DNA of 64,000 nucleotides from NCBI GenBank assembly GCA_017527825.1, contig JAFXPO010000047.1, positions 62,001 to 126,000 on the forward strand. Reading direction: 5' to 3'. The notes under the pieces were generated by a model that was given only the letters and a program-made list of their open reading frames with translations, was not told where the DNA came from and ran no database searches. Both the position numbers and the translations under genes were made by a program. Of this stretch, positions 1 through 64,000 are shown one piece after another. The stretch comes from Oscillospiraceae bacterium. GTDB taxonomy: Bacteria; Bacillota; Clostridia; Oscillospirales; Oscillospiraceae. Position 1 is the first letter of the stretch. Each line of letters begins with the position of its first letter.

Positions 1-2
1 AG

Positions 3-1478
3 GACAGCGAGATTCCGTTTTACAAGCTGCAAAAGCGGCTGGTGCTGGAAAACTGCGGCTACACCGACGCCGAGGACCTGACCGAGTACATCGCCCGCGA
101 TGGCTACGTTGCCTTTGAAAAGGCGCTCTTTGAGATGACCGACGAGGGTATCTGCAAAGAGATTCTGGACTCCGGTCTGCGCGGTCGCGGCGGCGCGGGC
201 TTCCCCATGGGCCGCAAGTGGGACAGCGTGCGCAAGCAGCCCAAGGGCAAAAAGTACGTCGTCTGCAACGGCGACGAGGGCGACCCCGGCGCGTTCATGG
301 ATCGCTCCATCATGGAGGGCAACCCCCACTCCATCATCGAAGGCATGCTGATCGCCGCGCTGGCGGCGGGCAGCGACGAGGGCTACATCTACGTCCGCGC
401 CGAGTATCCGCTGGCGGTCGACCGCCTGCGCACCGCCATCGACAAGGCGGAGAAGCTCGGTCTGCTGGGCGACAACATCATGGGCACCGGCTTCAGCTTC
501 CACCTGCACATCAACCGCGGCGCGGGCGCCTTCGTCTGCGGCGAGGGCAGCGCGCTGACCGCCTCCATCGAGGGCAAGCGCGGCATGCCCCGCGTCAAAC
601 CGCCGCGTACCGTCGAGCATGGCCTCTGGGGTCAGCCCACGGTGCTCAACAACGTGGAGACCTACGCCAACGTCCCGCTCATCATCCGCAAGGGTTCGGA
701 ATGGTTCCGCTCCATCGGCACGGAGAAGTCCAGCGGTACCAAGGCGTTCGCCCTCACCGGTAACGTGGTCAACACCGGTCTCATTGAGGTGCCCATGGGC
801 ACCACGCTGCGGGAGATCATCTTCGACATCGGCGGCGGCATCAAGGACGGCAAGAAGTTCAAGGCGGTGCAGATCGGCGGTCCCGCGGGCGGCTGCCTCA
901 CCGAGGAGCATCTTGATATGCCGCTGGACTTCGACTCCCTCAAGAGCGTCGGCGCGATCATCGGCTCCGGCGGTCTCGTCGTCATGGACGAGGACACCTG
1001 CATGGTGGAGACCGCGCGCTTCTTCATGAGCTTCACACAGAACGAATCCTGCGGCAAGTGCGTTCCCTGCCGCGAGGGTACCAAGCGCATGCTGGAGATT
1101 CTCACCCGTATCGTCAACAACGAGGGCACGATGGACGATCTCGCCCTGCTGGAGTCCCTGTCCGCCACCATTTCCGAGGCGTCGCTGTGCGGTCTCGGCC
1201 AGGCGGCGTGCAACCCGGTCATCAGCACTCTCAAATACTTCCGCGACGAGTACCTGGCTCATGTGGTGGACAAGCACTGCCCGCACTGCAACGGGCGCAA
1301 AGTGCAGCTCGTCATCGACCCCAGCCTCTGCCGCGGCTGCGGCAAGTGCCGCAAGAACTGCCCGATGGAGGCTATCTCCGGCGAAATCCGCCAGCCCCAT
1401 ACCATTGACACCGAAAAATGCATCAAGTGCGGCGCCTGTTGGAGCAACTGCCCGTTTGGCGCCATCAGAGAGGAGTGA
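3..1478 (+). CDS. hydB: NADH-dependent [FeFe]-hydrogenase flavoprotein subunit HydB (NuoF-like), 5' end cut by window edge
   Basis: The frame is open from base 3, so the N-terminal thioredoxin-like part lies outside the window; the GTG at 42 is internal. The visible part carries the FMN-site motif GRGGAGFPMG, the NADH-site segment GAGAFVCGEGSAL, the Cys motif ESCGKCVPCREGT for the N3-type [4Fe-4S] cluster and, at the C-terminus, two ferredoxin-like clusters (CRGCGKCRKNC and CIKCGACWSNC). This NuoF-plus-ferredoxin layout is typical of HydB in multimeric, electron-bifurcating hydrogenases, where it passes electrons between NAD(H) and HydA. It sits 5 bp upstream of hydA in the same operon. A bifurcating role is inferred from family and context; the HydC partner would be upstream of the window. 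Confidence 0.93.
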   Translation, partial: DSEIPFYKLQKRLVLENCGYTDAEDLTEYIARDGYVAFEKALFEMTDEGICKEILDSGLRGRGGAGFPMGRKWDSVRKQPKGKKYVVCNGDEGDPGAFMDRSIMEGNPHSIIEGMLIAALAAGSDEGYIYVRAEYPLAVDRLRTAIDKAEKLGLLGDNIMGTGFSFHLHINRGAGAFVCGEGSALTASIEGKRGMPRVKPPRTVEHGLWGQPTVLNNVETYANVPLIIRKGSEWFRSIGTEKSSGTKAFALTGNVVNTGLIEVPMGTTLREIIFDIGGGIKDGKKFKAVQIGGPAGGCLTEEHLDMPLDFDSLKSVGAIIGSGGLVVMDEDTCMVETARFFMSFTQNESCGKCVPCREGTKRMLEILTRIVNNEGTMDDLALLESLSATISEASLCGLGQAACNPVISTLKYFRDEYLAHVVDKHCPHCNGRKVQLVIDPSLCRGCGKCRKNCPMEAISGEIRQPHTIDTEKCIKCGACWSNCPFGAIREE

Positions 1479-1483
1479 GCGAC

Positions 1484-3181
1484 ATGGCAAAAGGATTTAT
1501 GACAATCGACGGCCAGCGTGTCGCCTTCGACGGGGAAAAGAACGTCCTCGCCGTCATTCGCAAGGCAGGTATCGAGATGCCCACCTTCTGCTACCACTCC
1601 GACCTGTCCACCTACGGCGCATGTCGCATGTGCCTTGTGGAGGACGAACGCGGCAAGCTGGACTCCTCCTGCTCCATGGAGCCGCGGGACGGGCTGAGCG
1701 TCAAGACCAACAGCATGCGGCTTTTGAAGCACCGCCGTACCATTCTTGAGCTGATGCTCGCCTCCCACGACTGCGACTGCACCGTCTGCCCCAAGAGCGG
1801 AAAGTGCCGCTTGCAGGAGCTGGCGCAGCAGTTCGGCGTGCGCCGCGTCCGCTTCAAGGACACCCGCGAGCGCCATGAGATCGACGATTCCAGCGACTGC
1901 GTCTGGCGCGATCCCAACAAGTGCATCCTCTGCGGCGACTGCGTGCGCGTGTGCGAGGAAATTCAGGGCATGAACATTCTCGACTTTGTGGGTCGCGGCG
2001 CGCAGATGACCGTCGCCCCCGCCTTTGAGCGCAAGCTCAGCGAGACCCACTGCGTCGGCTGCGGACAGTGCGCCGCCGTGTGCACCACGGGCGCGATCCT
2101 CGTCAACAACCAGATCGGCAAAGCATGGGACGCCATCCACGATCCCAGCAAGCGCGTCGTCGTGCAGATCGCGCCGGCGGTGCGCGTCGCCGTGGGCGAG
2201 GCGTTCGGCATTCCCGCGGGCGAAAACTCGCTGGACAAGTTCGTCACCGCCCTCAAGCTCATCGGCGTGGACGAGGTCTACGACACCATCTTCGGCGCGG
2301 ACTTCACCACCGTGTCCGAGGCGGAGGAATTCAAGCAGCGTCTCGCCAACGGCGGGCCGTTCCCGATGTTCACCTCCTGCTGCCCCGCATGGGTGAAGTA
2401 TCTGGAGTTTGAAAACCCCAAGTATCTGAAAAACATCTCCACCTGCAAGTCCCCCATGCAGATGTTTGCAGCCATTCTCCGCGACCAGTACGCCGCGAAG
2501 GACGCGGCGGACGGCCGCACCACCTTCCACATTGCCATCATGCCCTGCACGGCGAAGAAGATGGAGGCGAACCGCGACGAATTCAAGCACGACGGTCGTC
2601 CCGACGTCGATCTGGTGCTGACCACCCGCGAGATCATCGACATGCTCCGCGAGACCGGCATCAAGCTCGGCGAGTTGGAGCTGGAGTCTCCCGACCTTCC
2701 CTTCGGCATGGGCTCCGGCGCGTCCATGATCTATGGTTCCTCCGGCGGCGTGGCGGAATCTGTGGTGCGCTACTGCGTACCCGACAAGAGCAAGAATGCC
2801 CTGCGCGAGATCGAGTTTATGGGTCTGCGCGGCGACGGCTGCATCAAGGAGGCGACGCTGAATCTGGACGGTCAGGAAATCCGTCTCGCGGTGGTCAACG
2901 GTCTCGGCAACGCCCGCAAGCTGCTGCGCGACATTGACGAGGGCAAGGCGTTCTACCACCTCATTGAGGTCATGACCTGCCAGGGCGGGTGCGTCGGCGG
3001 TGGCGGACAGCCCCAGAGCCTGCGCGTCACCAAGCAGGAGCGCCGTGACGGTCTCGCGAGAGCCGACCACTCCGCGCCCTTCAAGCGCGCCGAACGCAAC
3101 CCCGTGGTCATGCAGATGCTCGAAGAAATGGGCGAGGAGAAGGCGCACCGCCTGCTCCATGTCAGCTACATCAAGGAATGA
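1484..3181 (+). CDS. hydA: [FeFe] hydrogenase catalytic subunit HydA (565 aa)
   Basis: Start chosen at ATG 1484, which has GAGGAG upstream; the frame is open further but that overlaps hydB. Domains in order: an N-terminal [2Fe-2S] NuoG-like domain (Cys near residues 36, 47, 50 and 63), a His/Cys cluster motif HDCDCTVC, two [4Fe-4S] clusters (CILCGDCVRVC, CVGCGQCAAVC) and the H-cluster domain. All three H-cluster signatures are intact: TSCCPAW, MPCTAKKMEANR and MTCQGGCVGGGGQP. The cytosolic enzyme makes or oxidises H2 with HydB and probably HydC, with NADH and ferredoxin as partners. The modular size fits the trimeric A3-type group. The operon ends at a strong terminator. Confidence 0.96.
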   Translation: MAKGFMTIDGQRVAFDGEKNVLAVIRKAGIEMPTFCYHSDLSTYGACRMCLVEDERGKLDSSCSMEPRDGLSVKTNSMRLLKHRRTILELMLASHDCDCTVCPKSGKCRLQELAQQFGVRRVRFKDTRERHEIDDSSDCVWRDPNKCILCGDCVRVCEEIQGMNILDFVGRGAQMTVAPAFERKLSETHCVGCGQCAAVCTTGAILVNNQIGKAWDAIHDPSKRVVVQIAPAVRVAVGEAFGIPAGENSLDKFVTALKLIGVDEVYDTIFGADFTTVSEAEEFKQRLANGGPFPMFTSCCPAWVKYLEFENPKYLKNISTCKSPMQMFAAILRDQYAAKDAADGRTTFHIAIMPCTAKKMEANRDEFKHDGRPDVDLVLTTREIIDMLRETGIKLGELELESPDLPFGMGSGASMIYGSSGGVAESVVRYCVPDKSKNALREIEFMGLRGDGCIKEATLNLDGQEIRLAVVNGLGNARKLLRDIDEGKAFYHLIEVMTCQGGCVGGGGQPQSLRVTKQERRDGLARADHSAPFKRAERNPVVMQMLEEMGEEKAHRLLHVSYIKE

Positions 3182-3189
3182 CAATGCAA

Positions 3190-3223
3190 GGGGGCTTCGG
3201 ACCAGCCGAAGCCCCCTTTTGTT
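3190..3223 (+). terminator. Rho-independent terminator after hydA
   Basis: An 11-bp perfect stem (GGGGGCTTCGG, 3190-3200, with CCGAAGCCCCC, 3206-3216) and a 5-nt loop is followed by TTTTGTT. It lies 8 bp after the hydA stop. Confidence 0.92.
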
Positions 3224-3245
3224 AAAAAAACGTAAAAAACCGCCC

Positions 3246-3274
3246 TTTTCATTTTGTGACTTTTATGATATACT
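3246..3274 (+). promoter_or_regulatory. Candidate promoter for prs
   Basis: -35 TTTTCA (3246-3251), 17-bp spacer, -10 TATACT (3269-3274), 45 bp before the prs start. The -10 is good and the -35 matches consensus at 4 of 6 bases. Confidence 0.5.
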
Positions 3275-3319
3275 TATAGGGAATAAGTATCCACCTGAGA
3301 TAGAGAAAGGATTATCGCC

Positions 3320-4279
3320 ATGATCTCTCACGAACGCAGCATCAAGGTATTCACAGGTAACGCGAATCGCCCGCTGGCTGAAAGTATCTGCAAGGCTATC
3401 GGCATCCGCATCGGCGACAATGAGGTCAAGGGCTTTGCCGACGGCGAAGTCTCCTGTTCCTTCTATGAGACTGTGCGCGGCAGCGACGTGTTTCTCGTCC
3501 AGTCGATCTGCAAGCCCGTCAACGACAATCTGATGGAGCTGCTGGTGATGATCGACGCCTGTCGCCGCGCCTCCGCCGGACGCATCACGGCGGTCATCCC
3601 CTACTTCGGCTACGCGCGTCAGGATCGCAAGACCAAGTCCCGCGACCCCATCAGCGCGAAGCTGGTGGCGAACATGATCGTCGCCGCCGGCGCTGACCGT
3701 ATTCTGACGATGGATCTCCACGCCTCGCAGATCCAGGGCTTCTTCGATATCCCGGCGGACAATCTGCTCAGCTATCCGCTCTTCGCGGACTACTACGCCA
3801 AGAAGTTCGGCTCCGCGCTGCACGACATGGTGGTGGTTTCCCCCGACGTTGGTCCCATCGCCCGCGCCCGCAAGTTCGCCGAGACGCTGGACGCCGGTCT
3901 TGCCATTGTGGACAAACGTGAGGAGGCTCCCGGCTCCGGCGAGGTGCGCCATGTCATCGGCGAGGTGAAGGACAGGGACTGCATTCTCTTCGCCGACATT
4001 GTGGACACTGCGGAAACCATTGTCAAAGCCGCCAAAACTTTGGTGGAGATCGGCGGGGCGAATCGTGTTTACGCCTGCGCCACCCACGGCGTGCTCTCCG
4101 CGCCCGCCATTGATCTGCTGGAAAAGAGCAAGATCGACGAGCTGGCGTTGCTGGACACCATTCCCGCGCATCCCGAAGCCGCCCGCGCCCGCATCAAATA
4201 CCTGACCACCGCGCCGGTGTTCGGCGAGGCGATCGAGCGCAGCTTCCAGGAAATCTCCATCACAAAGTTCGCGTTCTGA
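3320..4279 (+). CDS. prs: Ribose-phosphate pyrophosphokinase (PRPP synthetase, 319 aa)
   Basis: Makes PRPP from ribose-5-phosphate and ATP for purine, pyrimidine, histidine and NAD synthesis. The sequence shows the ATP/Mg segment MDLHASQIQGFF, the Arg-rich loop near YARQDRKTKSRDP and the PRPP-binding loop DIVDTAETI. Length matches the family (about 315 aa). GAGAAAGGA precedes ATG 3320 at normal spacing. It is monocistronic, set between the hydA terminator and a bidirectional terminator. Confidence 0.96.
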   Translation: MISHERSIKVFTGNANRPLAESICKAIGIRIGDNEVKGFADGEVSCSFYETVRGSDVFLVQSICKPVNDNLMELLVMIDACRRASAGRITAVIPYFGYARQDRKTKSRDPISAKLVANMIVAAGADRILTMDLHASQIQGFFDIPADNLLSYPLFADYYAKKFGSALHDMVVVSPDVGPIARARKFAETLDAGLAIVDKREEAPGSGEVRHVIGEVKDRDCILFADIVDTAETIVKAAKTLVEIGGANRVYACATHGVLSAPAIDLLEKSKIDELALLDTIPAHPEAARARIKYLTTAPVFGEAIERSFQEISITKFAF

Positions 4280-4283
4280 TGCA

Positions 4284-4318
4284 AAACCCCTTCCGCTGAC
4301 GCGGAAGGGGTTTCTTTT
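4284..4318. terminator. Bidirectional terminator between prs and degV
   Basis: A perfect 13-bp stem (AAACCCCTTCCGC, loop TGAC, GCGGAAGGGGTTT, 4284-4313) is followed by TCTTTT on the plus strand, with AAA on the other side. It sits between convergent genes. Confidence 0.9.
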
Positions 4319-4320
4319 GT

Positions 4321-5205
4321 TCAGTCAGGACTGCGTCCGCCGCAGAGATAAAACACCGCCAGCAGTCCGGGACCGCAGTGGGCGCCGATGACCACGCCCA
4401 GCGAGCTGATGTGTATTTCGCCCACCTGCGGGTACGCCTTCTTCACCTCGTCGCGGATGTACTCGGCGTCCCTGAGGCAGTCGGCGTGGAGAATATTAAA
4501 TTCCGTTCCGGCTGCGTCGACCTTGGAGAGGTCATGCAGGATGCCGTCGCGGATGGATTCCAGCGCCGCCTTGCGTCCCCGCGCTTTCTTCACCACGTCC
4601 AGCGTCCCTCCATCGGGGACATACAGCACCGGCTTGATGCTCAGCAGCGAACCAACCAGCGCCGAGGCGTTGGACACGCGGCCGCCCATCTTGAGGTACT
4701 TGAGATCGTCCACGGTAAAGCGGTGAGCGATTTTGAGCTTGTTCTCCTCGCCCCAGGCGATGACCTCATCCCAGCTCCTGCCCGCTTCCATCATGCGCAC
4801 CATGTCCATCACCAAAAGGCCGAGACCGCCGGAAATGCAGCGGGTGTCCATGAAGTACAGCTTGCGGTCGGGGTACTCCTTTTCGATCATCTCGCACGCC
4901 ATCTTGCAGTTGCGGAAGGACGCGGACATCTTCTCCGACATGTCGAGGAAGATCACGTCCTTGCCGGTGTCCAGCAGGCTCTTGAAGAAGTCATAGTAGG
5001 CGTACTCGTTGATCATGGAGGTCTTGAGCAGGTCGCCGCCGCGCATGCCGGCGTATACCGCGGCGCGGCTTTCCTCGCGGCAGTCGTCCTCCTGCGGTTC
5101 GTCGTTGACCGTGTAGTGATAGGCGATGAAGGGGATGTGATGCTCGTCCAGCCATGTGCGCGGCAGGTCGGAGGTGGAGGACGTCGCAATGATATAATCA
5201 GCCAT
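4321..5205 (-). CDS. DegV family fatty-acid-binding protein (294 aa)
   Basis: DegV proteins bind a fatty acid; in Firmicutes the FakB members feed exogenous fatty acids to the kinase FakA. The N-terminus (YIIATSSTSDLP) is a DegV opening with the Ser-rich loop, SEKMSASFRNCKMA is the second conserved segment, and GGRVSNASALVGSLLSIKP is the classic C-terminal DegV signature. ATG 5205 has AAGGAG six bases upstream. It is a single gene facing prs with a terminator between them, and no FakA gene is in the window. DegV proteins are paralogous in Clostridia, so the lipid partner cannot be predicted. Confidence 0.9.
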   Translation of the reverse strand: MADYIIATSSTSDLPRTWLDEHHIPFIAYHYTVNDEPQEDDCREESRAAVYAGMRGGDLLKTSMINEYAYYDFFKSLLDTGKDVIFLDMSEKMSASFRNCKMACEMIEKEYPDRKLYFMDTRCISGGLGLLVMDMVRMMEAGRSWDEVIAWGEENKLKIAHRFTVDDLKYLKMGGRVSNASALVGSLLSIKPVLYVPDGGTLDVVKKARGRKAALESIRDGILHDLSKVDAAGTEFNILHADCLRDAEYIRDEVKKAYPQVGEIHISSLGVVIGAHCGPGLLAVFYLCGGRSPD

Positions 5206-5237
5206 GGTAGCACTCCTTGTTTGTTTTTACCATCTTC

Positions 5238-5268
5238 ATTTTACCACAAATACCATAGGTTTCCTATG
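5238..5268 (-). promoter_or_regulatory. degV promoter region with inverted repeat
   Basis: On the minus strand there is an extended -10, TGGTAAAAT (TAAAAT at 5238-5243), but no good -35. The -35 area is instead occupied by a perfect inverted repeat, CATAGG-TTT-CCTATG (5254-5268), a plausible operator. Confidence 0.4.
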
Positions 5269-5282
5269 TGCTTTTAGCAGAG

Positions 5283-5312
5283 AAACGGCTCCGCTTGCGC
5301 GGAGCCGTTTGT
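5283..5312 (-). terminator. Terminator of the feo operon
   Basis: A perfect 12-bp stem (AAACGGCTCCGC / GCGGAGCCGTTT, 5283-5310) with a 4-nt loop lies immediately after the stop of the HMA gene on the minus strand. The U-tract is short (TTTCT). Confidence 0.8.
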
Positions 5313-5563
5313 CACTTTCTGCCAAATAAGCCGTGTTTTTCGTAAGGCACAGTCGTGTACGACAGGACTCGATAGCCTGTCGCCTCGATGGCGGCACGGA
5401 GTGTCTGCTCATCCGGGGCGTCCGGGGAAATGATCTCCGTCACGCCCTTTTTGTGCGACGACGTGACCTTTTTCACGGTCATCGCACCGCGCACCGCGTC
5501 ATTGACGTGGCTCTCGCACATGGGGCACATCATACCGTCGACGGTGAGCGTTGTCTTAACCAT
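5312..5563 (-). CDS. Heavy-metal-associated (HMA) domain protein, last gene of feo operon (83 aa)
   Basis: Start set at 5563, where GGAGG lies six bases before ATG; the longer upstream frame overlaps the preceding gene out of frame. The protein is one ferredoxin-fold HMA domain with the metal-binding loop GMMCPMCESHV (CxxC) near residues 10-20, and the fold ends with the segment ATGYRV. Stand-alone HMA proteins are usually metallochaperones, most often for Cu(I). The start overlaps the FeoB-associated gene by 8 nt, so translation is probably coupled. Its presence in an iron operon is unusual; the metal cannot be told from sequence. It is short (83 aa) with a charged tail ending KHGLFGRK. Confidence 0.82.
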   Translation of the reverse strand: MVKTTLTVDGMMCPMCESHVNDAVRGAMTVKKVTSSHKKGVTEIISPDAPDEQTLRAAIEATGYRVLSYTTVPYEKHGLFGRK

Positions 5564-5732
5564 GGCATCCTCCCGCGCACCCGGCGCAATACCCGCCGCA
5601 GGCGCTGCAATCGCAGGCGCTTCTGCCCGACTTCCGACCGCGCCGCATCGAAAAGACAATGGCGGCGACGATGGCGAGCAGCACGCACAGCACAAGGATC
5701 GTGCCAGCATTGGCAGCCAACCATGCGATCAT
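5556..5732 (-). CDS. FeoB-associated Cys-rich membrane protein (58 aa)
   Basis: A small gene. ATG at 5732 follows AAAAAGGAGAT in the 15-bp gap after feoB. The protein has one N-terminal membrane helix (about residues 3-27, WLAANAGTILVLCVLLAIVA), a short basic stretch (RRGRKSGR) and a Cys-rich tail with seven Cys in spaced pairs (ACDCSACGGYCAGCAGGC). This layout is characteristic of the FeoB-associated Cys-rich family found directly after feoB in Firmicutes. A role in handling Fe(II) next to the transporter is inferred from family and position. The reading frame ends inside the HMA gene start. Confidence 0.88.
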   Translation of the reverse strand: MIAWLAANAGTILVLCVLLAIVAAIVFSMRRGRKSGRSACDCSACGGYCAGCAGGCHG

Positions 5733-5747
5733 GCAATCATCTCCTTT

Positions 5748-8210
5748 TTACGATACCCTGACGTTGCGGGTGAGCTTGGTGGATTCCTTGTAGGGACGCA
5801 GCAGCAGCCACACAAAGCAGGCAATCACCGCCGCCGCGAGAATCGCGCCGAGAGCGCTTCCGCCGCCCGTGAACACGCTGCCGAGCTGGTAGACCACGAA
5901 GGAAACGACGTAGGCAAAGCCGCACTCGTAGCCAATCGCCGCCCAGGTCCATCTGCGGTTGTTCATCTCGCGCTTGATGGCGCCGATGGCGGCAAAGCAA
6001 GGGGCGCAGAGCAGGTTGAAGATGAGGAAACTCATGCCGGACGCGGACGTGAACTGGCGTGCCAGCTCCGCGTAAACGCTGCCCTCTCCGCCGCCGTAAA
6101 GAATGCCCATGGTACCCACGATGTTCTCCTTGGCGACAAGACCGGTGATGGACGCGACGGTCGCCTGCCAGTTGCCCCAGCCCAGCGGCGTGAAAATCCA
6201 CGCGATCGCGCCGCCGATGGCGGCGAGGATGCTGCTGCCGATCTCATCCTCCTCCAGCATGCGGAACGTACCGTCCACTGTGCCGAAGAAGCTGAGGAAC
6301 CACACCACAATGGTGGAGAGCAGGATCACGGTGCCCGCCTTCTTGATGAAGCTCCAGCCGCGCTCCCACATGCTGCGCAGCACGTTGGAAAGGGTCGGCC
6401 AGTGGTAGGCGGGCAGCTCCATGACAAAGGGCGCCGGCTCGCCCGCGAAGGGCTTCGTCTTTTTCAGGATCACGCCGGAGCAGATGATCGCCGCCATGCC
6501 GATGAAGTACGCGCCCACGGCGATCAGCGCACGATGCTCGGCGAAAAGGGACGCCGCGATCATCGCGATAAACGGCGTCTTGGCGCCGCAGGGGATGAAG
6601 GTGGTGGTCATGATGGTCATGCGCCGGTCACGTTCGTTTTCAATGGTTCGCGACGCCATGATGCCCGGAATACCGCAGCCGGTACCCACCAGAATGGGAA
6701 TGAAGCTCTTGCCGGAGAGTCCGAAGCGGCGGAAGACACGGTCAAGCACGAATGCAACACGCGCCATGTAGCCGCTCGCCTCCACGAACGCCAGCAGGAA
6801 GAACAGCACCAGCATCTGCGGCACGAAGCCCAGCACCGCGCCCACACCCGCGACAATGCCGTCCAGAATCAGCCCCTTGAGCCAGTCCGCGCAGCCGACG
6901 GCGTCCAGCGCGCCCTCAATCAGCACGGGGATACCGGGTACCCACACGCCGTAGTCAGCAGGGTCAGGCTCTTCAAAGCCGTTTTCAGCGAAATACTCCA
7001 CCGCCTCCACATAGGTCATGGCGTTGGCTTCGTCCGCATAGGACGGGATGGCGTCGTAGTAGACGGCAATTTCGCTTTCTTCGAGGGTCTCCTCGTCCTC
7101 GACGGTGTAGGCAACCTCGGTCTCGTCGGGAACAAAGGCGCGCAGCTCGTCGACGTCCGCCTCTTCGTCAAAGCCGACAAAGGCGTCGATCGCCTGCATG
7201 GCGGCAGTGTAATCCTCGCCTGCCTCCTCCGCCGCGGCGGAGCCGATGCCAAACAGGTGCCAGCCGTCACCGAACAGCCCGTCATTCGCCCAGTCAGTCG
7301 CGTTGGCGCCGACGGTGACCATGGCGATGTAGTAAATGATAAGCATGACTGCCGCGAAAATGGGAAGTCCCAGCCAACGGTTCGTCACGACACGGTCGAT
7401 CTTATCCGACGTGCTCAACTCATGGGCGCCCTTTTTGTGATAAATCCCCTTAAGCACATCCGCGATGTAAATGTAACGTTCATTGGTGATGATGCTCTCG
7501 GCGTCATCGTCCAGCTCTGCCTCCGCCGCGGCAATGTCCTTGTTGATGTGCTCCAGCGTCTCGGCGGGAATGTTCAGCTCTTCCAGCACCTTGTCGTCGT
7601 GCTCGAAAATTTTGATGGCGTACCAGCGCTGCTGCTCGTCGGGCAGTCCGTGGATCGCGGCTTCCTCGATGTGCGCCAGCGCATGCTCCACGGGACCGGA
7701 GAAGGTGTGCATCGGTACGGTCCTGCCGCTCTTTGCCGCCTCCACGGCAGCCTCCGCCGCCTCAGCCACGCCTTCGCCCCTGAGGGCGGAAATCTCCACG
7801 ATCTTGCAGCCCAGCTTGCGGCTCAGCTCGCCGATGTTGATGGTATCGCCGTTTTTGCGCACCACGTCCATCATGTTGATGGCAATGACCACGGGAATCC
7901 CCAGCTCAACCAGCTGTGTCGTCAGGTACAGATTGCGCTCCAGATTCGTGCCGTCCACGATGTTCAGGATGGCGTCGGGACGCTCCTCGATGAGATAGTT
8001 GCGCGCCACGACTTCCTCCAGCGTGTACGGACTGAGCGAATAGATACCGGGCAGGTCGGTGACGGTCACGCCGTCAGACAGCTTGCCCTCCTTCTTTTCC
8101 ACCGTAACGCCCGGCCAGTTGCCGACGAACTGGTTCGAGCCGGTCAGTGCATTGAACAGCGTGGTCTTGCCGCTGTTCGGGTTGCCCGCAAGGGCAATTT
8201 TCAGTTCCAT
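5748..8210 (-). CDS. feoB: Ferrous iron transporter FeoB (820 aa)
   Basis: A polytopic membrane protein that imports Fe(II). The N-terminal GTPase has the P-loop GNPNSGKT (residues 9-16), DLPG (G3) and NMMD (G4). A helical spacer, then Gate and core membrane regions follow, with GCGIPGIMASR and PCGAKTPFIAM as conserved core segments. An acidic segment of about 125 residues (roughly 300-425, Glu/Asp/Tyr-rich) is inserted after the first membrane helix, making the protein longer than the usual 650-770 residues. It probably loops outside the cell. The gene lies in an feoA2-feoA1-feoB-Cys-rich-HMA operon. A TTAGC-N4-GCTAA operator lies just upstream of its start. Confidence 0.96.
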   Translation of the reverse strand: MELKIALAGNPNSGKTTLFNALTGSNQFVGNWPGVTVEKKEGKLSDGVTVTDLPGIYSLSPYTLEEVVARNYLIEERPDAILNIVDGTNLERNLYLTTQLVELGIPVVIAINMMDVVRKNGDTINIGELSRKLGCKIVEISALRGEGVAEAAEAAVEAAKSGRTVPMHTFSGPVEHALAHIEEAAIHGLPDEQQRWYAIKIFEHDDKVLEELNIPAETLEHINKDIAAAEAELDDDAESIITNERYIYIADVLKGIYHKKGAHELSTSDKIDRVVTNRWLGLPIFAAVMLIIYYIAMVTVGANATDWANDGLFGDGWHLFGIGSAAAEEAGEDYTAAMQAIDAFVGFDEEADVDELRAFVPDETEVAYTVEDEETLEESEIAVYYDAIPSYADEANAMTYVEAVEYFAENGFEEPDPADYGVWVPGIPVLIEGALDAVGCADWLKGLILDGIVAGVGAVLGFVPQMLVLFFLLAFVEASGYMARVAFVLDRVFRRFGLSGKSFIPILVGTGCGIPGIMASRTIENERDRRMTIMTTTFIPCGAKTPFIAMIAASLFAEHRALIAVGAYFIGMAAIICSGVILKKTKPFAGEPAPFVMELPAYHWPTLSNVLRSMWERGWSFIKKAGTVILLSTIVVWFLSFFGTVDGTFRMLEEDEIGSSILAAIGGAIAWIFTPLGWGNWQATVASITGLVAKENIVGTMGILYGGGEGSVYAELARQFTSASGMSFLIFNLLCAPCFAAIGAIKREMNNRRWTWAAIGYECGFAYVVSFVVYQLGSVFTGGGSALGAILAAAVIACFVWLLLRPYKESTKLTRNVRVS

Positions 8211-8231
8211 GTCTATGTTCTCCCTTCTTAA

Positions 8232-8245
8232 TTAGCATCCGCTAA
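8232..8245. promoter_or_regulatory. Operator-like palindrome TTAGC-N4-GCTAA between feoA1 and feoB
   Basis: A perfect inverted repeat identical in its half-sites to the one at 8764-8777. It resembles DtxR/IdeR/MntR-family boxes (TTAG...CTAA half-sites) and lies in the 59-bp gap upstream of feoB. Confidence 0.6.
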
Positions 8246-8269
8246 CCATTGTGTAAAAGAAAAGGCGCG

Positions 8270-8497
8270 TTACAGTGTAACCTCGACCATCTCGGCATCC
8301 GCCTTTCGCAAACTAAGCTCGTAACCGCGCACCGTGACCTCGATAGGGTCGCCCAGCGGCGCCACCTTGCGCACATAGACCTCCACGCCCTTGGTGATGC
8401 CCATGTCCATGATGCGGCGCTTGACCGCGCCCTCGCCATGGAGCTTCACTACCTTGCAGACGCTGCCGATTTTGACTTCTCTCAGATTGGTTGTCAT
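8270..8497 (-). CDS. feoA: FeoA family protein (75 aa)
   Basis: A small SH3-like FeoA domain protein, cytosolic, thought to bind or modulate FeoB. Conserved features are the opening GSVCKVVKLHGEGAVKRR, the central RIMDMGITKG turn typical of FeoA (LxxMGhxxG), and the closing VTVRGYELSLRKADAEMV. It follows feoA2 by 28 bp and has GGAGGAG before the ATG. Two FeoA domains as separate genes before feoB are common in Clostridia. Confidence 0.93.
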   Translation of the reverse strand: MTTNLREVKIGSVCKVVKLHGEGAVKRRIMDMGITKGVEVYVRKVAPLGDPIEVTVRGYELSLRKADAEMVEVTL

Positions 8498-8525
8498 ATT
8501 TCTCCTCCTTTTCCGGTACCCCGGC

Positions 8526-8738
8526 TCAAATCATGATCTTCTGCGCCATTTCTTGACTGATCGCCACACGGGACTCCTTGATCTTCACGATCACATTGCC
8601 CCCCATCGCGCTCACGATCGTAACGCCCGCGCCGACGTTGAACCCCAGGTCCGCCAGATGCTGGCGCACCTCCGGCGAACCGCCGATTTTCCTGACAATG
8701 TTTTCCTCTCCCGCGTTTGCCAATACCAGAGGCATCAT
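8526..8738 (-). CDS. feoA: FeoA family protein, first gene of feo operon (70 aa)
   Basis: Start placed at the first of two adjacent ATGs (8738), with AAGGGA about ten bases upstream; the longer frame would run through the operator. The FeoA fold is visible in HLADLGFNVGAGVTIVSAMGG and VIVKIKESRVAISQEMAQKI. It differs from the second FeoA in its longer lead-in (LANAGEENIVRKIGG), so the two domains probably have separate jobs. It is transcribed from the strong promoter at 8827-8855. Confidence 0.92.
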   Translation of the reverse strand: MMPLVLANAGEENIVRKIGGSPEVRQHLADLGFNVGAGVTIVSAMGGNVIVKIKESRVAISQEMAQKIMI

Positions 8739-8763
8739 AGGGGAACCATCCCTTTCTCTGTAA

Positions 8764-8777
8764 TTAGCATTCGCTAA
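8764..8777. promoter_or_regulatory. Operator-like palindrome TTAGC-N4-GCTAA before feoA2
   Basis: A perfect inverted repeat just upstream of the Shine-Dalgarno of the first feo gene, inside the transcribed leader, where a bound repressor could block elongation. Confidence 0.65.
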
Positions 8778-8807
8778 CACCCGGTCAAAAAAAGAAATCG
8801 CCAAATG

Positions 8808-8821
8808 TTAGGTTTTGCTAA
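8808..8821. promoter_or_regulatory. Operator-like repeat TTAGG-N4-GCTAA at the feo transcription start
   Basis: A one-mismatch copy of the 14-bp element, itself inside a wider GTTAG...CTAAC repeat (8807-8822). It overlaps the expected transcription start below the -10. Confidence 0.65.
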
Positions 8822-8826
8822 CGCAA

Positions 8827-8855
8827 AGTATATACTTGTTAGCCAAGGCTGTCAA
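8827..8855 (-). promoter_or_regulatory. feo operon promoter
   Basis: Minus-strand -35 TTGACA (8850-8855), 17-bp spacer, -10 TATACT (8827-8832). It matches the housekeeping consensus at 11 of 12 bases. Confidence 0.88.
8839..8852. promoter_or_regulatory. Degenerate operator TTAGC-N4-GCTGT inside the feo promoter
   Basis: A two-mismatch copy of the TTAGC-N4-GCTAA element lying in the spacer and -35, so binding would exclude RNA polymerase. Confidence 0.5.
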
Positions 8856-8875
8856 GAGCAATTTGACATTTTTTT

Positions 8876-8900
8876 CGGGAGCCGCAGCTTGCGGCTCCCG
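8876..8900. other. Strong hairpin downstream of the PHP gene
   Basis: A perfect 10-bp stem (CGGGAGCCGC / GCGGCTCCCG) with a 5-nt loop. On the minus strand it follows the PHP gene, but the trailing tract is A-rich, not U-rich. It is therefore an imperfect terminator candidate or mRNA 3' end. Confidence 0.6.
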
Positions 8901-8906
8901 ATTCTG

Positions 8907-9746
8907 TCAAAGCGTATGGAATTCAGGCGTCATGCGCTCGAAGGTGCAGAAGCGGCGGAAGCCCAGCTCATCCCGTAGGATCGCGCGCGCTTCATCGAAG
9001 TTGCCGCCGACGCGCTCCGGGCGGTGACCGTCGCTGCCGATGGTGACGATCTCGCCGCCCAAGTCGCGGTACAGCCGCCAGATTTCCCGACAGGGCTGGA
9101 TGTCCTTGAGCTGATAGCGCCAGCTGCCGGTGTTCAGCTCGATGCCCTTGCCCTTTTGAATGGCAGTGCGCAGAATCTCCGCGACGAGGTCACGCACCAG
9201 CGCGAACGGATACTCCCCCGCCGGATCGTAGCGCCGCATCACGTCCAGATGGGCAAGAACGCTGTAGTGGTCAAAGTCCCGCGCCACAGCAAGCAACTCC
9301 TCAAAATAGCGGCGGTTGTACTCCTCCTGCGAACAGGTTGCCTGAAACTCCGGCGGGTAGAACTCCAGATCGTCCACCTGATGCACGCTGAGCAGCACGA
9401 AGTCCAGCTGCTCGCGCCAACGTTCAAAAAGCGCGTTGAACTGCGGGATCGTGTGCCTCTGCACGCCAAATTCCAGTCCCGCCCGGAGGGTCACGCGATC
9501 ACAGTACCGCTCCCGCATCTTGCGGAGCGTTGCGAAATAGCGCGGATAATCGGCGTTGCGCCAGATTTTGCCGTCCTCCTCCTTCACCGGTTCAGGGTCG
9601 TCCCAATCCCGCCGCACGCCGTAGTCCACATGCTCGGTGAAGCACATTTCATCCAGTCCAAGCTCGACGCCGCGCTGAATCTGCGCCTCTATGGGGGTAT
9701 GGCTGTCAAAGCTGAAATCGCTGTGAACGTGATAATCCGCTGTCAT
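8907..9746 (-). CDS. PHP-domain phosphatase, histidinol-phosphatase-like (279 aa)
   Basis: Start set at ATG 9746 with GCGAGG upstream; the promoter found at 9795-9823 rules out the longer frame. The PHP metal motif opens the protein (DYHVHSDFS, HxH), followed by CFTEHVD, EFGVQ, LSVHQVDD, AHLDVMRRY and GSDGHRPERVG, giving the trinuclear metal ligands typical of the family. The family hydrolyses phosphoesters; HisK-type members remove phosphate from histidinol phosphate. No his genes are nearby, so the substrate is uncertain. The gene is monocistronic and divergent from the nucleoside hydrolase. Confidence 0.85.
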   Translation of the reverse strand: MTADYHVHSDFSFDSHTPIEAQIQRGVELGLDEMCFTEHVDYGVRRDWDDPEPVKEEDGKIWRNADYPRYFATLRKMRERYCDRVTLRAGLEFGVQRHTIPQFNALFERWREQLDFVLLSVHQVDDLEFYPPEFQATCSQEEYNRRYFEELLAVARDFDHYSVLAHLDVMRRYDPAGEYPFALVRDLVAEILRTAIQKGKGIELNTGSWRYQLKDIQPCREIWRLYRDLGGEIVTIGSDGHRPERVGGNFDEARAILRDELGFRRFCTFERMTPEFHTL

Positions 9747-9794
9747 GGCATTGCCTCGCTTGTCTCGATTCTGCCGCGTCCGCGACCGCTGCCC

Positions 9795-9823
9795 AATATA
9801 CGCCCATAGCGTGGATTTGTCAA
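9795..9823 (-). promoter_or_regulatory. Promoter of the PHP gene
   Basis: -35 TTGACA (9818-9823), 17-bp spacer, -10 TATATT (9795-9800) on the minus strand. Confidence 0.8.
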
Positions 9824-9834
9824 TCAACACGCCG

Positions 9835-9863
9835 TTGACAGCGGCGGTTTTGCCCGGTATGAT
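9835..9863 (+). promoter_or_regulatory. Promoter of the nucleoside hydrolase operon
   Basis: -35 TTGACA (9835-9840), 17-bp spacer, -10 TATGAT (9858-9863). Only 11 bp separates its -35 from that of the divergent PHP promoter. Confidence 0.82.
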
Positions 9864-9892
9864 AAGAAAAAAATATAAGGGAGGAGCACCCC

Positions 9893-10834
9893 ATGGAAAG
9901 AATCATTCTCGACTGCGACCCCGGACATGACGACGCCGTCGCCATCATGCTCGCCGCCAACAGCCCGCAGCTGGAGCTGCTGGCTGTTACCACCGTGGCG
10001 GGCAATCAGACACTGGAGAACACCCGCCGCAACGCCTGTAACGTCTTGCAGTGGCTGGGGCGGGACGTGCCGGTCTACGCGGGCTGTGACCGTCCGCTGG
10101 TGCGCGCGCAGCAGATCGCCGCCGATATCCACGGCAAAACCGGGCTGGACGGTCCCGTGTTTCCCCCGCGCACCAAGTTCCCCGAAGCCGAGCACGCCGT
10201 ACCGTTCATTATTCGCACCCTGATGGCGTCCGACGGCGACATCACCATGGTCACCACCGGACCGATGACCAACCTCGCCATGGCACTGCGTCTGGAACCG
10301 CGGATCGCGGAGAAGATTCGGCGCATCGTGCTCATGGGCGGATCGTACCAGAACGGCAATGTGACTCCCGCCGCGGAGTTCAACATTTACGCCGACGCTG
10401 AAGCGGCGCACATCTGCTTTACCGCCGGACGGCCGATCACAATGGTCGGGCTGGACGTGACCCGCAAGGTGCTGTGCTACAGTGCCGTTGTGGATCGCAT
10501 GGAGCGGATCGGTACCCGCGCGTCCCGCTTGTTTGTGGAGCTGATGCGCTTTTTCTGCCAAACTCAGAAAGAGGTCTACGGCATGGAGGGCGGTCCGCTG
10601 CACGATCCACTGACCATCGCGTCGCTGATTGACCCAACGCTGTTGACCACCAAGCCCATGAACGTGCGTGTTGAGTTGCGCAGCAGCGACTCCTACGGCC
10701 GCACCAATTGCGACTATTATGGCTATCTGGGGCTGCCTGTGACGGCGGACGTGGCAGTGGATGTCAACGTGCCGCGGTTCTGGGACATCGTGGAGGAGTG
10801 CCTCCGCCGCTATGAGCCGGAGGTAACGCCGTGA
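9893..10834 (+). CDS. Nucleoside hydrolase (ribonucleoside N-ribohydrolase family, 313 aa)
   Basis: Splits nucleosides into free base and ribose. The N-terminal Ca-binding Asp cluster DCDPGHDDA is intact. NIYADAEAA carries the conserved Asn/Asp segment, and LHDPLT supplies the catalytic-region His and a Ca ligand. Length is normal (about 310 aa). GGGAGGAG precedes the ATG. The next gene, a PfkB-type sugar kinase, overlaps it by 4 nt, so the pair probably salvages nucleosides and phosphorylates the ribose. Base specificity (pyrimidine or purine) is not decided by what I can see. Confidence 0.92.
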   Translation: MERIILDCDPGHDDAVAIMLAANSPQLELLAVTTVAGNQTLENTRRNACNVLQWLGRDVPVYAGCDRPLVRAQQIAADIHGKTGLDGPVFPPRTKFPEAEHAVPFIIRTLMASDGDITMVTTGPMTNLAMALRLEPRIAEKIRRIVLMGGSYQNGNVTPAAEFNIYADAEAAHICFTAGRPITMVGLDVTRKVLCYSAVVDRMERIGTRASRLFVELMRFFCQTQKEVYGMEGGPLHDPLTIASLIDPTLLTTKPMNVRVELRSSDSYGRTNCDYYGYLGLPVTADVAVDVNVPRFWDIVEECLRRYEPEVTP

Positions 10835-11745
10835 AGGTGCTCTGCTTCGGTTCGCTGAACATTGACTATGTCTACGCCGTGCCGCATTTTGTGCGGCGGG
10901 GCGAAACGCTCTCCGCCGACACGCTGCAAACCTTCACCGGCGGAAAGGGTCTGAACCAGTCCATCGCCCTCGCCCGCGCGGGCGCGGAGGTCTGGCACGC
11001 CGGGGCAGTCGGCACGGACGGCGCGTTCCTTGTCGAGGCGCTGAACGACGCCCGCGTTCAAACGGAATCCATTGAAACGCTGCCGGATGTGCGAACCGGA
11101 CACGCTGTCATTCAGAAAAGCGCGGACGGCGACAACTGCATCCTGCTCTACGGCGGCGCGAATCATGCCGTCACGCCGGAGCAGATCGACCGGACGCTGG
11201 GTCATTTCTCCGCGGGCGACCTGCTCCTGGCGCAAAACGAGATCAGCGCCCTGCCCCATTTGCTGCGGAGCGCCAAGGCGCGGGGGCTTCGCGTCGCGCT
11301 CAACCCCTCTCCCATGGATGAAAGCCTGCCTCCCCTGTTGGCGCTGGCGGACATCCTGCTGCTCAACGAGGTAGAAGCGTCCCAGCTGCTCCGATGTGCG
11401 CCGGACAGCGACCCGGAGCAACTGCTCACGCAGCTGCGCGAGCGGTACCCGGACGCGGTCATCGTTCTGACCCTCGGCGCGGCGGGCGCACTCTGCGCCG
11501 ACGGCGGAGCCGTCATCCGGCAGGCGGCAATACCGGTTCACGCGGTGGACACCACCGCCGCGGGCGACACCTTCACCGGATTCTTTCTCGCCGGGCTGCT
11601 GGAGGGGCAAAACACCGCGCAGGCGATGCGCTTTGCCGCCGCGGCTGCGGCGATCACGGTGACGGCGCACGGCGCCGCGCCGTCCATCCCCACGCGCAAA
11701 AAGGTGTTGAGCAGCGGCGCTTTTTGTGATATCCTAGCGGAGTAA
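10831..11745 (+). CDS. PfkB-family carbohydrate kinase, ribokinase-like (304 aa)
   Basis: Starts with GTG in a GTGA overlap with the nucleoside hydrolase stop. PfkB signature 1 is FTGGKGLNQSIALARAG and signature 2 is DTTAAGDTFTGFFLAG, with the catalytic Asp in AAGD. Ribokinases open with GSLNIDYVY-like segments, as here. Ribose released by the upstream enzyme is the logical substrate, giving ribose-5-phosphate, which prs in this window could use. Other PfkB sugars cannot be excluded. Confidence 0.88.
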   Translation: MKVLCFGSLNIDYVYAVPHFVRRGETLSADTLQTFTGGKGLNQSIALARAGAEVWHAGAVGTDGAFLVEALNDARVQTESIETLPDVRTGHAVIQKSADGDNCILLYGGANHAVTPEQIDRTLGHFSAGDLLLAQNEISALPHLLRSAKARGLRVALNPSPMDESLPPLLALADILLLNEVEASQLLRCAPDSDPEQLLTQLRERYPDAVIVLTLGAAGALCADGGAVIRQAAIPVHAVDTTAAGDTFTGFFLAGLLEGQNTAQAMRFAAAAAAITVTAHGAAPSIPTRKKVLSSGAFCDILAE

Positions 11746-11768
11746 TCGCCATCAAGGAGGAAGTCAAC

Positions 11769-12497
11769 ATGGCAAAAGAACATAAAATCGTATCTGCCGA
11801 CGACGGTCCGGCAAAGAAGCCCACAGCGCAAACACACAACGTCCGTCCCGCGCCCGCCAGGGGCAACGCCGGCGGTCTGCGCGCCGGCGCGGTGGTGCTT
11901 TGGATTTTTGCGATCGTCTTCGAGGTGCTGGCGGTACTGGTGCTCTTCGGCAAGATCAGCCTCACGTTTATGCCGGTCCTGTACCAGCTCATCGCGTTCC
12001 TTGTCCTCGACCTCGTCTGCGTTGTGATCGGTTCGGCGCTGTGGAAGAAGGCAAACCACATTGCCCCTGCCTCTGAACGCAACAAGGCAAAGTTCTGGCT
12101 GTGGAACAACATGGGGCTTATCGTCGCCATCTTTGCCTTTGTGCCGCTGGTGGTGCTGCTGCTCACCAACAAGGACCTGGACAAGCGCACCAAGGTCATC
12201 TGCACCGTGGTCGCCGCCATCGCGCTGCTCATCGGAGGCGCCGCCAGCATCGACTACGATCCCGTCTCGCAGGAACAGCTCAGCACCGCGGAGTACGTCC
12301 TCGGCGACACCGTGGTCTACTGGGCGCCGTTCGGCAAGGTCTACCATACCCACGAGGATTGTCAGGCGCTCAACAACAGTGAGACGCTGACCGCCGGCAC
12401 CGTGGATCAGGCCATCGAGGCAAACCGCACCCGCCTGTGCTCCTTCTGCGCACGGCGCGACAACATCACCGAGCTTGCCACCGACAACGCGGCGTAA
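11769..12497 (+). CDS. Unrecognised membrane protein with C-terminal Cys/His motif (242 aa)
   Basis: ATG follows AAGGAGGAAGTCAAC. A basic, Pro/Ala-rich cytosolic N-terminus (about 37 residues) is followed by four predicted membrane helices (VVLWIFAIVFEVLAVLVLF, LYQLIAFLVLDLVCVVIG, MGLIVAIFAFVPLVVLLL, VICTVVAAIALLIGGAA). A soluble tail then has the pattern YWAPFGKVYHTHEDCQAL ... RLCSFCARRD. That His-x4-Cys ... Cys-x2-Cys layout resembles the small metal-binding tail seen at the C-terminus of some nucleases and ComEC-like proteins (from memory). The function is unknown. It is the last gene before a bidirectional terminator. Confidence 0.75.
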   Translation: MAKEHKIVSADDGPAKKPTAQTHNVRPAPARGNAGGLRAGAVVLWIFAIVFEVLAVLVLFGKISLTFMPVLYQLIAFLVLDLVCVVIGSALWKKANHIAPASERNKAKFWLWNNMGLIVAIFAFVPLVVLLLTNKDLDKRTKVICTVVAAIALLIGGAASIDYDPVSQEQLSTAEYVLGDTVVYWAPFGKVYHTHEDCQALNNSETLTAGTVDQAIEANRTRLCSFCARRDNITELATDNAA

Positions 12498-12517
12498 GCG
12501 GTTCCGATCGGACGCAC

Positions 12518-12553
12518 AAACGCCCCCTGATGCAACGCATCAGGGGGCGTTTT
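12518..12553. terminator. Bidirectional terminator between the membrane protein and dacF
   Basis: A perfect 13-bp stem CGCCCCCTGATGC / GCATCAGGGGGCG with AAC loop, flanked by AAA and TTTT, between convergent genes. Confidence 0.92.
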
Positions 12554-12561
12554 CCGTGCAT

Positions 12562-13923
12562 TCAGCGTCTCTTGCGACCGCGGTAGCCGTTGTAGTTGTA
12601 GCCCGCTTTCTTCTTGGCGTAGCGCTTGGGGCGCGAGCCTGCGGCGACGCGGAGCGCGACCAGACCGATCGCCAACAGCGCCGCCACGGCGCCCGCAACC
12701 TTGACCCAGGTCTGGCTGAGAAACTCCTTGACCTCGCGCTCCTTGGTCAGCAGCCAGGAGGCGGAAACGTCGTTGAGCGCCACCAGATCGACGGTGCCGT
12801 AATCCACACCCTCGTAGGAAATGCTCATCCTGCCCAGCACGTCGCCCTCAGCAATGGGCGCGTCCACGCTCTCAGAGAACAGCTCAATGTCGCGCTCCAG
12901 CATCTCCCGCTCCAGTTCCGCGGGCACCATGCGGCGGATACCCTCGGCGGGATGGATGACGATATAATTCGTCTCGCTGGACAACTCCACCGGCACCTCT
13001 TGAATGTATTCGCCTGTGTCGACCAGTTCCATGCTCTTAAAATCGTCAAAACCATGGTCGAACAGCCGAATGGTTTCGGAAAAGCTCTTGGTCAGGACGG
13101 TTTTGTCCTCCAGCGTCTCCCGCTCCGCGCCGAGGACAACGGAGATCAAGCCGCGCGTCCCTTTTTCAGCGGTGGCGACGAGGCAGTAGCCCGCCTCCGG
13201 CGTGGAGCCGGTCTTGCCGCCGGTGGCGTATTCGTAAACGTAGCCCCGCGTGCGCCAGTTGGAGATCAGATAGTTGGTCGTGTGAAGTGCGCGTGACTTG
13301 GAGACGTTTGTCGCCGGCACATCGTATGCCTTGCGGGCGATGATCTCGCGGAAGGTATCGTACTTCAGCGCCTCGCCGGTAAACGTAAGGATGTCCCACG
13401 CGCTCGTGTAATGCTCGCCGTTGTGCAGCCCTGACGGATTGGCAAAATGGGTATCGTTGCAGCCCAGTTCCCCGGCGCGTTGATTCATTTGCGCGACAAA
13501 ACTCGGCACGTCCCCGGCAACCGCCTCGGCGAGGATGTTCGCCGCTTCATTGGCAGAGACGATCAGCAGACAGTTGAGCAGGTTTTCTACGCTCATCACC
13601 TCGCCCGGCTTGATGTTTGCTGTGCTGCCGTCGGCGGCAAGCCCCTCAAACGCGCTCTCCGACGCAGTGATCTCCTGATCGAGGCTCAGTCTGCCGTCCC
13701 GCACCGCCTCCAGCGTCAGCAGCGCGGTCATCACCTTGGTGATGCTGGCGGGATAATTGTGCTCATGGGCGTTTTTTTCGTAGAGCACCTCGCCGGAGCC
13801 AACGTCCAGGAGCAGCGCGGCGCGCGCCTCTACGTTGAAGTCATCCTTCGCAAAGGCGTCGGGCGTCAGCGTAAGCATCCAGACAAGTATGAAAAAAAGA
13901 GCCACGATCCGCTGTTTTTTCAT
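12562..13923 (-). CDS. dacF: D-alanyl-D-alanine carboxypeptidase, DacF/PBP5 type (453 aa)
   Basis: Trims the terminal D-Ala from peptidoglycan stem peptides at the outer membrane face. Signal peptide of about 25 residues (cut near AFA-KDD). The penicillin-binding motifs are SITK (SxxK nucleophile, near residue 60), SAN and KTG (in GGKTGS). A PBP5-type C-terminal beta domain follows. A membrane anchor (VKVAGAVAALLAIGLVALRV) and a basic, Tyr-rich tail (RPKRYAKKKAGYNYNGYRG) close the protein; PBP5 proteins normally end in an amphipathic helix, so the true transmembrane anchor with a long basic tail is worth noting. The dacF name is by analogy; Clostridia have several paralogues. Confidence 0.9.
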   Translation of the reverse strand: MKKQRIVALFFILVWMLTLTPDAFAKDDFNVEARAALLLDVGSGEVLYEKNAHEHNYPASITKVMTALLTLEAVRDGRLSLDQEITASESAFEGLAADGSTANIKPGEVMSVENLLNCLLIVSANEAANILAEAVAGDVPSFVAQMNQRAGELGCNDTHFANPSGLHNGEHYTSAWDILTFTGEALKYDTFREIIARKAYDVPATNVSKSRALHTTNYLISNWRTRGYVYEYATGGKTGSTPEAGYCLVATAEKGTRGLISVVLGAERETLEDKTVLTKSFSETIRLFDHGFDDFKSMELVDTGEYIQEVPVELSSETNYIVIHPAEGIRRMVPAELEREMLERDIELFSESVDAPIAEGDVLGRMSISYEGVDYGTVDLVALNDVSASWLLTKEREVKEFLSQTWVKVAGAVAALLAIGLVALRVAAGSRPKRYAKKKAGYNYNGYRGRKRR

Positions 13924-14037
13924 GGAAAATTACCTCGGTATGTGTTATAGTAATCAAATGGTGATAAAATGAGCCGACGATCGGCAGATTGCGACTTGTT
14001 TTAATCAGTATAACAGAGAATCGGAGTGAGTGCAACC

Positions 14038-14421
14038 GTGGAACAAAAAGAAACCTTCGGCGCGGCACATTTTTTGATGTTGCTGCTGACCCTGGCGTTT
14101 CTCGGTGCGCTGGCGTTTTTCAACGTTCGCGGTCAGCCGACGGTCGCGGCGGACGATTACACGGTCGCTGTCGAGCGCAGCGCCCCGGCGGAGGCGATCA
14201 TTCCGCGGCGGCAGCCGGTGGACATCAATACCGCCACGGCGGAGGAACTGGAACAGCTCATGGGCATCGGTCCGGTGCTGGCACAGGCTATCGTGGACTA
14301 TCGCGCGGAGCACGGTCCCTTTGCCTCCGTGGACGAGCTGCTTGAGGTCAGCGGCATCGGCGAGACGAAGCTGGACAATATCCGCAATGACATCACTTTG
14401 GGAGAGGAGGACGCGACATGA
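14038..14421 (+). CDS. Membrane-anchored helix-hairpin-helix protein, ComEA-like (127 aa)
   Basis: I chose GTG 14038, which has CGGAGTGAG upstream; GTG 14026 would overlap that site. One N-terminal membrane helix (FLMLLLTLAFLGALAFF) and a short linker lead to a ComEA-type HhH domain (VDINTATAEELEQLMGIGP, then SGIGETKLDNIR). ComEA binds DNA outside the membrane during transformation. This version is shorter because it lacks the SLBB domain, so DNA binding is likely but a role in uptake is not proven. The stop overlaps the response regulator start (ATGA), making it the first gene of a long operon. Confidence 0.85.
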   Translation: MEQKETFGAAHFLMLLLTLAFLGALAFFNVRGQPTVAADDYTVAVERSAPAEAIIPRRQPVDINTATAEELEQLMGIGPVLAQAIVDYRAEHGPFASVDELLEVSGIGETKLDNIRNDITLGEEDAT

Positions 14422-15098
14422 GAATTCTGGTCGTGGACGACGAGCAGGTGCTCGTCAAGGGTCTCAAGTTCAATCTGCAAAACGAGGGTTACACCGTAGA
14501 GACCGCCTGCGACGGCGCAACGGCGGTGGAACTGGCGCGCAGCGGCGGTTTTGACCTCATCCTGCTGGATTTGATGATGCCGGAGGTGGACGGGCTGACC
14601 GCCTGCATGCAGATACGCGAGTTCTCTAACGTTCCAATTATTATGTTGACCGCCCGCGGAGAAGACACGGATATTCTTCTTGGTTTTGAATATGGCGCGG
14701 ATGATTATGTTACCAAGCCGTTCAACATTTTGGAACTCAAGGCGCGCATCCGTGCGCTGCTGCGCCGCGCGGGAAGCCCGCAGCAGACGAACGATCGCGA
14801 GCTGCTGACCGCCGGACCGATCTCGGTCGATCCCGCGCAGCGCGTGGCGCTGCGGGACGGCGAGGTGGTGGAGCTGACGGCGAAGGAGTACGATCTCATC
14901 GAGCTGCTGGTCAAGAATCCCCGCCGGGTGTACAGCCGCGAGAACCTGATGGATCTGGTCTGGGGCTACACCTACGCCGGAGACTACCGCACGGTGGATG
15001 TACACATCCGCAAACTGCGGGAAAAGCTGGAGAAAAACCCGGCGGAGCCGGAATATATTCTGACCAAATGGGGCGTGGGCTACTATTTTAAGGGGTGA
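14418..15098 (+). CDS. OmpR/PhoB-family response regulator (226 aa)
   Basis: Receiver domain with the acidic pair VVDDEQ, the phospho-acceptor Asp in LILLDLMMP (near residue 52), the Thr in MLTARG and the Lys in DYVTKPF. A winged-helix DNA-binding domain follows (ending YRTVDVHIRKLREKL). It is the partner of the kinase that overlaps it by 4 nt. Together with the GerMN lipoprotein next in line, the order recalls MtrA-MtrB-LpqB of Actinobacteria. Confidence 0.93.
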   Translation: MRILVVDDEQVLVKGLKFNLQNEGYTVETACDGATAVELARSGGFDLILLDLMMPEVDGLTACMQIREFSNVPIIMLTARGEDTDILLGFEYGADDYVTKPFNILELKARIRALLRRAGSPQQTNDRELLTAGPISVDPAQRVALRDGEVVELTAKEYDLIELLVKNPRRVYSRENLMDLVWGYTYAGDYRTVDVHIRKLREKLEKNPAEPEYILTKWGVGYYFKG

Positions 15099-16513
15099 GC
15101 GTCATCAGGCACATCAGTTTGCAGGTCAAGTTCGGGCTGAGTTACGTTGCAATCATCATCGCGGTTCTGGTGCTGATGAACACCTACCCTTTGACAGCGT
15201 CGGAGGATTTGGTGTTCCGCTCCAAGGAATCGACCCTCAAAAACAGCGTATCCGTGATGACGACGGCGCTGATGGGACAGGAAACCCTCACAGAAGAAAA
15301 CGTCGCCTCAGCGTTGATGGTGACGGAGGAGGCGGGTATCTCCCGCGTCCTTGTCACGGACGCGTCCGGACGCATCCTCTACGACAGCCGCGAGACGGAC
15401 AGTGCGCAGGGGCGCTATGCCTTCTACACGGAGATCGTGCAGGCGCTGCACGGCAACGACGTCTTTTTTGCCGCCTATGAGGACGGTGCGTTCCGCAGCC
15501 GCTGCGCCTCGCCGGTCATCTACCGCAGCCAGACCATCGGCGCGGTGTACGCCTATGAATACGACACCGAGCAGGCAACCCTGCTGCGAAACCTGCAAAG
15601 CACGCTGCTGCACTTTTCGGAGGCGATCCTCACCTTCGTGGTGGCGCTGAGCTTTATCCTTTCGCGGATTCTGACGCGGCGGTTCGCCCTGCTGGCGGAC
15701 GCCATCCGCCAGATGCGCAAGGGGAATTATGACCGCCGCGCCTCCGTGGGCGGGCATGACGAGATCACGGAGATCGCCGGTGAGTTCAACAGCCTTGCCG
15801 ACCGCCTGCAAACCACGGAGGAGGTGCGCCGCCGCTTCGTCGCGGACGCCTCCCACGAGCTCAAGACCCCGCTGGCGGGCATCCGCTTGTTGTCCGACTC
15901 CATTTTGCAGACCGAGGGCATGGATCAGGCAACCGTGCGCGAGTTTGTCGGGGACATTGAGCAGGAGTCCGAGCGCCTGACGCGCATCACGGAGGATTTG
16001 CTGCGCCTGACGCGGCTGGACAGCGGTACGCCCGATGCGGCGGAGCCGATCGCGGTGACACCGGTCATTGAGCGCGTGGCGCACACGCTGCGGCTGGTGG
16101 CGGAGGAGCGCTCCGTCCAGCTCTCCTATGAGATCGAGCGGGAAGCGACGGTCCGCGCGGCGGAGGACGATCTGCACCATGTGATATACAACCTGACCGA
16201 AAACGGCATCAAATATAACTATTCCGGCGGCTTTGTGCGCATCCGCCTCGCGGGCGACGACCAGACGGTCGTGCTCACCGTGGAGGACAATGGCATCGGC
16301 ATCCCGGAGGAGGACTTACCCCGCATTTTTGACCGCTTTTACCGCGTGGACAAAATGCGCTCCCGTGCCTATGGCGGCACGGGGCTGGGGCTGTCCATCG
16401 TCTCAGACACCGTGCGCCGCCGCGGCGGTACGGTGGAAGCCGCGCCGCGCAAAGGCGGCGGCAGCGTGTTCACGGTGCGTCTGCCCAGAGCGGAAGGAGG
16501 CGCGGAGGCATGA
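15095..16513 (+). CDS. Sensor histidine kinase, HAMP-HisKA-HATPase (472 aa)
   Basis: GTG start in a GTGA overlap with the response regulator. Two membrane helices (about residues 11-29 and 172-192) flank an extracytoplasmic sensor of about 140 residues. A HAMP segment, the HisKA box DASHELKTPLAG with the phospho-His, and ATPase N (NLTENGIKYN), G1 (EDNGIGIP) and G2 (GGTGLGLSI) boxes follow. No residue appears missing. The cognate regulator is upstream and a GerMN lipoprotein gene overlaps downstream. The signal is unknown; wall or membrane stress is a guess from context. Confidence 0.93.
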   Translation: MSVIRHISLQVKFGLSYVAIIIAVLVLMNTYPLTASEDLVFRSKESTLKNSVSVMTTALMGQETLTEENVASALMVTEEAGISRVLVTDASGRILYDSRETDSAQGRYAFYTEIVQALHGNDVFFAAYEDGAFRSRCASPVIYRSQTIGAVYAYEYDTEQATLLRNLQSTLLHFSEAILTFVVALSFILSRILTRRFALLADAIRQMRKGNYDRRASVGGHDEITEIAGEFNSLADRLQTTEEVRRRFVADASHELKTPLAGIRLLSDSILQTEGMDQATVREFVGDIEQESERLTRITEDLLRLTRLDSGTPDAAEPIAVTPVIERVAHTLRLVAEERSVQLSYEIEREATVRAAEDDLHHVIYNLTENGIKYNYSGGFVRIRLAGDDQTVVLTVEDNGIGIPEEDLPRIFDRFYRVDKMRSRAYGGTGLGLSIVSDTVRRRGGTVEAAPRKGGGSVFTVRLPRAEGGAEA

Positions 16514-17409
16514 GACGGCTTGTGATTCTGGCGCTGGCGCTCCTGCTGCTGGCGTCGTGCGCGCCAACGGAAAAAGAGCATTCCTACGACAGCTATACGC
16601 TTTATCTTGCCGCGCAGCTGGAGGACAGCGACGGCGGCGACGCGATCCGGGAGCGCGATTTTCGCGTGAAGGGCGGAAGCGCCCTGTCTACGGCGGAGCT
16701 GGCGGAGAAGCTCGTCACGGGGCTTTTGAGCGCCGGTGACGAGCTGGAGCTTCGCTCGCCGTTTCCGGCGGGAACAAGCCTGCAAAAGCTCACAGTGGCG
16801 GGCGGACGCGCCAACGTGGACTTCTCAGAACCCTATGCGCGGCTGTCCGGCATCGACCTGTCCATCGCGGACGCGTGCCTGACGCTGACGCTGACCCAGC
16901 TCGACGGCATCTATGCCGTCCACATCACCGCCAACGGTCGCGAGCTGCCCTACCGACAGACGCAGCTGCTCACAGCGGCGGACGCGCTGCTCTCCAGCGG
17001 TGAGGACGTGATTCGTCCGATCAACGTATCGCTGTGGTTTCTGGATACGTCCACGGATACGCTGCGCGCACAGCAGCAGACGGTCGCGCTCTATGAGGGG
17101 CAGTCCCGCGTCAGCGCGGTGGTGGACGCGCTCAAGCGCGGTCCCGCCGGAGACGACACGCTGCAAACGCTCCTGCCGGAGAACTTTTCGATTCTCTCTG
17201 CCCGCACCGAGGACGGGCGATGCTATGTCAATCTCAGCGGCTATCTGTTACAGTCTATCGACGAGACGCTGCGCGCGCAGATCGTCGAGTCGCTGTCCCG
17301 CTCGATCCTGTCCCTTTCCGGCGTGGAGGAGGTGCAGTATCTGGTGGATGGGGAAAATGCGCCGCAATGGACGATGACGCTTGCCGCGCCGGAGGGCGCC
17401 GCGGGCTAG
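16510..17409 (+). CDS. GerMN-domain lipoprotein (299 aa)
   Basis: Short signal peptide with a lipobox ending LLAS-C (Cys near residue 17), so it is likely lipid-anchored outside the membrane. Two copies of a GerMN-like fold are visible: one around KLTVAGGRANVDFSEPYA and a second around RYVN-type segment ARTEDGRCYVNLSGYLL, each preceded by a LVTGLL/ALKRGP-type helix. Founder proteins GerM (spore wall/germination) and LpqB (partner of the MtrB kinase) share this domain. Four-nt overlap with the kinase argues that it modulates that sensor. Confidence 0.85.
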   Translation: MRRLVILALALLLLASCAPTEKEHSYDSYTLYLAAQLEDSDGGDAIRERDFRVKGGSALSTAELAEKLVTGLLSAGDELELRSPFPAGTSLQKLTVAGGRANVDFSEPYARLSGIDLSIADACLTLTLTQLDGIYAVHITANGRELPYRQTQLLTAADALLSSGEDVIRPINVSLWFLDTSTDTLRAQQQTVALYEGQSRVSAVVDALKRGPAGDDTLQTLLPENFSILSARTEDGRCYVNLSGYLLQSIDETLRAQIVESLSRSILSLSGVEEVQYLVDGENAPQWTMTLAAPEGAAG

Positions 17410-17425
17410 AACAAGGAGAACGCTT

Positions 17426-20086
17426 ATGAAACTAATGGTGATCGACGGCAATTCGATCCTGAACCGCGCCTATTACGGCATCCGCCCGCTGACCACACGG
17501 GAGGGATTCTACACCCACGCCATCTACGGCTTTCTGTCCACCATGAAGCGTCTGACGGACGAGGAGCAGCCTGACGCGCTGTGCGTCACCTTTGACCGGC
17601 GTGAGCCGACCTTCCGCCATCTGGAATTCCCCAATTACAAGGCGCAGCGCAAGGGCATGCCGGAGGAGCTGGCGATGCAGCTGCCAGTGATGAAGGACGT
17701 GCTGGACGCCATGAACATCCCGCGCTATGAGCTGGCGGGCTACGAGGCGGACGACCTGATCGGCACGATTTCGCGCAAATGCGAGGCGGCAAATTGGAAT
17801 TGCGTCATCGTCACGGGCGATAAGGACAGCTTGCAGCTGGTCACCGACCGCACGACGGTAAAGCTGGTTTCTACCCGCATGGGTCAGACCACCACCAAGG
17901 ATATGACGCCGGAGGCGTTTCGCGCGGAATACGGCTTTGACCCGATCCGCATCATTGACCTCAAGGCGTTGATGGGCGACGCCAGCGACAACTACCCCGG
18001 CGTGCCGGGCGTGGGCGAAAAGACCGCGATGGAGCTGATTCAAAAATACGCGACCATCGACGCCATTTATGACAAGCTCCCCGACATCGATGCAAAGCCC
18101 GCCGCGATCCGCAAACTCACCGAGGGCGAGGAAAGCGCGCGGCAATCCTACCGTCTCGCGACGATCCTGACCGACGCCCCGCTGGACTTTGACCCGCGGG
18201 AGAACCTGCGCAAGGCGCCGTCGGACGCGCTGTACCCGCTGTTTTTGAAGCTGGAATTCCACAAGCTCATCGAGACCTATCAGCTCACGCCGCCGACGAA
18301 TCTCCCCACCGCGGAGGAAGCGGAGCAGCCCGAGTTCACGGTGACGGCGGAAACGGTGACGGGCGAGGCGCGGGCGAACGAACTGCTTGCCCTCTGGCGC
18401 AAGGCGGAGCATGTGACGCTGCTCGCGCTGCCCGATCTGTCCGCGATTTTTGTGGACTGCGCGCTGAGCGAATCGGAGGCGATCGCCGCCGAGCTGTTCT
18501 TCTCGAAGTACGAAGGCGACTGGAACGCGCTGCTGCGTGCGCTGTTCTCCCCGGACATCAAAAAAGTGTCCCACAACGTAAAAGACCTCATGCGGACGCT
18601 GCTGGAAAACGATTTGCCCATTGAGGGCTTTGTGTTTGACACGGCGCTCGCGGCGTACCTTGTGGACGCCACGGCGGGCAGCTATGACATCGACAAGCTG
18701 TTTGTGTCGTATTTTCACCACGAGCTGCCCAAGCCCATCCACCTCGACCCCGACGCCTTCTCCATGCTCGGCGACGCGGCAACGGCGGAGGCGGCGTTTC
18801 ACAGCTATACCGCCGCCGTGGGCGCACTCCACGAAGCGCTGTGGCCCGCTCTTGAAAAACAGCAGCTCCATGAGTTATACTTTCAGGTTGAACTGCCGCT
18901 GTGCGCCGTGCTGGCGAGGATGGAGCACACGGGCGTGCTGGTGGATCGCAGGGCGCTTGCCGACTTTGGCGCGGAGATGGAGCAGCGCACGCGCGAGCTG
19001 GAGCGGCGCATCTATGACGCCGCAGGCGAGGAGTTCAACATCAACTCCCCCAAGCAGCTGGGAACGATCCTCTTTGAAAAGCTGGCGCTTCCCCACGGCA
19101 AGAAAACCAAAACCGGCTGGAGCACCAACGCCGACGTTCTGGAAAAGCTGCGCTGGGAAACGCCCATCGTGGCGGATGTGCTGGAATACCGCCAGTACGC
19201 GAAGTTCAAATCCACCTATTGCGACGGGCTTTTGAAGGTCATCGCGCCGGACGGGCGCATCCACACCAGCTTTCAGATGACCGTGACGGCGACGGGACGG
19301 CTCTCGTCCACAGAGCCGAATTTGCAGAACATTCCCACCCGCACAGAGCTGGGCAGCGAGTTTCGCCGCATGTTTGTCCCCGCCGAGGGCTGCGTGCTCG
19401 TTGACGCGGATTATTCGCAGATTGAGCTGCGGCTGCTGGCGCATATCGCAGACGACAAAACCATGCAGGAGGCGTTTCGCGGCGGCGAGGACATCCACAC
19501 CGTCACCGCGTCCCAGGCGTTCGGCGTCCCCGTCGAGCAGGTGACGAAGCAGATGCGCTCCCACGCGAAGGCGGTCAACTTCGGCATTGTGTACGGTATC
19601 TCCGCGTTTTCCCTCGCGCAGGACATCGGCGTCACCGTCGCGGAGGCAAAGGCATATATTGAGAACTACCTTGCCCGATTCTCCGGCGTGAGGAACTATA
19701 TGACGAGCGTGGTGGAGCAGGCAAAGGCAGCGGGCTTCGTCGAGACGCTGATGCATCGCCGCCGCGCGCTGCCCGAACTGGCGGCGAGCAACTTCCAGAC
19801 CCGCTCGTTTGGCGAGCGCGTGGCGCTCAACATGCCCATTCAGGGCACGGCGGCGGACATCATCAAGCTCGCGATGGTGCGTGTGGACGAGCGGCTGCGA
19901 GCCGAGGGGCTGCGCGGAAAACTCATCTTGCAGGTACACGACGAGCTGATCGTCGAATGCCCGGAGGCTGAGGCGGAGCGGACGGCAAAGCTGGTGGAGG
20001 ACGAGATGGAGCAGGTGATGACGCTCTCCGTCCCCCTGACCGCCGAAGCGCACTGGGGCAAAAACTGGTTAGAGGCAAAGGGATAA
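17426..20086 (+). CDS. polA: DNA polymerase I (886 aa)
   Basis: Start moved to ATG 17426, preceded by AAGGAG. The N-terminal 5' nuclease is intact (MVIDGNSIL, TFDRREPTFRH, YEADDLIGT, TGDKDSLQLV, GDASDNYPGVPGVGEKTA). The middle 3'-5' exonuclease-like domain lacks the Asp-x-Glu pair (TLLALPDLSAIFV in its place), so proofreading is probably lost, as in many Gram-positive Pol I enzymes. Polymerase motif A is DADYSQIELR, motif B RSHAKAVNFGIVYG and motif C LQVHDELIVE, all complete. It functions in Okazaki fragment processing and repair. It lies inside a long co-directional operon. Confidence 0.97.
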   Translation: MKLMVIDGNSILNRAYYGIRPLTTREGFYTHAIYGFLSTMKRLTDEEQPDALCVTFDRREPTFRHLEFPNYKAQRKGMPEELAMQLPVMKDVLDAMNIPRYELAGYEADDLIGTISRKCEAANWNCVIVTGDKDSLQLVTDRTTVKLVSTRMGQTTTKDMTPEAFRAEYGFDPIRIIDLKALMGDASDNYPGVPGVGEKTAMELIQKYATIDAIYDKLPDIDAKPAAIRKLTEGEESARQSYRLATILTDAPLDFDPRENLRKAPSDALYPLFLKLEFHKLIETYQLTPPTNLPTAEEAEQPEFTVTAETVTGEARANELLALWRKAEHVTLLALPDLSAIFVDCALSESEAIAAELFFSKYEGDWNALLRALFSPDIKKVSHNVKDLMRTLLENDLPIEGFVFDTALAAYLVDATAGSYDIDKLFVSYFHHELPKPIHLDPDAFSMLGDAATAEAAFHSYTAAVGALHEALWPALEKQQLHELYFQVELPLCAVLARMEHTGVLVDRRALADFGAEMEQRTRELERRIYDAAGEEFNINSPKQLGTILFEKLALPHGKKTKTGWSTNADVLEKLRWETPIVADVLEYRQYAKFKSTYCDGLLKVIAPDGRIHTSFQMTVTATGRLSSTEPNLQNIPTRTELGSEFRRMFVPAEGCVLVDADYSQIELRLLAHIADDKTMQEAFRGGEDIHTVTASQAFGVPVEQVTKQMRSHAKAVNFGIVYGISAFSLAQDIGVTVAEAKAYIENYLARFSGVRNYMTSVVEQAKAAGFVETLMHRRRALPELAASNFQTRSFGERVALNMPIQGTAADIIKLAMVRVDERLRAEGLRGKLILQVHDELIVECPEAEAERTAKLVEDEMEQVMTLSVPLTAEAHWGKNWLEAKG

Positions 20087-20898
20087 TGGGATTCTTTCGA
20101 GATTTTATCGAATTCTATAAAAAGAGGCGTGAGACGCCGCCGGAGCAGACGCCGCCGCGACAGGCATTGCCAAAACACGAACCGGAGATCATGGAGGCTG
20201 CTTTTCCTCTCTCGGAACCGGAGCTTGCGGAGTGGGCAAAGCACCTGGAGGCACACACAACCTATTCCTCTCTGGAGCGGGAAACGCTGGAACGCTATAT
20301 TGAGGACGCCTTCGGTCCCATCGCGCGGACATACTACGACGCCGACCGTGAGGGGATGCGGGTGGACATTGCCGTGACGGAGCCAAGCGAGGAGCGCCGG
20401 TACTACACGCTCGCCACCATCGGTATGGGCGCCCACCGGATGCAGGTGCCCAAGGCGCTGGAGGAGCGAAACGCCGCCTTTGCGGAGTTGTGCGTCTGCC
20501 TGCCGCCGGACTGGGACTTTGTGAACGACAGCTGGCCGTTCCACCTGCTCAAAACCACGGCGCGGTTCCCGTTCAGCAGCCACAACATGCTTGGCGTCGG
20601 CAACGCCTACCACGGTGCGGTGGCAAGGGACAGCGGCTTCGCCGGAGCGTTTGTCATTCCGGCGGTGACGCAGCATCAGGTCTCCACGCGGCTGATGCTG
20701 CCCGGCGGCAAGATCGTCAATTATTACCTGCTGCTGCCGCTGTATGAGGCCGAATGGCAATACATCACCCGGCGGCAGGACGCGGCGGCGTTCTGGGAGC
20801 ATTACACCGAGCGCATTGGCAGCATCGTGGTCGACCCGGAGCGTGAGAGCTGCGTGGACGAAACCGAGACGGAAGAGGAAGACGAATGGAACATCTGA
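20086..20898 (+). CDS. Suppressor-of-fused (SUFU) domain protein (270 aa)
   Basis: Starts in a TAATG overlap with the polA stop. After a charged, Pro-rich N-terminus (about 45 residues), the body shows SUFU-family landmarks: RVDIAVTEPSEERRYYTLATIGMG, an ELCVCLPPDWDF strand and turn, PFHLLKTTARFP, and a C-terminal LLLPLYEAEWQY segment. Bacterial SUFU-domain proteins have no settled function; some are toxin-immunity proteins, but no toxin gene is here. It ends with a highly acidic tail (DETETEEEDEWNI) that overlaps rimI by 13 nt. Confidence 0.8.
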   Translation: MGFFRDFIEFYKKRRETPPEQTPPRQALPKHEPEIMEAAFPLSEPELAEWAKHLEAHTTYSSLERETLERYIEDAFGPIARTYYDADREGMRVDIAVTEPSEERRYYTLATIGMGAHRMQVPKALEERNAAFAELCVCLPPDWDFVNDSWPFHLLKTTARFPFSSHNMLGVGNAYHGAVARDSGFAGAFVIPAVTQHQVSTRLMLPGGKIVNYYLLLPLYEAEWQYITRRQDAAAFWEHYTERIGSIVVDPERESCVDETETEEEDEWNI

Positions 20899-21398
20899 AA
20901 AAAAAAGTACGCATTGTGCCGATGACCCACGACCATCTGGACGAAGTAGCGGCATTGGAGCACACCTGCTTCGCTGACCCGTGGTCGCGGAATATGCTCG
21001 CCGAGGAACTGGACAACGCCATGTCCGCCTACCTCGTGGCGCTGGACACGGAGGATGGCAGCGTGGTGGGCTACGCGGGGCTGCTGGTCGTCGCGGACGA
21101 GGGCTATATCACCAACGTTGCCGTGCGCCCGGAATCCCGCCGCGGCGGCGTGGCGGGCGCGCTGCTGGACGTGTTTGTAAACTTTGCCGAGGGGAATCAG
21201 CTGGCGTTTTTAACACTGGAGGTTCGCGCGTCCAACTACGGCGCCATTGCACTTTACGGCAGCCGCGGCTTTCGCGGCGTCGGGCGGCGCACGAATTACT
21301 ATGAGCATCCCAGAGAGGACGCCATCATCATGACAAGAGAGTTTGGAGACGGTAACGATGCTGGAAATGAAGCTGCCGACGGAGACGCAGCTGAGTGA
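20886..21398 (+). CDS. rimI: Ribosomal protein S18 alanine N-acetyltransferase RimI (170 aa)
   Basis: GNAT fold with RimI features: LEHTCFADPWSRNML at the N-terminus, VAVRPESRRGGVAGALL as the acetyl-CoA pyrophosphate loop, LEVRASNYGAIALYGSRGF (the ExRxxNxxAxxLYxxxGF signature) and RRTNYYEHP-EDAIIM at the end. It is longer than usual by an acidic tail of about 18 residues (GDGNDAGNEAADGDAAE). tsaD, usually adjacent to rimI, is one gene further on, with a second GNAT gene between them. Confidence 0.92.
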   Translation: MEHLKKKVRIVPMTHDHLDEVAALEHTCFADPWSRNMLAEELDNAMSAYLVALDTEDGSVVGYAGLLVVADEGYITNVAVRPESRRGGVAGALLDVFVNFAEGNQLAFLTLEVRASNYGAIALYGSRGFRGVGRRTNYYEHPREDAIIMTREFGDGNDAGNEAADGDAAE

Positions 21399-21963
21399 AA
21401 TCTACAGGCGCGACCTAAAGCCGTCGTTTCCATCGGAGGAGCTTAAACCGCTGCGGGAGATGAAACAGGAGATGAAGCGCGGCGAGTACCGCCCATGGTG
21501 CCTGTTCGACGGCGGAGAGATCGTGGGCGAGGCGTTCGTGTGGACGTATGTGCCGGGCTTTGCGCTGTTTGACTATCTGTGCGTGACGGAATCGCGCCGC
21601 AACGACGGTCTTGGCTCCGCGCTCATTCAGAAGCTGGTGGAGTCCGAGCGCGGCAGCGTGGTGTTCGGCGAGTCCGAAATCCCGGACTACGCGCCCGATC
21701 CCGCCATGGCGGAGCGGCGGCTTGCGTTCTACCGCCGCAACGGCGCGCAGCAGGCTGGGTACGACACCTGCGTGTTTGGCGTCCCCTACCGGACGCTGTA
21801 CTGGTCCGATCGACCGGTCAGCGACGAAGAGTTGTCCCATGCCCACGCGGCATGCTATCACAGCTCCATGCCCGCGCTGATATACAGGAAATACATACAG
21901 ATTCCATGGGAACCGTCCATGGGCGTTCCCAAAAAGATACCTTGGATAGGACAGGACACATGA
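21358..21963 (+). CDS. GNAT-family N-acetyltransferase (201 aa)
   Basis: ATG 21358 with GGAG nine bases upstream is preferred to the TTG start 15 nt earlier. The GNAT core is recognisable in FDYLCVTESRRNDGLGSALIQKL (acetyl-CoA loop RRNDGLGSA) and in RRLAFYRRNGAQQAG. The remainder (PYRTLYW, IYRKYIQIPWEP) is not specific to a subfamily I know. The substrate is unknown. It overlaps rimI by 41 nt and tsaD by 4 nt, so it is translated with the tRNA/ribosome modification genes. Confidence 0.82.
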   Translation: MLEMKLPTETQLSEIYRRDLKPSFPSEELKPLREMKQEMKRGEYRPWCLFDGGEIVGEAFVWTYVPGFALFDYLCVTESRRNDGLGSALIQKLVESERGSVVFGESEIPDYAPDPAMAERRLAFYRRNGAQQAGYDTCVFGVPYRTLYWSDRPVSDEELSHAHAACYHSSMPALIYRKYIQIPWEPSMGVPKKIPWIGQDT

Positions 21964-22988
21964 AGATTTTAGCCTTTGAATCCTCCTGCGACGAGACCGC
22001 GGCGGCGGTGGTCGAGGACGGAAGAACCATACTCTCCGACGCCATTGCGTCGCAGGCGGACATGCACGCCCTCTACGGCGGCGTGGTGCCGGAGATCGCG
22101 TCCCGCAAGCATGTGGAGGTGATCGCGGCGCTGTGCGACAAGGCGCTCGCTGACGCGGGCGTGGCCAAATCGGACATTGACGCGGTGGCGGCAACCTACG
22201 CGCCGGGGCTGATCGGCGCGGTGCTGGTGGGGTTGAACTACGCCAAATCCGTCGCCTACGCGCTGAACGTGCCGCTCATCCCGGTGCATCACATCCGGGG
22301 GCACATCGCGGCGAACTACCTCGCCTTCCCGGACTTGGAGCCGCCGTTTCTCGCACTGTGCATGTCCGGCGGCAACACGCTGCTCGTCGACGTCGCGGGC
22401 TACACCGACTTCAAACTGGTTGGCGCGACGCGGGACGACGCGGCGGGCGAGTGCTTCGACAAGGCGGCGCGCGTACTGGGGTTGCCCTACCCCGGCGGCA
22501 AGCCGATGGACGAGCTGGCGCACGGCAGCGAGGGCGGCGTCTATGAACTCCCCCGCGCAAAAATTGATGGGCACGAGCTGGACATGAGCTTCTCCGGTCT
22601 CAAGACTGCGGTGGTGAACCTCGCCCACAACGCCGAGCAGACGGGCAAACCGCTGGATCGCGCGGCACTGGCGCGGGACTTTACGCAGGCGGTGTCCGAC
22701 GAGCTGGTGCCGCGCACATTGCGTGCCGCCGAGCGATATGGACGCAAGACCGTTGTCGCCGCCGGCGGCGTGGCGGCGAACTCGTTTCTCCGTGCCGATC
22801 TGCAAACCGCCTGCGACAAGGCTGGCTGCAAGCTGTACCTCCCGCCGCTGTCGCTGTGCGGCGACAACGGCGCCATGATCGGCGCTCAGGGGTACTACGA
22901 GTACATGGCGGGCGCACGGGCGGACTGGTCGCTCAATGCCTACGCAACGCGTGAGATCGACGACCCGATCGTCGCTTACGATAAATAA
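21960..22988 (+). CDS. tsaD: tRNA threonylcarbamoyladenosine transferase subunit TsaD (342 aa)
   Basis: Start at ATG 21960 in an ATGA overlap; a longer in-frame extension upstream lies inside the GNAT gene. Transfers the threonylcarbamoyl group to A37 of ANN-decoding tRNAs with TsaB and TsaE. Visible: ESSCDETAAAVV (ATPase fold opening), VHHIRGHIAAN (metal-binding His pair HxxxH), CMSGGNTLL, DDAAGECFDKAARVLGLPYPGG and FSGLKTAV, and the C-terminal GGVAANSFLR and GDNGAMIG. All family landmarks are present. TsaB and TsaE are not in the window. Confidence 0.96.
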   Translation: MKILAFESSCDETAAAVVEDGRTILSDAIASQADMHALYGGVVPEIASRKHVEVIAALCDKALADAGVAKSDIDAVAATYAPGLIGAVLVGLNYAKSVAYALNVPLIPVHHIRGHIAANYLAFPDLEPPFLALCMSGGNTLLVDVAGYTDFKLVGATRDDAAGECFDKAARVLGLPYPGGKPMDELAHGSEGGVYELPRAKIDGHELDMSFSGLKTAVVNLAHNAEQTGKPLDRAALARDFTQAVSDELVPRTLRAAERYGRKTVVAAGGVAANSFLRADLQTACDKAGCKLYLPPLSLCGDNGAMIGAQGYYEYMAGARADWSLNAYATREIDDPIVAYDK

Positions 22989-23015
22989 AGAAAAAAGATT
23001 GGAAGGAAGAAAAGT

Positions 23016-24329
23016 ATGAAACCGAAAGCAAATCCCCGCGCGCTCCTGCCAGTCCTGGTGTTTCTTGTGCTGTACCTCGGCATGGGCATCCTGTTCGAGT
23101 ATGTGCTGAAAATTCCCATGGGCTTCTACTCTATCCCGATCGTGGTCGTGTTTCTGGTGGCGCTGCTGGTGGCGTGTTTCCAGAACAAGGCGCTGAAGTT
23201 TGACGACAAAATGCAAGTCATGGCACAAGGCGTCGGCGACCGGAACATCATGACGATGATCCTGATCTTCCTCGCCGCCGGTGTGTTTGTCGGCGTGACC
23301 GGACGCTCCAGCGCCGAGGCGGTGGCTTACGCGCTGCTGTCGGTGACGCCTGCCCGCGCGGCGGTGGCGGTTCTGTTCGTCGCGGCGTGCTTTGTCTCCA
23401 CCGCCATGGGCACGTCGGTCGGTACCATTTCCCTCATCACGCCGATCGCCGTCGCGGTGGCGCAAATTTCCGGGTTCCCGCTGCCGCTGTGCATCGGCTC
23501 GGTCATGGGCGGCGCCATGTTCGGCGACAACCTGTCGTTCATTTCCGACACCACCATCGCCGCCTGCAACACACAGGGCTGTGAAATGCGGGACAAGTTC
23601 CGCGCGAACTTCAAGATCGCGCTGCCCGCGGCACTCCTGACGCTGGTTCTGATCCTCGTCTCAGGCAGCTCCGGTCTTGCCCAGATCGACATTCCCGACT
23701 ATAACCTGCTGCTGCTCGTGCCCTATGTGCTGGTGCTCGTCGGCGGTATCGCGGGCGTGAACGTGTTTCTGGTGCTGCTGGTCGGCATTCTCTCCGGCTG
23801 CGTCATCACCCTCGCCACCGGAACCGTCACCGCGCTGGATCTGCTCGGCAACATGGGCGCGGGCGCGTCCGGCATGTTTGAGACCATCATGGTGACGATC
23901 CTCGTCTCCGCGCTCTGCGGACTCATGCGCGAGTATGGCGGCTTTGAGGCGCTGTTGGCGTTCATTCGCCGCACCTTCAAGGGCGCTGTGGGCGGTCGCC
24001 TCGGCGTCGGGCTGCTGGTGGGCGCCATGGATATCGCCACCGCCAACAACACCGTCGCCATCGTCATGGCGGGTCCCATCGCCAAGCAGATCAGCGACGA
24101 GTACGGCATCACACCCAAGGAGTCCGCTTCCCTGCTGGATACCTTCTCCTGCATCTTCCAGGGCATCATTCCCTACGGCGCGCAGATGCTCGTCGCCATC
24201 TCTCAGGCGGCGGTTATGGGCGCGACGGTGTCCGCCTTTGAGATCATTCCGCGCCTGTACTATCCGTACCTGCTGTGCGTAAGCTCGCTGGCGTTCATCT
24301 TCATCGGCGCGGGCAGGAAGCGCAAATGA
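23016..24329 (+). CDS. Na+/H+ antiporter, NhaC family (437 aa)
   Basis: A polytopic membrane protein with about 11-12 hydrophobic helices. The motif GDNLSFISDTTIAACNTQGC is typical of the NhaC/ion-transporter superfamily, and STAMGTSVGTISLITPI and ATANNTVAIVMAGPIAKQ are paired inverted-repeat segments of the fold. It exchanges Na+ (or an organic substrate, as in malate-lactate relatives) for protons. Shine-Dalgarno GGAAGG is 27 bp after tsaD. A 4-nt overlap links it to the HAD phosphatase gene. Confidence 0.87.
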   Translation: MKPKANPRALLPVLVFLVLYLGMGILFEYVLKIPMGFYSIPIVVVFLVALLVACFQNKALKFDDKMQVMAQGVGDRNIMTMILIFLAAGVFVGVTGRSSAEAVAYALLSVTPARAAVAVLFVAACFVSTAMGTSVGTISLITPIAVAVAQISGFPLPLCIGSVMGGAMFGDNLSFISDTTIAACNTQGCEMRDKFRANFKIALPAALLTLVLILVSGSSGLAQIDIPDYNLLLLVPYVLVLVGGIAGVNVFLVLLVGILSGCVITLATGTVTALDLLGNMGAGASGMFETIMVTILVSALCGLMREYGGFEALLAFIRRTFKGAVGGRLGVGLLVGAMDIATANNTVAIVMAGPIAKQISDEYGITPKESASLLDTFSCIFQGIIPYGAQMLVAISQAAVMGATVSAFEIIPRLYYPYLLCVSSLAFIFIGAGRKRK

Positions 24330-25138
24330 CCGACAACGCGAGACTGTTGCAAAAACGCCTGTTCCTGCTGGATATGGACGGAACGCTGTACCTCGACGAC
24401 AACCTGTTCGACGGCGCGGCGGCGTTCCTGCAAGCCATTCGCGACCGCGGCGGACGCTATCTTTTCCTGACGAACAACTCCTCCAAAAGCGGGGACGCCT
24501 ATGTGGAGAAGATGCGCCGTCTCGGCGTGGAAACCGCGCGATCAGATTTTCTCACCTCTGTGGACGCCACGATCCTGTATCTCCGCGAGCACGGCGGGCA
24601 GGACAAGCTGTACTACGTTTTCGGCACAAGGTCCTTGCAGCAGCAGCTCCGCGAGGCGGGCTTCCGCCTGACCGACGACCGGGACGCGGCGGTGGATACG
24701 CTTTTGATAGGCTTCGACACCGAGCTGACGTTCCAGAAGCTGGAGGACGCCTGCATCCTGCTTGGACGCGGTGTGGACTACATCGCCACCAACCCCGACT
24801 GGGTCTGCCCGACGTGGTATGGCTCTGTGCCAGACTGCGGCAGCGTCTGCGAAATGCTGTACCGCGCGACGCTTCGCCGTCCCTACGTCATCGGCAAGCC
24901 CAAACCGGACATGGTACGTCTTGCCATGAGGGCAGCGGGCGCGACGCCGGAGGAAACGGTCGTCATCGGCGACCGGCTCTACACGGACATCGCCTGCGGC
25001 GTCAACGCGGGCGTGGACACGGTGCTGGTGCTCTCCGGTGAGACGAAGCGCAAGGACGTGGAGTCCAGCGACATCAAGCCCACGTTCATCCTGCGGGACG
25101 TGAAGGAATACCTCAATTTGCTGCAAAAAGGAGCTTGA
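24326..25138 (+). CDS. HAD-superfamily IIA sugar/nucleotide phosphatase, NagD-like (270 aa)
   Basis: ATG 24326 overlaps the antiporter stop and has AGGAAG upstream. HAD motif I LLDMDGTLYLDD (two catalytic Asp), motif II LTNNSSKS, the cap region of subclass IIA, Lys in GKPKPDMV (motif III) and motif IV IGDRLYTDI are all present. Family members hydrolyse small phosphoesters such as p-nitrophenyl phosphate, glycerol phosphate or nucleotides; the substrate here is unknown. The stop codon lies inside the terminator stem that ends this long operon. Confidence 0.88.
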   Translation: MTDNARLLQKRLFLLDMDGTLYLDDNLFDGAAAFLQAIRDRGGRYLFLTNNSSKSGDAYVEKMRRLGVETARSDFLTSVDATILYLREHGGQDKLYYVFGTRSLQQQLREAGFRLTDDRDAAVDTLLIGFDTELTFQKLEDACILLGRGVDYIATNPDWVCPTWYGSVPDCGSVCEMLYRATLRRPYVIGKPKPDMVRLAMRAAGATPEETVVIGDRLYTDIACGVNAGVDTVLVLSGETKRKDVESSDIKPTFILRDVKEYLNLLQKGA

Positions 25139-25160
25139 GCGATTGCTCAGGCTCTTTTTT
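25131..25160 (+). terminator. Terminator ending the HhH-to-HAD operon
   Basis: A 10-bp stem GAGCTTGAGC / GCTCAGGCTC (one G-U pair), loop GATT, and six T. The upstream arm contains the stop codon of the HAD gene. Confidence 0.88.
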
Positions 25161-25202
25161 GCACCCCGTACAAGCCCGCCGCGTAGGCTGTAGGGAGAGG
25201 TG

Positions 25203-26021
25203 ATGCGTATGGAAACGATCGGCTTCCTCGGAGGTGACGCGCGGATGGCGTATCTCGCGCGGCTGCTGGCAGCGGATGGATACGCGGTGCGTTCGTGGGG
25301 GCTGGCGGACGCGCCGAACGAGGTAGCGCCCAGCGAGGCGGCGACGGCGGAGCGGGTAATTCTGCCGGTGCCGCTGGCAAAGGAGGGAAAGCTCCACGGA
25401 ACGAGTCTGCCGCTGGACGATCTGTGGCAGCGCCTGAGCGTGAAGCAGCGCGTCTACGCGGGCGCGGTGCCGAAATCGGCATGGAATCCCATTCGGCGGC
25501 TGGGGCTGCATGTGACAGATTACTACGCCGACGAGGCGCTGACGGTGGCAAACGCCGCCGTGACCGCCGAAGGCGCGGTACAGACCGCCATGGAGCGTCT
25601 GAGCGTAACGCTGCGGGGTACTCCCTGCCTGGTGATCGGCTTCGGGCGGATCGGCAAGCTGCTCTCCCACGACCTCGCGGCGCTGGGCGCCGACGTCAGC
25701 GTCAGCGCGCGCCGGTTTGACGACTTCGCGTGGATCGACGCGCTGGGCTACCGCGCGCTGCACACGGAGCGGCTGGAGGGCAGGCTGGGGGGATTCCGGG
25801 CGATCTTCAACACCGTGCCGCATCCGGTGCTGACCGCACCGCTGCTTGCGCAGCTCCGGCATGATTGCGTGGTGGTGGAGCTTGCCTCGCTGCCTGGCGT
25901 TGAGGCGACGGGAAAGTTTTTGTATATCAAGGCAAACGGTCTGCCGGGCAAGACCGCGCCGGAAACGGCGGCGCGTGCACTGCGACAGACCCTGTATCGG
26001 ATTTGGGAGGAAGAAGCATGA
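25203..26021 (+). CDS. dpaA: Dipicolinate synthase subunit A (272 aa)
   Basis: Makes dipicolinic acid in the mother cell during sporulation, with DpaB. N-terminal IGFLGGDARMAYLARLLAADG and central CLVIGFGRIGKLLSHDLAALG are Rossmann-type nucleotide sites, and PKSAWNPIRRLG, YYADEALTVANAAVTAEGA and FNTVPHPVL match the SpoVFA family. Start among ATG 25203, ATG 25209 and GTG 25200 is ambiguous; 25203 has AGGGAG at good spacing. A weak sigma-K-like site (CACC ... CGTAGGCT, 25163-25190) lies upstream. The gene overlaps dpaB by 4 nt. Confidence 0.93.
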   Translation: MRMETIGFLGGDARMAYLARLLAADGYAVRSWGLADAPNEVAPSEAATAERVILPVPLAKEGKLHGTSLPLDDLWQRLSVKQRVYAGAVPKSAWNPIRRLGLHVTDYYADEALTVANAAVTAEGAVQTAMERLSVTLRGTPCLVIGFGRIGKLLSHDLAALGADVSVSARRFDDFAWIDALGYRALHTERLEGRLGGFRAIFNTVPHPVLTAPLLAQLRHDCVVVELASLPGVEATGKFLYIKANGLPGKTAPETAARALRQTLYRIWEEEA

Positions 26022-26578
26022 AACTGGGCTTTGCGCTGTGCGGCTCATTTTGTAACCACGCGGCGGTACTGAAAATCTACGAGCAGCTCTCTGAGCTGCA
26101 TCAGCTGGTTCCTATTCTCTCTGAGTGCGCCGCGTCCACCGACACCCGCTTCGGCACGGCGGAGCAGCTGATCGAGCGTCTGGAGTCTCTTGCCGGACGG
26201 CGCGCGATCCGCACCGTGGTGGAAGCGGAGCCGCTTGGCCCGTCCAACGCGCTGGACGCGCTGGTGATCGCGCCGTGCACGGGGAACACCCTCGCCAAAC
26301 TGGCGGCGGGCATGACCGACGGCGTGGTTCCCATGGCGGCAAAGTCGCACCTGCGCAACGGCAAGCCCGTGATTATCGCTCCGGCGACCAACGACGGACT
26401 CTCCGCTTCCGCGCCGAGCATTGCCGCACTGCTGAATCGAAAGCATTATTATTTCGTCCCCTTTGGGCAGGATGACGCGGAGAAGAAGCCCAACTCTCTG
26501 GTTGCGGACTTCACGCAGATCGAAGCGGCACTGGACGCCGCCCGCGCGGGGCGCCAGCTGCAGCCCATTCTGCTTTGA
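26018..26578 (+). CDS. dpaB: Dipicolinate synthase subunit B, flavoprotein (186 aa)
   Basis: ATG 26018 overlaps the dpaA stop and has GGGAGGAAG upstream. The flavoprotein (Pfam Flavoprotein / SpoVFB) opening KLGFALCGSFCNHAAVL and the segments PCTGNTLAKLAAGMTDG and PVIIAPATNDGLS place it in the dipicolinate synthase B family, which completes oxidation of dihydrodipicolinate with DpaA. The pair indicates a spore-forming host. A long stem terminator follows. Confidence 0.94.
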   Translation: MKLGFALCGSFCNHAAVLKIYEQLSELHQLVPILSECAASTDTRFGTAEQLIERLESLAGRRAIRTVVEAEPLGPSNALDALVIAPCTGNTLAKLAAGMTDGVVPMAAKSHLRNGKPVIIAPATNDGLSASAPSIAALLNRKHYYFVPFGQDDAEKKPNSLVADFTQIEAALDAARAGRQLQPILL

Positions 26579-26604
26579 GCCGGAACGCGGCGGGAGGATC
26601 AACG

Positions 26605-26652
26605 CCCTGTTAAAAGACGGCGGGCAAAAATGCCCGCCGTCTTTTGACAGGG
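26605..26652. terminator. Long-stem bidirectional terminator between dpaB and the suhB-like gene
   Basis: A 22-bp stem with one T-G pair: CCCTGT-T-AAAAGACGGCGGGCA (26605-26626), loop AAAA, and TGCCCGCCGTCTTTT-G-ACAGGG (26631-26652). It lies between convergent genes; it may also act as an mRNA 3' stabiliser. Confidence 0.88.
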
Positions 26653-26654
26653 TC

Positions 26655-27443
26655 TTATACGCGGGGAAGATAATCCTCCTTCGACACCCCTTGTGAGGCG
26701 CACAGGACGGAGCTGGGTCCGTCCCAGGTGAGCGCGTTGCCTGCAAGGTCAGTGATCCGGCAGCCCGCCTCCATCGCGATGAGTCCCGCGGCGGCGTAGT
26801 CCCAGAGCTGGAGCTGCATCTCAAAAAACAGACCTACGGTACCCATAGCGACGTTGCACAAATCCCACGCCGCCGTACCCGTGCGCCGCAGATCGATGCA
26901 GCGTGGCAGATAGTCGGCGCACAGCGCGAAGGTTCGTGCGCTCAGCTCCGGCAAATACGGCGCGGTGCCAAACATGACGAGACTGCGTCGCAGCGGCTCG
27001 TCCGAGGAGCGGATGGGCTTGCCGTTGCACCATGCGCCTTCGCCTTGGGCGGCGGTGAGCATCGTGTCGCTGTAGGGATTGTACACCACGGCGAGATACG
27101 GTTTCCCGCGGCACAGCAGCGCGACGGACGTGACGGACGGACGAAACCCGGTAACAAAGTTCGTCGTGCCGTCGATGGGGTCGATGCAGAAAGCGTAGCC
27201 GTGCCGGTCAGCCTCGGTGAAGGCATCCGCGCCGTCCTCCTCACCGATGAAGCGGGCTTCCGGCAGCAGCGCCCCCAGCGTTTCAAAGAGGTACGCCTGC
27301 ACCCGCTTATCGTAGACGGTGACAAAGTTGGCGTGTCCCTCCTTTTCCATGGTGTTGGCACGGATGTCCGCGGCTTCCAACATGATCCGTCCCGCCTGAC
27401 GCGCGGCGTCTTCGATTCCGGCAAGCAATGTGGCAGTGTTCAT
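26655..27443 (-). CDS. Inositol monophosphatase family protein, SuhB-like (262 aa)
   Basis: Metal and catalytic motifs: IGEEDG, DPIDGTTNFVTGF and the C-terminal WDYAAAGLIAMEAG. This is the inositol-monophosphatase fold, which hydrolyses inositol-1-phosphate or related phosphates such as NADP or 3'-phosphoadenosine derivatives. Length is normal. Its stop lies three bases after the long terminator stem. ATG 27443 has CAAGGAGACG upstream. It is divergent from the DUF4342 gene, with a 16-bp palindrome between them. Confidence 0.9.
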   Translation of the reverse strand: MNTATLLAGIEDAARQAGRIMLEAADIRANTMEKEGHANFVTVYDKRVQAYLFETLGALLPEARFIGEEDGADAFTEADRHGYAFCIDPIDGTTNFVTGFRPSVTSVALLCRGKPYLAVVYNPYSDTMLTAAQGEGAWCNGKPIRSSDEPLRRSLVMFGTAPYLPELSARTFALCADYLPRCIDLRRTGTAAWDLCNVAMGTVGLFFEMQLQLWDYAAAGLIAMEAGCRITDLAGNALTWDGPSSVLCASQGVSKEDYLPRV

Positions 27444-27484
27444 AAAAGCGTCTCCTTGCGATTATGTCATAAGATGGGGCAAAC

Positions 27485-27500
27485 ATGCGTGTTCACGCAT
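27485..27500. promoter_or_regulatory. 16-bp palindrome ATGCGTG-TT-CACGCAT in a divergent promoter region
   Basis: A perfect inverted repeat 42 bp upstream of the suhB-like gene and just upstream of the candidate -35 of the DUF4342 gene. No T-tract follows, so an operator is more likely than a terminator. Confidence 0.5.
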
Positions 27501-27502
27501 CG

Positions 27503-27532
27503 TTCACACTTTCGTGATGAATGTGCCATAAT
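27503..27532 (+). promoter_or_regulatory. Candidate promoter of the DUF4342 gene
   Basis: -35 TTCACA (27503-27508), 18-bp spacer, -10 CATAAT (27527-27532). It matches consensus at 5 of 6 and 5 of 6 bases, with slightly long spacing. Confidence 0.45.
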
Positions 27533-27603
27533 TCTGTGCTATGGTAGTGCCATACCCAAAGAGGAACCACGATACGGGTACTGATGAGAAGGAGGAAATG
27601 AAC

Positions 27604-28038
27604 ATGGAAATCACACTGGAAATGGTCGATCAGGTGCGCGAGCGCACAGGCGTAACCTATCAGGAAGCCAAGGAGGCGCTGGAAGCCGCCAACGGCAACG
27701 TGGTAGACGCGATCATCGCCATTGAACATGAAAACGGCGTCAACATCGACGTCAACGAGAAGATCAACAATCTGGTCGAAAAGATCAAGGGCGCGGTCAA
27801 GAAGGGCAACGTCAACCGCATCCGTGTCCTGCGCGGCGAGGATGAACTGGCGAACATTCCCGTGAACGCGGGCATTGCCGGCGGTGTACTGGGCGTTCTG
27901 GCAGGACCGGCGGTTCTGTTCTCGGCGGCGATTGCCGGCGCGGTGGCAAAATTCGGCTTCAACTGCCGCTTTGAGATCGTCAAGGAGGATGGCAGCGTGG
28001 AGGAAATCCTCGGCGACGAGGAAACCCCCGAAGAATAA
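27604..28038 (+). CDS. UBA-like plus DUF4342 domain protein (144 aa)
   Basis: ATG 27604 has AAGGAGG at normal spacing; ATG 27598 is too close. Residues 4-40 form a three-helix UBA/TS-N-like domain (VRERTGVTYQEAKEALEAA ... DAIIAIE), like the N-terminus of EF-Ts. The C-terminal DUF4342 part is a small beta-rich domain with a Gly/Ala-rich hydrophobic stretch (AGIAGGVLGVLAGPAVLFS) and an acidic tail. Function unknown in Clostridia. A monocistronic gene. Confidence 0.85.
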   Translation: MEITLEMVDQVRERTGVTYQEAKEALEAANGNVVDAIIAIEHENGVNIDVNEKINNLVEKIKGAVKKGNVNRIRVLRGEDELANIPVNAGIAGGVLGVLAGPAVLFSAAIAGAVAKFGFNCRFEIVKEDGSVEEILGDEETPEE

Positions 28039-28048
28039 GCGGTTTCTG

Positions 28049-28369
28049 TTACAGAATCATCGGGAGGGCGCGGACACAATGCGCGTCCATATTCACATGG
28101 GTCGCGTCCACAAACGTCACGCCCTCGCCCTTGAGCAGCTCTACCTGACGGTTCGCGCCGCCGAAGGCAAAGGCGCTGGACACCTCGCCATCCCGCTTCA
28201 CGACGCGGTGGCAGGGGATGACGCCCGGCTGCGGATTCCCATGCAGCGCGTAACCCACGACCCGCGAGAGGCGTTTGTTGCCGATCGCCTCCGCGATCTG
28301 ACCGTAGGTGGCAACGCTGCCCTCCGGGATCAGCTTCACCGCTTCATACACTTTATCAAATGTTGTCAT
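28049..28369 (-). CDS. Compact MGMT-type methyltransferase domain protein (106 aa)
   Basis: ATG 28369 is chosen over an in-frame upstream start; a clean -10 TATAAT sits at 28402-28407. The sequence is just the DNA-binding/active-site half of O6-alkylguanine-DNA alkyltransferase: SVATYGQIAEAIGNKRLSR (helix-turn-helix), GYALHGNPQPGVIPCHRVV and GANRQVELLKGEG. The reactive Cys of PCHRV is kept, unlike the Trp of ATL proteins, so alkyl transfer is possible. It lacks the N-terminal domain of the usual 160-180 residue enzymes. It probably acts in alkylation-damage repair or signalling. Confidence 0.88.
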   Translation of the reverse strand: MTTFDKVYEAVKLIPEGSVATYGQIAEAIGNKRLSRVVGYALHGNPQPGVIPCHRVVKRDGEVSSAFAFGGANRQVELLKGEGVTFVDATHVNMDAHCVRALPMIL

Positions 28370-28420
28370 GCTTCCCGCCCCTTCCCAGTAAAACCGCAAG
28401 TATTATATCGCATTTCGTGC

Positions 28421-28452
28421 AAAAAAGAAACGCCTTACGGCGTTTCTTTTTT
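28421..28452. terminator. Bidirectional terminator overlapping the end of the ACS-like gene
   Basis: Perfect 14-bp stem AAAAAAGAAACGCC / GGCGTTTCTTTTTT around TTAC (28435-28438). On the minus strand it ends the redox operon, and the stop codon of that gene lies in the loop. Confidence 0.88.
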
Positions 28453-29160
28453 GCTTTTCATGCCAAAATGCATCTCCCGCATGCCCTCCACCTCGTCGCA
28501 GACAGGTTTGAGGCTGCACGAGCCGCAGTCCGTGGGGATACCCTCCAGAATGTGCGTCAGTGTTTTGGTGATATCATCCACCTTCTTCGCGGTCCTGACC
28601 AGCTCGGACACCGCCGCATGGTCGGTGACGAACACGATCTGCACGCGCCGGACGTGCTCATTTCTGTGGTAGCCCTTGATGTATGCCGAACCGACGGCGC
28701 GGAAGTCGATGCCGCGGCTGACGGCGGTCTTGCTCAGGCGCACCTGCTCGCGGTTGCTCTCCGACGAAATGCGCACCATGTAGCCCTCCGGGAACACATG
28801 GTACTTGACAAACTCCATGTCCCGGATCGCCTGATAGGCGGCTTCGTCGTCTCCGCCGAGGTCATCCGTCAGCAGGAAGGCAAGGCGCGCGAAGGACACG
28901 TCTCCGCGCAGCTCCGGCAAGTCCTTACCGTAGAGCAGTATCTCATCCTTCGGGACAAGCGCCTCGTCGCTCGTGACACAGGTGAAGTTCGCCGACGGAC
29001 AGCCGCTGCCGCCCAGCTCAAACGCCGCGTCGCGGAGCATGACCAGTTCGCTCTCACCGGTGTCGCGCCACGCCCGCGCGGGATCATAGTCCCACTGCCG
29101 CGGCGCCGCGCCCTCAAATAGAGCGCGGGTCGCGGTAATCATCGCGTTATACAGTTCCAT
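28435..29160 (-). CDS. Stand-alone acetyl-CoA synthase middle-domain-like protein with Cys motif (241 aa)
   Basis: Not annotated by one motif but by segment order. AFELGGSGCPSANF, ALVPKDEILLYGKDLPEL, EFVKYHVFPEGYMVRIS, REQVRLSKTAVSRGIDFRAVG and HVRRVQIVFVTD follow the order of the second domain of the acetyl-CoA synthase beta subunit (CdhC/AcsB) as I remember it (VSKDAVAKGFRF, VDRVQVTIFTD). A Cys triad CGSCSLKPVC (C-x2-C-x5-C) comes where ACS has its first cluster-A cysteines, then the protein stops. The N-terminal CODH-contact domain and the Ni-site C-terminal domain are absent. A metal- or CoA-related function is inferred. It is the last gene of the operon. Confidence 0.65.
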   Translation of the reverse strand: MELYNAMITATRALFEGAAPRQWDYDPARAWRDTGESELVMLRDAAFELGGSGCPSANFTCVTSDEALVPKDEILLYGKDLPELRGDVSFARLAFLLTDDLGGDDEAAYQAIRDMEFVKYHVFPEGYMVRISSESNREQVRLSKTAVSRGIDFRAVGSAYIKGYHRNEHVRRVQIVFVTDHAAVSELVRTAKKVDDITKTLTHILEGIPTDCGSCSLKPVCDEVEGMREMHFGMKSKKETP

Positions 29161-29163
29161 GGG

Positions 29164-29331
29164 CTAGAATTTGATGTCCACGTTCTTGCGGTCGTGGATG
29201 CGGTTGACCTGCGTATAGACCCAGCCCAGCACCTTCTGGTCAAGGTTCCAGAAATACACGACAAACAGCACCGCCACAACAGCAAACAGAATCTTGAAGA
29301 TCGTCCAGAGGACGTTCAGCACAGTCTTCAT
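29164..29331 (-). CDS. Small single-helix membrane protein in the redox operon (55 aa)
   Basis: A gene of 55 codons between the activator (17-bp gap) and the ACS-like gene (3-bp gap). ATG 29331 has GGAGG five bases upstream. One membrane helix (about residues 7-28, VLWTIFKILFAVVAVLFVVY) and a basic, hydrophilic tail (VYTQVNRIHDRKNVDIKF). Unrecognised. It could dock the redox complex to the membrane, which is inference from position alone. Confidence 0.75.
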   Translation of the reverse strand: MKTVLNVLWTIFKILFAVVAVLFVVYFWNLDQKVLGWVYTQVNRIHDRKNVDIKF

Positions 29332-29348
29332 AATAACCTCCGCCTGAT

Positions 29349-30149
29349 TTAAGCGCTCTTCTTGGCAAGCCCCTTCTGGCGGGCGTACTCCGCCGCGCCC
29401 AGCGCGCCCATGAGCTGCGGGTCGGTCTTGAGTTCGACGACCTTGAGCTTCAATACATGCTCGATCGCCTGCTTGAGACCGTCGTTCTTGGCACAGCCGC
29501 CGGTGAGCGTGATGCTGTCCACTGCGCCCGCCTTCTTCGCCATGACGAAGCAGCGCTTCGCCACCGCCATCTGGATGCCCGCGGCGATCTCGTCCATCGG
29601 CTTGCCCTCGCCCACGAGGGTGATGACCTCAGACTCGGCAAACACGGTGCACTGCGCAGTGATGGGGATGACGTTCTTCGCGCCGAGCGACAGCTTGGAA
29701 AACTCAGGCAGCGTCATTTCAAACGAGCGCGCCATCGCCTCATAGAAGCGGCCTGTACCGGCGGCGCACTTGTCGTTCATGGCGAAGTTCTTCACCGTGC
29801 CGTCGGAATCGATGCTGATGCCCTTGACGTCCTGCCCGCCAATGTCGATGATCGCCTTCACGTCAGGGTTGGTAATGTGCACGCCCATGGCGTGACAGGA
29901 GATTTCAGAGATGTTCTCATCCGCAAACGGTACCTTATTGCGGCCGTAGCCTGTGCCGATGAGGTATTCAAGTTCTTTGGAATCCTTGAGTCCCGCGCTC
30001 TTGCAGACCTCCTCCATCGCCAGCGTCGCGCTGATCTCGGAGTTGATCTTGGAGCGGATGGTGGTGTCGGCAACGATCTTGCCGGTTTCGTCCAGAATGA
30101 CCGCCTTGGTGTATGTGGAGCCTACGTCGCAGCCGCCGAAGTATTTCAT
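29349..30149 (-). CDS. ATP-dependent dehydratase/DCCP activator, HgdC-like (266 aa)
   Basis: ASKHA-fold ATPase of the acyl-CoA dehydratase activase family. ATP sites: GCDVGSTYTKAV (phosphate 1), DIGGQDVK (phosphate 2) and TGGCAKNDGL (adenosine region). The two cysteines that bridge the [4Fe-4S] cluster between monomers are in NDKCAAGTGRF and TAQCTVFAESE. Family members form homodimers that use ATP to raise an electron from ferredoxin onto an HgdAB- or double-cubane-type partner. The partners are encoded directly upstream. GGGAG precedes the ATG. Confidence 0.94.
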   Translation of the reverse strand: MKYFGGCDVGSTYTKAVILDETGKIVADTTIRSKINSEISATLAMEEVCKSAGLKDSKELEYLIGTGYGRNKVPFADENISEISCHAMGVHITNPDVKAIIDIGGQDVKGISIDSDGTVKNFAMNDKCAAGTGRFYEAMARSFEMTLPEFSKLSLGAKNVIPITAQCTVFAESEVITLVGEGKPMDEIAAGIQMAVAKRCFVMAKKAGAVDSITLTGGCAKNDGLKQAIEHVLKLKVVELKTDPQLMGALGAAEYARQKGLAKKSA

Positions 30150-30190
30150 AGTTTATTCTCCCCCAAATTCATTTTAGTTTCATTGTATCT

Positions 30191-31975
30191 TTACCACGTT
30201 GCATCGTCTTCGAAATCGACCAGCGATTCGTCGATGGGCGTCGCGCCCATGACCGTGTACATGAACTCGTTGATCTTGTCGCGCATGGCGCGGCGGGAGA
30301 CAGTACGCGGGTCCATCAGGTCATGCTCGATCCAGACCATCTTGTAGTCCTTTTGCCGCGCCTGCTCGTCAAGGAGGCCCTGCAGCGTCGCCATGTTCTT
30401 GCACGCGACGTTCTGATACATGAGGATCATGTCGACCTTCCAGATTTCGCACTGACGCCACAGCTCGTTGACGACGTTGTGATAACCGCCGTTGGTGTGG
30501 CGGCGCATGACCATGCGCTCATAGAGGCGGGCGAGGTCTTGCAGCGCAAGCTCCTTGTCCTCAGTCTCCAGCGGACGGGTAAAGTTCAGGCTTTCCATCT
30601 CCACCAGCACGTCCACGCCCCAGCAGTTTGCGATCCAGTTGGTGAGGTTTGCGTAGTAGTGCGCCGGACACGACCAGACGATCGCGCGGTACTTCATCTT
30701 GCCGCGCCACGCCTCCTCGCGCTTTTCATACGCCTCAAGCATGATCTTGTTGACCTTTTCAAAGGTCTTGATGACGCGCGGGTCAGCGCCGCCGTCCATC
30801 TCATAGTTCCACTTGCGGAACAGTTCATAGCAGGGACCGATGAGCTGCGGGTACGGGGTCTGGTTGACCTCCCACTTTTGCAGCTCGTACTGGGTCTCCA
30901 GATTGAAGCGCTTCATCTGCTTGAAGTACGCGTCCCAGTTCCACTTCGCGCCGGTGGTCTCCTCGATGAACTTGATGCAGTGCTTGATGTCCTCCGCCGC
31001 GTCCTCGACGGTTTCCTCGTACTCGTAGCGCACGGGGAAGGTCAGGTGGAACACCGGCAGGTTCGGGAACCGCCGCGCCATGTAGGACGACGCCATGGTA
31101 GAGCCGTCGCACGGCATGGAGCTGGAAATGAAGCAGGAGCCCATGTGCGGCAGGGCGTCGGTAACGATGGCGCCGCACTCGCTCGACGGCACCGGGCAGG
31201 TGTCGGACGGAAGCCCGAAGCTCTCCACCGCGTCAATGTATGGCACGCAGGTGAGCTGGTCGACCTCGGAGACGAGGAACACCGGCAGCAGCTGGTACGG
31301 GATGCCGAGCAGATCGGGGAAGCCCGCCATGATCTGTCCCATGGTCATCTCATCGAAGAGCACGACCTTTTTGTTCAGCTCGGTGGCGTTGCCGTTCTTC
31401 TCGTCGCACTTGGCGAGGAACACCAGATTCTCCGCCACATAGCGGAAAATGTCATAGATCAGCAGATGACTCATGCGCAGCGCACTGCCCCGCTGTCCCA
31501 GCGTGTTCTTGTCCATAAACGAATGGGCGCAGAAATAGGAGATCATCCAGCGGTAATACAGCGTCGCGTTGAGCGAAGGTACCAGGTCCTTGCTGAACGT
31601 GCCGAGGAACATGCCCCACATGCGCAGCCATTCATAGAAGTCGTAGGCGGTGTCGCCTACGCCGCGCCACTCGCGGCGGACGGTCGCCATGCAGCCGGAG
31701 CGGTAGAGCTTACCCAGCTTCTTCTCGCCGTTGAGGATGACGTCCTTGCGCTCGTCGTTGCTCATGGCGGCGAACGCCTTTGCTTCGTCGGCAATGCGCT
31801 TGCCGGTAAGCGTCAGGTTCTTTTTGTGCCGCGCGGCGACGGCGCGCCAGTCGGTCTCCCGGAGCATATCGCCGATGATGCCGCCAACCTCCTTGAGGTT
31901 TTTTGCCTGCGCTTTCCAGTCGATGTGATCCTTGTAGCGCCAAAACGACGGATTCGGGAATTTCGTCTCAGCCAT
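30191..31975 (-). CDS. HgdB-like 2-hydroxyacyl-CoA dehydratase family subunit, large (594 aa)
   Basis: Recognised by context and by HGD-D-like segments: GIPYQLLPVFLVSEVDQL, a Cys-rich stretch SSECGAIVTDALPHMGSCF and SSSMPCDGSTMASSYMARRF, and a Cys-containing RAIVWSCPAHYY. Family enzymes hold a [4Fe-4S] or, in double-cubane cluster proteins, an [8Fe-9S] cluster. At 594 residues it is far larger than HgdA/HgdB (about 370-480), with an N-terminal extension of about 90 residues that is basic. It overlaps the other subunit by 8 nt. I cannot say whether it makes a true dehydratase; cluster ligands need alignment. Confidence 0.78.
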   Translation of the reverse strand: MAETKFPNPSFWRYKDHIDWKAQAKNLKEVGGIIGDMLRETDWRAVAARHKKNLTLTGKRIADEAKAFAAMSNDERKDVILNGEKKLGKLYRSGCMATVRREWRGVGDTAYDFYEWLRMWGMFLGTFSKDLVPSLNATLYYRWMISYFCAHSFMDKNTLGQRGSALRMSHLLIYDIFRYVAENLVFLAKCDEKNGNATELNKKVVLFDEMTMGQIMAGFPDLLGIPYQLLPVFLVSEVDQLTCVPYIDAVESFGLPSDTCPVPSSECGAIVTDALPHMGSCFISSSMPCDGSTMASSYMARRFPNLPVFHLTFPVRYEYEETVEDAAEDIKHCIKFIEETTGAKWNWDAYFKQMKRFNLETQYELQKWEVNQTPYPQLIGPCYELFRKWNYEMDGGADPRVIKTFEKVNKIMLEAYEKREEAWRGKMKYRAIVWSCPAHYYANLTNWIANCWGVDVLVEMESLNFTRPLETEDKELALQDLARLYERMVMRRHTNGGYHNVVNELWRQCEIWKVDMILMYQNVACKNMATLQGLLDEQARQKDYKMVWIEHDLMDPRTVSRRAMRDKINEFMYTVMGATPIDESLVDFEDDATW

Positions 31976-33200
31976 TGCTTGCCGCCTCCTTCGCCTGATG
32001 GATACGCTTGATCTCCAGCGACTCCACGAACGCCTGGAAGCGTGTGCGGAGCTGACCGGAGGTGCGAGCGTTGTACGGGCGGTCGATGGACAGCACCGGC
32101 CAACCGTATTCCTCGTTCATGATGTGGCTCACCAGCGCGCGCTCAAAGCCCCAGTAGTCGCAGAATTTCATCTGCTCGTAGATAATGCCGTCGGCGTGGA
32201 ACTTTTTCGCCAGCTTGTCCGCAGTCTCACGGCGCTGGAGCACCTTGTCGTCCGCGATGTAGCGTGCGCACTCGGAATGGCGCATGTAATGCTCGCAGAT
32301 TTGCGTCAGCACGTCGTCGGTATCGTTCAGCTCGATGACCTCGCGCCCCGGCGTGGAGCCGTAGCAATAGCGGTCAGACACCACGAACGCCCCCGCCTCC
32401 TCGATCATCTTCGTCAGCGACGGATCGTCGATCTCGCTGCCGACGATGGCGACGCGGGCACGGTACCACGGCTTGTCGTCCGCCTCGCGCGCCTTGATCT
32501 CCGCCAGCGTTTCGCGCAGCAGCGGCAGAATCAGGTACTTCGGACATGTGTAACTCACCAGATTGAGGATGTGGAACTCGTAGCCCGTGACAGGCGGGTT
32601 CTCCAGCGCACGCATCTCGCCGATCTCGCTGATGATGCGGCAAACCTCGTTGTGCTCCTCCACCGCCTTGCGCAGCGCGGCGTCCGAAGTATCGACATGG
32701 TAGTTGTCCTCCATGTAGTTGAGCAGGCGGTGCTTCATCTGCTTGACGTACTGGCGGATGGTGTAGTCCTCGATCTTGAACGGCACGTCCACATGGCTGA
32801 CGAACATCTTAGGCTTTTCATTGAGCTTGAGCAGTTCAAAATGCTCATAGAAGCGGTTCATCATGGAACAGGCGTCCACACCGGCAAGCCCGTCGAGGAA
32901 GTTGTAGCCGCCCTCAATGCTGCGCTCCAGCAGCGCGCGGGCAAACTCGCAGGTGTAGTTCGACATGTAGTAGGTCGCCATGTCGATCGATCCCGTGCGC
33001 GGCGCGCGCAGGCGCACGGAGAAGCAGCTGCCCAGATTCAGCAGCACTTCGGGGATGTGGTAACAGGTGTAGCCGATGGCGAGCTTGCCCTCCGCCTGCG
33101 CCTGTTGTACCAGCTCGTTGTTTGCCTCCTCCAGCAGGTTCTCAAAGTAGATTAAATGCTTGAGATCCTTCAAATGGTACACCTCTCTTCCTTTTCTCAT
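31968..33200 (-). CDS. HgdB-like 2-hydroxyacyl-CoA dehydratase family subunit, small (410 aa)
   Basis: HGD-D family with conserved Cys at expected places: GYTCYHIPEVLLNLG (the CxxxPxxLxxA/LG motif), MSNYTCEFARALLE, GVDACSMMNRFYEHFE and KFCDYWGFER near the C-terminus. Length is that of HgdA/B or DCCP subunits. The start overlaps the CooC-like stop (ATGA) at 33200; SD there is weak, and GTG 33182 after GGAAGAGAG is an alternative. With the 594-residue partner it should form the acceptor of electrons from the HgdC-like activator. Confidence 0.85.
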   Translation of the reverse strand: MRKGREVYHLKDLKHLIYFENLLEEANNELVQQAQAEGKLAIGYTCYHIPEVLLNLGSCFSVRLRAPRTGSIDMATYYMSNYTCEFARALLERSIEGGYNFLDGLAGVDACSMMNRFYEHFELLKLNEKPKMFVSHVDVPFKIEDYTIRQYVKQMKHRLLNYMEDNYHVDTSDAALRKAVEEHNEVCRIISEIGEMRALENPPVTGYEFHILNLVSYTCPKYLILPLLRETLAEIKAREADDKPWYRARVAIVGSEIDDPSLTKMIEEAGAFVVSDRYCYGSTPGREVIELNDTDDVLTQICEHYMRHSECARYIADDKVLQRRETADKLAKKFHADGIIYEQMKFCDYWGFERALVSHIMNEEYGWPVLSIDRPYNARTSGQLRTRFQAFVESLEIKRIHQAKEAASNG

Positions 33201-33946
33201 TCCAATTTCAGGAGCGCCTGCCGCGCTCCGGCAATCACAGGGGAATCCTCGCTGAGGTCAAACACACTTTTGCCCCGCACGTCGTTTTGCGCCTGCTGTG
33301 CGTCTGCCTCGATCACCGCCAGCACCTCCGCGCCCGCGATGTCGGGATCGGTGACCAGCTCCGGGCGGGTAGCGCGGTTGATGATGACGCCGCACTTGTC
33401 GTACATCACCAGCTCATCCGCCACGCGCTTGATGGTGTCGATGACCTGATAGCCCTTGCGGCTCTGGTCGGTGATGAGCAGCAGGTGCGTCACCTTTTCC
33501 ATCACGCGGCGATTGATCTGCTCGATGCCTGCCTCGCCGTCAATCACCACAAAGTCGAAGTCGCCAGAAAGCAGGCTGATGACCTCCTTCAGGTAGCCGT
33601 TCACGGTGCAGTAGCAGCCAGCGGTCTCCGGCCGCCCGATGGCGAGAAACGCGAAGCCCCGCGTCTCCACCATGGAATCAAAAAGACGGAACCGAGCTTC
33701 GGCGATCAACTCGTCCGGGTTGGTTTTTGTGGCGTCCGTGGCAAGGCTTTTGCGGATGTCGTCCAGCGTCTCTGTCACCTCGACGCCCAGCGCCGTGGAA
33801 AGTCCGACGGCGGGGTCAGCGTCAATGGCAAGAATTCTCGCCTCAGGGTGTTGCTCCGTGAGCAACCGCAGCACCGCGGCGGAAAGAGACGTCTTGCCGA
33901 CGCCGCCCTTTCCCGCGACGGCAATGATCTTCGCGCCCAATCGCAT
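33197..33946 (-). CDS. CooC-type metal-insertion ATPase (249 aa)
   Basis: SIMIBI/MinD-fold ATPase: deviant P-loop GKGGVGKTS, AIDADPAVGL, and a switch segment VVIDGEAGIEQ. The segment IGRPETAGCYCTVNGYLK matches the CooC signature with the CxC pair that binds Ni (or Zn) at the dimer interface. CooC/AcsF proteins mature CODH or acetyl-CoA synthase. No CODH gene is in the window; the only ACS-related gene is the truncated one in this operon. First gene of the operon. GTG 33949 and ATG 33946 are both possible starts. Confidence 0.9.
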   Translation of the reverse strand: MRLGAKIIAVAGKGGVGKTSLSAAVLRLLTEQHPEARILAIDADPAVGLSTALGVEVTETLDDIRKSLATDATKTNPDELIAEARFRLFDSMVETRGFAFLAIGRPETAGCYCTVNGYLKEVISLLSGDFDFVVIDGEAGIEQINRRVMEKVTHLLLITDQSRKGYQVIDTIKRVADELVMYDKCGVIINRATRPELVTDPDIAGAEVLAVIEADAQQAQNDVRGKSVFDLSEDSPVIAGARQALLKLE

Positions 33947-33990
33947 CACCCCTTCCGCGTAGTATCGAGCTACTCCAATATGACTTATCT

Positions 33991-34019
33991 ATTGTACCAT
34001 GGAATCTGACGCTTGACAA
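33991..34019 (-). promoter_or_regulatory. Promoter of the CooC/HgdB redox operon
   Basis: Minus-strand -35 TTGTCA (34014-34019), 17-bp spacer, -10 TACAAT (33991-33996). It lies 45 bp upstream of the first start. Confidence 0.75.
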
Positions 34020-34049
34020 CAGCTATTTGTGGAAATCCGACAAATGAGG

Positions 34050-34078
34050 TTGCCGGAGAGCGCGGCTTATGGTATACT
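34050..34078 (+). promoter_or_regulatory. Promoter of the M3-like peptidase gene
   Basis: -35 TTGCCG (34050-34055), 17-bp spacer, -10 TATACT (34073-34078). Divergent from the redox operon promoter. Confidence 0.68.
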
Positions 34079-34106
34079 ATGGTAAAATTGTTTTGCAGGA
34101 TGGAAA

Positions 34107-35792
34107 ATGATGAACCACATACGAAAGCTTTTGGCGCTTCTGCTCTCCGCGCTGCTCCTGCTCACGCCCGCATCAGCAGGGTATTATGAGGCGTTCCGCC
34201 ACAGCGAAGTCCCCTTCGATCAAATGGTTTACACCGGCATCGATGTGGACGCCGTGAGCGCGTTCTGCGACCGTTTTATGCAGGAACCAGCCGCGCTCTA
34301 TCCCGATCTGCTGGCGCTATACGATGAAATCTACACACAAAACGAGCTTGCCTACATCACGATGTGCCAGCGTCCCGGCGACGAAGCCGCCGCTGACGAA
34401 GCCGGACGCGCCGGTGACGCGTTCGCTGACGCCAGCGACCGCATCTACAGTGCGCTGAGCGAGGCGCTTTCCGGTTCCGACGGAGTGGCTCTGGCGGCGC
34501 TGATGCCGGAGGGGCAGTCAGAGGGTTTCACAAACTACGCGCCGCTGTCCGACGAGGATTCCGCGTCGATGAGCGCGGAGGATGAGCTGATCCGCCGGTA
34601 CTACCTGCTGCCGGAGGACGAAGACTATGCCGACGCGGCGGGCGAGGTGTATCTGCGTCTCGCATCGCTGCGCCGCACGGAGGCGGAGCGCGCCGGATTT
34701 GACAGCTACCCGGAATATGCCTATTACACGCTTTACGGGCGGGAATATGAACCGGCGGATATGCGCGCCTTGCAGCGCGTCGTAAAGGATCAACTCGCGC
34801 CGCTGCTGGTGCGCTGCTACGAGTCCTCCGCGGCACTGCCTGACGACGCGCCGCCTGCGGACGAGGAACTTCTGGGAAACATCGCCGCGCGCATTGGCGA
34901 GATTTCACCGGAGCTGAACGAGGCGATGGAGTATCTGCTGCGCAACCGTCTCTACCGCTTCGGCACCGGCGAGGAGTTGCTGGACATGGGCTACACCGCC
35001 GCTCTGCCCGCTTACCGCGCCGCGTTCATCTTCAACTGCGCGGACACCGCGTTTCGCGCCTACAAGGACACCGTTCACGAGTTCGGGCACTTCAACGCAG
35101 CGTACCACGACCCGACACCCATGCTCTACCAGCTGGATAACAGCGACGTCGCAGAAATTCAGTCTCAGGGGCTGGAGCTTCTGTTTCTCCCCTTTTTGCA
35201 GGATATCCTCGCGGACAGCGAGCAGGAGCACAGCGCCGTCGCCGTTACCGTGCTGGGCGAAATGCTGGATTCGATCGTCAGCGGATGCCTGTATGATGAG
35301 TTTGAGCAGACGGTATACGCTTCGCCGGAGCTTACGGTGGACGGGCTGCACGCGCTGGAACAGAAGCTGTTGAAAGAGTACAAGCTCACTGCGCTCTTCG
35401 GCACGGAACCGGGCTGGTTTTACATCAACCACCTCTTTGACCGTCCCTGCTACTATATCTCCTATGCCACTTCCGCGCTTGCCTCGCTGGATATCTGGCT
35501 GATGTCGCTCCATGACCGCGATGCCGCCGTAGACACCTACCTGAAGATCTCCGCGGCACGCACGGACGCGTGGTTGTTTGACGTGCTGTACGACAACGGG
35601 CTGTGCGATCCCACCGACCGGAACGACCTCAAGCGCCTCGCATCAGAGCTGACGCGGGAGATCGATCCGACGGTCGGACGCGCGACGCCCCGCGCGGTCT
35701 GGTACGGCGTCGGCGGCGTCGCGATTCTGGGCGCCATCCTTGTTTTCCGGCGCGGCAGATCGTCCGCCAACGCAGAATCATTCGAGGAATAA
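34107..35792 (+). CDS. Secreted, membrane-anchored M3-like metallopeptidase (561 aa)
   Basis: Signal peptide of about 23 residues (LLALLLSALLLLTPASA, cut near AGY). A catalytic zinc motif HEFGH at residues 324-328 and a downstream Glu region (AEIQSQGLELLFLPFL) match the M3/oligoendopeptidase pattern, and YINHLFDRPCYYISYATSALASLDIW resembles the substrate-binding Tyr/His segment. A C-terminal helix (VWYGVGGVAILGAILVF) with a basic follow-up anchors it to the membrane, catalytic part outside. Most M3 peptidases are cytosolic. Substrate unknown. A single gene ending at a bidirectional terminator. Confidence 0.82.
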   Translation: MMNHIRKLLALLLSALLLLTPASAGYYEAFRHSEVPFDQMVYTGIDVDAVSAFCDRFMQEPAALYPDLLALYDEIYTQNELAYITMCQRPGDEAAADEAGRAGDAFADASDRIYSALSEALSGSDGVALAALMPEGQSEGFTNYAPLSDEDSASMSAEDELIRRYYLLPEDEDYADAAGEVYLRLASLRRTEAERAGFDSYPEYAYYTLYGREYEPADMRALQRVVKDQLAPLLVRCYESSAALPDDAPPADEELLGNIAARIGEISPELNEAMEYLLRNRLYRFGTGEELLDMGYTAALPAYRAAFIFNCADTAFRAYKDTVHEFGHFNAAYHDPTPMLYQLDNSDVAEIQSQGLELLFLPFLQDILADSEQEHSAVAVTVLGEMLDSIVSGCLYDEFEQTVYASPELTVDGLHALEQKLLKEYKLTALFGTEPGWFYINHLFDRPCYYISYATSALASLDIWLMSLHDRDAAVDTYLKISAARTDAWLFDVLYDNGLCDPTDRNDLKRLASELTREIDPTVGRATPRAVWYGVGGVAILGAILVFRRGRSSANAESFEE

Positions 35793-35827
35793 AAAAAGAG
35801 AACGTACACATGTACGTTCTCTTTTTT
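35792..35827. terminator. Bidirectional terminator between the peptidase and rplL
   Basis: Stem AAAAAAGAGAACGTAC / GTACGTTCTCTTTTTT around a short loop, with A- and T-tracts on each side; between convergent genes. Confidence 0.9.
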
Positions 35828-35843
35828 ACTGGTAGGAAGTGTC

Positions 35844-36212
35844 TTACTTGAGTTCGACCTTCGCGCCGGCCTCTTCGACCTTCTTCTTGAGCTCTTCGGC
35901 CTCGTCCTTGCTGACGCCTTCCTTCAGAGCCTTCGGAGCGCTCTCGACGAACGCCTTCGCCTCAGCCAGACCCAGACCGGTGATCTCGCGGACGACCTTG
36001 ATGACCTTGATCTTCGCGGCAGCGTCAAAGCCGGCGAGAATGACGTCGAAGTCGGTCTTCTCCTCAGCGGCGGGAGCGGCAGCAGCGGCGGGAGCAGCCA
36101 TAGCGGCAGCGGAAACGCCAAACTCTTCCTCGAGGGCGTGGACGAGCTCAGAGAGCTCCAGAACGGTCAGAGCCTTGATCTCTTCGATCATAGCAGTCAC
36201 TTTCTCAGACAT
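35844..36212 (-). CDS. rplL: 50S ribosomal protein L7/L12 (122 aa)
   Basis: Stalk protein that recruits translation factors. N-terminal dimer domain ([20 protein letters not shown]), an Ala/Pro hinge, and the C-terminal domain with the conserved [24 protein letters not shown] segment. AGGAGG precedes the ATG. It ends at a terminator facing the M3-like peptidase, so rpoB, which usually follows, is not here. Normal length. Confidence 0.98.
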
Positions 36213-36260
36213 GGTAAAGTTCCTCCTGATTAGAATATTGTTTTTGGTTGGATAGATGGA

Positions 36261-36812
36261 TTACTCTGCGGCGGGAGCGGATTCCTCAGCGGGAGCCTCG
36301 GCGGCTTCCTCAGCGGGAGCGCCCTGCTTCTCGGCGATCTGCTTGAGCACGACAGCCAGACCCGTGATGGGAGCCAGCATGGTGCCGAGCACCTGCGCCT
36401 GCAAAACGGGCAGAGCCGGGATCGAAGCAAGGGAGTTGATGGTCGCCATGTCGATGACCTGACCATCCATAAAGCCGCCCTTGATTTCGAACTTGTCGTT
36501 CAGCTTCTTCGCGAAGTCAGCGATCACACGGGCGGGCGCCACGGGGTCGCTCGCAATGGCGAGGGACGTGGTGCCGTTGAGCTGGTCATCCAGCGCCTCA
36601 AGACCGACGTTGTTGAACGCGCGGCGGAGCATGGTGTTCTTGATAACAGCATACTCAACCTCGTTCTCACGGCACGCCTTGCGAAGCTCGGTGTCCTCAG
36701 CCACGGTAATGCCCTTGTAGTCGACGATAACGCCGGCGGCAGCGTTCTTGAGCTTCTCACTCAAGCTCTCCACGATCGCCTGCTTCTCAGACAGGACTTT
36801 TGCGTTAGGCAT
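36261..36812 (-). CDS. rplJ: 50S ribosomal protein L10 (183 aa)
   Basis: Base of the L7/L12 stalk. ATG 36812 is preferred, as GGAGGTGA lies 8-9 bases before it; a longer in-frame start uses the SD itself. LSEKLKNAAAGVIVDYKGITVAE and NTMLRRAFNNVG are family segments. The C-terminal tail is Ala/Glu/Pro-rich and acts as the helix that binds L7/L12 dimers. Regulated by the L10 leader upstream. Confidence 0.97.
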   Translation of the reverse strand: MPNAKVLSEKQAIVESLSEKLKNAAAGVIVDYKGITVAEDTELRKACRENEVEYAVIKNTMLRRAFNNVGLEALDDQLNGTTSLAIASDPVAPARVIADFAKKLNDKFEIKGGFMDGQVIDMATINSLASIPALPVLQAQVLGTMLAPITGLAVVLKQIAEKQGAPAEEAAEAPAEESAPAAE

Positions 36813-36840
36813 TCTGGGTTTCACCTCCATTGGAATTTGT

Positions 36841-36858
36841 GACGTGCATCCGCACGTC
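36841..36858 (-). other. Hairpin upstream of the rplJ Shine-Dalgarno
   Basis: Perfect GACGTGC-ATCC-GCACGTC repeat in the L10 leader between the attenuator and the rplJ start; no T-tract. Its role in translation is a guess. Confidence 0.5.
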
Positions 36859-36873
36859 GGGAAAGAGGTGCGT

Positions 36874-36916
36874 TCGAAAAGAAAACTGTCCTCATGCCCA
36901 AAGGCACAAGGACAGT
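36874..36916 (-). terminator. Attenuator in the L10 leader
   Basis: Stem ACTGTCCTtgTGCC / GGCAtgAGGACAGT (36885-36916) with one two-base internal mismatch, followed on the minus strand by TTTTCTTTTC (to 36874). It sits between the L10-binding site and rplJ. Confidence 0.82.
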
Positions 36917-36992
36917 CTAAAGCAATGTAACTTGCTGTCCTCGGCAGGACTTACGCGGCAAGCCGCACCTGCTGTCTTTGGAACGCTCCGTT

Positions 36993-37021
36993 ATTATATT
37001 CAGACCGACTGAAAAAGTCAA
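36993..37021 (-). promoter_or_regulatory. Promoter of the rplJ-rplL operon
   Basis: -35 TTGACT (37016-37021), 17-bp spacer, -10 TATAAT (36993-36998) on the minus strand. Confidence 0.88.
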
Positions 37022-37048
37022 GCCCAAATATCTTGTTTTTTGCCTTGC

Positions 37049-37738
37049 TTACAGCTTGGCGGTCGCCATCTTGACGCCGGGGCCCATGGTGGACGCGACG
37101 ACGCAGGACTTGATATACTGACCCTTGGCGGCGGCAGGCTTCGCCTTGATGATGGCGCCCATCAGCGCGTCGAAGTTCTCCGCGAGCTTTTCCGGACCGA
37201 AGGAAACCTTGCCGATCGGGCAGTGGATGATGTTGGTCTTGTCGAGACGATACTCGACCTTACCGGCTTTGGACTCCTGGACAGCCTTGGCAACGTCGGG
37301 GGTGACGGTACCGGCCTTGGGAGAGGGCATCAGACCCTTCGGACCGAGCACCTTACCGAGACGACCAACCACGCCCATCATGTCCGGGGACGCGATGACG
37401 ACGTCGAAGTCAAACCAGTTCTCCTTCTGGATCTTTTCCACGAGATCCATCTCGCCGACGTAATCCGCGCCGGCTTCTCTGGCGGCGTCCGCCTTGTCGC
37501 CCTTGGCGAAGACAAGCACGCGGGCGGTCTTGCCGGTGCCGTTCGGGAGGACGATCGCGCCGCGGACCTGCTGGTCGGCGTGACGGGAGTCAACGCCCAG
37601 GCGGACGTGCAGCTCAACAGTCTCGTCGAACTTGGCGGAGGCGGTCTTGCAGATCAGACCGAAGCCCTCTGCCGGCTCATACTGAGCGTTTCTATCGATC
37701 TGCTTTGCAGCATCCTGATACTTCTTACCTCTAAACAT
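37049..37738 (-). CDS. rplA: 50S ribosomal protein L1 (229 aa)
   Basis: Binds 23S rRNA at the mobile L1 stalk and represses its own mRNA in many bacteria. [47 protein letters not shown] and the close [11 protein letters not shown] are standard. ATG 37738 has GGAGG upstream. Its likely target is the stem at 38206-38247 upstream of rplK, 18 bp after which rplA follows rplK. Confidence 0.98.
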
Positions 37739-37756
37739 ATCTGCTTACCTCCCCTC

Positions 37757-38182
37757 TCAGTCTTCCACCACGACGCCCATGGAGCGCGCGGTGCCGGCGA
37801 TCATGCTCATAGCCGCCTCAAGGCTGCCGGCATTGAGGTCGCGCATCTTCATCTCGGCGATCTTCTGGATGGACGCCTTGGAAATCTTGGCGACCTTCTC
37901 CTTGTTGGGCACGCCGGACGCCTTCTCGATGTTGCACTCCTTCTTGATGAGCACAGCCGCGGGGGGCGTCTTGGTGATGAAGCTGAAGGAACGGTCGGCA
38001 TACACGGTGATGACGACGGGGATGATGAGACCCATGTCATTCTTGGTACGCTCGTTGAATTCCTTGGTGAACGCCGCAATGTTGACGCCGTGCTGACCGA
38101 GCGCGGGACCGACAGGGGGCGCGGGAGTTGCTTTGCCTGCAGGAATCTGCAGCTTAACGAAACCGACTACTTTCTGTGCCAT
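37757..38182 (-). CDS. rplK: 50S ribosomal protein L11 (141 aa)
   Basis: Part of the GTPase-associated centre. Opens with [20 protein letters not shown] and [15 protein letters not shown], the classic L11 N-terminus; [15 protein letters not shown] links to the C-terminal RNA-binding domain ending with [13 protein letters not shown]. Full length. AAAGGAGG precedes the ATG. Follows nusG with a 109-bp gap that holds a structured leader. Confidence 0.98.
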
Positions 38183-38205
38183 TACATATGGCCTCCTTTT
38201 ATAAA

Positions 38206-38247
38206 TGTGGTAACGAGCGAGGCGCGGCTTTTCGCGTCTCTCCCACT
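38206..38247 (-). promoter_or_regulatory. Probable L1-binding mRNA structure upstream of rplK
   Basis: On the minus strand GTGG ... CCAC forms an outer stem (38243-38246 with 38207-38210) around an asymmetric internal loop and an inner stem GAGACGCG / CGCGCCTC (7 of 8 pairs). This fits the stem-internal-loop-stem pattern by which L1 binds the L11 operon mRNA. Identification is by pattern only. Confidence 0.55.
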
Positions 38248-38291
38248 TTGCCGCTTGCGCGGCTCATCGCGGTTAGCGATATTCGCGGGGT

Positions 38292-38819
38292 TTACTGGTC
38301 TACGACCTCCACCTGATCGAGCTCCAGCTCAACAGGGGTCTCGCGCCCGAACATGGACACGACCACGCAGACTTTGTTTTTCTCGGCGTCAATCTCATCG
38401 ACCGTTCCGATGAACGTCGCGAGCGGTCCGTCGGTGATCTTGACCTGATCGCCGACATTGTAGAGCACGACGATCTCGTGCTTCTCCATGCCGAGAGCCT
38501 GAACCTCCTCCTCGGTGAGGGGGATGGCGTTGTTGGCGGAACCGACAAAACCGGTCACGCCGCGGATGTTGCGGATCAGATGCCAGGTGTCATCCGTCAT
38601 GATCATCTTCACAAGCACATAGCCCGGAAAGACCTTGCGTTCGACTTCCTTCGTCTCGCCCGACTCGGTGACCTCGGTCACGGTCTCCATCGGGATACGG
38701 ATGTCGAGGATTTTGTCCTCAAGATGCCGGTTCGCGACGAACTTTTCGATCGCAGTCTTGACGGCATTCTCATAACCGGAGTAGGTATGGGCGACATACC
38801 ACTTTGCGCTCTCGGCCAT
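38292..38819 (-). CDS. nusG: Transcription termination/antitermination protein NusG (175 aa)
   Basis: Binds RNA polymerase and couples it to translation. N-terminal NGN domain begins AKWYVAHTYSGYENAVK and contains KVFPGYVLVKMIMTDDTWHLIRN and GVTGFVGS; the C-terminal KOW motif is VGDQVKITDGPLATFIGTVDE. Length matches the family. Follows secE by 13 bp in the standard rpmG-secE-nusG order. Confidence 0.98.
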   Translation of the reverse strand: MAESAKWYVAHTYSGYENAVKTAIEKFVANRHLEDKILDIRIPMETVTEVTESGETKEVERKVFPGYVLVKMIMTDDTWHLIRNIRGVTGFVGSANNAIPLTEEEVQALGMEKHEIVVLYNVGDQVKITDGPLATFIGTVDEIDAEKNKVCVVVSMFGRETPVELELDQVEVVDQ

Positions 38820-38832
38820 GATCTGCCCTTTC

Positions 38833-39045
38833 TCAGCCCGCGAGACCGATCAGCAGATGCACTGCCGAAACGGCGGCATAGTCGAAGACCCAGATGCATA
38901 CGCCAACCACGAGGGAGAACATCAGCACCGTGCCGGTGTCCTTCATCGTCTTCTTGGGCGCGGGCCAGACGACCTTTTTCAGTTCGCTTTTCATTTCACG
39001 GAACCACTTGCCGCGGTCCTTCTTTTCCTTCTTTTCTTCTGCCAT
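38833..39045 (-). CDS. secE: Preprotein translocase subunit SecE (70 aa)
   Basis: Small Firmicute-type SecE: basic N-terminal segment KKDRGKWFREMKSELKKVVWPAPKKTMKDT (read in two parts), then one membrane helix (TVLMFSLVVGVCIWVFDYAAV). It clamps SecY in the translocon. SD is weak (AAAGG). It sits between rpmG (18-bp gap) and nusG. Confidence 0.95.
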   Translation of the reverse strand: MAEEKKEKKDRGKWFREMKSELKKVVWPAPKKTMKDTGTVLMFSLVVGVCIWVFDYAAVSAVHLLIGLAG

Positions 39046-39063
39046 GATTCTACAACCTTTCGC

Positions 39064-39213
39064 TTACTTCGTTTCGCTGTGGACGGTATGCTTCCTGCAG
39101 AAGGGACAATACTTGTTCAGTTCAAGCTTGTCCGGGGTGTTCTTCTTGTTCTTGATCGTGTTGTAGTTTCTCTGCTTGCACTCATTGCAACGGAGAGTGA
39201 TCTTCACGCGCAT
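39064..39213 (-). CDS. rpmG: 50S ribosomal protein L33 (49 aa)
   Basis: A 49-residue protein starting at ATG 39213 after AAGGAGGTGCC. The four zinc cysteines are present as CNEC and CPFC, with the basic stretch [21 protein letters not shown] between, so this is the zinc-binding (C+) form. First gene of the rpmG-secE-nusG operon. Confidence 0.96.
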
Positions 39214-39269
39214 AACGGCACCTCCTTATTTGATTGCCTCCCTGCGTAGATTGAAGAGGATTGTTCCCC

Positions 39270-39297
39270 GTGCGCGTGAAAAGCGAAAAACGCGCAC
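39270..39297 (-). other. Leader hairpin of the rpmG operon
   Basis: GTGCGCGT / ACGCGCAC stem (8 bp) in the 5' leader between the promoter at 39330-39359 and rpmG. No T-tract; role unknown. Confidence 0.4.
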
Positions 39298-39329
39298 AAA
39301 AAGAAAGCCCTCTTTCACAGGTAAGAGTG

Positions 39330-39359
39330 ACTATACCACAACTTACCCGGAAAGGTCAA
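39330..39359 (-). promoter_or_regulatory. Promoter of the rpmG-secE-nusG operon
   Basis: -35 TTGACC (39354-39359), 18-bp spacer, -10 TATAGT (39330-39335) on the minus strand. Confidence 0.65.
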
Positions 39360-39381
39360 GCTTTTTTTCTGCTTTTCGGAG

Positions 39382-39409
39382 AAAAAAGCGGCTCTTCACG
39401 AGCCGCTTT
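39382..39409 (-). terminator. Terminator of the acpP-rnc operon
   Basis: Stem AAAGCGGCTC / GAGCCGCTTT (39385-39409) followed on the minus strand by a run of T (to 39382). The rnc stop codon is in the 5-nt loop. Confidence 0.88.
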
Positions 39410-40094
39410 CCATTTTTGCTTCCAATTGCTCCAGCGCAGAGCGTGCCGCGTTCTGCTCCGCCTCTTTTTTGCTGTGACCGGTGCCCGTTCCGGCGACCTC
39501 GTCGCCCAGCATGACCGCGATGGTGAAGGTCTTGGCGTGATCCGGTCCGGTCTCATCGGTCAGCCGGTAGCGCAGGACGTGATTCGGTGTGCGCTGTACC
39601 AACTCCTGCAACGCGGTCTTATAGTCGCGCCGCTGCCGGACAATGGTCGCCTCCGCCGCGCCGTCAAGCAGCATGCGGTGGATCAGCGCTGACGCAGGCT
39701 CGATCCCGCCGTCGAGATACATCGCGGCGATGACCGCCTCAGTGGCGTCCGCCAGAATCGACGGGCGCTCCCGCCCGCCGCCTGCCTCCTCTCCGTGACC
39801 GAGGCACAGGCAGCGTCCCAGCTCCAGCCGCTGCGCCACCTCGTACAGGCTCTCCTCGCACACCAGCCGCGCACGGATGCGCGTCAGGTCGCCCTCCGGC
39901 GCGTCGGGATGCTTTTCGAAGAGGAACTCGGCGGTCACGAAGCCCAGCACGCTGTCTCCCAAAAACTCCAGACGCTCGTTGCTGACCGCCTCCTCCCCGC
40001 GATGCTCGTTCGCGTAAGAGCTGTGGCGCAGCGCCTCGCGCAGCAGGGCTGTATTCTTAAAATGGTAGCCCAGCGCTTCCTCCAATGCCTGCAT
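39396..40094 (-). CDS. rnc: Ribonuclease III (232 aa)
   Basis: Cleaves double-stranded RNA in rRNA maturation and mRNA decay. ATG 40094 chosen for AAAAGGAGAACAACC; the longer frame runs into the terminator. Signature NERLEFLGDSVLGF carries catalytic acidic residues; DATEAVIAAMYLDGG is the second acidic cluster; the C-terminal dsRNA-binding domain starts at DYKTALQELVQ and includes GTGHSKKEAEQNAARSALEQL. All standard. Confidence 0.97.
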   Translation of the reverse strand: MQALEEALGYHFKNTALLREALRHSSYANEHRGEEAVSNERLEFLGDSVLGFVTAEFLFEKHPDAPEGDLTRIRARLVCEESLYEVAQRLELGRCLCLGHGEEAGGGRERPSILADATEAVIAAMYLDGGIEPASALIHRMLLDGAAEATIVRQRRDYKTALQELVQRTPNHVLRYRLTDETGPDHAKTFTIAVMLGDEVAGTGTGHSKKEAEQNAARSALEQLEAKMESGS

Positions 40095-40111
40095 GGTTGT
40101 TCTCCTTTTCT

Positions 40112-40146
40112 TCGAAAACAAGAATGCCCCGCGCAGGCGGGGCATT
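40112..40146 (-). terminator. Hairpin/terminator between acpP and rnc
   Basis: Perfect AATGCCCCGC / GCGGGGCATT stem (40123-40146), then TTCTTGTTTTC on the minus strand. As rnc has no separate promoter I can see, it may be a partial terminator lowering rnc relative to acpP. Confidence 0.7.
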
Positions 40147-40154
40147 GCTTCCTA

Positions 40155-40400
40155 TCAGTTTATCTTGCTGCTCAAGTACTTCACGCAGTCGCCCACCGTC
40201 TTGAGCTGCGCGAGATCATCCTCTTCGATCTCATCGAGTTCGAATTCCTCTTCCATCGCCATCACCAGCTCCACCAGATCGACGGAGTCGGCGCCGAGGT
40301 CGTCCGTAAACGAGCTACCCATGGTGATTTCGTCCTCATCGAGCGCGAATTGCTCCGCGATCAATTCCTGCAGCTTGCTGAAAATTTCTTCCGGGGTCAT
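40155..40400 (-). CDS. acpP: Acyl carrier protein (81 aa)
   Basis: Carries acyl chains in fatty acid synthesis. The phosphopantetheine Ser is in [10 protein letters not shown], within an acidic four-helix protein of normal length. GGAGGAG precedes ATG 40400. It has its own promoter at 40455-40483, is downstream of plsX and upstream of rnc, a common acpP-rnc order in Firmicutes. Confidence 0.97.
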
Positions 40401-40454
40401 AGTTCTCTCCTCCTGAGAAACGTAGCGCGATATGCGCTAATTTTACTTACAGGA

Positions 40455-40483
40455 ATCCTACAACAAAGGCTATGCGCTGTCAA
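40455..40483 (-). promoter_or_regulatory. Promoter of acpP(-rnc)
   Basis: -35 TTGACA (40478-40483), 17-bp spacer, -10 TAGGAT (40455-40460). A small inverted repeat TAGCGC-GATAT-GCGCTA (40423-40439) lies in the leader. Confidence 0.8.
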
Positions 40484-40515
40484 GAGGCTTTTCCGCAAAA
40501 AATGTCGCGCGGGTA

Positions 40516-41553
40516 TCACTCCGCCTTCTCCGCCCGATCCAGCCGCATCTTGTCGATGTCCCGCGCAATGTCGTCCGCGATACCGCTTCGCGCGACCTCG
40601 ACCGCCTGGCGAACCGCGTTGCAGAACGCCAATTCGTTCGATGAGCCATGCGCCTTGACCACGGGCTTGGAGATACCCAGCAGCGCCGTGCCGCCCACCT
40701 CGTTGGGGTCGAGCGTCTTTTTGAAGTCACGCAGTCCGCCTTTTAAAAGCAGCGCCGCCGCCTTGGTACCGGCGTTCTTCATCAGCACGCCCCTGAGCAT
40801 GCCGCTCATCAGCTTGCCCGCGCCCTCGATACTCTTGAGCATCACGTTGCCGGAGAAGCCGTCCGCCACGATGACGTCGCACTGGCCCAGCATTGCCTCC
40901 TTCGCCTCCACATTGCCCGTGAAGACCAACTCGCCGCGCTCGCCCGCTTCCTTGAGCTTCTGATACGTCTCCTTGCGGAGCGTGTCGCCCTTTTCCTCCT
41001 CCGCGCCGATGTTCAAAAGCCCTACACGGGGCTTGTCCACGCCCAGCACCTTGGAGGCATAGTAACTGCCAAGATATGCGAATTGCAGCAGATATTCCAC
41101 TGTGCACTCCGCGTTCGCGCCGCAGTCCAGCAGTACCGCGCGGCCGTTGGCGGTGGGGATCGTGGGTGCCAGCGCGGCGCGGCGCAAGCCGCGGATGCGC
41201 TTGACCACCAGTGTCGCGCCCGCGAGCAGCGCGCCGGTGCTGCCGGCGGAGACAAAGCCGTCGGCTTCGCCGTTTTTCACCAGATTGAGACCCACCGTCA
41301 GCGACGAGTCCGGCTTTTTCTTGAACGCCGTGGCGGGATCGTCCGCGATCTCCACCACCTCCGTGGCGTTCTGGATCGTGATGCCCTTGGGCAGAGTCGG
41401 CCAGCCGATCTCACGCAGCACGCCGTGAATCGCGCTCTCCTGCCCGACGAGGACGAGCTCCACGTCAGGGTATTTCTCCCGCGCCAGCAGTGCGCCCTTG
41501 ACCGGAGCCTGCGGAGCGAAGTCGCCACCCATGGCGTCAATGGCAATTCTCAT
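40516..41553 (-). CDS. plsX: Phosphate acyltransferase PlsX (345 aa)
   Basis: Converts acyl-ACP to acyl-phosphate at the membrane surface, the first step to phosphatidic acid with PlsY. Opens with RIAIDAMGGDFAP, the PlsX signature; VSAGSTGALLAGATLVVKRI and VADGFSGNVMLKSIEGAGKL follow. AAGGAG lies before the ATG, which overlaps the trmFO stop (ATGA). acpP follows 115 bp on. Confidence 0.96.
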   Translation of the reverse strand: MRIAIDAMGGDFAPQAPVKGALLAREKYPDVELVLVGQESAIHGVLREIGWPTLPKGITIQNATEVVEIADDPATAFKKKPDSSLTVGLNLVKNGEADGFVSAGSTGALLAGATLVVKRIRGLRRAALAPTIPTANGRAVLLDCGANAECTVEYLLQFAYLGSYYASKVLGVDKPRVGLLNIGAEEEKGDTLRKETYQKLKEAGERGELVFTGNVEAKEAMLGQCDVIVADGFSGNVMLKSIEGAGKLMSGMLRGVLMKNAGTKAAALLLKGGLRDFKKTLDPNEVGGTALLGISKPVVKAHGSSNELAFCNAVRQAVEVARSGIADDIARDIDKMRLDRAEKAE

Positions 41554-42899
41554 TGGTCGTTCTCCTTGATATCAGAAAGGATTTCGGCACGCAGGGAGTC
41601 GATGATCTCCAGTGAGCGCTTGCTTAACTCCGCGTTCTTGTTGCGTTTGCCCTTAACGCGGTAGCCCAGCGGCGGGATGATGCCGAAGTTGACGTTCATC
41701 GGCTGGAACTCTGTCACGCTACCGTTGCTGACGTACAGTCCCAGCGCGCCGATGGCGGTCTCCTGCGGAAAATCCACAGGCTCCTTGTCCCCCAGCCGCC
41801 GCGCCAGCTCCACGCCGACAAGGAAACCTGACGCCGCGGACTCCACATAGCCTTCCACGCCGGTCATCTGCCCCGCGAACGCGATGCGCGGATCGGCGAT
41901 GAGCCGGTAGTAGCGATCCAGCAGGCGCGGGGAATCGAGGTAAGTATTGCGGTGCATGACGCCGTAGCGCACAAACTCCGCGTTCTTGAGCGCGGGGATC
42001 ATGGAGAACACCCGCTTTTGCTCCGGGAAGCGAAGATGCGTCTGGAAGCCCACCAGATTGTAAACGCTGCCCTCCGAATTGTCGCGGCGCAGCTGCACCA
42101 CGGCGAAGGGTTCCCTGCCTGTTTTCGGGTCCTTGAGACCGCGGGGCTTGAGCGGACCATAGCACAGCGTGTCGCGTCCGCGACGCGCCATGACCTCCAC
42201 CGGCATGCAGCCCTCGAACACGTTTTTGTCCTCAAAGCCGTGCACCGGCGCTTCCTCCGCCGTCGTCAGCGCCTCCCAGAACGCGAGGTACTCCTCCTCC
42301 GTCAGGGGGCAGTTGACATAATCCGCCGTCCCTTTGTCGTAACGGGAGGCAAACCACGCGCTTTCCATATCGACGCTCTCAAAGGTCACCAGCGGCGCGG
42401 CGGCGTCGAAGAAATGCAGGGTGTTTCCCGCGTCGTCTCCGCCGCCGATCTTTCGCACAATGGCGTCCGCCAGCGCGTCGCTCGTCAGCGGACCGGACGC
42501 CACGACCACAAGCCCTTCCGCAGGGAGCTCCGTCACCTCTCCGTCCACAACGGTGATGTTGGGATGGCTGCGGACGCGCTCGGTGACAAGCCGGGCAAAG
42601 CCGTGGCGGTCCACCGCCAGCGCGCCGCCCGCCTCCACGCGGGTTTCGTCCGCGCAGCGAAGGATCAGCGAGCCGAGGCGGCGCATCTCTTCCTTCAAAA
42701 GCCCCACCGCGTTCTCCAGCTGGTCGGAGCGCAGGGAATTGGAGCAGCAAAGCTCCGCAAAATTGTCGGTTTCATGGGCGGGCGTGCGCTTTTGCGGCTT
42801 CATCTCCCGCAGCGTCACGGATATGCCGCGCCGGGCAAGCTGCCACGCGCACTCGCTGCCGGCGAGTCCCGCGCCGATTACTGTTACCTGATTGTTCAT
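41550..42899 (-). CDS. trmFO: Methylenetetrahydrofolate-tRNA (uracil-5-)-methyltransferase TrmFO (449 aa)
   Basis: Methylates U54 of tRNA using folate and FAD. Dinucleotide site VIGAGLAGSECAWQLARRG, then LREMKPQKRTPAH and ELCCSNSLRSD, which is the TrmFO-specific segment with the catalytic Cys region; CPLTEEEYLAFW, FEGCMPVEVMARRG and GQMTGVEGYVESAASG complete it. ATGA overlaps link it to topA upstream and plsX downstream. A typical topA-trmFO order. Confidence 0.96.
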   Translation of the reverse strand: MNNQVTVIGAGLAGSECAWQLARRGISVTLREMKPQKRTPAHETDNFAELCCSNSLRSDQLENAVGLLKEEMRRLGSLILRCADETRVEAGGALAVDRHGFARLVTERVRSHPNITVVDGEVTELPAEGLVVVASGPLTSDALADAIVRKIGGGDDAGNTLHFFDAAAPLVTFESVDMESAWFASRYDKGTADYVNCPLTEEEYLAFWEALTTAEEAPVHGFEDKNVFEGCMPVEVMARRGRDTLCYGPLKPRGLKDPKTGREPFAVVQLRRDNSEGSVYNLVGFQTHLRFPEQKRVFSMIPALKNAEFVRYGVMHRNTYLDSPRLLDRYYRLIADPRIAFAGQMTGVEGYVESAASGFLVGVELARRLGDKEPVDFPQETAIGALGLYVSNGSVTEFQPMNVNFGIIPPLGYRVKGKRNKNAELSKRSLEIIDSLRAEILSDIKENDQ

Positions 42900-45271
42900 T
42901 TGTCCTCAAAATCATCCGCGCTGACGCTCACCGCCTTAGCGGTCGTCTTTTTGGTTGTTGTCTTTTTGGTTGTTGTCTTTTTGGTTGTTGTCTTTCTCGT
43001 CGTGGTTTTCTTCGTGGCGGTCTTCGCCGTTTTTTCCGCAGTCCCATCAGTCGTTTTCTTCGCCGCGGCTTTTTTGGCGGTCTTTGTCTCCGCCTTGGCG
43101 TCGGCTGCGCCGTCCTGCTCCGCCGCAGCCTTCCTGGTGTAGCCGCGCTTCTCCTCCGGCACAAAGTTCGCGCATTCCGGGTTGATGCAGTACGGGCGCT
43201 TGTAGCCCTTGCCGGACTTCTTGAACATCGTATGACCGCAGGCAGGGCAGTCGTCCTTCACCGGCACGTCAAAGGTCGTGAACTCGCATGCCTTCGTCGG
43301 GTCTTTGCTGCCGCGGAACTCACAGGCATAATAGGTGTACTGCTTGTTGGTCTTCTTACTCACGCCGGTGCGCTTCATGAGCCGCCCGCCGCACAGCGGG
43401 CAGCGTCCCGGCATTTCGATGACCAGCGGCTTGGTGAACGTACACTCAGGATAGCCGGGGCAGGCAAGGAATCTGCCAAAGCGCCCGGATTTTACCACCA
43501 TGTTGCGGCCGCAGATATCGCACTTCTCCTCGCTGACCTCGTCGGGTACCTTCAGGTGCTGACCCTCCAGGTCTTTTTCCGCCTTCTCCAGCTCGGCGGA
43601 AAACTCACCGTAGAAGCTGCGCAGAATGTCCTTCCACGCTTTCTTTCCCTCCTCAACGGCATCCAGCGTCTCCTCCATGCGGGCGGTGAACTTGGTATCC
43701 ACAATGTCGGGGAACTTGTCCTCCATCAACCCCGTCACTACCGTGCCCAGCGGCGTCGGGCGCAGGTACTTCCCCTCCTTGACCACATACTCGCGGTCGA
43801 GGATCGTGGAGACCGTGGGCGCGTAGGTGGAGGGGCGGCCGATGCCGTTTTGCTCCATGGCGCGGATCAGCGTCGCGTCGGTATAGCGCACGGGCGGTTG
43901 GGTAAAGTGCTGCTCCGGGGTAAATCCGTCCAACTCCAAGGTCTGCCCCTCAGTGAGCGGGGGCAGCTTGATCGTCTTCTCCTCCCGCTCATCATCGCGG
44001 GATTCTTCATAGAGGGCAGTATAGCCCGAAAACTTGAGATCGCTGGCGCTGGCGCGGAACTCGTGCCCGTTCGCCTCGATCTCCACGCTGACGCTGTCAT
44101 AAACGGCGTTCGCCATCTGGCTGGCGAGGAAACGGCTCCAGATAAGCCGGTACAGGCGGTACTGCTCACCGGTGAGGCTCGCCTTGACGCGCTCCGGCGA
44201 CAGCTCGACGCTGGATGGGCGGATCGCCTCATGCGCGTCCTGCGCGCCCGCCTTGGCGCGGAAGCGCCGCGTGGTCGCGGGATAGTAGTCCTTGCCATAG
44301 CGACCGAGAATGAAATCCTTGGCGGCGGCGAGCGCCTCCTCGGAAATGCGCAGGGAATCGGTTCGCATGTAGGTGATAAGACCCACGGTGCCCTCGCCCT
44401 CAATGTCCACGCCCTCATAGAGCTGCTGGGCGATCGCCATGGTGCGGCGCGGCGTCATGTTCAGCTTGCGGGACGCCTCCTGCTGGAGGGTGGAGGTGGT
44501 AAACGGGGGCGACGGGGAGCGCTGTTTGTCCGCGCGCTTGATGGTCTTGACGCGGAACACCGCGCTTTTGGTATCCTCAATGATCGCGCTCACCGCCTCC
44601 TGGGAGCCGGGTTCTGCCTTTTTGCCGTCTCTGCCGTAGTAGTGGGCAAGGAAGGGCTTGTTCTTGGGATCGTCCCGCAGCGCGGCATCCAGCGTCCAGT
44701 ACTCCTCCGGCTCAAACGCGTCGATCTCCTTCTCGCGGTCGTCCACCATGCGCATGGCGACAGACTGCACACGCCCCGCGGACAAGCCGCGGCGCACCTT
44801 TTTCCACAGCAGCGGTGAGAGCTGATAGCCCACGATGCGATCCAGAATGCGACGCGCCTGCTGCGCGTCCACCAAATCCTGATCGATGGCGCGGGGTTCC
44901 TTGATGCTTTCGCTGACGACCTTCTTTGTGATCTCGTTGAACGTCACGCGCTTCGCCTTGGTGTCATCCAGGTCGAGCAGCGCCTTCAGATGCCACGAGA
45001 TTGCCTCGCCCTCACGGTCCGGGTCGGTTGCGAGATAGACCGTGTCGCTCGCCTTGGCGGACGCCTTCAGTTCTTTGATGAGCGCTTCCTTGCCCTTGAT
45101 GGGCTTATAGTCCGGCTCAAAATCGTTTTCAAGATCGACGCCGAGCTTGCTCTTGGGCAGGTCGCGCAGATGCCCCATGCTCGCCGTCACAGTATAATCC
45201 TTGCCCAGATATTTTCCGATGGTCTTTGCCTTGGCAGGCGACTCAACGATCACCAGATGCTTCTTTGCCAT
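42896..45271 (-). CDS. topA: DNA topoisomerase I (791 aa)
   Basis: Type IA enzyme that relaxes negative supercoils. Toprim VESPAKAKTIGKYLG, TDPDREGEAISWHL, the active-site Tyr in GLITYMRTDSLRIS, and three zinc-binding segments near residues 580-715 (CDICGR, CPLCGGR, CPACGHTM). The last 80 residues are Ala/Lys/Thr-rich, with a low-complexity KKTTT run and an acidic end VSADDFEDK. The 15-bp DNA repeats coding for the KKTTT run are at 42945-42989. Confidence 0.97.
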   Translation of the reverse strand: MAKKHLVIVESPAKAKTIGKYLGKDYTVTASMGHLRDLPKSKLGVDLENDFEPDYKPIKGKEALIKELKASAKASDTVYLATDPDREGEAISWHLKALLDLDDTKAKRVTFNEITKKVVSESIKEPRAIDQDLVDAQQARRILDRIVGYQLSPLLWKKVRRGLSAGRVQSVAMRMVDDREKEIDAFEPEEYWTLDAALRDDPKNKPFLAHYYGRDGKKAEPGSQEAVSAIIEDTKSAVFRVKTIKRADKQRSPSPPFTTSTLQQEASRKLNMTPRRTMAIAQQLYEGVDIEGEGTVGLITYMRTDSLRISEEALAAAKDFILGRYGKDYYPATTRRFRAKAGAQDAHEAIRPSSVELSPERVKASLTGEQYRLYRLIWSRFLASQMANAVYDSVSVEIEANGHEFRASASDLKFSGYTALYEESRDDEREEKTIKLPPLTEGQTLELDGFTPEQHFTQPPVRYTDATLIRAMEQNGIGRPSTYAPTVSTILDREYVVKEGKYLRPTPLGTVVTGLMEDKFPDIVDTKFTARMEETLDAVEEGKKAWKDILRSFYGEFSAELEKAEKDLEGQHLKVPDEVSEEKCDICGRNMVVKSGRFGRFLACPGYPECTFTKPLVIEMPGRCPLCGGRLMKRTGVSKKTNKQYTYYACEFRGSKDPTKACEFTTFDVPVKDDCPACGHTMFKKSGKGYKRPYCINPECANFVPEEKRGYTRKAAAEQDGAADAKAETKTAKKAAAKKTTDGTAEKTAKTATKKTTTRKTTTKKTTTKKTTTKKTTAKAVSVSADDFEDK
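42945..42989. repeat. Three perfect 15-bp tandem repeats in topA
   Basis: The unit GTCTTTTTGGTTGTT is repeated three times in a row on the plus strand, with diverged copies following. Each codes for a five-residue Lys/Thr unit near the TopA C-terminus. Confidence 0.85.
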
Positions 45272-45277
45272 GATCGG

Positions 45278-46489
45278 TTACTCCTCTATCAATTCAACAT
45301 TCAGCGAAAAGAGCTTGCCGCTGCCCTGCGTGACGTGCCCTTCGATCTCCAGCACCGTCAGCGCGGACAGCACCCGCCGCGTCGGAAGATTCACCGCCTC
45401 GATCAGGTCGTCCACCTGCATTTCGCCGTCTCTGAGTATTTTCAGTATGTGTACCTGATCGTCCGTCAGGCCCGTCTGCCCCTCGCGGACGTCCAGCGCC
45501 GGGAGCTTTTCCTGCTCTGCCTGCTCCGCCTGCTTTGCCGCGGCGATCTCCTGCCGCGCCTGATAGCCCATGGTCTGCGGCATCTCCACGCGCCCGCAGT
45601 GCAGTTTATGCGGAAACCGCGCCTCGTACTCCCACAGCACGTCGGAGGTGTCCGCCACCAGCGACGCTTCGCCATCGGCGATCATGCGGTTGCAGCCGCG
45701 GCTCATGGGAGCCTTGATGGGACCGGGTACCGCGAACACGTCACGCCCCTGCTCCAGCGCCGTGTGCGCGGTGATGAGGGCGCCGCTTCGTTCCGGCGCC
45801 TCCACGACCACCGTCGCAAGGCACATCCCGCTGATGATGCGGTTGCGCTTCGGGAAATGCTGCCCGATGGCGGGTGTCCCCGGCGGGTATTCAGTCACCA
45901 GCGCACCGGAAGCCGCCACATCCCGATACAGCCACTCGTTGCCCGCGGGATAGATCACGTCCATGCCGCAGCCCAGCAGCGCCACCGTCTTTGCGCCCGC
46001 GCGGAGCGCGCCGCGATGCGCCGCCGTATCGATGCCGTAAGCGCCGCCGGAAACGATCAGCGCCCCCTGCTTTGCCATGGCGTACGCCAGCTCCTGCGCG
46101 GTCTCGATGCCATAGGGCGTCGCCTTGCGGGTGCCGACCATGGCAATGGCGGCTTCCTCGTCGATCAGCGGCAGCTGCCCCTTGACATACAAAAGGCAGG
46201 GCGGTTCATAGATATTGCGCAGGCGCACGGGATAGTCCGCGTCCTGCATGGTGAGAATGCGCAGCTCCAGCCGCTCGCAGTCGCCGAGGATACGGTCCGC
46301 CGCCGCGGTGCTCTTGTCCGCGAGCTGCGCGGCGAGGCGCGGGTTCATGCCCTCAACCTGCAAGTAATCCTCCGCATCGGCATAGTAGATGTTCTCCGGC
46401 GTTCCGAAGTGTTCCAGCAGCCGCAGCTTCAGGCGCATGGGCAAGCCCTTGTGTTCGCTCAGCCAGACCCAGTATTTGGTTCCCGCCAT
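45278..46489 (-). CDS. dprA: DNA-processing protein DprA (403 aa)
   Basis: Loads RecA on single-stranded DNA during uptake. Rossmann-like core with TPYGIETAQELAYAM, SGGAYGIDTAAHRGAL, LLGCGMDVIYPAGN and FPKRNRIISGM, all family hallmarks; N-terminal HhH-like segment EGMNPRLAAQLADKS; C-terminal winged helix (LPTRRVLSALTVLEIEG). Six bp upstream of topA; the dprA-topA order is common in Firmicutes. Together with the ComEA-like HhH protein it hints at transformation capacity. Confidence 0.95.
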   Translation of the reverse strand: MAGTKYWVWLSEHKGLPMRLKLRLLEHFGTPENIYYADAEDYLQVEGMNPRLAAQLADKSTAAADRILGDCERLELRILTMQDADYPVRLRNIYEPPCLLYVKGQLPLIDEEAAIAMVGTRKATPYGIETAQELAYAMAKQGALIVSGGAYGIDTAAHRGALRAGAKTVALLGCGMDVIYPAGNEWLYRDVAASGALVTEYPPGTPAIGQHFPKRNRIISGMCLATVVVEAPERSGALITAHTALEQGRDVFAVPGPIKAPMSRGCNRMIADGEASLVADTSDVLWEYEARFPHKLHCGRVEMPQTMGYQARQEIAAAKQAEQAEQEKLPALDVREGQTGLTDDQVHILKILRDGEMQVDDLIEAVNLPTRRVLSALTVLEIEGHVTQGSGKLFSLNVELIEE

Positions 46490-46510
46490 ACCATTCCCCT
46501 CACTGTTCGA

Positions 46511-47272
46511 TTATCGGTACATCTCCCAGAGCAGCACCGACGCCGCGGTCGCGGCGTTGAGCGACTCACACCGGGCGCTCATGGGAATCTTCACCGTGCG
46601 GTCACACAGCGCCAGCAGTTCGGCGCTCAAGCCCCGCCCTTCGCTGCCGATGGCGGCTGCGGCGCGGCTGAGGTTCGCGTCACACAGCGACACCGTGTCG
46701 CCGCGCAGCGCCGCGCCGCAGAGCGGCAAACCGCTCTTCCGCAGCAGCGCCGCCAGCTCCTGCGCCGCGCACGTCCACACACGGCAGCGGAAGATCGCGC
46801 CCATGGTGGCTCGCACGGTCTTGGGATTGTGCAAATCGGCGCAGGCGTTCACGAGGAACACGCCGTCGCACTCAAACGCGTCCGCCGTGCGCAGGATCGT
46901 ACCCACGTTGCCGGGGTCCTGCACGCCGTCCAGCACGAGGTAGTGCGCGCCGGTCAGCGTCTCCGGCAGCGCCGGACGCTCCAGGCGTGCGGTGAACAGC
47001 GCCCCCTGCGGCGTCTCCGCCGGGCTGACAGACTTCATCAGCTCCGCGCTCACGCGCACGGCGCGGACGCCGTCCGGCAGCGCCGGAATCTCAACGCCCT
47101 CGGAAAACACCGCGGACTTGAGCGGCGCGTTCCACCGGAGTGCCTCACCCAGCAGCTTGACGCCGTCGCCCAGATATTCGCCGCACTGATCGCGGTACGC
47201 GCGGGAGGACGCCAGCTTGCGCAGATGCGTCAGGTACGCGTTGTGGCGGCTTGTGATGGTTTCGATCCGCAT
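46511..47272 (-). CDS. TrmH-family RNA 2'-O-methyltransferase, RlmB/SpoU-like (253 aa)
   Basis: Start at ATG 47272 with GGGAGG upstream; the longer frame lacks an SD. SpoU motifs: VLDGVQDPGNVGTILRTADAF (motif 1), GSEGRGLSAELLALCDRTVKIPM (motif 2) and SLNAATAASVLLWEM (motif 3, knot). N-terminal L30e-like substrate domain. The family methylates tRNA or 23S rRNA; the substrate is not determined. Lies between secG and dprA. Confidence 0.92.
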   Translation of the reverse strand: MRIETITSRHNAYLTHLRKLASSRAYRDQCGEYLGDGVKLLGEALRWNAPLKSAVFSEGVEIPALPDGVRAVRVSAELMKSVSPAETPQGALFTARLERPALPETLTGAHYLVLDGVQDPGNVGTILRTADAFECDGVFLVNACADLHNPKTVRATMGAIFRCRVWTCAAQELAALLRKSGLPLCGAALRGDTVSLCDANLSRAAAAIGSEGRGLSAELLALCDRTVKIPMSARCESLNAATAASVLLWEMYR

Positions 47273-47337
47273 GGCAGCCTCCCTTCTATACATTAAAACA
47301 AAGAAACAATAGCACAACCTTTTTTCAATTGCAAGGG

Positions 47338-47370
47338 CAAAAAAAGAAGCGGGTCCAGCGACCCGCTTCT
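47338..47370 (-). terminator. Terminator of secG
   Basis: Stem AGAAGCGGGT / ACCCGCTTCT (47345-47370) followed on the minus strand by TTTTTTT (to 47338). Confidence 0.88.
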
Positions 47371-47382
47371 CTCTGGGAGCAA

Positions 47383-47610
47383 TTACAGCATGTTCAGTGC
47401 CAGCGTGAGGACGATAAACACCGCGCCGACCCACTTGGTCGCGCGCGCGAGCTTCGCGTCAAGGGACTTTGCCTTGTTCTTGGACATGAAGCTGTCCGCC
47501 ATACCGCCGATAGCGCCGGACAGACCGGCGGACTTGCCGGATTGGATCAGGACGACGGCAATCACGAACAGACCGCACAGAACCTGCAGGATCATCACAA
47601 CTGTAAACAT
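47383..47610 (-). CDS. secG: Preprotein translocase subunit SecG (75 aa)
   Basis: Two membrane helices (VVMILQVLCGLFVIAVVLIQ and ATKWVGAVFIVLTLALNML) with the cytosolic loop GKSAGLSGAIGGMADSFMSK between, the classic SecG layout. Assists SecYE and SecA in protein export. GGAGG precedes the ATG. Own promoter and terminator. Confidence 0.95.
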   Translation of the reverse strand: MFTVVMILQVLCGLFVIAVVLIQSGKSAGLSGAIGGMADSFMSKNKAKSLDAKLARATKWVGAVFIVLTLALNML

Positions 47611-47640
47611 GGAACTTTTACCTCCGTTATCTGGTCATGC

Positions 47641-47680
47641 AGGGTATTCCCCCGCAATTTTCAATCGCAGGGGATATCCT
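47641..47680 (-). other. Imperfect leader hairpin upstream of secG
   Basis: AGGGTATTCCCCCGC ... GCAGGGGATATCCT fold-back with a bulge, lying in the secG leader just after its -10. No U-tract, so not a clear terminator. Confidence 0.4.
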
Positions 47681-47704
47681 AACATATCTTTTTCGGAATT
47701 GCAA
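47676..47704 (-). promoter_or_regulatory. Promoter of secG
   Basis: -35 TTGCAA (47699-47704), 17-bp spacer, -10 TAGGAT (47676-47681) on the minus strand. Confidence 0.68.
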
Positions 47705-47713
47705 GAGAAATTT

Positions 47714-48001
47714 TCAGCGCCCCATCTCATCCTGCGCCTCGCAGAAGTCGATGATCTCGTCATATTCCGGTCCCAGGGTCTTGCGCAGCAGCGCGATGAG
47801 CGCCACAACGCCATCGCGCGTCATCAGAACGCTGGTGAGCTGATCGCTCTTGCGGGCGGAGGCGGAAACCGGTCCTTTCTCGGTCATCCGGGACTCCGTT
47901 TCCATGTACTGCATCATGAAATCCAGTTGCAGCTCTACGGTGCGCCCCTGTTTGCTAGCGTTGCGGGCGATGCCAAAGGCATTGGTAAAGTACGGCTTCA
48001 T
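47714..48001 (-). CDS. Unrecognised small cytosolic protein (95 aa)
   Basis: GGAGGAGG lies upstream of ATG 48001, four bp after the stop of the preceding gene. No signal peptide or membrane helix. Polar, mostly helical (QLDFMMQYMETESRM, DGVVALIALLRKTLGPEYDE). One Cys. No family recognised. Probably co-transcribed with the next small gene, and downstream of glpK. Confidence 0.7.
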   Translation of the reverse strand: MKPYFTNAFGIARNASKQGRTVELQLDFMMQYMETESRMTEKGPVSASARKSDQLTSVLMTRDGVVALIALLRKTLGPEYDEIIDFCEAQDEMGR

Positions 48002-48005
48002 CGGC

Positions 48006-48353
48006 TCATTCCTCCTCCGTATCCTCCGCGCCGGTTGCGCGAAGCGCCGCGATCTTCTCCTGTGACGCGCGAATCGACTTCACAACGTCCGCCACCGCTT
48101 CGGGCGGATTGTCGCCGCACTGCGCGACATACCACTCGCCCAGCGCCTGACAGTTTCGTGCGAGGCTGCGTTTCTCGCTGAGCAGCGCGGCTTTTTCCTC
48201 GGCGTAGCCCTTCAGGCTGCTCGCCTTCTCGCCGGCATATTCCCTGATGGCGCCCGCCTTTTCGCCCGCCGCCGCGGCGGCTCCCTGGGCAAGCTCCGTC
48301 GCCGCGTAGGCGGCGTTTTGCGCCATGCGCTTGAGTTCCTCCAAATTTGGCAT
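48006..48353 (-). CDS. Unrecognised Ala-rich helical protein (115 aa)
   Basis: AAGGAGATAACATC upstream of ATG 48353. The N-terminal 70 residues are Ala/Glu/Lys-rich with 7- and 11-residue periodicity (AAYAATELAQGAAAAAGEKAG, YAGEKASSLKGYAEEK), expected to form a long amphipathic helix, as in apolipoprotein- or LEA-like proteins. Two Cys later. It may be linked to glpK 24 bp upstream, but I cannot infer a function. Confidence 0.7.
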   Translation of the reverse strand: MPNLEELKRMAQNAAYAATELAQGAAAAAGEKAGAIREYAGEKASSLKGYAEEKAALLSEKRSLARNCQALGEWYVAQCGDNPPEAVADVVKSIRASQEKIAALRATGAEDTEEE

Positions 48354-48377
48354 GATGTTATCTCCTTTCTCGTTTGG

Positions 48378-49889
48378 TCAGTTTTTCTCAACCCAGCCGC
48401 CGGCGCAGTTCACCGCCCGCTTCCAGCCGCGATAGATTTCCTCGCATTCGTACTGCTCGCGCTGCGGCTCAAACACTCTCGCGCTGACGCGGGCGGCGCG
48501 CACCTCGTCAAGGCTCTGCCACAGTCCCACCGCGAGTCCCGCCAGCGCGGCGGCGCCGAAGGCGGTGGTCTCCACCATCTCCGGGCGGTCCACCGGAATG
48601 CGCAGCAGGTCTGCCTGAAACTGCATCATGATGTCGCTGACGCTCGCGCCGCCGTCGACGCGCAGCACGGTGATCTCGCAGCCTGCGTCCTGCCGCATGG
48701 CGGTCATCAGGTCGGTGACCTGATAGGCGATGGATTCCAGCACCGCGCGGGCAAAGTGCGCGCGCGACGTACCGCGGGTCATGCCTACCACGCAGCCGCG
48801 GGCGTACATGTCCCAATACGGCGCGCCGAGTCCCGTGAACGCCGGCACAAGATAGATGCCTCCGGTGTCCGGCACACTCTCGGCGAGGCGGTCACACTCC
48901 GGCGCGCTGTCGATGAGGTGCATTTCGTCGCGCAGCCACTGGATCGCGCTGCCCGCGTTGAACACGCTGCCCTCCAGCGCGTAGGTGGTTTCACCGTTCA
49001 CGCTCCACGCGACGCTCGTCACCAGCCCCGCGCGGGAGCGCACCGGCTTGACGCCCACGTTCATCAGTGTGAAGCAGCCCGTGCCGTAGGTGTTCTTCGC
49101 CTGTCCCCGCTCAAAGCAGCCCTGTCCGAATAGCGCCGACTGCTGGTCGCCCGCTGCGCCGCAGACCGGCACGCCGGCTAAGTCCTCCAGTCCCTCGATG
49201 CCGTCGGCAACCACGCCGTAAACCTCAGAGTTCCCCACCGGCTTTGGCAGCATGGACATGGGGATATTCAGCAGCCGGCACAGTTCCTCGTCCCATGTGA
49301 GCGTGTGGATGTTGAAGAGCATCGTGCGCGAGGCGTTAGAGTAGTCCGTGACGTACGCCTTGCCGCCGGTAAGCTTCCAGATGAGCCACGTCTCCACCGT
49401 GCCGAAAAGCAGCTCGCCGCGCTCCGCCTTCTCCCGCGCGCCGGGGACATTGTCCAGCAGCCACCGGATCTTCGTGCCGGAGAAGTACGCGTCGATCAAA
49501 AGTCCCGTCTTTTCCGCCACCAGCTCGTTGATGCCGTGATGCTCCCGCATCAGCGTATCACAAATTTCCGCCGTGCGGCGGCACTGCCAGACAATCGCGT
49601 TGTGGATGGGCTTGCCCGTTGCCTTCTCCCAGACGATGGTGGTCTCGCGCTGGTTGGTGATGCCAATGCCCGCAACCTCCGCGGCGAGACCGGACTCCCG
49701 CAGTGCCTTTGCCGCCACCATGCGCTGCGTGCCCCAAATCTCCAGCGGGTCATGCTCCACCCAGCCGGGCTTGGGGTATATCTGCGTGAAGTCGTGCTGC
49801 GCCTTGGCGACAATCTCCCCCGCCTTGTTGAACACAATCGCGCGGGAACTGGTCGTTCCCTGGTCGAGGGCAAGGATGTAGTTTTTCAT
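48378..49889 (-). CDS. glpK: Glycerol kinase (503 aa)
   Basis: Phosphorylates glycerol to glycerol-3-phosphate. ATG 49889 has GGGGGA upstream. FGGY-family signatures: [15 protein letters not shown] (ATP site), [19 protein letters not shown], and the C-terminal LAGLAVGLW. Normal length. Divergent from a monoacylglycerol-lipase-like gene, so both may use host or membrane glycerides, a link that is inferred. No GlpF or GlpD in the window. Confidence 0.95.
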
Positions 49890-49970
49890 CGAAATCCCCC
49901 TGTTCATTTTTGGTGATGTGTGATAGAATACTTTTTGTTGAGATTATATCACAGGGAGGTTGATTTTACC

Positions 49971-50900
49971 ATGCCTGAACGCAAGGAATTTTATTTCCCC
50001 TCCTCCGACGGGAAAACACAGATTCACGCCGTCGAATGGACGCCCGACGCCGCGCCGGTGGGCGTGTACCAGATCGCCCACGGCGTCGCTGAGTATGCGC
50101 TGCGCTATGACCCGTTCGCGCAGTTCCTCTGCTCCAAAGGCTTTGTGGTGGTCGCCAACGACCACATCGGTCACGGGCTCTCCGTCGCGTCCGGCGCCGC
50201 GCCGCTGTACTTCGGAGCGAAGGACGGCTGGACGCATGTGGTGGACGACATGTTTACCCTGCGCCGCGAGACGGGAAAGAAATACCCCGGCCTCCCGTAT
50301 TTCCTCATGGGCCACTCCATGGGATCGTTCCTCGCGCGCACTTATCTGATTCGTTACCCCGGTACGGTGAAGGGCGCCATCATCATGGGAACCGGTCAGC
50401 AGCCGGGCTGCATGGTCGCCGGCGGCAAGCTGGCGGCGCGGCTCATCGGCAGAAAGAGCGGCTTTGACAAGTTCAACGCCACGGTGGACGGTCTCGCCTT
50501 CGGCGCGTACAACAAGCCCTTTGAGCCAAAGCGCACCAATTACGACTGGCTCAGCGCCAACACTGAAAACGTGGACAGCTACATCGCCGACCCCCTCTGC
50601 GGCGGCGACGCGACGGTCGGGCTGTTCCTCGACATGCTCGGCGGCATCGGCTTCATCGGCAAGCAGTCCAACGTGGAGCGGATGGACAAGAACACGCCGA
50701 TCCTCTTCATTTCCGGGGAGATGGACCCCGTGGGCGATCTCGGCAAGGGTGTGAGAAAGGCGTACGAGAGTTTCCGCAAGGCAGGCGTCAGGGACGTGTC
50801 CATCAAGCTTTACCCCGGTCTGCGGCACGAGATTCTCAACGAAAAGGAACGCGAACAGGTCTGCGCCGACATCTGGGCATGGATCGAGCCGCGCATGTGA
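49971..50900 (+). CDS. Alpha/beta hydrolase, monoacylglycerol lipase / lysophospholipase-like (309 aa)
   Basis: ATG 49971 with AGGGAGG upstream. Serine-hydrolase features: [20 protein letters not shown] (oxyanion region), NDHIGHGLS, nucleophile elbow [10 protein letters not shown] (Ser in GHSMG), acid region [12 protein letters not shown] and catalytic His in [10 protein letters not shown]. Cytosolic, no signal peptide. The hydrolase_4 group cleaves monoglycerides or lysophospholipids. Divergent from glpK. The candidate promoter is weak, with AT-rich sequence at 49900-49950. Confidence 0.85.
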
Positions 50901-50903
50901 GCC

Positions 50904-51479
50904 ATGCCGGAGCCGTGGGAAGCGCTGGAAAGCGCGTGCAAAAACTGTCGGGAATGCTCGCTGTGCGAGACGCGGACGAACGTGGTGTTCGGCGTCGGCA
51001 GCCATGACGCCGAGGTGCTGTTCATCGGCGAGGGTCCCGGCGCGAACGAGGACTTGCAGGGCGAACCGTTTGTCGGCAAGGCGGGCATGCTGCTCGACGA
51101 CATGCTCGCGATCATCGGTATGAAGCGGGAAAACGTCTACATTGCCAACATCGTCAAATGCCGCCCGCCGGAAAACCGCGACCCGCTGACCGTGGAGCAG
51201 GACGCCTGTATCGGCTGGCTGCGGCGGCAGACGGCGCTGCTGCGCCCGAAAATCATTGTCTGCCTCGGCCGCATCGCGGCAATGCGGATCATCCGCGAGG
51301 ATTTCAAAATCACCCGCGAGCATGGGCAGTGGTTTGAAAAAGCCGGGGTGCAGGTGATGGCAATGTACCATCCCGCCGCGCTGTTGCGCGACCCGCACCG
51401 GCGGCCGGAGGCGTTCGACGATTTAAAGGCATTGCAGGCGAAGGTGCGTATACTGTGCGATCATACGGAGGTGTACTGA
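50904..51479 (+). CDS. Uracil-DNA glycosylase, family 4 (191 aa)
   Basis: Removes uracil from DNA in base-excision repair. The motif [20 protein letters not shown] is that of family 4, with the Cys-x2-Cys pairs for a [4Fe-4S] cluster ([10 protein letters not shown] and [13 protein letters not shown]). [15 protein letters not shown] is motif 3 with catalytic-region His. Starts 3 bp after the hydrolase. Confidence 0.92.
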
Positions 51480-51482
51480 ACG

Positions 51483-51728
51483 ATGGAATGCCCGTATTGT
51501 CAAAATGAAATGGATTTCGGCTTCATCCAGAGCCGTGACGGCGTGTACTGGGTCAAAACCAAACGCGCCATCTCCAACGCCATCCCGCCGCGGCGCGGCA
51601 AGGATGTGGTACCGCTGAACTTCGACAAGGTCAGCTATTTCAACGGCGGCTACGCCGAGGCGTGGCTCTGCCGCGGCTGCCAAAAGGTCATCATCGACTT
51701 TTCGCCGAAGAAAACCGACGAGGAATAG
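51483..51728 (+). CDS. Small zinc-ribbon-like protein (81 aa)
   Basis: Two CxxC pairs (MECPYCQ at the N-terminus and LCRGCQK near the C-terminus) with about 60 residues between, a zinc-ribbon-type pattern. GGAGGTG lies upstream. Resembles the PF20097-type zinc-ribbon proteins common in Clostridia, from memory. Function unknown. Two-gene arrangement with the uracil glycosylase. Confidence 0.75.
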   Translation: MECPYCQNEMDFGFIQSRDGVYWVKTKRAISNAIPPRRGKDVVPLNFDKVSYFNGGYAEAWLCRGCQKVIIDFSPKKTDEE

Positions 51729-51731
51729 CGC

Positions 51732-51761
51732 AAAAGGATCGGGAAAACTCCCGATCCTTTT
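51732..51761. terminator. Bidirectional terminator between convergent genes
   Basis: Stem AAAAGGATCGGGA / TCCCGATCCTTTT (51732-51761), loop AAAC, ending in TTTTC. Confidence 0.9.
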
Positions 51762-52372
51762 CATTTTGCCTTGCGCAGATCAACCATCTCGTCGATCCGC
51801 AGCGACAGAAAGGCGCGAAGCTCCTCCCAGTCGCCCCAGCTCAGCTCCAGCGGCTGCAGCGCCATCGCGCGGCGCGAACCGGTCAGCACCAACAGGTCGC
51901 TGGATTCAAAGGCAAACTGGATTTTTTGAAACGGCACCAGCTCCTCGCCGCCCCGCGCGGGGCAGATGCGCATGCCGTCATCGTCAAAGATCACACGGGC
52001 GCCGGCACGCTCCGCCTTGCCCACCTGCGTCATCAGCTGCTCCTTCGACGCGTCGCGATGCCGCTTCCCCTCGCGGCTGAGCAGCAGCCAGACGCCGCCG
52101 CAGCCCGTCAGCGCCGCGCCGCCCAGCAGCGATTTCAGCTCGCCCACGGGATCGGTCAGCGCGAACGCCAGCAGTGCCAGCCCCATCAGCGACAGCGCGG
52201 CAAGATAGGCGCGGTAGCGCAGCTTTCTGCGCCGCAGCCGCTCCTTTGGGCTGACGGCTCCTTTCTCCCGCCGGGGATGTGCCAGCATCTGCGCGCGCTC
52301 CTCCAGCGCGTCCGCAAGCTGCGCCAGCACCTCCGGGTTTCGCAGCGGGCGCAGCTCAAACGTGTACTCCAC
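51761..52372 (-). CDS. Two-helix membrane protein with YcxB-like C-terminal domain (203 aa)
   Basis: A basic N-terminus with the strand MEYTFELRPLRNPEV, then two membrane helices (AYLAALSLMGLALLAFAL and LGGAALTGCGGVWLLLS) and a C-terminal soluble part (FDDDGMRICPARGGEELVPFQKIQFAFES, read in two segments, then DLLVLTGS and ALQPLELSWGDWEELRAFL). The pattern resembles YcxB-type proteins that reverse PH-like strands. Function unknown. It follows cysS in the same direction. Confidence 0.7.
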   Translation of the reverse strand: MEYTFELRPLRNPEVLAQLADALEERAQMLAHPRREKGAVSPKERLRRRKLRYRAYLAALSLMGLALLAFALTDPVGELKSLLGGAALTGCGGVWLLLSREGKRHRDASKEQLMTQVGKAERAGARVIFDDDGMRICPARGGEELVPFQKIQFAFESSDLLVLTGSRRAMALQPLELSWGDWEELRAFLSLRIDEMVDLRKAK

Positions 52373-52378
52373 CGCGTG

Positions 52379-53833
52379 TTACACGCGCTTCCACTTCGCG
52401 CCGTTGGGAATATCCGTCAGCTCCACGCCCTGCGCCCTCAGCTCGTCGCGAATGCGGTCAGCCTCGGCAAAACTCTTCGCCTTCTTCGCCTCCGCGCGCT
52501 GACGGATCAGTGTCTCAACCGCCGCATCCGGTGCGCCGTCCTCGGCGATGACCGTGAACTCGGCGCTCTGCGTCGCCGCCGCCCTGGCGTTCTTCTCGCG
52601 CAGCGCGTCCGCCTTCTGAAGCAGGTCAAGGCTCAGCACACTGTCTATGTCCGCGAGCATCGCGCGCTTGGTGGCGTCGTTGGTCTGCGCCTTGAGAACG
52701 TCATAGATCACCGTCACGCCGTTGGGCGTGTTGATGTCGTTGTCCATCTGGGCAATGAACTTCTCGCGGTACTCCTTGCGCGCCGCCTCGTCCACCGCGC
52801 CGTCGTCCGGCTTGAGGTTCGCGATGCGCCCGATCAGCTTTTCAAACGCGGTCTGGGCGTTGTCCAGATTCTTCCATGTGAACACAAGGTTCTTGCGGTA
52901 GTGGCTTTGCAGGCAGAAGAAACGGTAGGCGATGGGATCGTAGCCCTTTTCCTCCAACAGCGACACGGTCAGGAATTCTCCCTTGGACTTGGACATTTTG
53001 CCGTCAAGCGTGTTGAGGTGAGCGACGTGCACCCAGTACTTCGTCCACTTGTGACCGAGGTAACTCTCGCTCTGTGCGATCTCGTTGGTGTGATGCGGGA
53101 AGGCATTGTCCACGCCGCCGCAGTGAATATCGAGGTTCTCGCCGAGGTGCTTCATCGAAATGCAGGAGCATTCGATGTGCCAGCCCGGATAGCCCACGCC
53201 CCAGGGGGAATCCCATTTGAGCGCCTGATCCTCAAACTTGGACTTGGTAAACCACAGCACGAAGTCGTTCTTGTTGCGCTTGTTCGCGTCCGCCTCTACG
53301 CCCTCGCGGACGCCGACGGCGAGGTCTTCCTCGTTGTGGTCGTTGAAAATATAATAATGATCGAGCTTACTGGTGTCAAAGTATACGTTGCCGCCCGCCT
53401 GATAAGCATAGCCGTCGTCGAGCAGCTTGGTGATGATCTTGATATACTCCTCAATGCAGTTGGTCGCAGGCTCCACCACGTCAGGGCGCTTGATGTTCAG
53501 CTTCTTGCAGTCGTCAAAAAACGCGTCCGTGTAGTACTGCGCGATCTCCATGACGCTCTTGTGCTCGCGCTTTGCTCCCTTGAGCATCTTGTCTTCGCCG
53601 GTGTCGGCGTCGCTGGACAGATGCCCCACGTCGGTAATGTTCATCACGCGCTTGACGTTGTAGCCGAGGAAACGCAGGTACTTTTCCAGCACGTCCTCCA
53701 TGATGTAGCTGCGCAGGTTCCCGATGTGCGCGAAATGATACACGGTGGGGCCACAGGTATACATCTTGACGAGGCTGGGATCAACGGGGACAAATTCTTC
53801 CTTCCGATGACTGGCTGAGTTATAAATATACAT
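52379..53833 (-). CDS. cysS: Cysteinyl-tRNA synthetase (484 aa)
   Basis: Charges tRNA-Cys. Class I: N-terminal TCGPTVYHFAHIGNLR (HIGH-like HIGN), zinc Cys/His residues such as GWHIECSCISM and GVDNAFPHHTNE, and KMSKSK (KMSKS motif). Full length with a C-terminal anticodon-binding domain. AGGAG precedes the ATG. The promoter was not identified; pgsA is upstream with a hairpin between. Confidence 0.97.
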   Translation of the reverse strand: MYIYNSASHRKEEFVPVDPSLVKMYTCGPTVYHFAHIGNLRSYIMEDVLEKYLRFLGYNVKRVMNITDVGHLSSDADTGEDKMLKGAKREHKSVMEIAQYYTDAFFDDCKKLNIKRPDVVEPATNCIEEYIKIITKLLDDGYAYQAGGNVYFDTSKLDHYYIFNDHNEEDLAVGVREGVEADANKRNKNDFVLWFTKSKFEDQALKWDSPWGVGYPGWHIECSCISMKHLGENLDIHCGGVDNAFPHHTNEIAQSESYLGHKWTKYWVHVAHLNTLDGKMSKSKGEFLTVSLLEEKGYDPIAYRFFCLQSHYRKNLVFTWKNLDNAQTAFEKLIGRIANLKPDDGAVDEAARKEYREKFIAQMDNDINTPNGVTVIYDVLKAQTNDATKRAMLADIDSVLSLDLLQKADALREKNARAAATQSAEFTVIAEDGAPDAAVETLIRQRAEAKKAKSFAEADRIRDELRAQGVELTDIPNGAKWKRV

Positions 53834-53869
53834 GACAATAGCTCCTTATACTGCAGCGCGAAGCGCATT

Positions 53870-53912
53870 GAGTTCTTTTTGGTTACGTTCTCTCCGAAAG
53901 AAAAAGTAACTC
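53870..53912 (-). repeat. Imperfect hairpin element after pgsA, related to one after recA
   Basis: On the minus strand GAGTTACTTTTTC ... AAAAAGAACTC folds back just after the pgsA stop. It shares CCAAAA(A)GAAC-type strings with the element at 56492-56519. Possibly a dispersed terminator or stabiliser. Confidence 0.45.
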
Positions 53913-54459
53913 ATTTAGCATTTTTGAACACGTCGCGGTTTTTGATGAAATATTCCACGCCGGAATACAGCGTGGTGGCAACGATCACAACATTGCTGAT
54001 GGACGCGACAAAGTCAGGCGCGGAGTCACCGACCGCCGGCGCGGCGATGAGCAGCATCAGACACAGACACACCATCGTCGCGGCGGTCTTGACCTTCCCT
54101 GACCAGCCTGCGGCGATCACGCGTCCCTGCTCCACCGCGACAAGACGCATACCCGACACCGCAAACTCACGGAACAGCACGATTGCCAGCACCCAGCCGG
54201 GCATCCGCCCCGCCTCGACAAACCAGCACATCGCCGCCATGACCAGCACCTTGTCCGCCAGCGGGTCCATGAACTTGCCGAAATCCGTGATCTGGTTATA
54301 GTGCCGCGCAATGTAGCCGTCCAGCATGTCCGTCAGGCTCGCCGCAATGAACACACCCAGCGCCACATAGCGCGAGCCGGGGAAACCGGCGTACAGCACG
54401 CCGAGAAACACCGGAATCAGCGCCATGCGCAGCAGCGTCAGCTTATTCGCAGTTGTCAT
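53911..54459 (-). CDS. pgsA: CDP-diacylglycerol-glycerol-3-phosphate 3-phosphatidyltransferase PgsA (182 aa)
   Basis: Makes phosphatidylglycerol phosphate. The CDP-alcohol phosphotransferase motif is present: DMLDGYIARHYNQITDFGKF followed by MDPLADK, which holds the DG-x2-AR-x8-G-x3-D-x3-D residues. About six membrane helices. GGAGG precedes the ATG. cysS is downstream. Confidence 0.94.
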   Translation of the reverse strand: MTTANKLTLLRMALIPVFLGVLYAGFPGSRYVALGVFIAASLTDMLDGYIARHYNQITDFGKFMDPLADKVLVMAAMCWFVEAGRMPGWVLAIVLFREFAVSGMRLVAVEQGRVIAAGWSGKVKTAATMVCLCLMLLIAAPAVGDSAPDFVASISNVVIVATTLYSGVEYFIKNRDVFKNAK

Positions 54460-54473
54460 ATTATGTCAACCTC

Positions 54474-55793
54474 CTATACGACTTCGCCGGTCAGTTCGCC
54501 GTCCATGGTCCCTGTGATGCGGACGCTCACAAACTCGCCCGGCTCTAAATCGCGATCTGACGAGAAGTAAATCTTGCCGTCAATGTCAATGGACTCGGCA
54601 TAGCTGCGTCCGATATAGCCCATAGACGCGCTGTCAAACCCCTCGCACAGCACCTCGACGACGTCGCCCATCTTGGACTCGTTGTACTCGTCCATGATGC
54701 GACTCTGCACATCCACCAACAGCTCCGCGCGGCGGCGCGCCTCCTCCTCGTCGACGCGGTTTTCCATCTGCGCCGCACGGGTACCCTCCTCCGGCGAGTA
54801 CGGGAACACGCCGGCGCGTTCGATCTTCACCTCGCGCAGGAAGTCGCACAACTCCTCGAACTCCGTCTCGCCCTCATAGGGCAGACCTGTGATGATACTC
54901 GTGCGCAGCACCAATCCGGGAATACGCGCACGGAGCTTCGCGAACAGCTCCGTCAGATACGCCTTGTCTCCGCGGCGGTTCATCGCCGAAAGAATTCTGT
55001 CGTTGCAGTGCTGAATGGGAATATCCAGATACTTGAGCACCTTCGGCTCCGAGGCAATGGCGTCGATCAGCTCGTCGTCAAACTCATCGGGATAGAGATA
55101 GTGCAAACGCACCCAATGAACATTTAGTTTACATAATTTATGTATCAACTCCGGCAAACGACGCTTGCCATAATTGTCGGTCCCGTAGCGCGTGATGTCC
55201 TGCGCGATGACGATGAGTTCCTTCACGCCCAGATCGGAGAGCTTTTTCGCCTCCGCGAGGACGTTCTCCCATTGACGGCTGCGGTATTTCCCGCGCAATG
55301 ATGGGATCACGCAGAACGCGCAATGGTTGTCACACCCCTCCGCGATGCGCAGATACGCCGTGTACGGCGGCGTAGTGATGACGCGATCCAGCTCCTCGAC
55401 CGGAGCATGTATGCTGCCGAAGCGGCGTGGGGTATCGCCTTTGAGCACCTCATCGACAGCGCTGACGATTTCGCTGTAGCTGCCGGTGCCCAGCATACCG
55501 TCCACCTCCGGCATGGATTCCGTGATCTCGTCCTTGTATCGCTGGGACAAGCAGCCGGTGACCAGAATCTTTTTCAGCCGCCCGCGTTTTTTCAGCTCGC
55601 CCATGGCGAGGATGTTGTCGATGGCTTCCTCCTTGGCGGAGTCAATGAAGCCGCAGGTGTTGATGACCACCACGTCGGAGCCATCCGGCGTATCGGAGAG
55701 CGTCAGCCCCGCATCGCGGCACAGCGCCATCATCTGCTCGGTGTTCACGAGGTTTTTCGCGCAGCCGAGGGAAATAAATGCAATTTTACTCAT
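54474..55793 (-). CDS. rimO: Ribosomal protein S12 methylthiotransferase RimO (439 aa)
   Basis: Radical-SAM enzyme that adds a methylthio group to Asp of S12. The UPF0004 N-terminal domain (SLGCAKNLVNTEQM, Cys ligands), the radical-SAM motif CDNHCAFCVIP (CxxxCxxC) and a C-terminal TRAM domain are visible. VIVINTCGFID-type strand VVVINTCGFIDSAKEEA is the RimO-typical segment, unlike MiaB. Full length. Starts 3 bp after recX. Confidence 0.95.
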   Translation of the reverse strand: MSKIAFISLGCAKNLVNTEQMMALCRDAGLTLSDTPDGSDVVVINTCGFIDSAKEEAIDNILAMGELKKRGRLKKILVTGCLSQRYKDEITESMPEVDGMLGTGSYSEIVSAVDEVLKGDTPRRFGSIHAPVEELDRVITTPPYTAYLRIAEGCDNHCAFCVIPSLRGKYRSRQWENVLAEAKKLSDLGVKELIVIAQDITRYGTDNYGKRRLPELIHKLCKLNVHWVRLHYLYPDEFDDELIDAIASEPKVLKYLDIPIQHCNDRILSAMNRRGDKAYLTELFAKLRARIPGLVLRTSIITGLPYEGETEFEELCDFLREVKIERAGVFPYSPEEGTRAAQMENRVDEEEARRRAELLVDVQSRIMDEYNESKMGDVVEVLCEGFDSASMGYIGRSYAESIDIDGKIYFSSDRDLEPGEFVSVRITGTMDGELTGEVV

Positions 55794-55796
55794 GGA

Positions 55797-56417
55797 TCAA
55801 TCCTCCGGTATCTCTTCGCCCAGCGCGACCAGCGCCGCCTTCACATCCCGCCACGCAAATCCGCGGCGCAGCAACAGGTCAGAGAGTTTTTTCTGTTCCC
55901 TCTCTCCGATCACGTCGCCCTTCGTCTTGGAGGCGATCACCCGCGCGATGGTCTCCGCCGGGTCGGGCGCGTCGGCAAGTGCCTCGTCCCAATGCTCACG
56001 GGGTACGCCGCGGCGACGCAGCTCATCGCGAAGCTTCGCCTCACCGTAGCCGTTCGCACTGTAGTGCCGCACGATGGTTCTGGCGTAGGCGAGGTCGTCC
56101 ACCGCGCCGATGTCCTCCAGCCAGTCCGCCGCCGCCTCCGCGTCGGCATCCGCCGTACCCTTATCGCGAAGGCGCTTTTGCAGCTCCTGCTTGCTGAGTG
56201 GACGCGCGGAGATCATGCGAACCGCCCGGACGCGGGCGTCGCTCCGCGCGGCGCACTTTTGTAATTCTACCATAGTATCAGGGCTGATGTCCAGTCCCGT
56301 ATACAAGTCGAAACGCAGGAGCTCATCCTCCGTGACCCGAAGGAGGTCTCCCCCCTCCAGGTACACGAGGATGCGCCCCTGCTGATGCTTCGACCGCTCT
56401 ATTTTTTTTATCTTCAC
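55797..56417 (-). CDS. recX: Regulatory protein RecX (206 aa)
   Basis: GTG 56417 with GGAGG six bases upstream; the longer frame has no SD. RecX limits RecA filament growth. Three-helix repeats are visible (QELQKRLRDKG, YARTIVRHYSANGYG with AKLRDELRRRGV, KLSDLLLRRGFAWRDVKAAL). The N-terminus has a beta-rich segment. Downstream of recA, as usual, separated by 101 bp. Confidence 0.9.
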   Translation of the reverse strand: MKIKKIERSKHQQGRILVYLEGGDLLRVTEDELLRFDLYTGLDISPDTMVELQKCAARSDARVRAVRMISARPLSKQELQKRLRDKGTADADAEAAADWLEDIGAVDDLAYARTIVRHYSANGYGEAKLRDELRRRGVPREHWDEALADAPDPAETIARVIASKTKGDVIGEREQKKLSDLLLRRGFAWRDVKAALVALGEEIPED

Positions 56418-56491
56418 GTTTTCCTCCAACAAGGAAGGTTTCGTTACCGTGCGAAATCGTCTGGATGCGCACACGGCGAAGAGCGCGGCAA

Positions 56492-56519
56492 AGTTCTTTT
56501 GGTTTCTTTGAAAGGAACT
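56492..56519 (-). repeat. Imperfect hairpin element after recA, related to one after pgsA
   Basis: On the minus strand AGTTCCTTT ... AAAAGAACT immediately follows the recA stop; see 53870-53912. Confidence 0.45.
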
Positions 56520-57622
56520 CAGCCTTCAAAGTCGTCTGCGCTGACGTCCACCGCGCGGCCCGCCGCCTTGGCGGCAATGCGCTGCTGCCCGGTCATCAGC
56601 TTGTCGAAGTTGGCGCGGATGTCCGCCTCCAGCTTGTCGGCGACCTCAGGATTATCCTTGAGATACTGCTTGGCGGCGTCGCGACCCTGACCGATGCGGG
56701 TCTCGCCCATGGAGTACCACGAGCCGCTCTTCTGCACAAAGTCCAGCTTCACGCCGAGGTCGATCAGCTCGCCGAGGAGCGAGATGCCCTCGCCGTACAT
56801 GATGTCGAACTCCGCCTCGCGGAACGGAGGCGCCATCTTATTCTTGACCACCTTGGCGCGGGTGCGGTTACCGATCATTTCGCCGCCGTTCTTGAGCGTC
56901 TCCACGCGGCGCACGTCAATGCGCACGGAGGCGTAGAACTTCAGCGCGCGGCCGCCGGTGGTGACCTCAGGGTTGCCGTACATGACGCCCACCTTCTCGC
57001 GCAGCTGGTTGATGAAGATAACGATGGTGTTGGTCTTGTTGATCGCGCCGGTCAGCTTGCGCAGCGCCTGAGACATGAGGCGGGCGTGGAGACCCACAAA
57101 GCTGTCGCCCATCTCGCCCTCGATCTCCGCGCGCGGCACCAGCGCCGCCACGGAGTCTACCACAATCACGTCGATCGCGCCGGAGCGCACCAGCGCCTCG
57201 GTGATTTCCAGCGCCTGCTCGCCGGTGTCCGGCTGGGAGATCAACATGTCCTCGATGTTGACGCCCAGCGCCCGCGCGTAGGTCACGTCCAGCGCGTGCT
57301 CGGCATCGATGAAGGCGACCTCGCCGCCCTGCTTCTGCGCCTGCGCCAGCACATGCAGCGCCAGCGTCGTCTTACCGGAGGACTCAGGGCCGTAAATCTC
57401 AATGATGCGCCCGCGAGGCAGTCCGCCCACGCCCAACGCCAGGTCCAGCGCCAGCGAGCCGGTGGAGATGGACTCGATGTTCACCGCCGCCTTGCCGTCG
57501 CCGTAGCGCATGATGGACCCCTTGCCGTAGGTGCGCTCGATCTGCTGCATGGCGGTCTCTATCGCGCGCTTCTTTTCCTCGGAAGCGGCGGCGGCCGCCT
57601 TTGTCGCTTTCGTCTCTGCCAT
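56519..57622 (-). CDS. recA: Recombinase RecA (367 aa)
   Basis: ATG 57622 with GGAGG upstream. Core: [13 protein letters not shown] (Walker A), [10 protein letters not shown] (Walker B), [16 protein letters not shown] (L2-like loop region with the conserved Gln), and the GALKFYAS segment read here as [13 protein letters not shown]. Full length. The C-terminus is acidic and ends [11 protein letters not shown], nearly the same as the TopA end in this window. recX lies downstream, prmC and DUF1385 upstream. Confidence 0.98.
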
Positions 57623-57660
57623 AATCGATTCCTCCGTATGATGTAAACTCTTGATATTCC

Positions 57661-58527
57661 TTAAATCTGTTCCCACAGCGTGCCGCATACCACGCGGGGA
57701 ATCTCGTTCAAATCCTTGATGATCTCCACATTGCCAAAGCCGCTCGCGCGCATCAGCCGCAGCACAGCGTCCGACTGACCGATACCGACCTCGAAGAGCA
57801 GCCTGCCGTGCGCGCGCAGCGCGTCGCGCCACTTGTCGCAGATCGCGCGGTAAAAATCCAGACCGTCCGCGCCGCCGTCCAGCGCAAGGCGCGGCTCATG
57901 GTCGCGCACGGATGTGTCCAGCGTCTCAATGTCCGCCGTCGGGATGTAGGGCGGATTGCTGACGATCACGTCGTATTCCCCCAGCTGCCGCGAGGGCTTT
58001 TCCCGTGCGTCCATCCGCAGGACGCTCACGCGAGCGCTCAAATCGTTGCGGCGGATGTTCTGACGGCAAATCTTGACCGCCTCCTCGTCCAGCTCGCCCA
58101 GCGTCACATGGGCAGTCGGCACATGCTTCGCCACCGCCAGCCCGATGCAGCCGCTGCCCGCGCAGAGGTCCAGCACCCGCGGCTCCGCGCAGTCCTGCGC
58201 CGCCTCAATCGCGCGCGCCGCCAGCACCTCGGTGTCCGGGCGCGGGATCAGCACCGCCCGTGAGATGTCCAGCGGCAGACCGTAAAACTCCCACTCGCCG
58301 ATCAGATACGCCACCGGCTCACCGGCGAGGTGACGCTCAGCAAGATCGTTGACCTCGCGCTCGATCTCCGGCGGAATGTAGAGCCGGCTGTCCCGCACGA
58401 ACTCCGCGTTGGTCTTGCCCGACGCGGAGCAAATCAGCTCCCGCGCCGCCCTGGTCGGGTCAAATACGCCCGCCGCCTTGAAGCGGCGCCGCGTGTCCAA
58501 ATACAGATCGTTGTATGTTATCGCCAT
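57661..58527 (-). CDS. prmC: Peptide chain release factor N5-glutamine methyltransferase PrmC (288 aa)
   Basis: Methylates the GGQ Gln of RF1/RF2. SAM site [16 protein letters not shown] and catalytic NPPY (VSNPPYIP), with the N-terminal helical domain ([18 protein letters not shown]) and IPRPDTEVL, are all in the expected order. AAGGATG lies before the ATG, 3 bp after the DUF1385 stop. DUF1385-prmC is the common Firmicute order; prfA is not next here. Confidence 0.95.
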
Positions 58528-58530
58528 CGT

Positions 58531-59487
58531 CTACCACGCATCCTTGCCCTTCTCCGCGGGGATCACCAGCTCGATCGCCTTGATCGCCACCTCCAGCATG
58601 GAGTCGTCCGGCTCGTTGGTGGTAAAGTTCTGGAGCCACAGCCCCGGACGCGACAGAAACCGCGTCAGCGCGGTATCATGCCCGCCGACGTAGCGGTTGA
58701 ACTCATACGCCACGCCCACAATGGGAATGAGCAGCAGCAGATGCATCCCAAAGCGCACCCACAGGTTGCGCCACTCCACGAAGCTGAACACCACACTGGA
58801 AATGATGACCGAAATGACGATCACCACAAACAAAAAGCTTGTGCCGCAGCGCGGGTGAAAGCGCTTCTGCATGCGGCAGTTCTCAACCGTCAGCGGAAGT
58901 CCCGCCTCATAGCAGAAAATGGTCTTGTGCTCCGCACCGTGATACTGGAACACGCGCTGGATGTCCTTTTGCTTCGACACCAGCAGCATGTACGCGAAGA
59001 AAATCAGCATTTTGATAGCCGACTCCACCACGTTATGCACCGCCGCGCTCTTGATGAACGGATCCACAAAGCCCGCAAGAAATGTTGGCAGCAGAAAGAA
59101 TAGTCCGATCGTCATACCCAGCGACAGGATGACCGCCAACACGGTGACCATCTTCTGCGCCGCCTCGCCGCTGAAGTGCTTCTCGATCCAGAGGTCAAAC
59201 TTCGACGGCTGAACCAACTCGTCGTCTGGAAAGTAATCCGCTGAGAACATCAGCGCCCTGACGCCGCGCACCATCGAATCTACAAAGGTCACCGCTCCGC
59301 GGATGATGGGCAGCCCCAGAATCGGATATTTGTCCCGCGTGAGGGTGATCTCTTCCTCCTTGACCACCAGCCCCTCCGGCGAGCGGACGACGATCGCCTG
59401 CTTGCCCGGACCGCGCATCAGGATTCCCTCGATCAGCGCCTGTCCGCCGATACTGGTGCGAAAGGCGCAGTTTTGTTGCTCTGCCAT
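58531..59487 (-). CDS. DUF1385 family membrane protein (YqhQ-like, 318 aa)
   Basis: ATG 59487 after GAGGAG. Opens with SIGGQALIEGILMRGPGKQAI, characteristic of DUF1385, then GAVTFVDSMVRGV. Four or more membrane helices in the middle; FQYHGAEHKTIFCYEAG and RFHPRCGTSFL hold the conserved His/Cys of the family, suggesting metal binding. Function unknown; conserved next to prmC. Its promoter is at 59512-59540. Confidence 0.93.
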   Translation of the reverse strand: MAEQQNCAFRTSIGGQALIEGILMRGPGKQAIVVRSPEGLVVKEEEITLTRDKYPILGLPIIRGAVTFVDSMVRGVRALMFSADYFPDDELVQPSKFDLWIEKHFSGEAAQKMVTVLAVILSLGMTIGLFFLLPTFLAGFVDPFIKSAAVHNVVESAIKMLIFFAYMLLVSKQKDIQRVFQYHGAEHKTIFCYEAGLPLTVENCRMQKRFHPRCGTSFLFVVIVISVIISSVVFSFVEWRNLWVRFGMHLLLLIPIVGVAYEFNRYVGGHDTALTRFLSRPGLWLQNFTTNEPDDSMLEVAIKAIELVIPAEKGKDAW

Positions 59488-59511
59488 GGTGTTACTCCTC
59501 ACGATATGCTC

Positions 59512-59540
59512 ATTCTAGCATATCCTTTTTCAAAATGCAA
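59512..59540 (-). promoter_or_regulatory. Promoter of the DUF1385-prmC-recA group
   Basis: -35 TTGCAT (59535-59540), 17-bp spacer, -10 TAGAAT (59512-59517) on the minus strand. Confidence 0.7.
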
Positions 59541-59558
59541 TATTTGTTCGATAACTTT

Positions 59559-61025
59559 TTATTCTTTTTCGGTTTCCCCGTTGACGGACAACGGAATCGA
59601 GATGGTCACCACCGTGCCGCTGTTCCCGTCGTCCGCGTTGGATACCTCGAAGCTGCCGCCGTGGAGCTTGACGATCTCATCGCACACGGCAAGCCCGATG
59701 CCGCTGCCGCGCGCCTTGGATGAGCCCTTGTAGAACTTCTGCTTGACGAAGGGCAACTCCTCCGGCGGGATACCGAGACCGTAATCCCGCACACGGATGA
59801 CAAGCTCGTCCGCCTCGCGGGACACGCGCACATCGATGCGTTTGCCCGCGCCGCCGTGCTTGCAGGCGTTGTCCAGAACATTGGAAAAGACCTGCTTCAT
59901 GCGCTCGCCGTCCGCCGCCGCACTGGGAATGTCTTCGTCCTCCAGCAGGTAATCCAGCTCGATCCCCTCCTGCCGGAACAGTTCGCGATAGGTGTAAATC
60001 GTGTCCTCCAGTTCGGAGACAAGGTCGACCGTATCCACCCGCAGGGTGAAGCGCCCGTCCTGAATCTTGGTAAAGTCCAGCAGTTCCTCCACCATTGCGG
60101 TCAGACGGCGGGATTCCTTGCGAATGATGGCGAGACCGCGCTGCGTCTGCTCCTCGCTGCCGAAGGGGTCAACCTCCAGCGTCTCCGCCCAGCCGTTGAT
60201 GGCGGTGAGCGGGGTGCGCAGCTCATGGGAGACCGAGGAGACGAATTCCTGCTGAATCTGCTCCGCTTGGGAGATTTTCAGCGACATGTCGTTGATGTTG
60301 TCCACCAGTTCGCCCAGCTCGTCCTGATAGTGGTTGTCAATGCGGATGCCGTAGCTGCCGCCGGAGATGCGCCGCGCCGCGTCAGACACCACCGCCACCG
60401 GCTCGACCACATTGTTGATGAAGATGGTGTTGGAAATCAAAATCAGGATGACCACCAGCAGCGCGATACCGGAGGCTGCCAGGAAGCTCATCACGATCTG
60501 ATGCTCCACCGCCCGCAGGCTGGTCACATAGCGGAGGACGCCCATGACGCGGGCGTTGAAGATCAGCGGGCAGGAAACGGAGAGAATGTTCTCCCCCGTC
60601 TGCTGGTCGCGCCCCTGGAAGTAGCCCATGGTGCCGCCGACGGCGCTCTCAATATCCGGCGTCCTCGGCGACGTTCCCGCTGTCAGCCCGTAGGAAGACG
60701 CCTGAACGCGCCCGTTGGTATTGATGAACTGAAGCTCCAGCACATCCTTTTCCTCGAAGGTCTCCACCGAGTAGGACGCGAGGCGGTAATATTCATTGTA
60801 GCTGCGCACACCGTAGCTGGTGAAGGTGTCCGCCGCGATGCGGGCGCGCGCCTCCAGCCCGGAAATCATGCTGCTGTAGTAGTACTGCGCGGAGGCAACC
60901 GTGAAGATCGCCACCGCCGCCATGACCAGCAGCGTCACCGGAAGCACCGCGCTGATGAGCCAGCGCTGGCGCAAGCCGCGGATGCGCAGGATGCTGCGGA
61001 TACCGTGTGTCAGTCGAGATTCCAT
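59559..61025 (-). CDS. Sensor histidine kinase (488 aa)
   Basis: Two membrane helices (about residues 24-46 and 182-205) flank an extracellular sensor of about 135 residues. HAMP follows (VVEPVAVVSDAARRISGG); the phospho-His is in SSVSHELRTPL; ATPase motifs NVLDNACKHG, VRDYGLGIP and GSGIGLAVCDEI are complete. Overlaps the response regulator by 16 nt and belongs to the lipoprotein-RR-HK operon. Signal unknown. Confidence 0.93.
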   Translation of the reverse strand: MESRLTHGIRSILRIRGLRQRWLISAVLPVTLLVMAAVAIFTVASAQYYYSSMISGLEARARIAADTFTSYGVRSYNEYYRLASYSVETFEEKDVLELQFINTNGRVQASSYGLTAGTSPRTPDIESAVGGTMGYFQGRDQQTGENILSVSCPLIFNARVMGVLRYVTSLRAVEHQIVMSFLAASGIALLVVILILISNTIFINNVVEPVAVVSDAARRISGGSYGIRIDNHYQDELGELVDNINDMSLKISQAEQIQQEFVSSVSHELRTPLTAINGWAETLEVDPFGSEEQTQRGLAIIRKESRRLTAMVEELLDFTKIQDGRFTLRVDTVDLVSELEDTIYTYRELFRQEGIELDYLLEDEDIPSAAADGERMKQVFSNVLDNACKHGGAGKRIDVRVSREADELVIRVRDYGLGIPPEELPFVKQKFYKGSSKARGSGIGLAVCDEIVKLHGGSFEVSNADDGNSGTVVTISIPLSVNGETEKE

Positions 61026-61714
61026 TTGTAACCAAAGCCCCAGACGGTCAGAATATACTTCGGCTCCTGCGCGTCATCCTCCAGCTTGATGCGAAGCCGC
61101 CGCACGTTGACGTCCACGATCTTCGGTTCGCCGAAGTAGCCGTGTCCCCAGACCGTGTCGAGAATTTCCTCGCGGGAAAGCGCCTTGCCCTTGTTCTCCA
61201 TAAACAGCTTAACGATGGCGTATTCCACCTGCGTCAGCTTGACCCGTTCCCCGTTTTTCTCCAGGGTACGGTTCGTCAGGTTCAGCCGAAACGGCGGCTG
61301 TGAAAGTTCCGTCGTCTTCGGCTCCGCCGCGCTTGCCGCGGGCGCGTCGCCCATGCGGCGCAGCAGCGCGTCCACGCGCGCCGTCAGCTCCGCGGGGGAA
61401 AACGGCTTGGTCATGTAATCGTCCGCGCCGGTCATCAAGCCCGTCACCTTGTCCATCTCCTGCGAGCGCGCCGAGAGCATGATAATCCCGATCCGCGGAT
61501 CGGTCAGCCGGATGCGGCGGCACACCTCGATCCCGTCAATGCCGGGCAGCATGATGTCCAGCAGCACGACGCGGGTGTCCGGGTTCGCCGCCAGCTTTTC
61601 CAGCGCCTCCTCCCCGGTCTCCGCCTCAACCACCTCATAGCCCGCGCGTCCGAGATTGATGACGATAAAGCTGCGGATGCTGGATTCGTCCTCCAGGACC
61701 AAAACTTTCTTCAT
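61010..61714 (-). CDS. OmpR-family response regulator (234 aa)
   Basis: Receiver: LEDESS, phospho-Asp in VVLLDIMLPG, Ser/Thr in MLSARS, Lys in DYMTKPFSP. A linker of about 20 residues and a winged helix (REEILDTVWG, KIVDVNVRRLRIKL) follow. ATG 61714 is 3 bp after the lipoprotein stop. Cognate kinase is downstream. Confidence 0.93.
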   Translation of the reverse strand: MKKVLVLEDESSIRSFIVINLGRAGYEVVEAETGEEALEKLAANPDTRVVLLDIMLPGIDGIEVCRRIRLTDPRIGIIMLSARSQEMDKVTGLMTGADDYMTKPFSPAELTARVDALLRRMGDAPAASAAEPKTTELSQPPFRLNLTNRTLEKNGERVKLTQVEYAIVKLFMENKGKALSREEILDTVWGHGYFGEPKIVDVNVRRLRIKLEDDAQEPKYILTVWGFGYKWNLD

Positions 61715-61717
61715 AGG

Positions 61718-63022
61718 TCAGTTCTCCCCTGTCGTCCACTCTGTCACGACAAGTCCGAACCGTTCGCGAACGGTCTGCTCGTCGATCATGCCCGCGCCGT
61801 CGCCAAAAATCTCCGCGGAGTACACAACCTCCGGCTGGCGGGACAGTACGATGCGCCCGTTGCGGGACGCAATCGTCGCGCGGTTGTCGCCCGTAAAGGC
61901 GTAAATCGTCAAAAACGGCGTCGGCTCCCAGCCGTCAACGCGGTAGAAAGTCACGCCGCTGCCATCGGAATTGCTGCTGCGGCTGAGGGTCACGGCATCC
62001 GCCCAATTTTCCGGCAGCAACAGGCTCCAGCCGCTCTGGGTATCCTGATAGGTCTCGCGCACGATTTGAGAATCTCCCGACGCCGCGTATTGCCGCCAGC
62101 AGATGCGGTAATAGACGCTGCCCTCCGGGTCCAGCTGCTGAAACGGCACGGACTCCGGGACCTCGGTCACGCCGTCGGCGTTCGCGTCGCCCGGATAGAG
62201 GTCGAGAAAACGGAACGCCTTCCCCGACGCGCCGCTCACAACGCTGCACAGCGTCCCGCGGTCCACCCGCAGGATGTCCACCGCGGCGGCGCCGTCCTGC
62301 GAAACCGCCGTGACAAACAGCGCGTTCTCTCCGCCGGAGAGGGTGCCGTAGGTCAGGCGGCTCAGCTCCGCCACGGTGCTGGACAGATTCATGGACGAGC
62401 GCAGCGCCAGCTCCACGCCGTCCCAGGCGTAATAGTCCGCCACAGCGTAGCTCTCCTCATCGCTGCGCAGCACCACCAGATCCTGCTTGCCGTCGCCGTC
62501 CATGTCGCGGGCGGCATAGCGGGAGTACCCTGTGAGCAGCCACTGCTGCGGCTGACCGGTCTCCAGCGAATAAACGGCAAGGTTCTGCACGTCAAGGTCG
62601 CTGCGGATGCCCGCGAGAATCTCGCGCCAGCCATCGCCGTTGAGATCGACATAGTTGATGCTGTAAATGGAGTTGGACGTGCCTTCGATCCGGCAAAACT
62701 GCTCGTAGTTGTCGTCCTGCTCCCGGAAAATATAAATTTTCATCGGACGCTCGTCCCCTGCCACGCGGAGGATCGCCACTGCCTCTTCCACGCCGTCGCC
62801 GTCCAGATCGACCATCTGCACGCTTTGCAGGTTGCTCCCGGAGGTCGGCGCGGCGTACTCCGCGCCGGAGCCAATGAGCGTGTCGATCTGCGCCTCCAGC
62901 GACTCGTACTCCGCCGGCAGCTTCGGCAGGCGGTAGAGCGTATCGTCGGTGGAACCCGCCCCGCAGCCGGTACAAAGCAGCGCCAACAGCGCCAGCAGCA
63001 CACAGCATCTGGAAATCCGCAT
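61718..63022 (-). CDS. FG-GAP/VCBS-like repeat lipoprotein (434 aa)
   Basis: Signal peptide with lipobox LLCTG-C (Cys near residue 20). At least four calcium-loop-like Asp repeats (DLDGDGVEE, DLNGDGWRE, DMDGDGKQD and DANADGVTE) occur over the first 290 residues, typical of an FG-GAP beta-propeller; the last 140 residues are a different soluble domain. Outside the cell, lipid-anchored. Its operon with a response regulator and kinase suggests a sensing or target role. Confidence 0.82.
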   Translation of the reverse strand: MRISRCCVLLALLALLCTGCGAGSTDDTLYRLPKLPAEYESLEAQIDTLIGSGAEYAAPTSGSNLQSVQMVDLDGDGVEEAVAILRVAGDERPMKIYIFREQDDNYEQFCRIEGTSNSIYSINYVDLNGDGWREILAGIRSDLDVQNLAVYSLETGQPQQWLLTGYSRYAARDMDGDGKQDLVVLRSDEESYAVADYYAWDGVELALRSSMNLSSTVAELSRLTYGTLSGGENALFVTAVSQDGAAAVDILRVDRGTLCSVVSGASGKAFRFLDLYPGDANADGVTEVPESVPFQQLDPEGSVYYRICWRQYAASGDSQIVRETYQDTQSGWSLLLPENWADAVTLSRSSNSDGSGVTFYRVDGWEPTPFLTIYAFTGDNRATIASRNGRIVLSRQPEVVYSAEIFGDGAGMIDEQTVRERFGLVVTEWTTGEN

Positions 63023-63049
63023 GGGCTCCCCCCTTCTTTCGCTTCAATA

Positions 63050-63088
63050 AGAGAAGAATCGGCATGTAAAACATGCCGATTCTTCTCT
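63050..63088 (-). terminator. 18-bp hairpin directly at the 3' end of tRNA-Leu
   Basis: Stem AGAGAAGAATCGGCATGT / ACATGCCGATTCTTCTCT (63050-63088), 3-nt loop. On the minus strand it starts right at the tRNA 3' end; the following T-tract is weak (TTATTG). Confidence 0.75.
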
Positions 63089-63174
63089 GGTGCCGGTGAC
63101 CGGACTCGAACCGGTACGCTGTCGCCAGCGGTGGATTTTGAGTCCACTACGTCTACCAATTCCATCACACCGGC
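63088..63174 (-). tRNA. tRNA-Leu (anticodon CAA)
   Basis: Minus strand, 87 nt with encoded CCA. Acceptor GCCGGTG pairs with CACCGGC, discriminator A. Anticodon loop CTCAAAA (63136-63142) gives anticodon CAA (63138-63140), decoding UUG. A long variable arm (CGCTGGCGACAGCG) and T-loop TTCGAGT confirm a class II leucine tRNA. Confidence 0.95.
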
Positions 63175-63188
63175 ACATATCTGATTGT

Positions 63189-63217
63189 ATTATACACGTT
63201 AGCGCGGCGTTTTGCAA
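63189..63217 (-). promoter_or_regulatory. Promoter of tRNA-Leu
   Basis: -35 TTGCAA (63212-63217), 17-bp spacer, -10 TATAAT (63189-63194), 15 bp before the tRNA. Its upstream half lies inside the end of the preceding gene. Confidence 0.75.
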
Positions 63218-63885
63218 GAGTTTTCTTCTGTCGTGCCGGCAGAAAGAACCTCCAGCCGCTCCGCGTCCAGCGCTCCGGCGCGCCACAGCGCCGCGAGCAG
63301 TTCGTTGGAATAACCGCTGTTGTAAGCCACGCACAGCGCGTCGTCCAGGCGCAGGATCGTTCCCGCTGCCTCCGCGCCGTCAAACGCTGCTATCAGATCA
63401 ATGCGGGGCGGCACGTCCCCCCACTGTCGGATAGCGACGCCGCACTCCCGCTGCATTCTCTTCGCCAGCGCCGCGCCGTCCGGCACGCGAAGCACAAGGT
63501 ACCGCACGTCGGCGGACAACCGCTTCACCGCGCAGCACAGCTCCGGCGTCACACGCTCCGCCACGAACGCCACAGTGGCGTGCCGCGGGTCCAGCCCCCG
63601 CTCCGCGAGCGCTTTGCGCACGATTGATGCCGCCGCGGCGCGGTGGAGCGGCGCGGCGGCAATCGGCGCGATGCCGCGCCGCGCGAACGGCTCCCGATCG
63701 ATCCGCGGGCTGAGGAATACCGCCTCGCGGACGCCCTGACGCGCCAGCGCCCGCGCCGCCGCGCGACAGGACAGACGCGCGCGCAGCGTATTGCCTCCGG
63801 TCACATAGACCGCGCAGAAGCGCACGCCCTCCACCACACGCAGCCGCGGCTCCTCCGCGGTGTGCTCACAGACCATGCCGAACAT
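63199..63885 (-). CDS. Unrecognised protein (228 aa)
   Basis: ATG 63885 has GGTGAGG upstream; a longer in-frame start overlaps the terminator at 63897-63931. No signal peptide or membrane helix. Ala/Arg-rich, with strand-helix alternation (RVVEGVRFCAVYVTGGNTLRA in two parts, AVFLSPRIDREPFARRGIAPI, YLVLRVPDGAALAKRM), like a Rossmann-type fold, and Gly-rich turns. A NSGYSNELLAALWRAGALDAERL segment resembles an oligomerisation or helical C-terminus. No family recognised. Function unknown; it precedes tRNA-Leu. Confidence 0.6.
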   Translation of the reverse strand: MFGMVCEHTAEEPRLRVVEGVRFCAVYVTGGNTLRARLSCRAAARALARQGVREAVFLSPRIDREPFARRGIAPIAAAPLHRAAAASIVRKALAERGLDPRHATVAFVAERVTPELCCAVKRLSADVRYLVLRVPDGAALAKRMQRECGVAIRQWGDVPPRIDLIAAFDGAEAAGTILRLDDALCVAYNSGYSNELLAALWRAGALDAERLEVLSAGTTEENSCKTPR

Positions 63886-63896
63886 TTCCTCACCCC

Positions 63897-63931
63897 GAAA
63901 AAGACTTCCCTTCATGTTATGAAGGGAAGTC
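63897..63931 (-). terminator. Terminator of the gene at the right edge
   Basis: Perfect 13-bp stem GACTTCCCTTCAT / ATGAAGGGAAGTC (63903-63931), loop of three, followed on the minus strand by TTTTTC. Confidence 0.9.
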
Positions 63932-63946
63932 CTGGTTCAGTCGTGT

Positions 63947-64000
63947 TTACCAGCCCTTGACGTAGTTGGTGAGGTACTTCAGCGGGTCGATGATCTGCCC
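63947..64000 (-). CDS. 3' end of an unidentified gene (17 codons visible)
   Basis: On the minus strand the last 17 residues (IIDPLKYLTNYVKGW before the stop) run in frame to the window edge. Too short to assign. It is followed by the terminator at 63897-63931. Confidence 0.6.
   Translation of the reverse strand, partial: GQIIDPLKYLTNYVKGW

Follow-up and report, generated by a model that had tools for sequence, protein, structure and literature searches.

Read at the level of sequence, the operon described here is a known kind of reductase joined with a CooC-type ATPase and a mini-ACS protein in a conserved gene set, carried by bacteria most of which have no CODH, and it suggests a so far undescribed route by which archerase-type reductases acquire metal. 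The reading that we prefer, to which we assign a probability of roughly 0.55, is that this CooC serves as the dedicated metallochaperone of an ATP-driven BCR-like reductase and acts through the ACS-derived protein CdhCl, with nickel as the favoured metal. The presence of CooC and ACS-type proteins is usually taken to indicate CO or acetyl-CoA chemistry; in the present case these proteins mark another enzyme system, and one that is widely distributed. Archerases drive reductions at extremely low potentials. If CooC delivers nickel, they would gain a second metal together with a maturation pathway, and some annotations such as 'CODH accessory protein' or 'CO dehydrogenase/ACS beta subunit' would mislead.

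Genes and proteins of the operon

The window, that is the whole stretch of 64,000 nucleotides that was analysed, comprises bases 62001-126000 of contig C17 from a genome of 2.6 Mb (100% complete, 51 contigs). It contains a six-gene set on the minus strand that begins with cooC and continues with hgdS, hgdL, hgdC, the gene of a 55-aa micropeptide and cdhCl. The intergenic gaps in gene order are -4, -8, 41, 17 and 3 nt. The features are as follows.

33991..34019, minus strand: sigma70-like promoter some 40 bases upstream of cooC: TTGTCA-17-TACAAT, its second hexamer preceded by TG
33197..33949, minus strand: cooC, MinD/NifH-type ATPase of the CooC family with a CxC pair; GTG start at 33949, ATG alternative at 33946
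31968..33200, minus strand: hgdS, BzdN/DCCP-like subunit, 410 aa; 4-nt overlap with cooC
30191..31975, minus strand: hgdL, BzdO/HadB-like subunit, 594 aa; 8-nt overlap with hgdS
29349..30149, minus strand: hgdC, acyl-CoA dehydratase activase (ATPase), 266 aa
29164..29331, minus strand: micropeptide, 55 aa, with one apparent membrane span, an FWNLDQK motif and a basic tail
28435..29160, minus strand: cdhCl, stand-alone ACS middle domain, 241 aa, with a C-terminal CX2CX5C
28419..28454, no strand assigned: perfect inverted repeat of 16 pairs, overlapping the final 20 bases of cdhCl

The candidate cooC promoter is a consensus match only (10 of 12 positions), and its region has 4 such sites, with 2.0 +/- 1.4 expected in shuffles. 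At the other end of the set, the stem is entered in the scan as a terminator-like element of the plus strand. It is symmetrical and shows T6 in one arm whichever strand is read, so that it may also act on the minus strand, where it would terminate the six-gene operon. The GC content of the operon (0.596) resembles that of its flanks (0.625 and 0.604), so that composition gives no sign of a recent foreign origin.

The first-pass annotation had placed a CooC-type ATPase with an intact CxC metal site at 33197-33946. The gene is real; its strand is minus, and the GTG start extends it to 33949. The plus frame is also open at these coordinates, and a plus-strand reading was discarded as the antisense of the real gene. 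The product of 250 aa has the CooC of C. hydrogenoformans (3kje) as its top solved relative (E 1.9e-19, using a profile of 5 relatives), and it carries both a deviant Walker A P-loop with the signature lysine, GKGGVGKT, and the motif GCYC, whose cysteines are Cys112 and Cys114 when numbered from the GTG. Both the family assignment and the intactness of the CxC pair are thus borne out. All 41 of 41 CooC rows, 39 of them from archerase loci and the other two being L016 and L054, have the pair, and the surrounding block GRPE-x2-GCYC-x2-N is retained. Among the 40 rows above 195 bits (L016, L054 and 38 from archerase loci), the glycines and lysines of the P-loop are found in all 40 and the valine in 39. 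Cys112 and Cys114 carry the same numbers in CooC-1 of C. hydrogenoformans (Ch CooC-1), where they are Zn ligands and Ni competes for the Zn site (PMC6006190, in part).

Pfam HGD-D places HgdS and HgdL in the BCR-I/HAD ('archerase') family. HgdS has six conserved cysteines (46, 84, 111, 279, 311 and 347), each kept in 45/45 or 46/46 of the copies having a letter there (47 rows). They align to Cys36/73/100/263/293/327 of BzdN, the ligands of its [8Fe-9S] double cubane, and also to DCCP. Similarly, HgdL has three conserved cysteines, 260, 289 and 525 (kept in 47/47, 47/47 and 45/46), which align to the active-site ligands Cys95/128/380 of BzdO, the middle one being off by one residue in the alignment. 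The ligand identities in BzdN and BzdO are those given in PMC11971306 (in part). With the NCBIfam model double_cubane NF040772 (cut-off 350), HgdS scores 142.2 bits and HgdL 40.7 bits, both under the cut-off. The structural model of HgdL has a mean pLDDT of 77, with mostly low confidence in the first 100 residues, and matches 3o3m_A (HadB) with Z 30.0 and 8s02_C (BzdO) with Z 29.8 from residue 165 to ~580. Its DCCP matches extend down to residue 123. Strong fold matches hence begin at 123-167, and the N-terminal extension of roughly 120-160 aa is extra, helical and partly of low confidence. HgdC, an acyl-CoA dehydratase activase, retains Cys128 and Cys167 in 38/38; we take these two to be its cluster ligands. 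The operon in the window has one activase gene, not two different activase subunits as in BcrAD/BzdPQ; two activases occur in the distant clusters L042, L057 and L078.

The last protein, CdhCl, had been described as truncated and ACS-like. It is indeed ACS-derived and without the rest of the A-cluster domain, but it represents a conserved stand-alone family and not debris. Its model (pLDDT 87) corresponds to residues 317-531 of ACS (1oao_C) with Z 18.3 and rmsd 2.5 over 179 residues at 19% identity, the next unrelated row having Z 3.7, and a PDB profile search matches it to ACS with E 4.7e-17. Matches of the CdhCl profile split cleanly into stand-alone frames of 231-274 aa (E <1e-50) versus ACS-like frames of 537-978 aa (E >1e-18 in the search of the class genomes). 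The C-terminal CX2CX5C (Cys212/215/221), invariant in 43/43 copies, sits where the A-cluster of ACS begins, and the ACS match stops there. The protein ends 20 residues further on and has cysteines only at 54, 61, 212, 215 and 221. The complete A-cluster domain is absent, including the CGC of its distal Ni site.

Recurrence of the gene set and its nickel context

The distribution of the set was surveyed with a CdhCl profile (A3) as query and not with CooC; since its 12 seed sequences come from CooC loci, some dependence of the search on CooC remains. Stand-alone CdhCl occurs in 7/391 class genomes and in 30/397 sampled genomes of one Clostridia family (f31, the family of G223), where 2 of the 30 matches (G741 and G453) have an in-match stop codon. 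Among 34 distinct CdhCl loci, HgdC is found at 33, HgdL at 31, HgdS at 29 and CooC at 29, with all counted CooC (29/29) and HgdC genes on the CdhCl strand. The five loci that lack CooC are cut off by the contig end after 300-2237 bp, whereas no locus with CooC has less than 5588 bp before it. A search of the 391 class genomes for HgdL-type genes (E <= 1e-25) finds them in exactly the 7 that carry stand-alone CdhCl, a coincidence for which the naive chance is 3.8e-15, a figure to be read with the carriers falling in four families (f1, f12, f31 and f58) and therefore not being seven independent events. In one of these carriers, G007, no CooC match was found; its CdhCl lies on a contig of 4.3 kb whose end cuts the locus. 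The micropeptide pattern was detected at 35/44 loci in a pattern search.

A contig scan based on CooC yielded at least 80 loci; the neighbourhood table covered 22 of those and the wider association check all 80. Among the matches listed, MAGs with CooC and relatives of HgdS, HgdL and CdhCl belong to Clostridia, Lachnospiraceae, Tissierellales, Spirochaetes, Bacteroidales, Deltaproteobacteria and a Sigynarchaeota archaeon, the association being found in numerous Clostridia and, in looser form, in further phyla. The client of CooC is not fixed, as seen from three deviating loci. At L042, CooC is accompanied by HgdS/HgdL, and 19 kb of sequence contain no CdhCl; at L204, CooC-HgdC-CdhCl is present and 16 kb contain no HgdS/HgdL; at L078, the locus of the Sigynarchaeota archaeon, HgdS/HgdL lie on the other strand, ~4 kb from CdhCl-CooC. 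CooC, HgdC and CdhCl remain together in L204, L219, L220 and L221, where HgdS/HgdL have moved or are absent. These layouts, together with the three HgdS/HgdL pairs (C17, C19 and C27) versus one CdhCl in the genome of the window, suggest that several pairs may share one CooC-HgdC-CdhCl module.

The operon in the window holds no substrate clue, CoA-ligase or beta-oxidation gene. At L056 the set is followed by genes for enoyl-CoA hydratase, CoA-hydrolase/transferase, 3-hydroxyacyl-CoA dehydrogenase and thiolase, and the more distant CooC-HgdS-HgdL set of L042 is accompanied by AMP-ligase, CoA-hydrolase/transferase and thiolase. This makes CoA thioesters plausible as substrates, at least for those two loci.

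The absence of CODH, which the first-pass annotation had noted for the vicinity of the gene, extends to the whole genome: over its 51 contigs, model TIGR01702 gives no match to CODH (CooS) above the cut-off. The search for cooS and acsB elsewhere that it had proposed revealed neither a CODH match nor a full ACS, the sole CdhC match in the genome being the 241-aa CdhCl, and a CODH/ACS cluster without its own CooC, the arrangement it had named as contrary to its claim, was not found there. The CooC of the window thus stands neither beside CODH/ACS nor in a genome having one. NiFe hydrogenase likewise has no match in this genome. We rejected both a CODH or ACS elsewhere and a NiFe hydrogenase as clients of CooC on these grounds; a NiFe-hydrogenase match is found in 8/34 carriers. 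CODH above the cut-off is absent from 27/34 CdhCl carriers and present in 7/34; in the overlapping set of genomes found via CooC (named MAGs) it is absent from 10/13 and present in 3/13. The HgdB-like pair and the ACS-like protein, earlier put forward as candidate clients, gain support from the tight packing of the genes, their recurrence across Clostridia and the 27/34 carriers without CODH.

Phylogeny separates the CooCs into groups. The tree comprises 115 rows and was built by a quick search with SH-aLRT support only, restricted to rows of at least 65 bits that have both CxC and a P-loop match. The 40 CooCs with an archerase at the locus form one group with 2 unlabelled ones, L054 and the second CooC of the genome of the window (SH-aLRT 93; 98 for the inner 38 rows). 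Its sister consists of 33 CooCs (SH-aLRT 91), 22 of which have CODH or ACS at the locus, and includes the ACS-adjacent CooC of L043, L044 and L047. A third group, apart from both, has 40 rows, 24 with CODH or ACS, and includes CooCs that directly follow CODH. The archerase label changes 3 times on the tree versus 33 in shuffles; the position of the long branches L042, L076 and L078 is unsure.

CODH maturation is known to involve CooC, CooT and CooJ (PMC6006190, in part). Of the 34 stretches fetched around CdhCl, 8 contain CooT-like genes, 7 His-rich CooJ-like genes and 2 HypB; the distance to CdhCl is within 1 kb in 6 of the 8 CooT-like and 4 of the 7 CooJ-like cases. All three CooT-like proteins tested (C35, L051 and L055) match Pfam CooT; the others were assigned by phmmer similarity, in some cases with scores of only 25-42 bits. 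Three of the His-rich proteins of 73-79 aa were tested and gave no Pfam or NCBIfam match, so that 'CooJ-like' denotes size, His-rich stretches and position only. The second CooC of the same genome is 59% identical to that of the window. Downstream of it, among the rows listed, lie a His-rich protein of 79 aa, a CooT (69.6 bits with Pfam CooT) and then NfnA and NfnB (named by eye). This second CooC beside CooT, the inclusion of the activase in the core, the membrane micropeptide and the two further HgdS/HgdL pairs go beyond the first-pass annotation.

A proposed role for CooC and its alternatives

In the mechanism that we propose, ATP hydrolysis by HgdC would push single electrons into HgdS, which would hold them on its six-cysteine [8Fe-9S] double cubane, and the three-cysteine active-site cluster of HgdL would receive them and reduce the substrate. 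This path from HgdC over HgdS to HgdL is suggested by family membership (PMC11971306, in part). The micropeptide, and perhaps also the N-terminal helices of HgdL, would probably tether the enzyme to the membrane. The CxC site of the CooC dimer would supply a metal ion, most likely Ni(II), either to CdhCl or to an open site of HgdL reached through CdhCl. CdhCl itself would be an ACS relic, consisting of the middle domain and the three-cysteine site where the A-cluster begins.

A more far-reaching form of this idea, which we put forward as tentative, is a nickel-dependent archerase, that is a double-cubane reductase with Ni in its active site or in an accessory cluster, loaded by its own CooC via an ACS-derived cluster protein. 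If true, it would constitute an undescribed nickel-enzyme class among Clostridia mostly without CODH, and would suggest the ACS middle domain with the start of the A-cluster as an independent metal-handling module. Several observations count against the preferred reading: the same site of Ch CooC-1 also binds Zn, CooT- and CooJ-like genes occur at a minority of loci, CODH is present in 7/34 carriers, and the loci L042, L204 and L078 depart from the full set. Not every CooC binds Ni tightly, and it is unclear whether all CooC proteins bind it (PMC6006190, in part).

The same association with clients would be expected if CooC and CdhCl were an ATP-driven scaffold pair that builds or repairs the Fe-S clusters of HgdS and HgdL with no nickel involved, the CxC holding Zn or a bridging Fe-S cluster. 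We consider this explanation unlikely, yet it has more in its favour than the others. In NifH, which belongs to the same family of ATPases, a [4Fe-4S] cluster is bound at the interface of two monomers, and the structure of Ch CooC-1 has Zn at Cys112/114 (PMC6006190, in part); the CX2CX5C of CdhCl could hold a [4Fe-4S] cluster. However, BzdNO produced in E. coli from a bzdNO plasmid receives its clusters there, including the [8Fe-9S] cluster of BzdN (PMC11971306, in part), so that a double cubane in itself gives no reason for a CooC, and the recurrence of CooT- and CooJ-like genes nearby is hard to explain without nickel.

With still lower probability, CooC and CdhCl could be an independent unit, either a small enzyme or an electron carrier, in the manner of a mini-ACS provided with a chaperone (e.g. 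a redox or acyl/C1 module), and work beside the reductase without maturing it. The persistence of CooC, HgdC and CdhCl as a trio in the rearranged loci L204, L219, L220 and L221 and the retention of the ACS middle domain fit this idea, but CdhCl is without the ACS domain that completes the A-cluster, and L042 has CooC and the reductase with no local CdhCl.

We regard it as very improbable that the genes are neighbours by chance or linkage and that CooC is a house nickel chaperone for another Ni enzyme. Some carriers do have candidates, namely CODH in 7/34 and a NiFe-hydrogenase-type match in 8/34, and the searches covered CODH, ACS and NiFe hydrogenase. Against this stand the presence of CooC at all 29 loci with enough sequence, the identical HgdL and CdhCl carrier sets, the separate CooC group in the tree, and a genome of its own without a match to CODH, full ACS or NiFe hydrogenase. 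That the protein is a partition- or ArsA-like ATPase merely resembling CooC hardly deserves credence: Pfam assigns only the general models CbiA, AAA_31 and ArsA, and NCBIfam models such as MinD and ArsA score below the cut-offs specific to them, but the CxC and its sequence block are kept, the top solved match is a CooC, and the group adjoins the CooCs of CODH/ACS clusters.

Relation to known systems

A description of the six-gene system was not found in the literature covered, which consisted of open-licence papers, and the excerpts of PMC10134865, PMC11971306, PMC13056359, PMC6006190, PMC7306483, PMC4148979 and PMC11338639 contain no link between CooC and archerases. Among known enzymes, the class I benzoyl-CoA reductases BzdNO (Aromatoleum; 8s02) and MbdON (Thauera; 9g87) share the six-cysteine pattern of HgdS and the three-cysteine pattern of HgdL. 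In contrast to them, the operon in the window has one activase gene instead of a pair, is without a CoA-ligase or beta-oxidation gene, and adds the N-terminal helical region of HgdL, the membrane micropeptide, CooC and CdhCl. DCCP and its reductase (C. hydrogenoformans; 6eno and 7yyl) resemble the system in the six-cysteine double-cubane pattern of HgdS and in the ATPase activase. Unlike HgdS, DCCP is a homodimer (PMC11971306, in part), and one described DCCP locus names only DCCP and its reductase (PMC7306483, in part). The (R)-2-hydroxyacyl-CoA dehydratases HadBC and HgdAB have the same fold and the same type of activase; the HgdB-like protein of the C31 cluster in the same genome (named by eye) differs from HgdS in lacking three of its six cysteines.

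On the side of the ATPase, the closest counterpart is the second CooC of CODH/ACS clusters, presumably AcsF, which lies beside ACS in L043, L044 and L047, belongs to the sister group and has the same CxC and P-loop. The locus in the window differs in having no CODH or full ACS, and identity is 33-37% in the four compared. A parallel for a reductase family tied to nickel chaperones is offered by IsrA, the flavin/Fe-S reductase of a putative isoprene reductase operon in Acetobacterium, which is associated with HypA and HypB (PMC10134865, in part). An 896-aa oxidoreductase encoded on C19 agrees with the account of IsrA in that paper and is called IsrA-like from its domains, its size and a HypB neighbour; relatives of it are found near 9/34 loci. 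IsrA belongs to a different enzyme family from the archerases, and its chaperones are HypA and HypB, where the operon described here has CooC.

Archerase clusters in other genomes

Clusters built around the HgdS/HgdL reductase pair also occur elsewhere:

L042, 7835-18775 (genome G184): archerase cluster in which a distant CooC (38%) and HgdS/HgdL lie with a pair of activases, an AMP-ligase, a thiolase and a CoA-hydrolase/transferase
L057, 4077-13349 (Spirochaetes MAG): two-activase (BCR-like) archerase cluster near CdhCl and CooC
L078, 388-9765 (Sigynarchaeota archaeon MAG): likewise two-activase, BCR-like and near CdhCl and CooC

No CdhCl was found in the 19 kb of L042, and G184 also carries CODH with other CooCs (L048).

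Small and unnamed neighbour proteins

The membrane micropeptide encoded at 29164-29331 of the window is conserved, being present at 35 of 44 loci. Members of its family are about 50-95 aa long, apparently cross the membrane once, and share a basic tail and the motif (F/Y/W)-x-(N/D)LD-x-K; the gene adjoins HgdL or HgdC. The one copy tested, from L018, had no match in Pfam or NCBIfam. Other neighbours are:

L076, 7103-8038 (Bacteroidales MAG): 312-aa protein between HgdL and CdhCl; no Pfam match at 1e-10
L051, 1119-1551: TusA-like and DUF3343-like small proteins (by eye), upstream of CooJ-like, CooT and CooC genes
Window, 34107-35792, plus strand: exported-looking protein of 561 aa, hydrophobic near its C-terminus and bearing the zinc-protease motif HEFGH; nothing in Pfam matches it at 0.001

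Further CooC and HgdS/HgdL sets in the same genome

Three other contigs of the window's genome (G000) carry related genes:

L016, 7540-8748 (C35): second CooC, His-rich 79-aa protein, CooT, then NfnA and NfnB (Nfn names by eye)
L018, 7898-11133 (C27): the third of the genome's HgdS/HgdL pairs, accompanied by a membrane micropeptide of its own
L017, 4713-11092 (C19): HypB, 896-aa flavin/Fe-S oxidoreductase, HgdS/HgdL pair and membrane micropeptide

The second CooC shares 59% identity with the first, and the CooT downstream of it was identified by a Pfam match (69.6 bits); a search of G000 for CODH gave no match. Both CooC and CdhCl are absent from the 18 kb fetched around L018. Separately, translations of L019 (C31, 8375-15737) show, by eye, an apparent 2-hydroxyglutaryl-CoA dehydratase/glutaconate CoA-transferase/decarboxylase set, which looks like one for glutamate fermentation.

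L017, whose HypB was assigned by TIGR00073, is a second case of a nickel chaperone paired with the HgdS/HgdL reductase type, and its 896-aa oxidoreductase fits the published description of IsrA, the putative isoprene reductase of Acetobacterium that lies in an operon with HypA and HypB.
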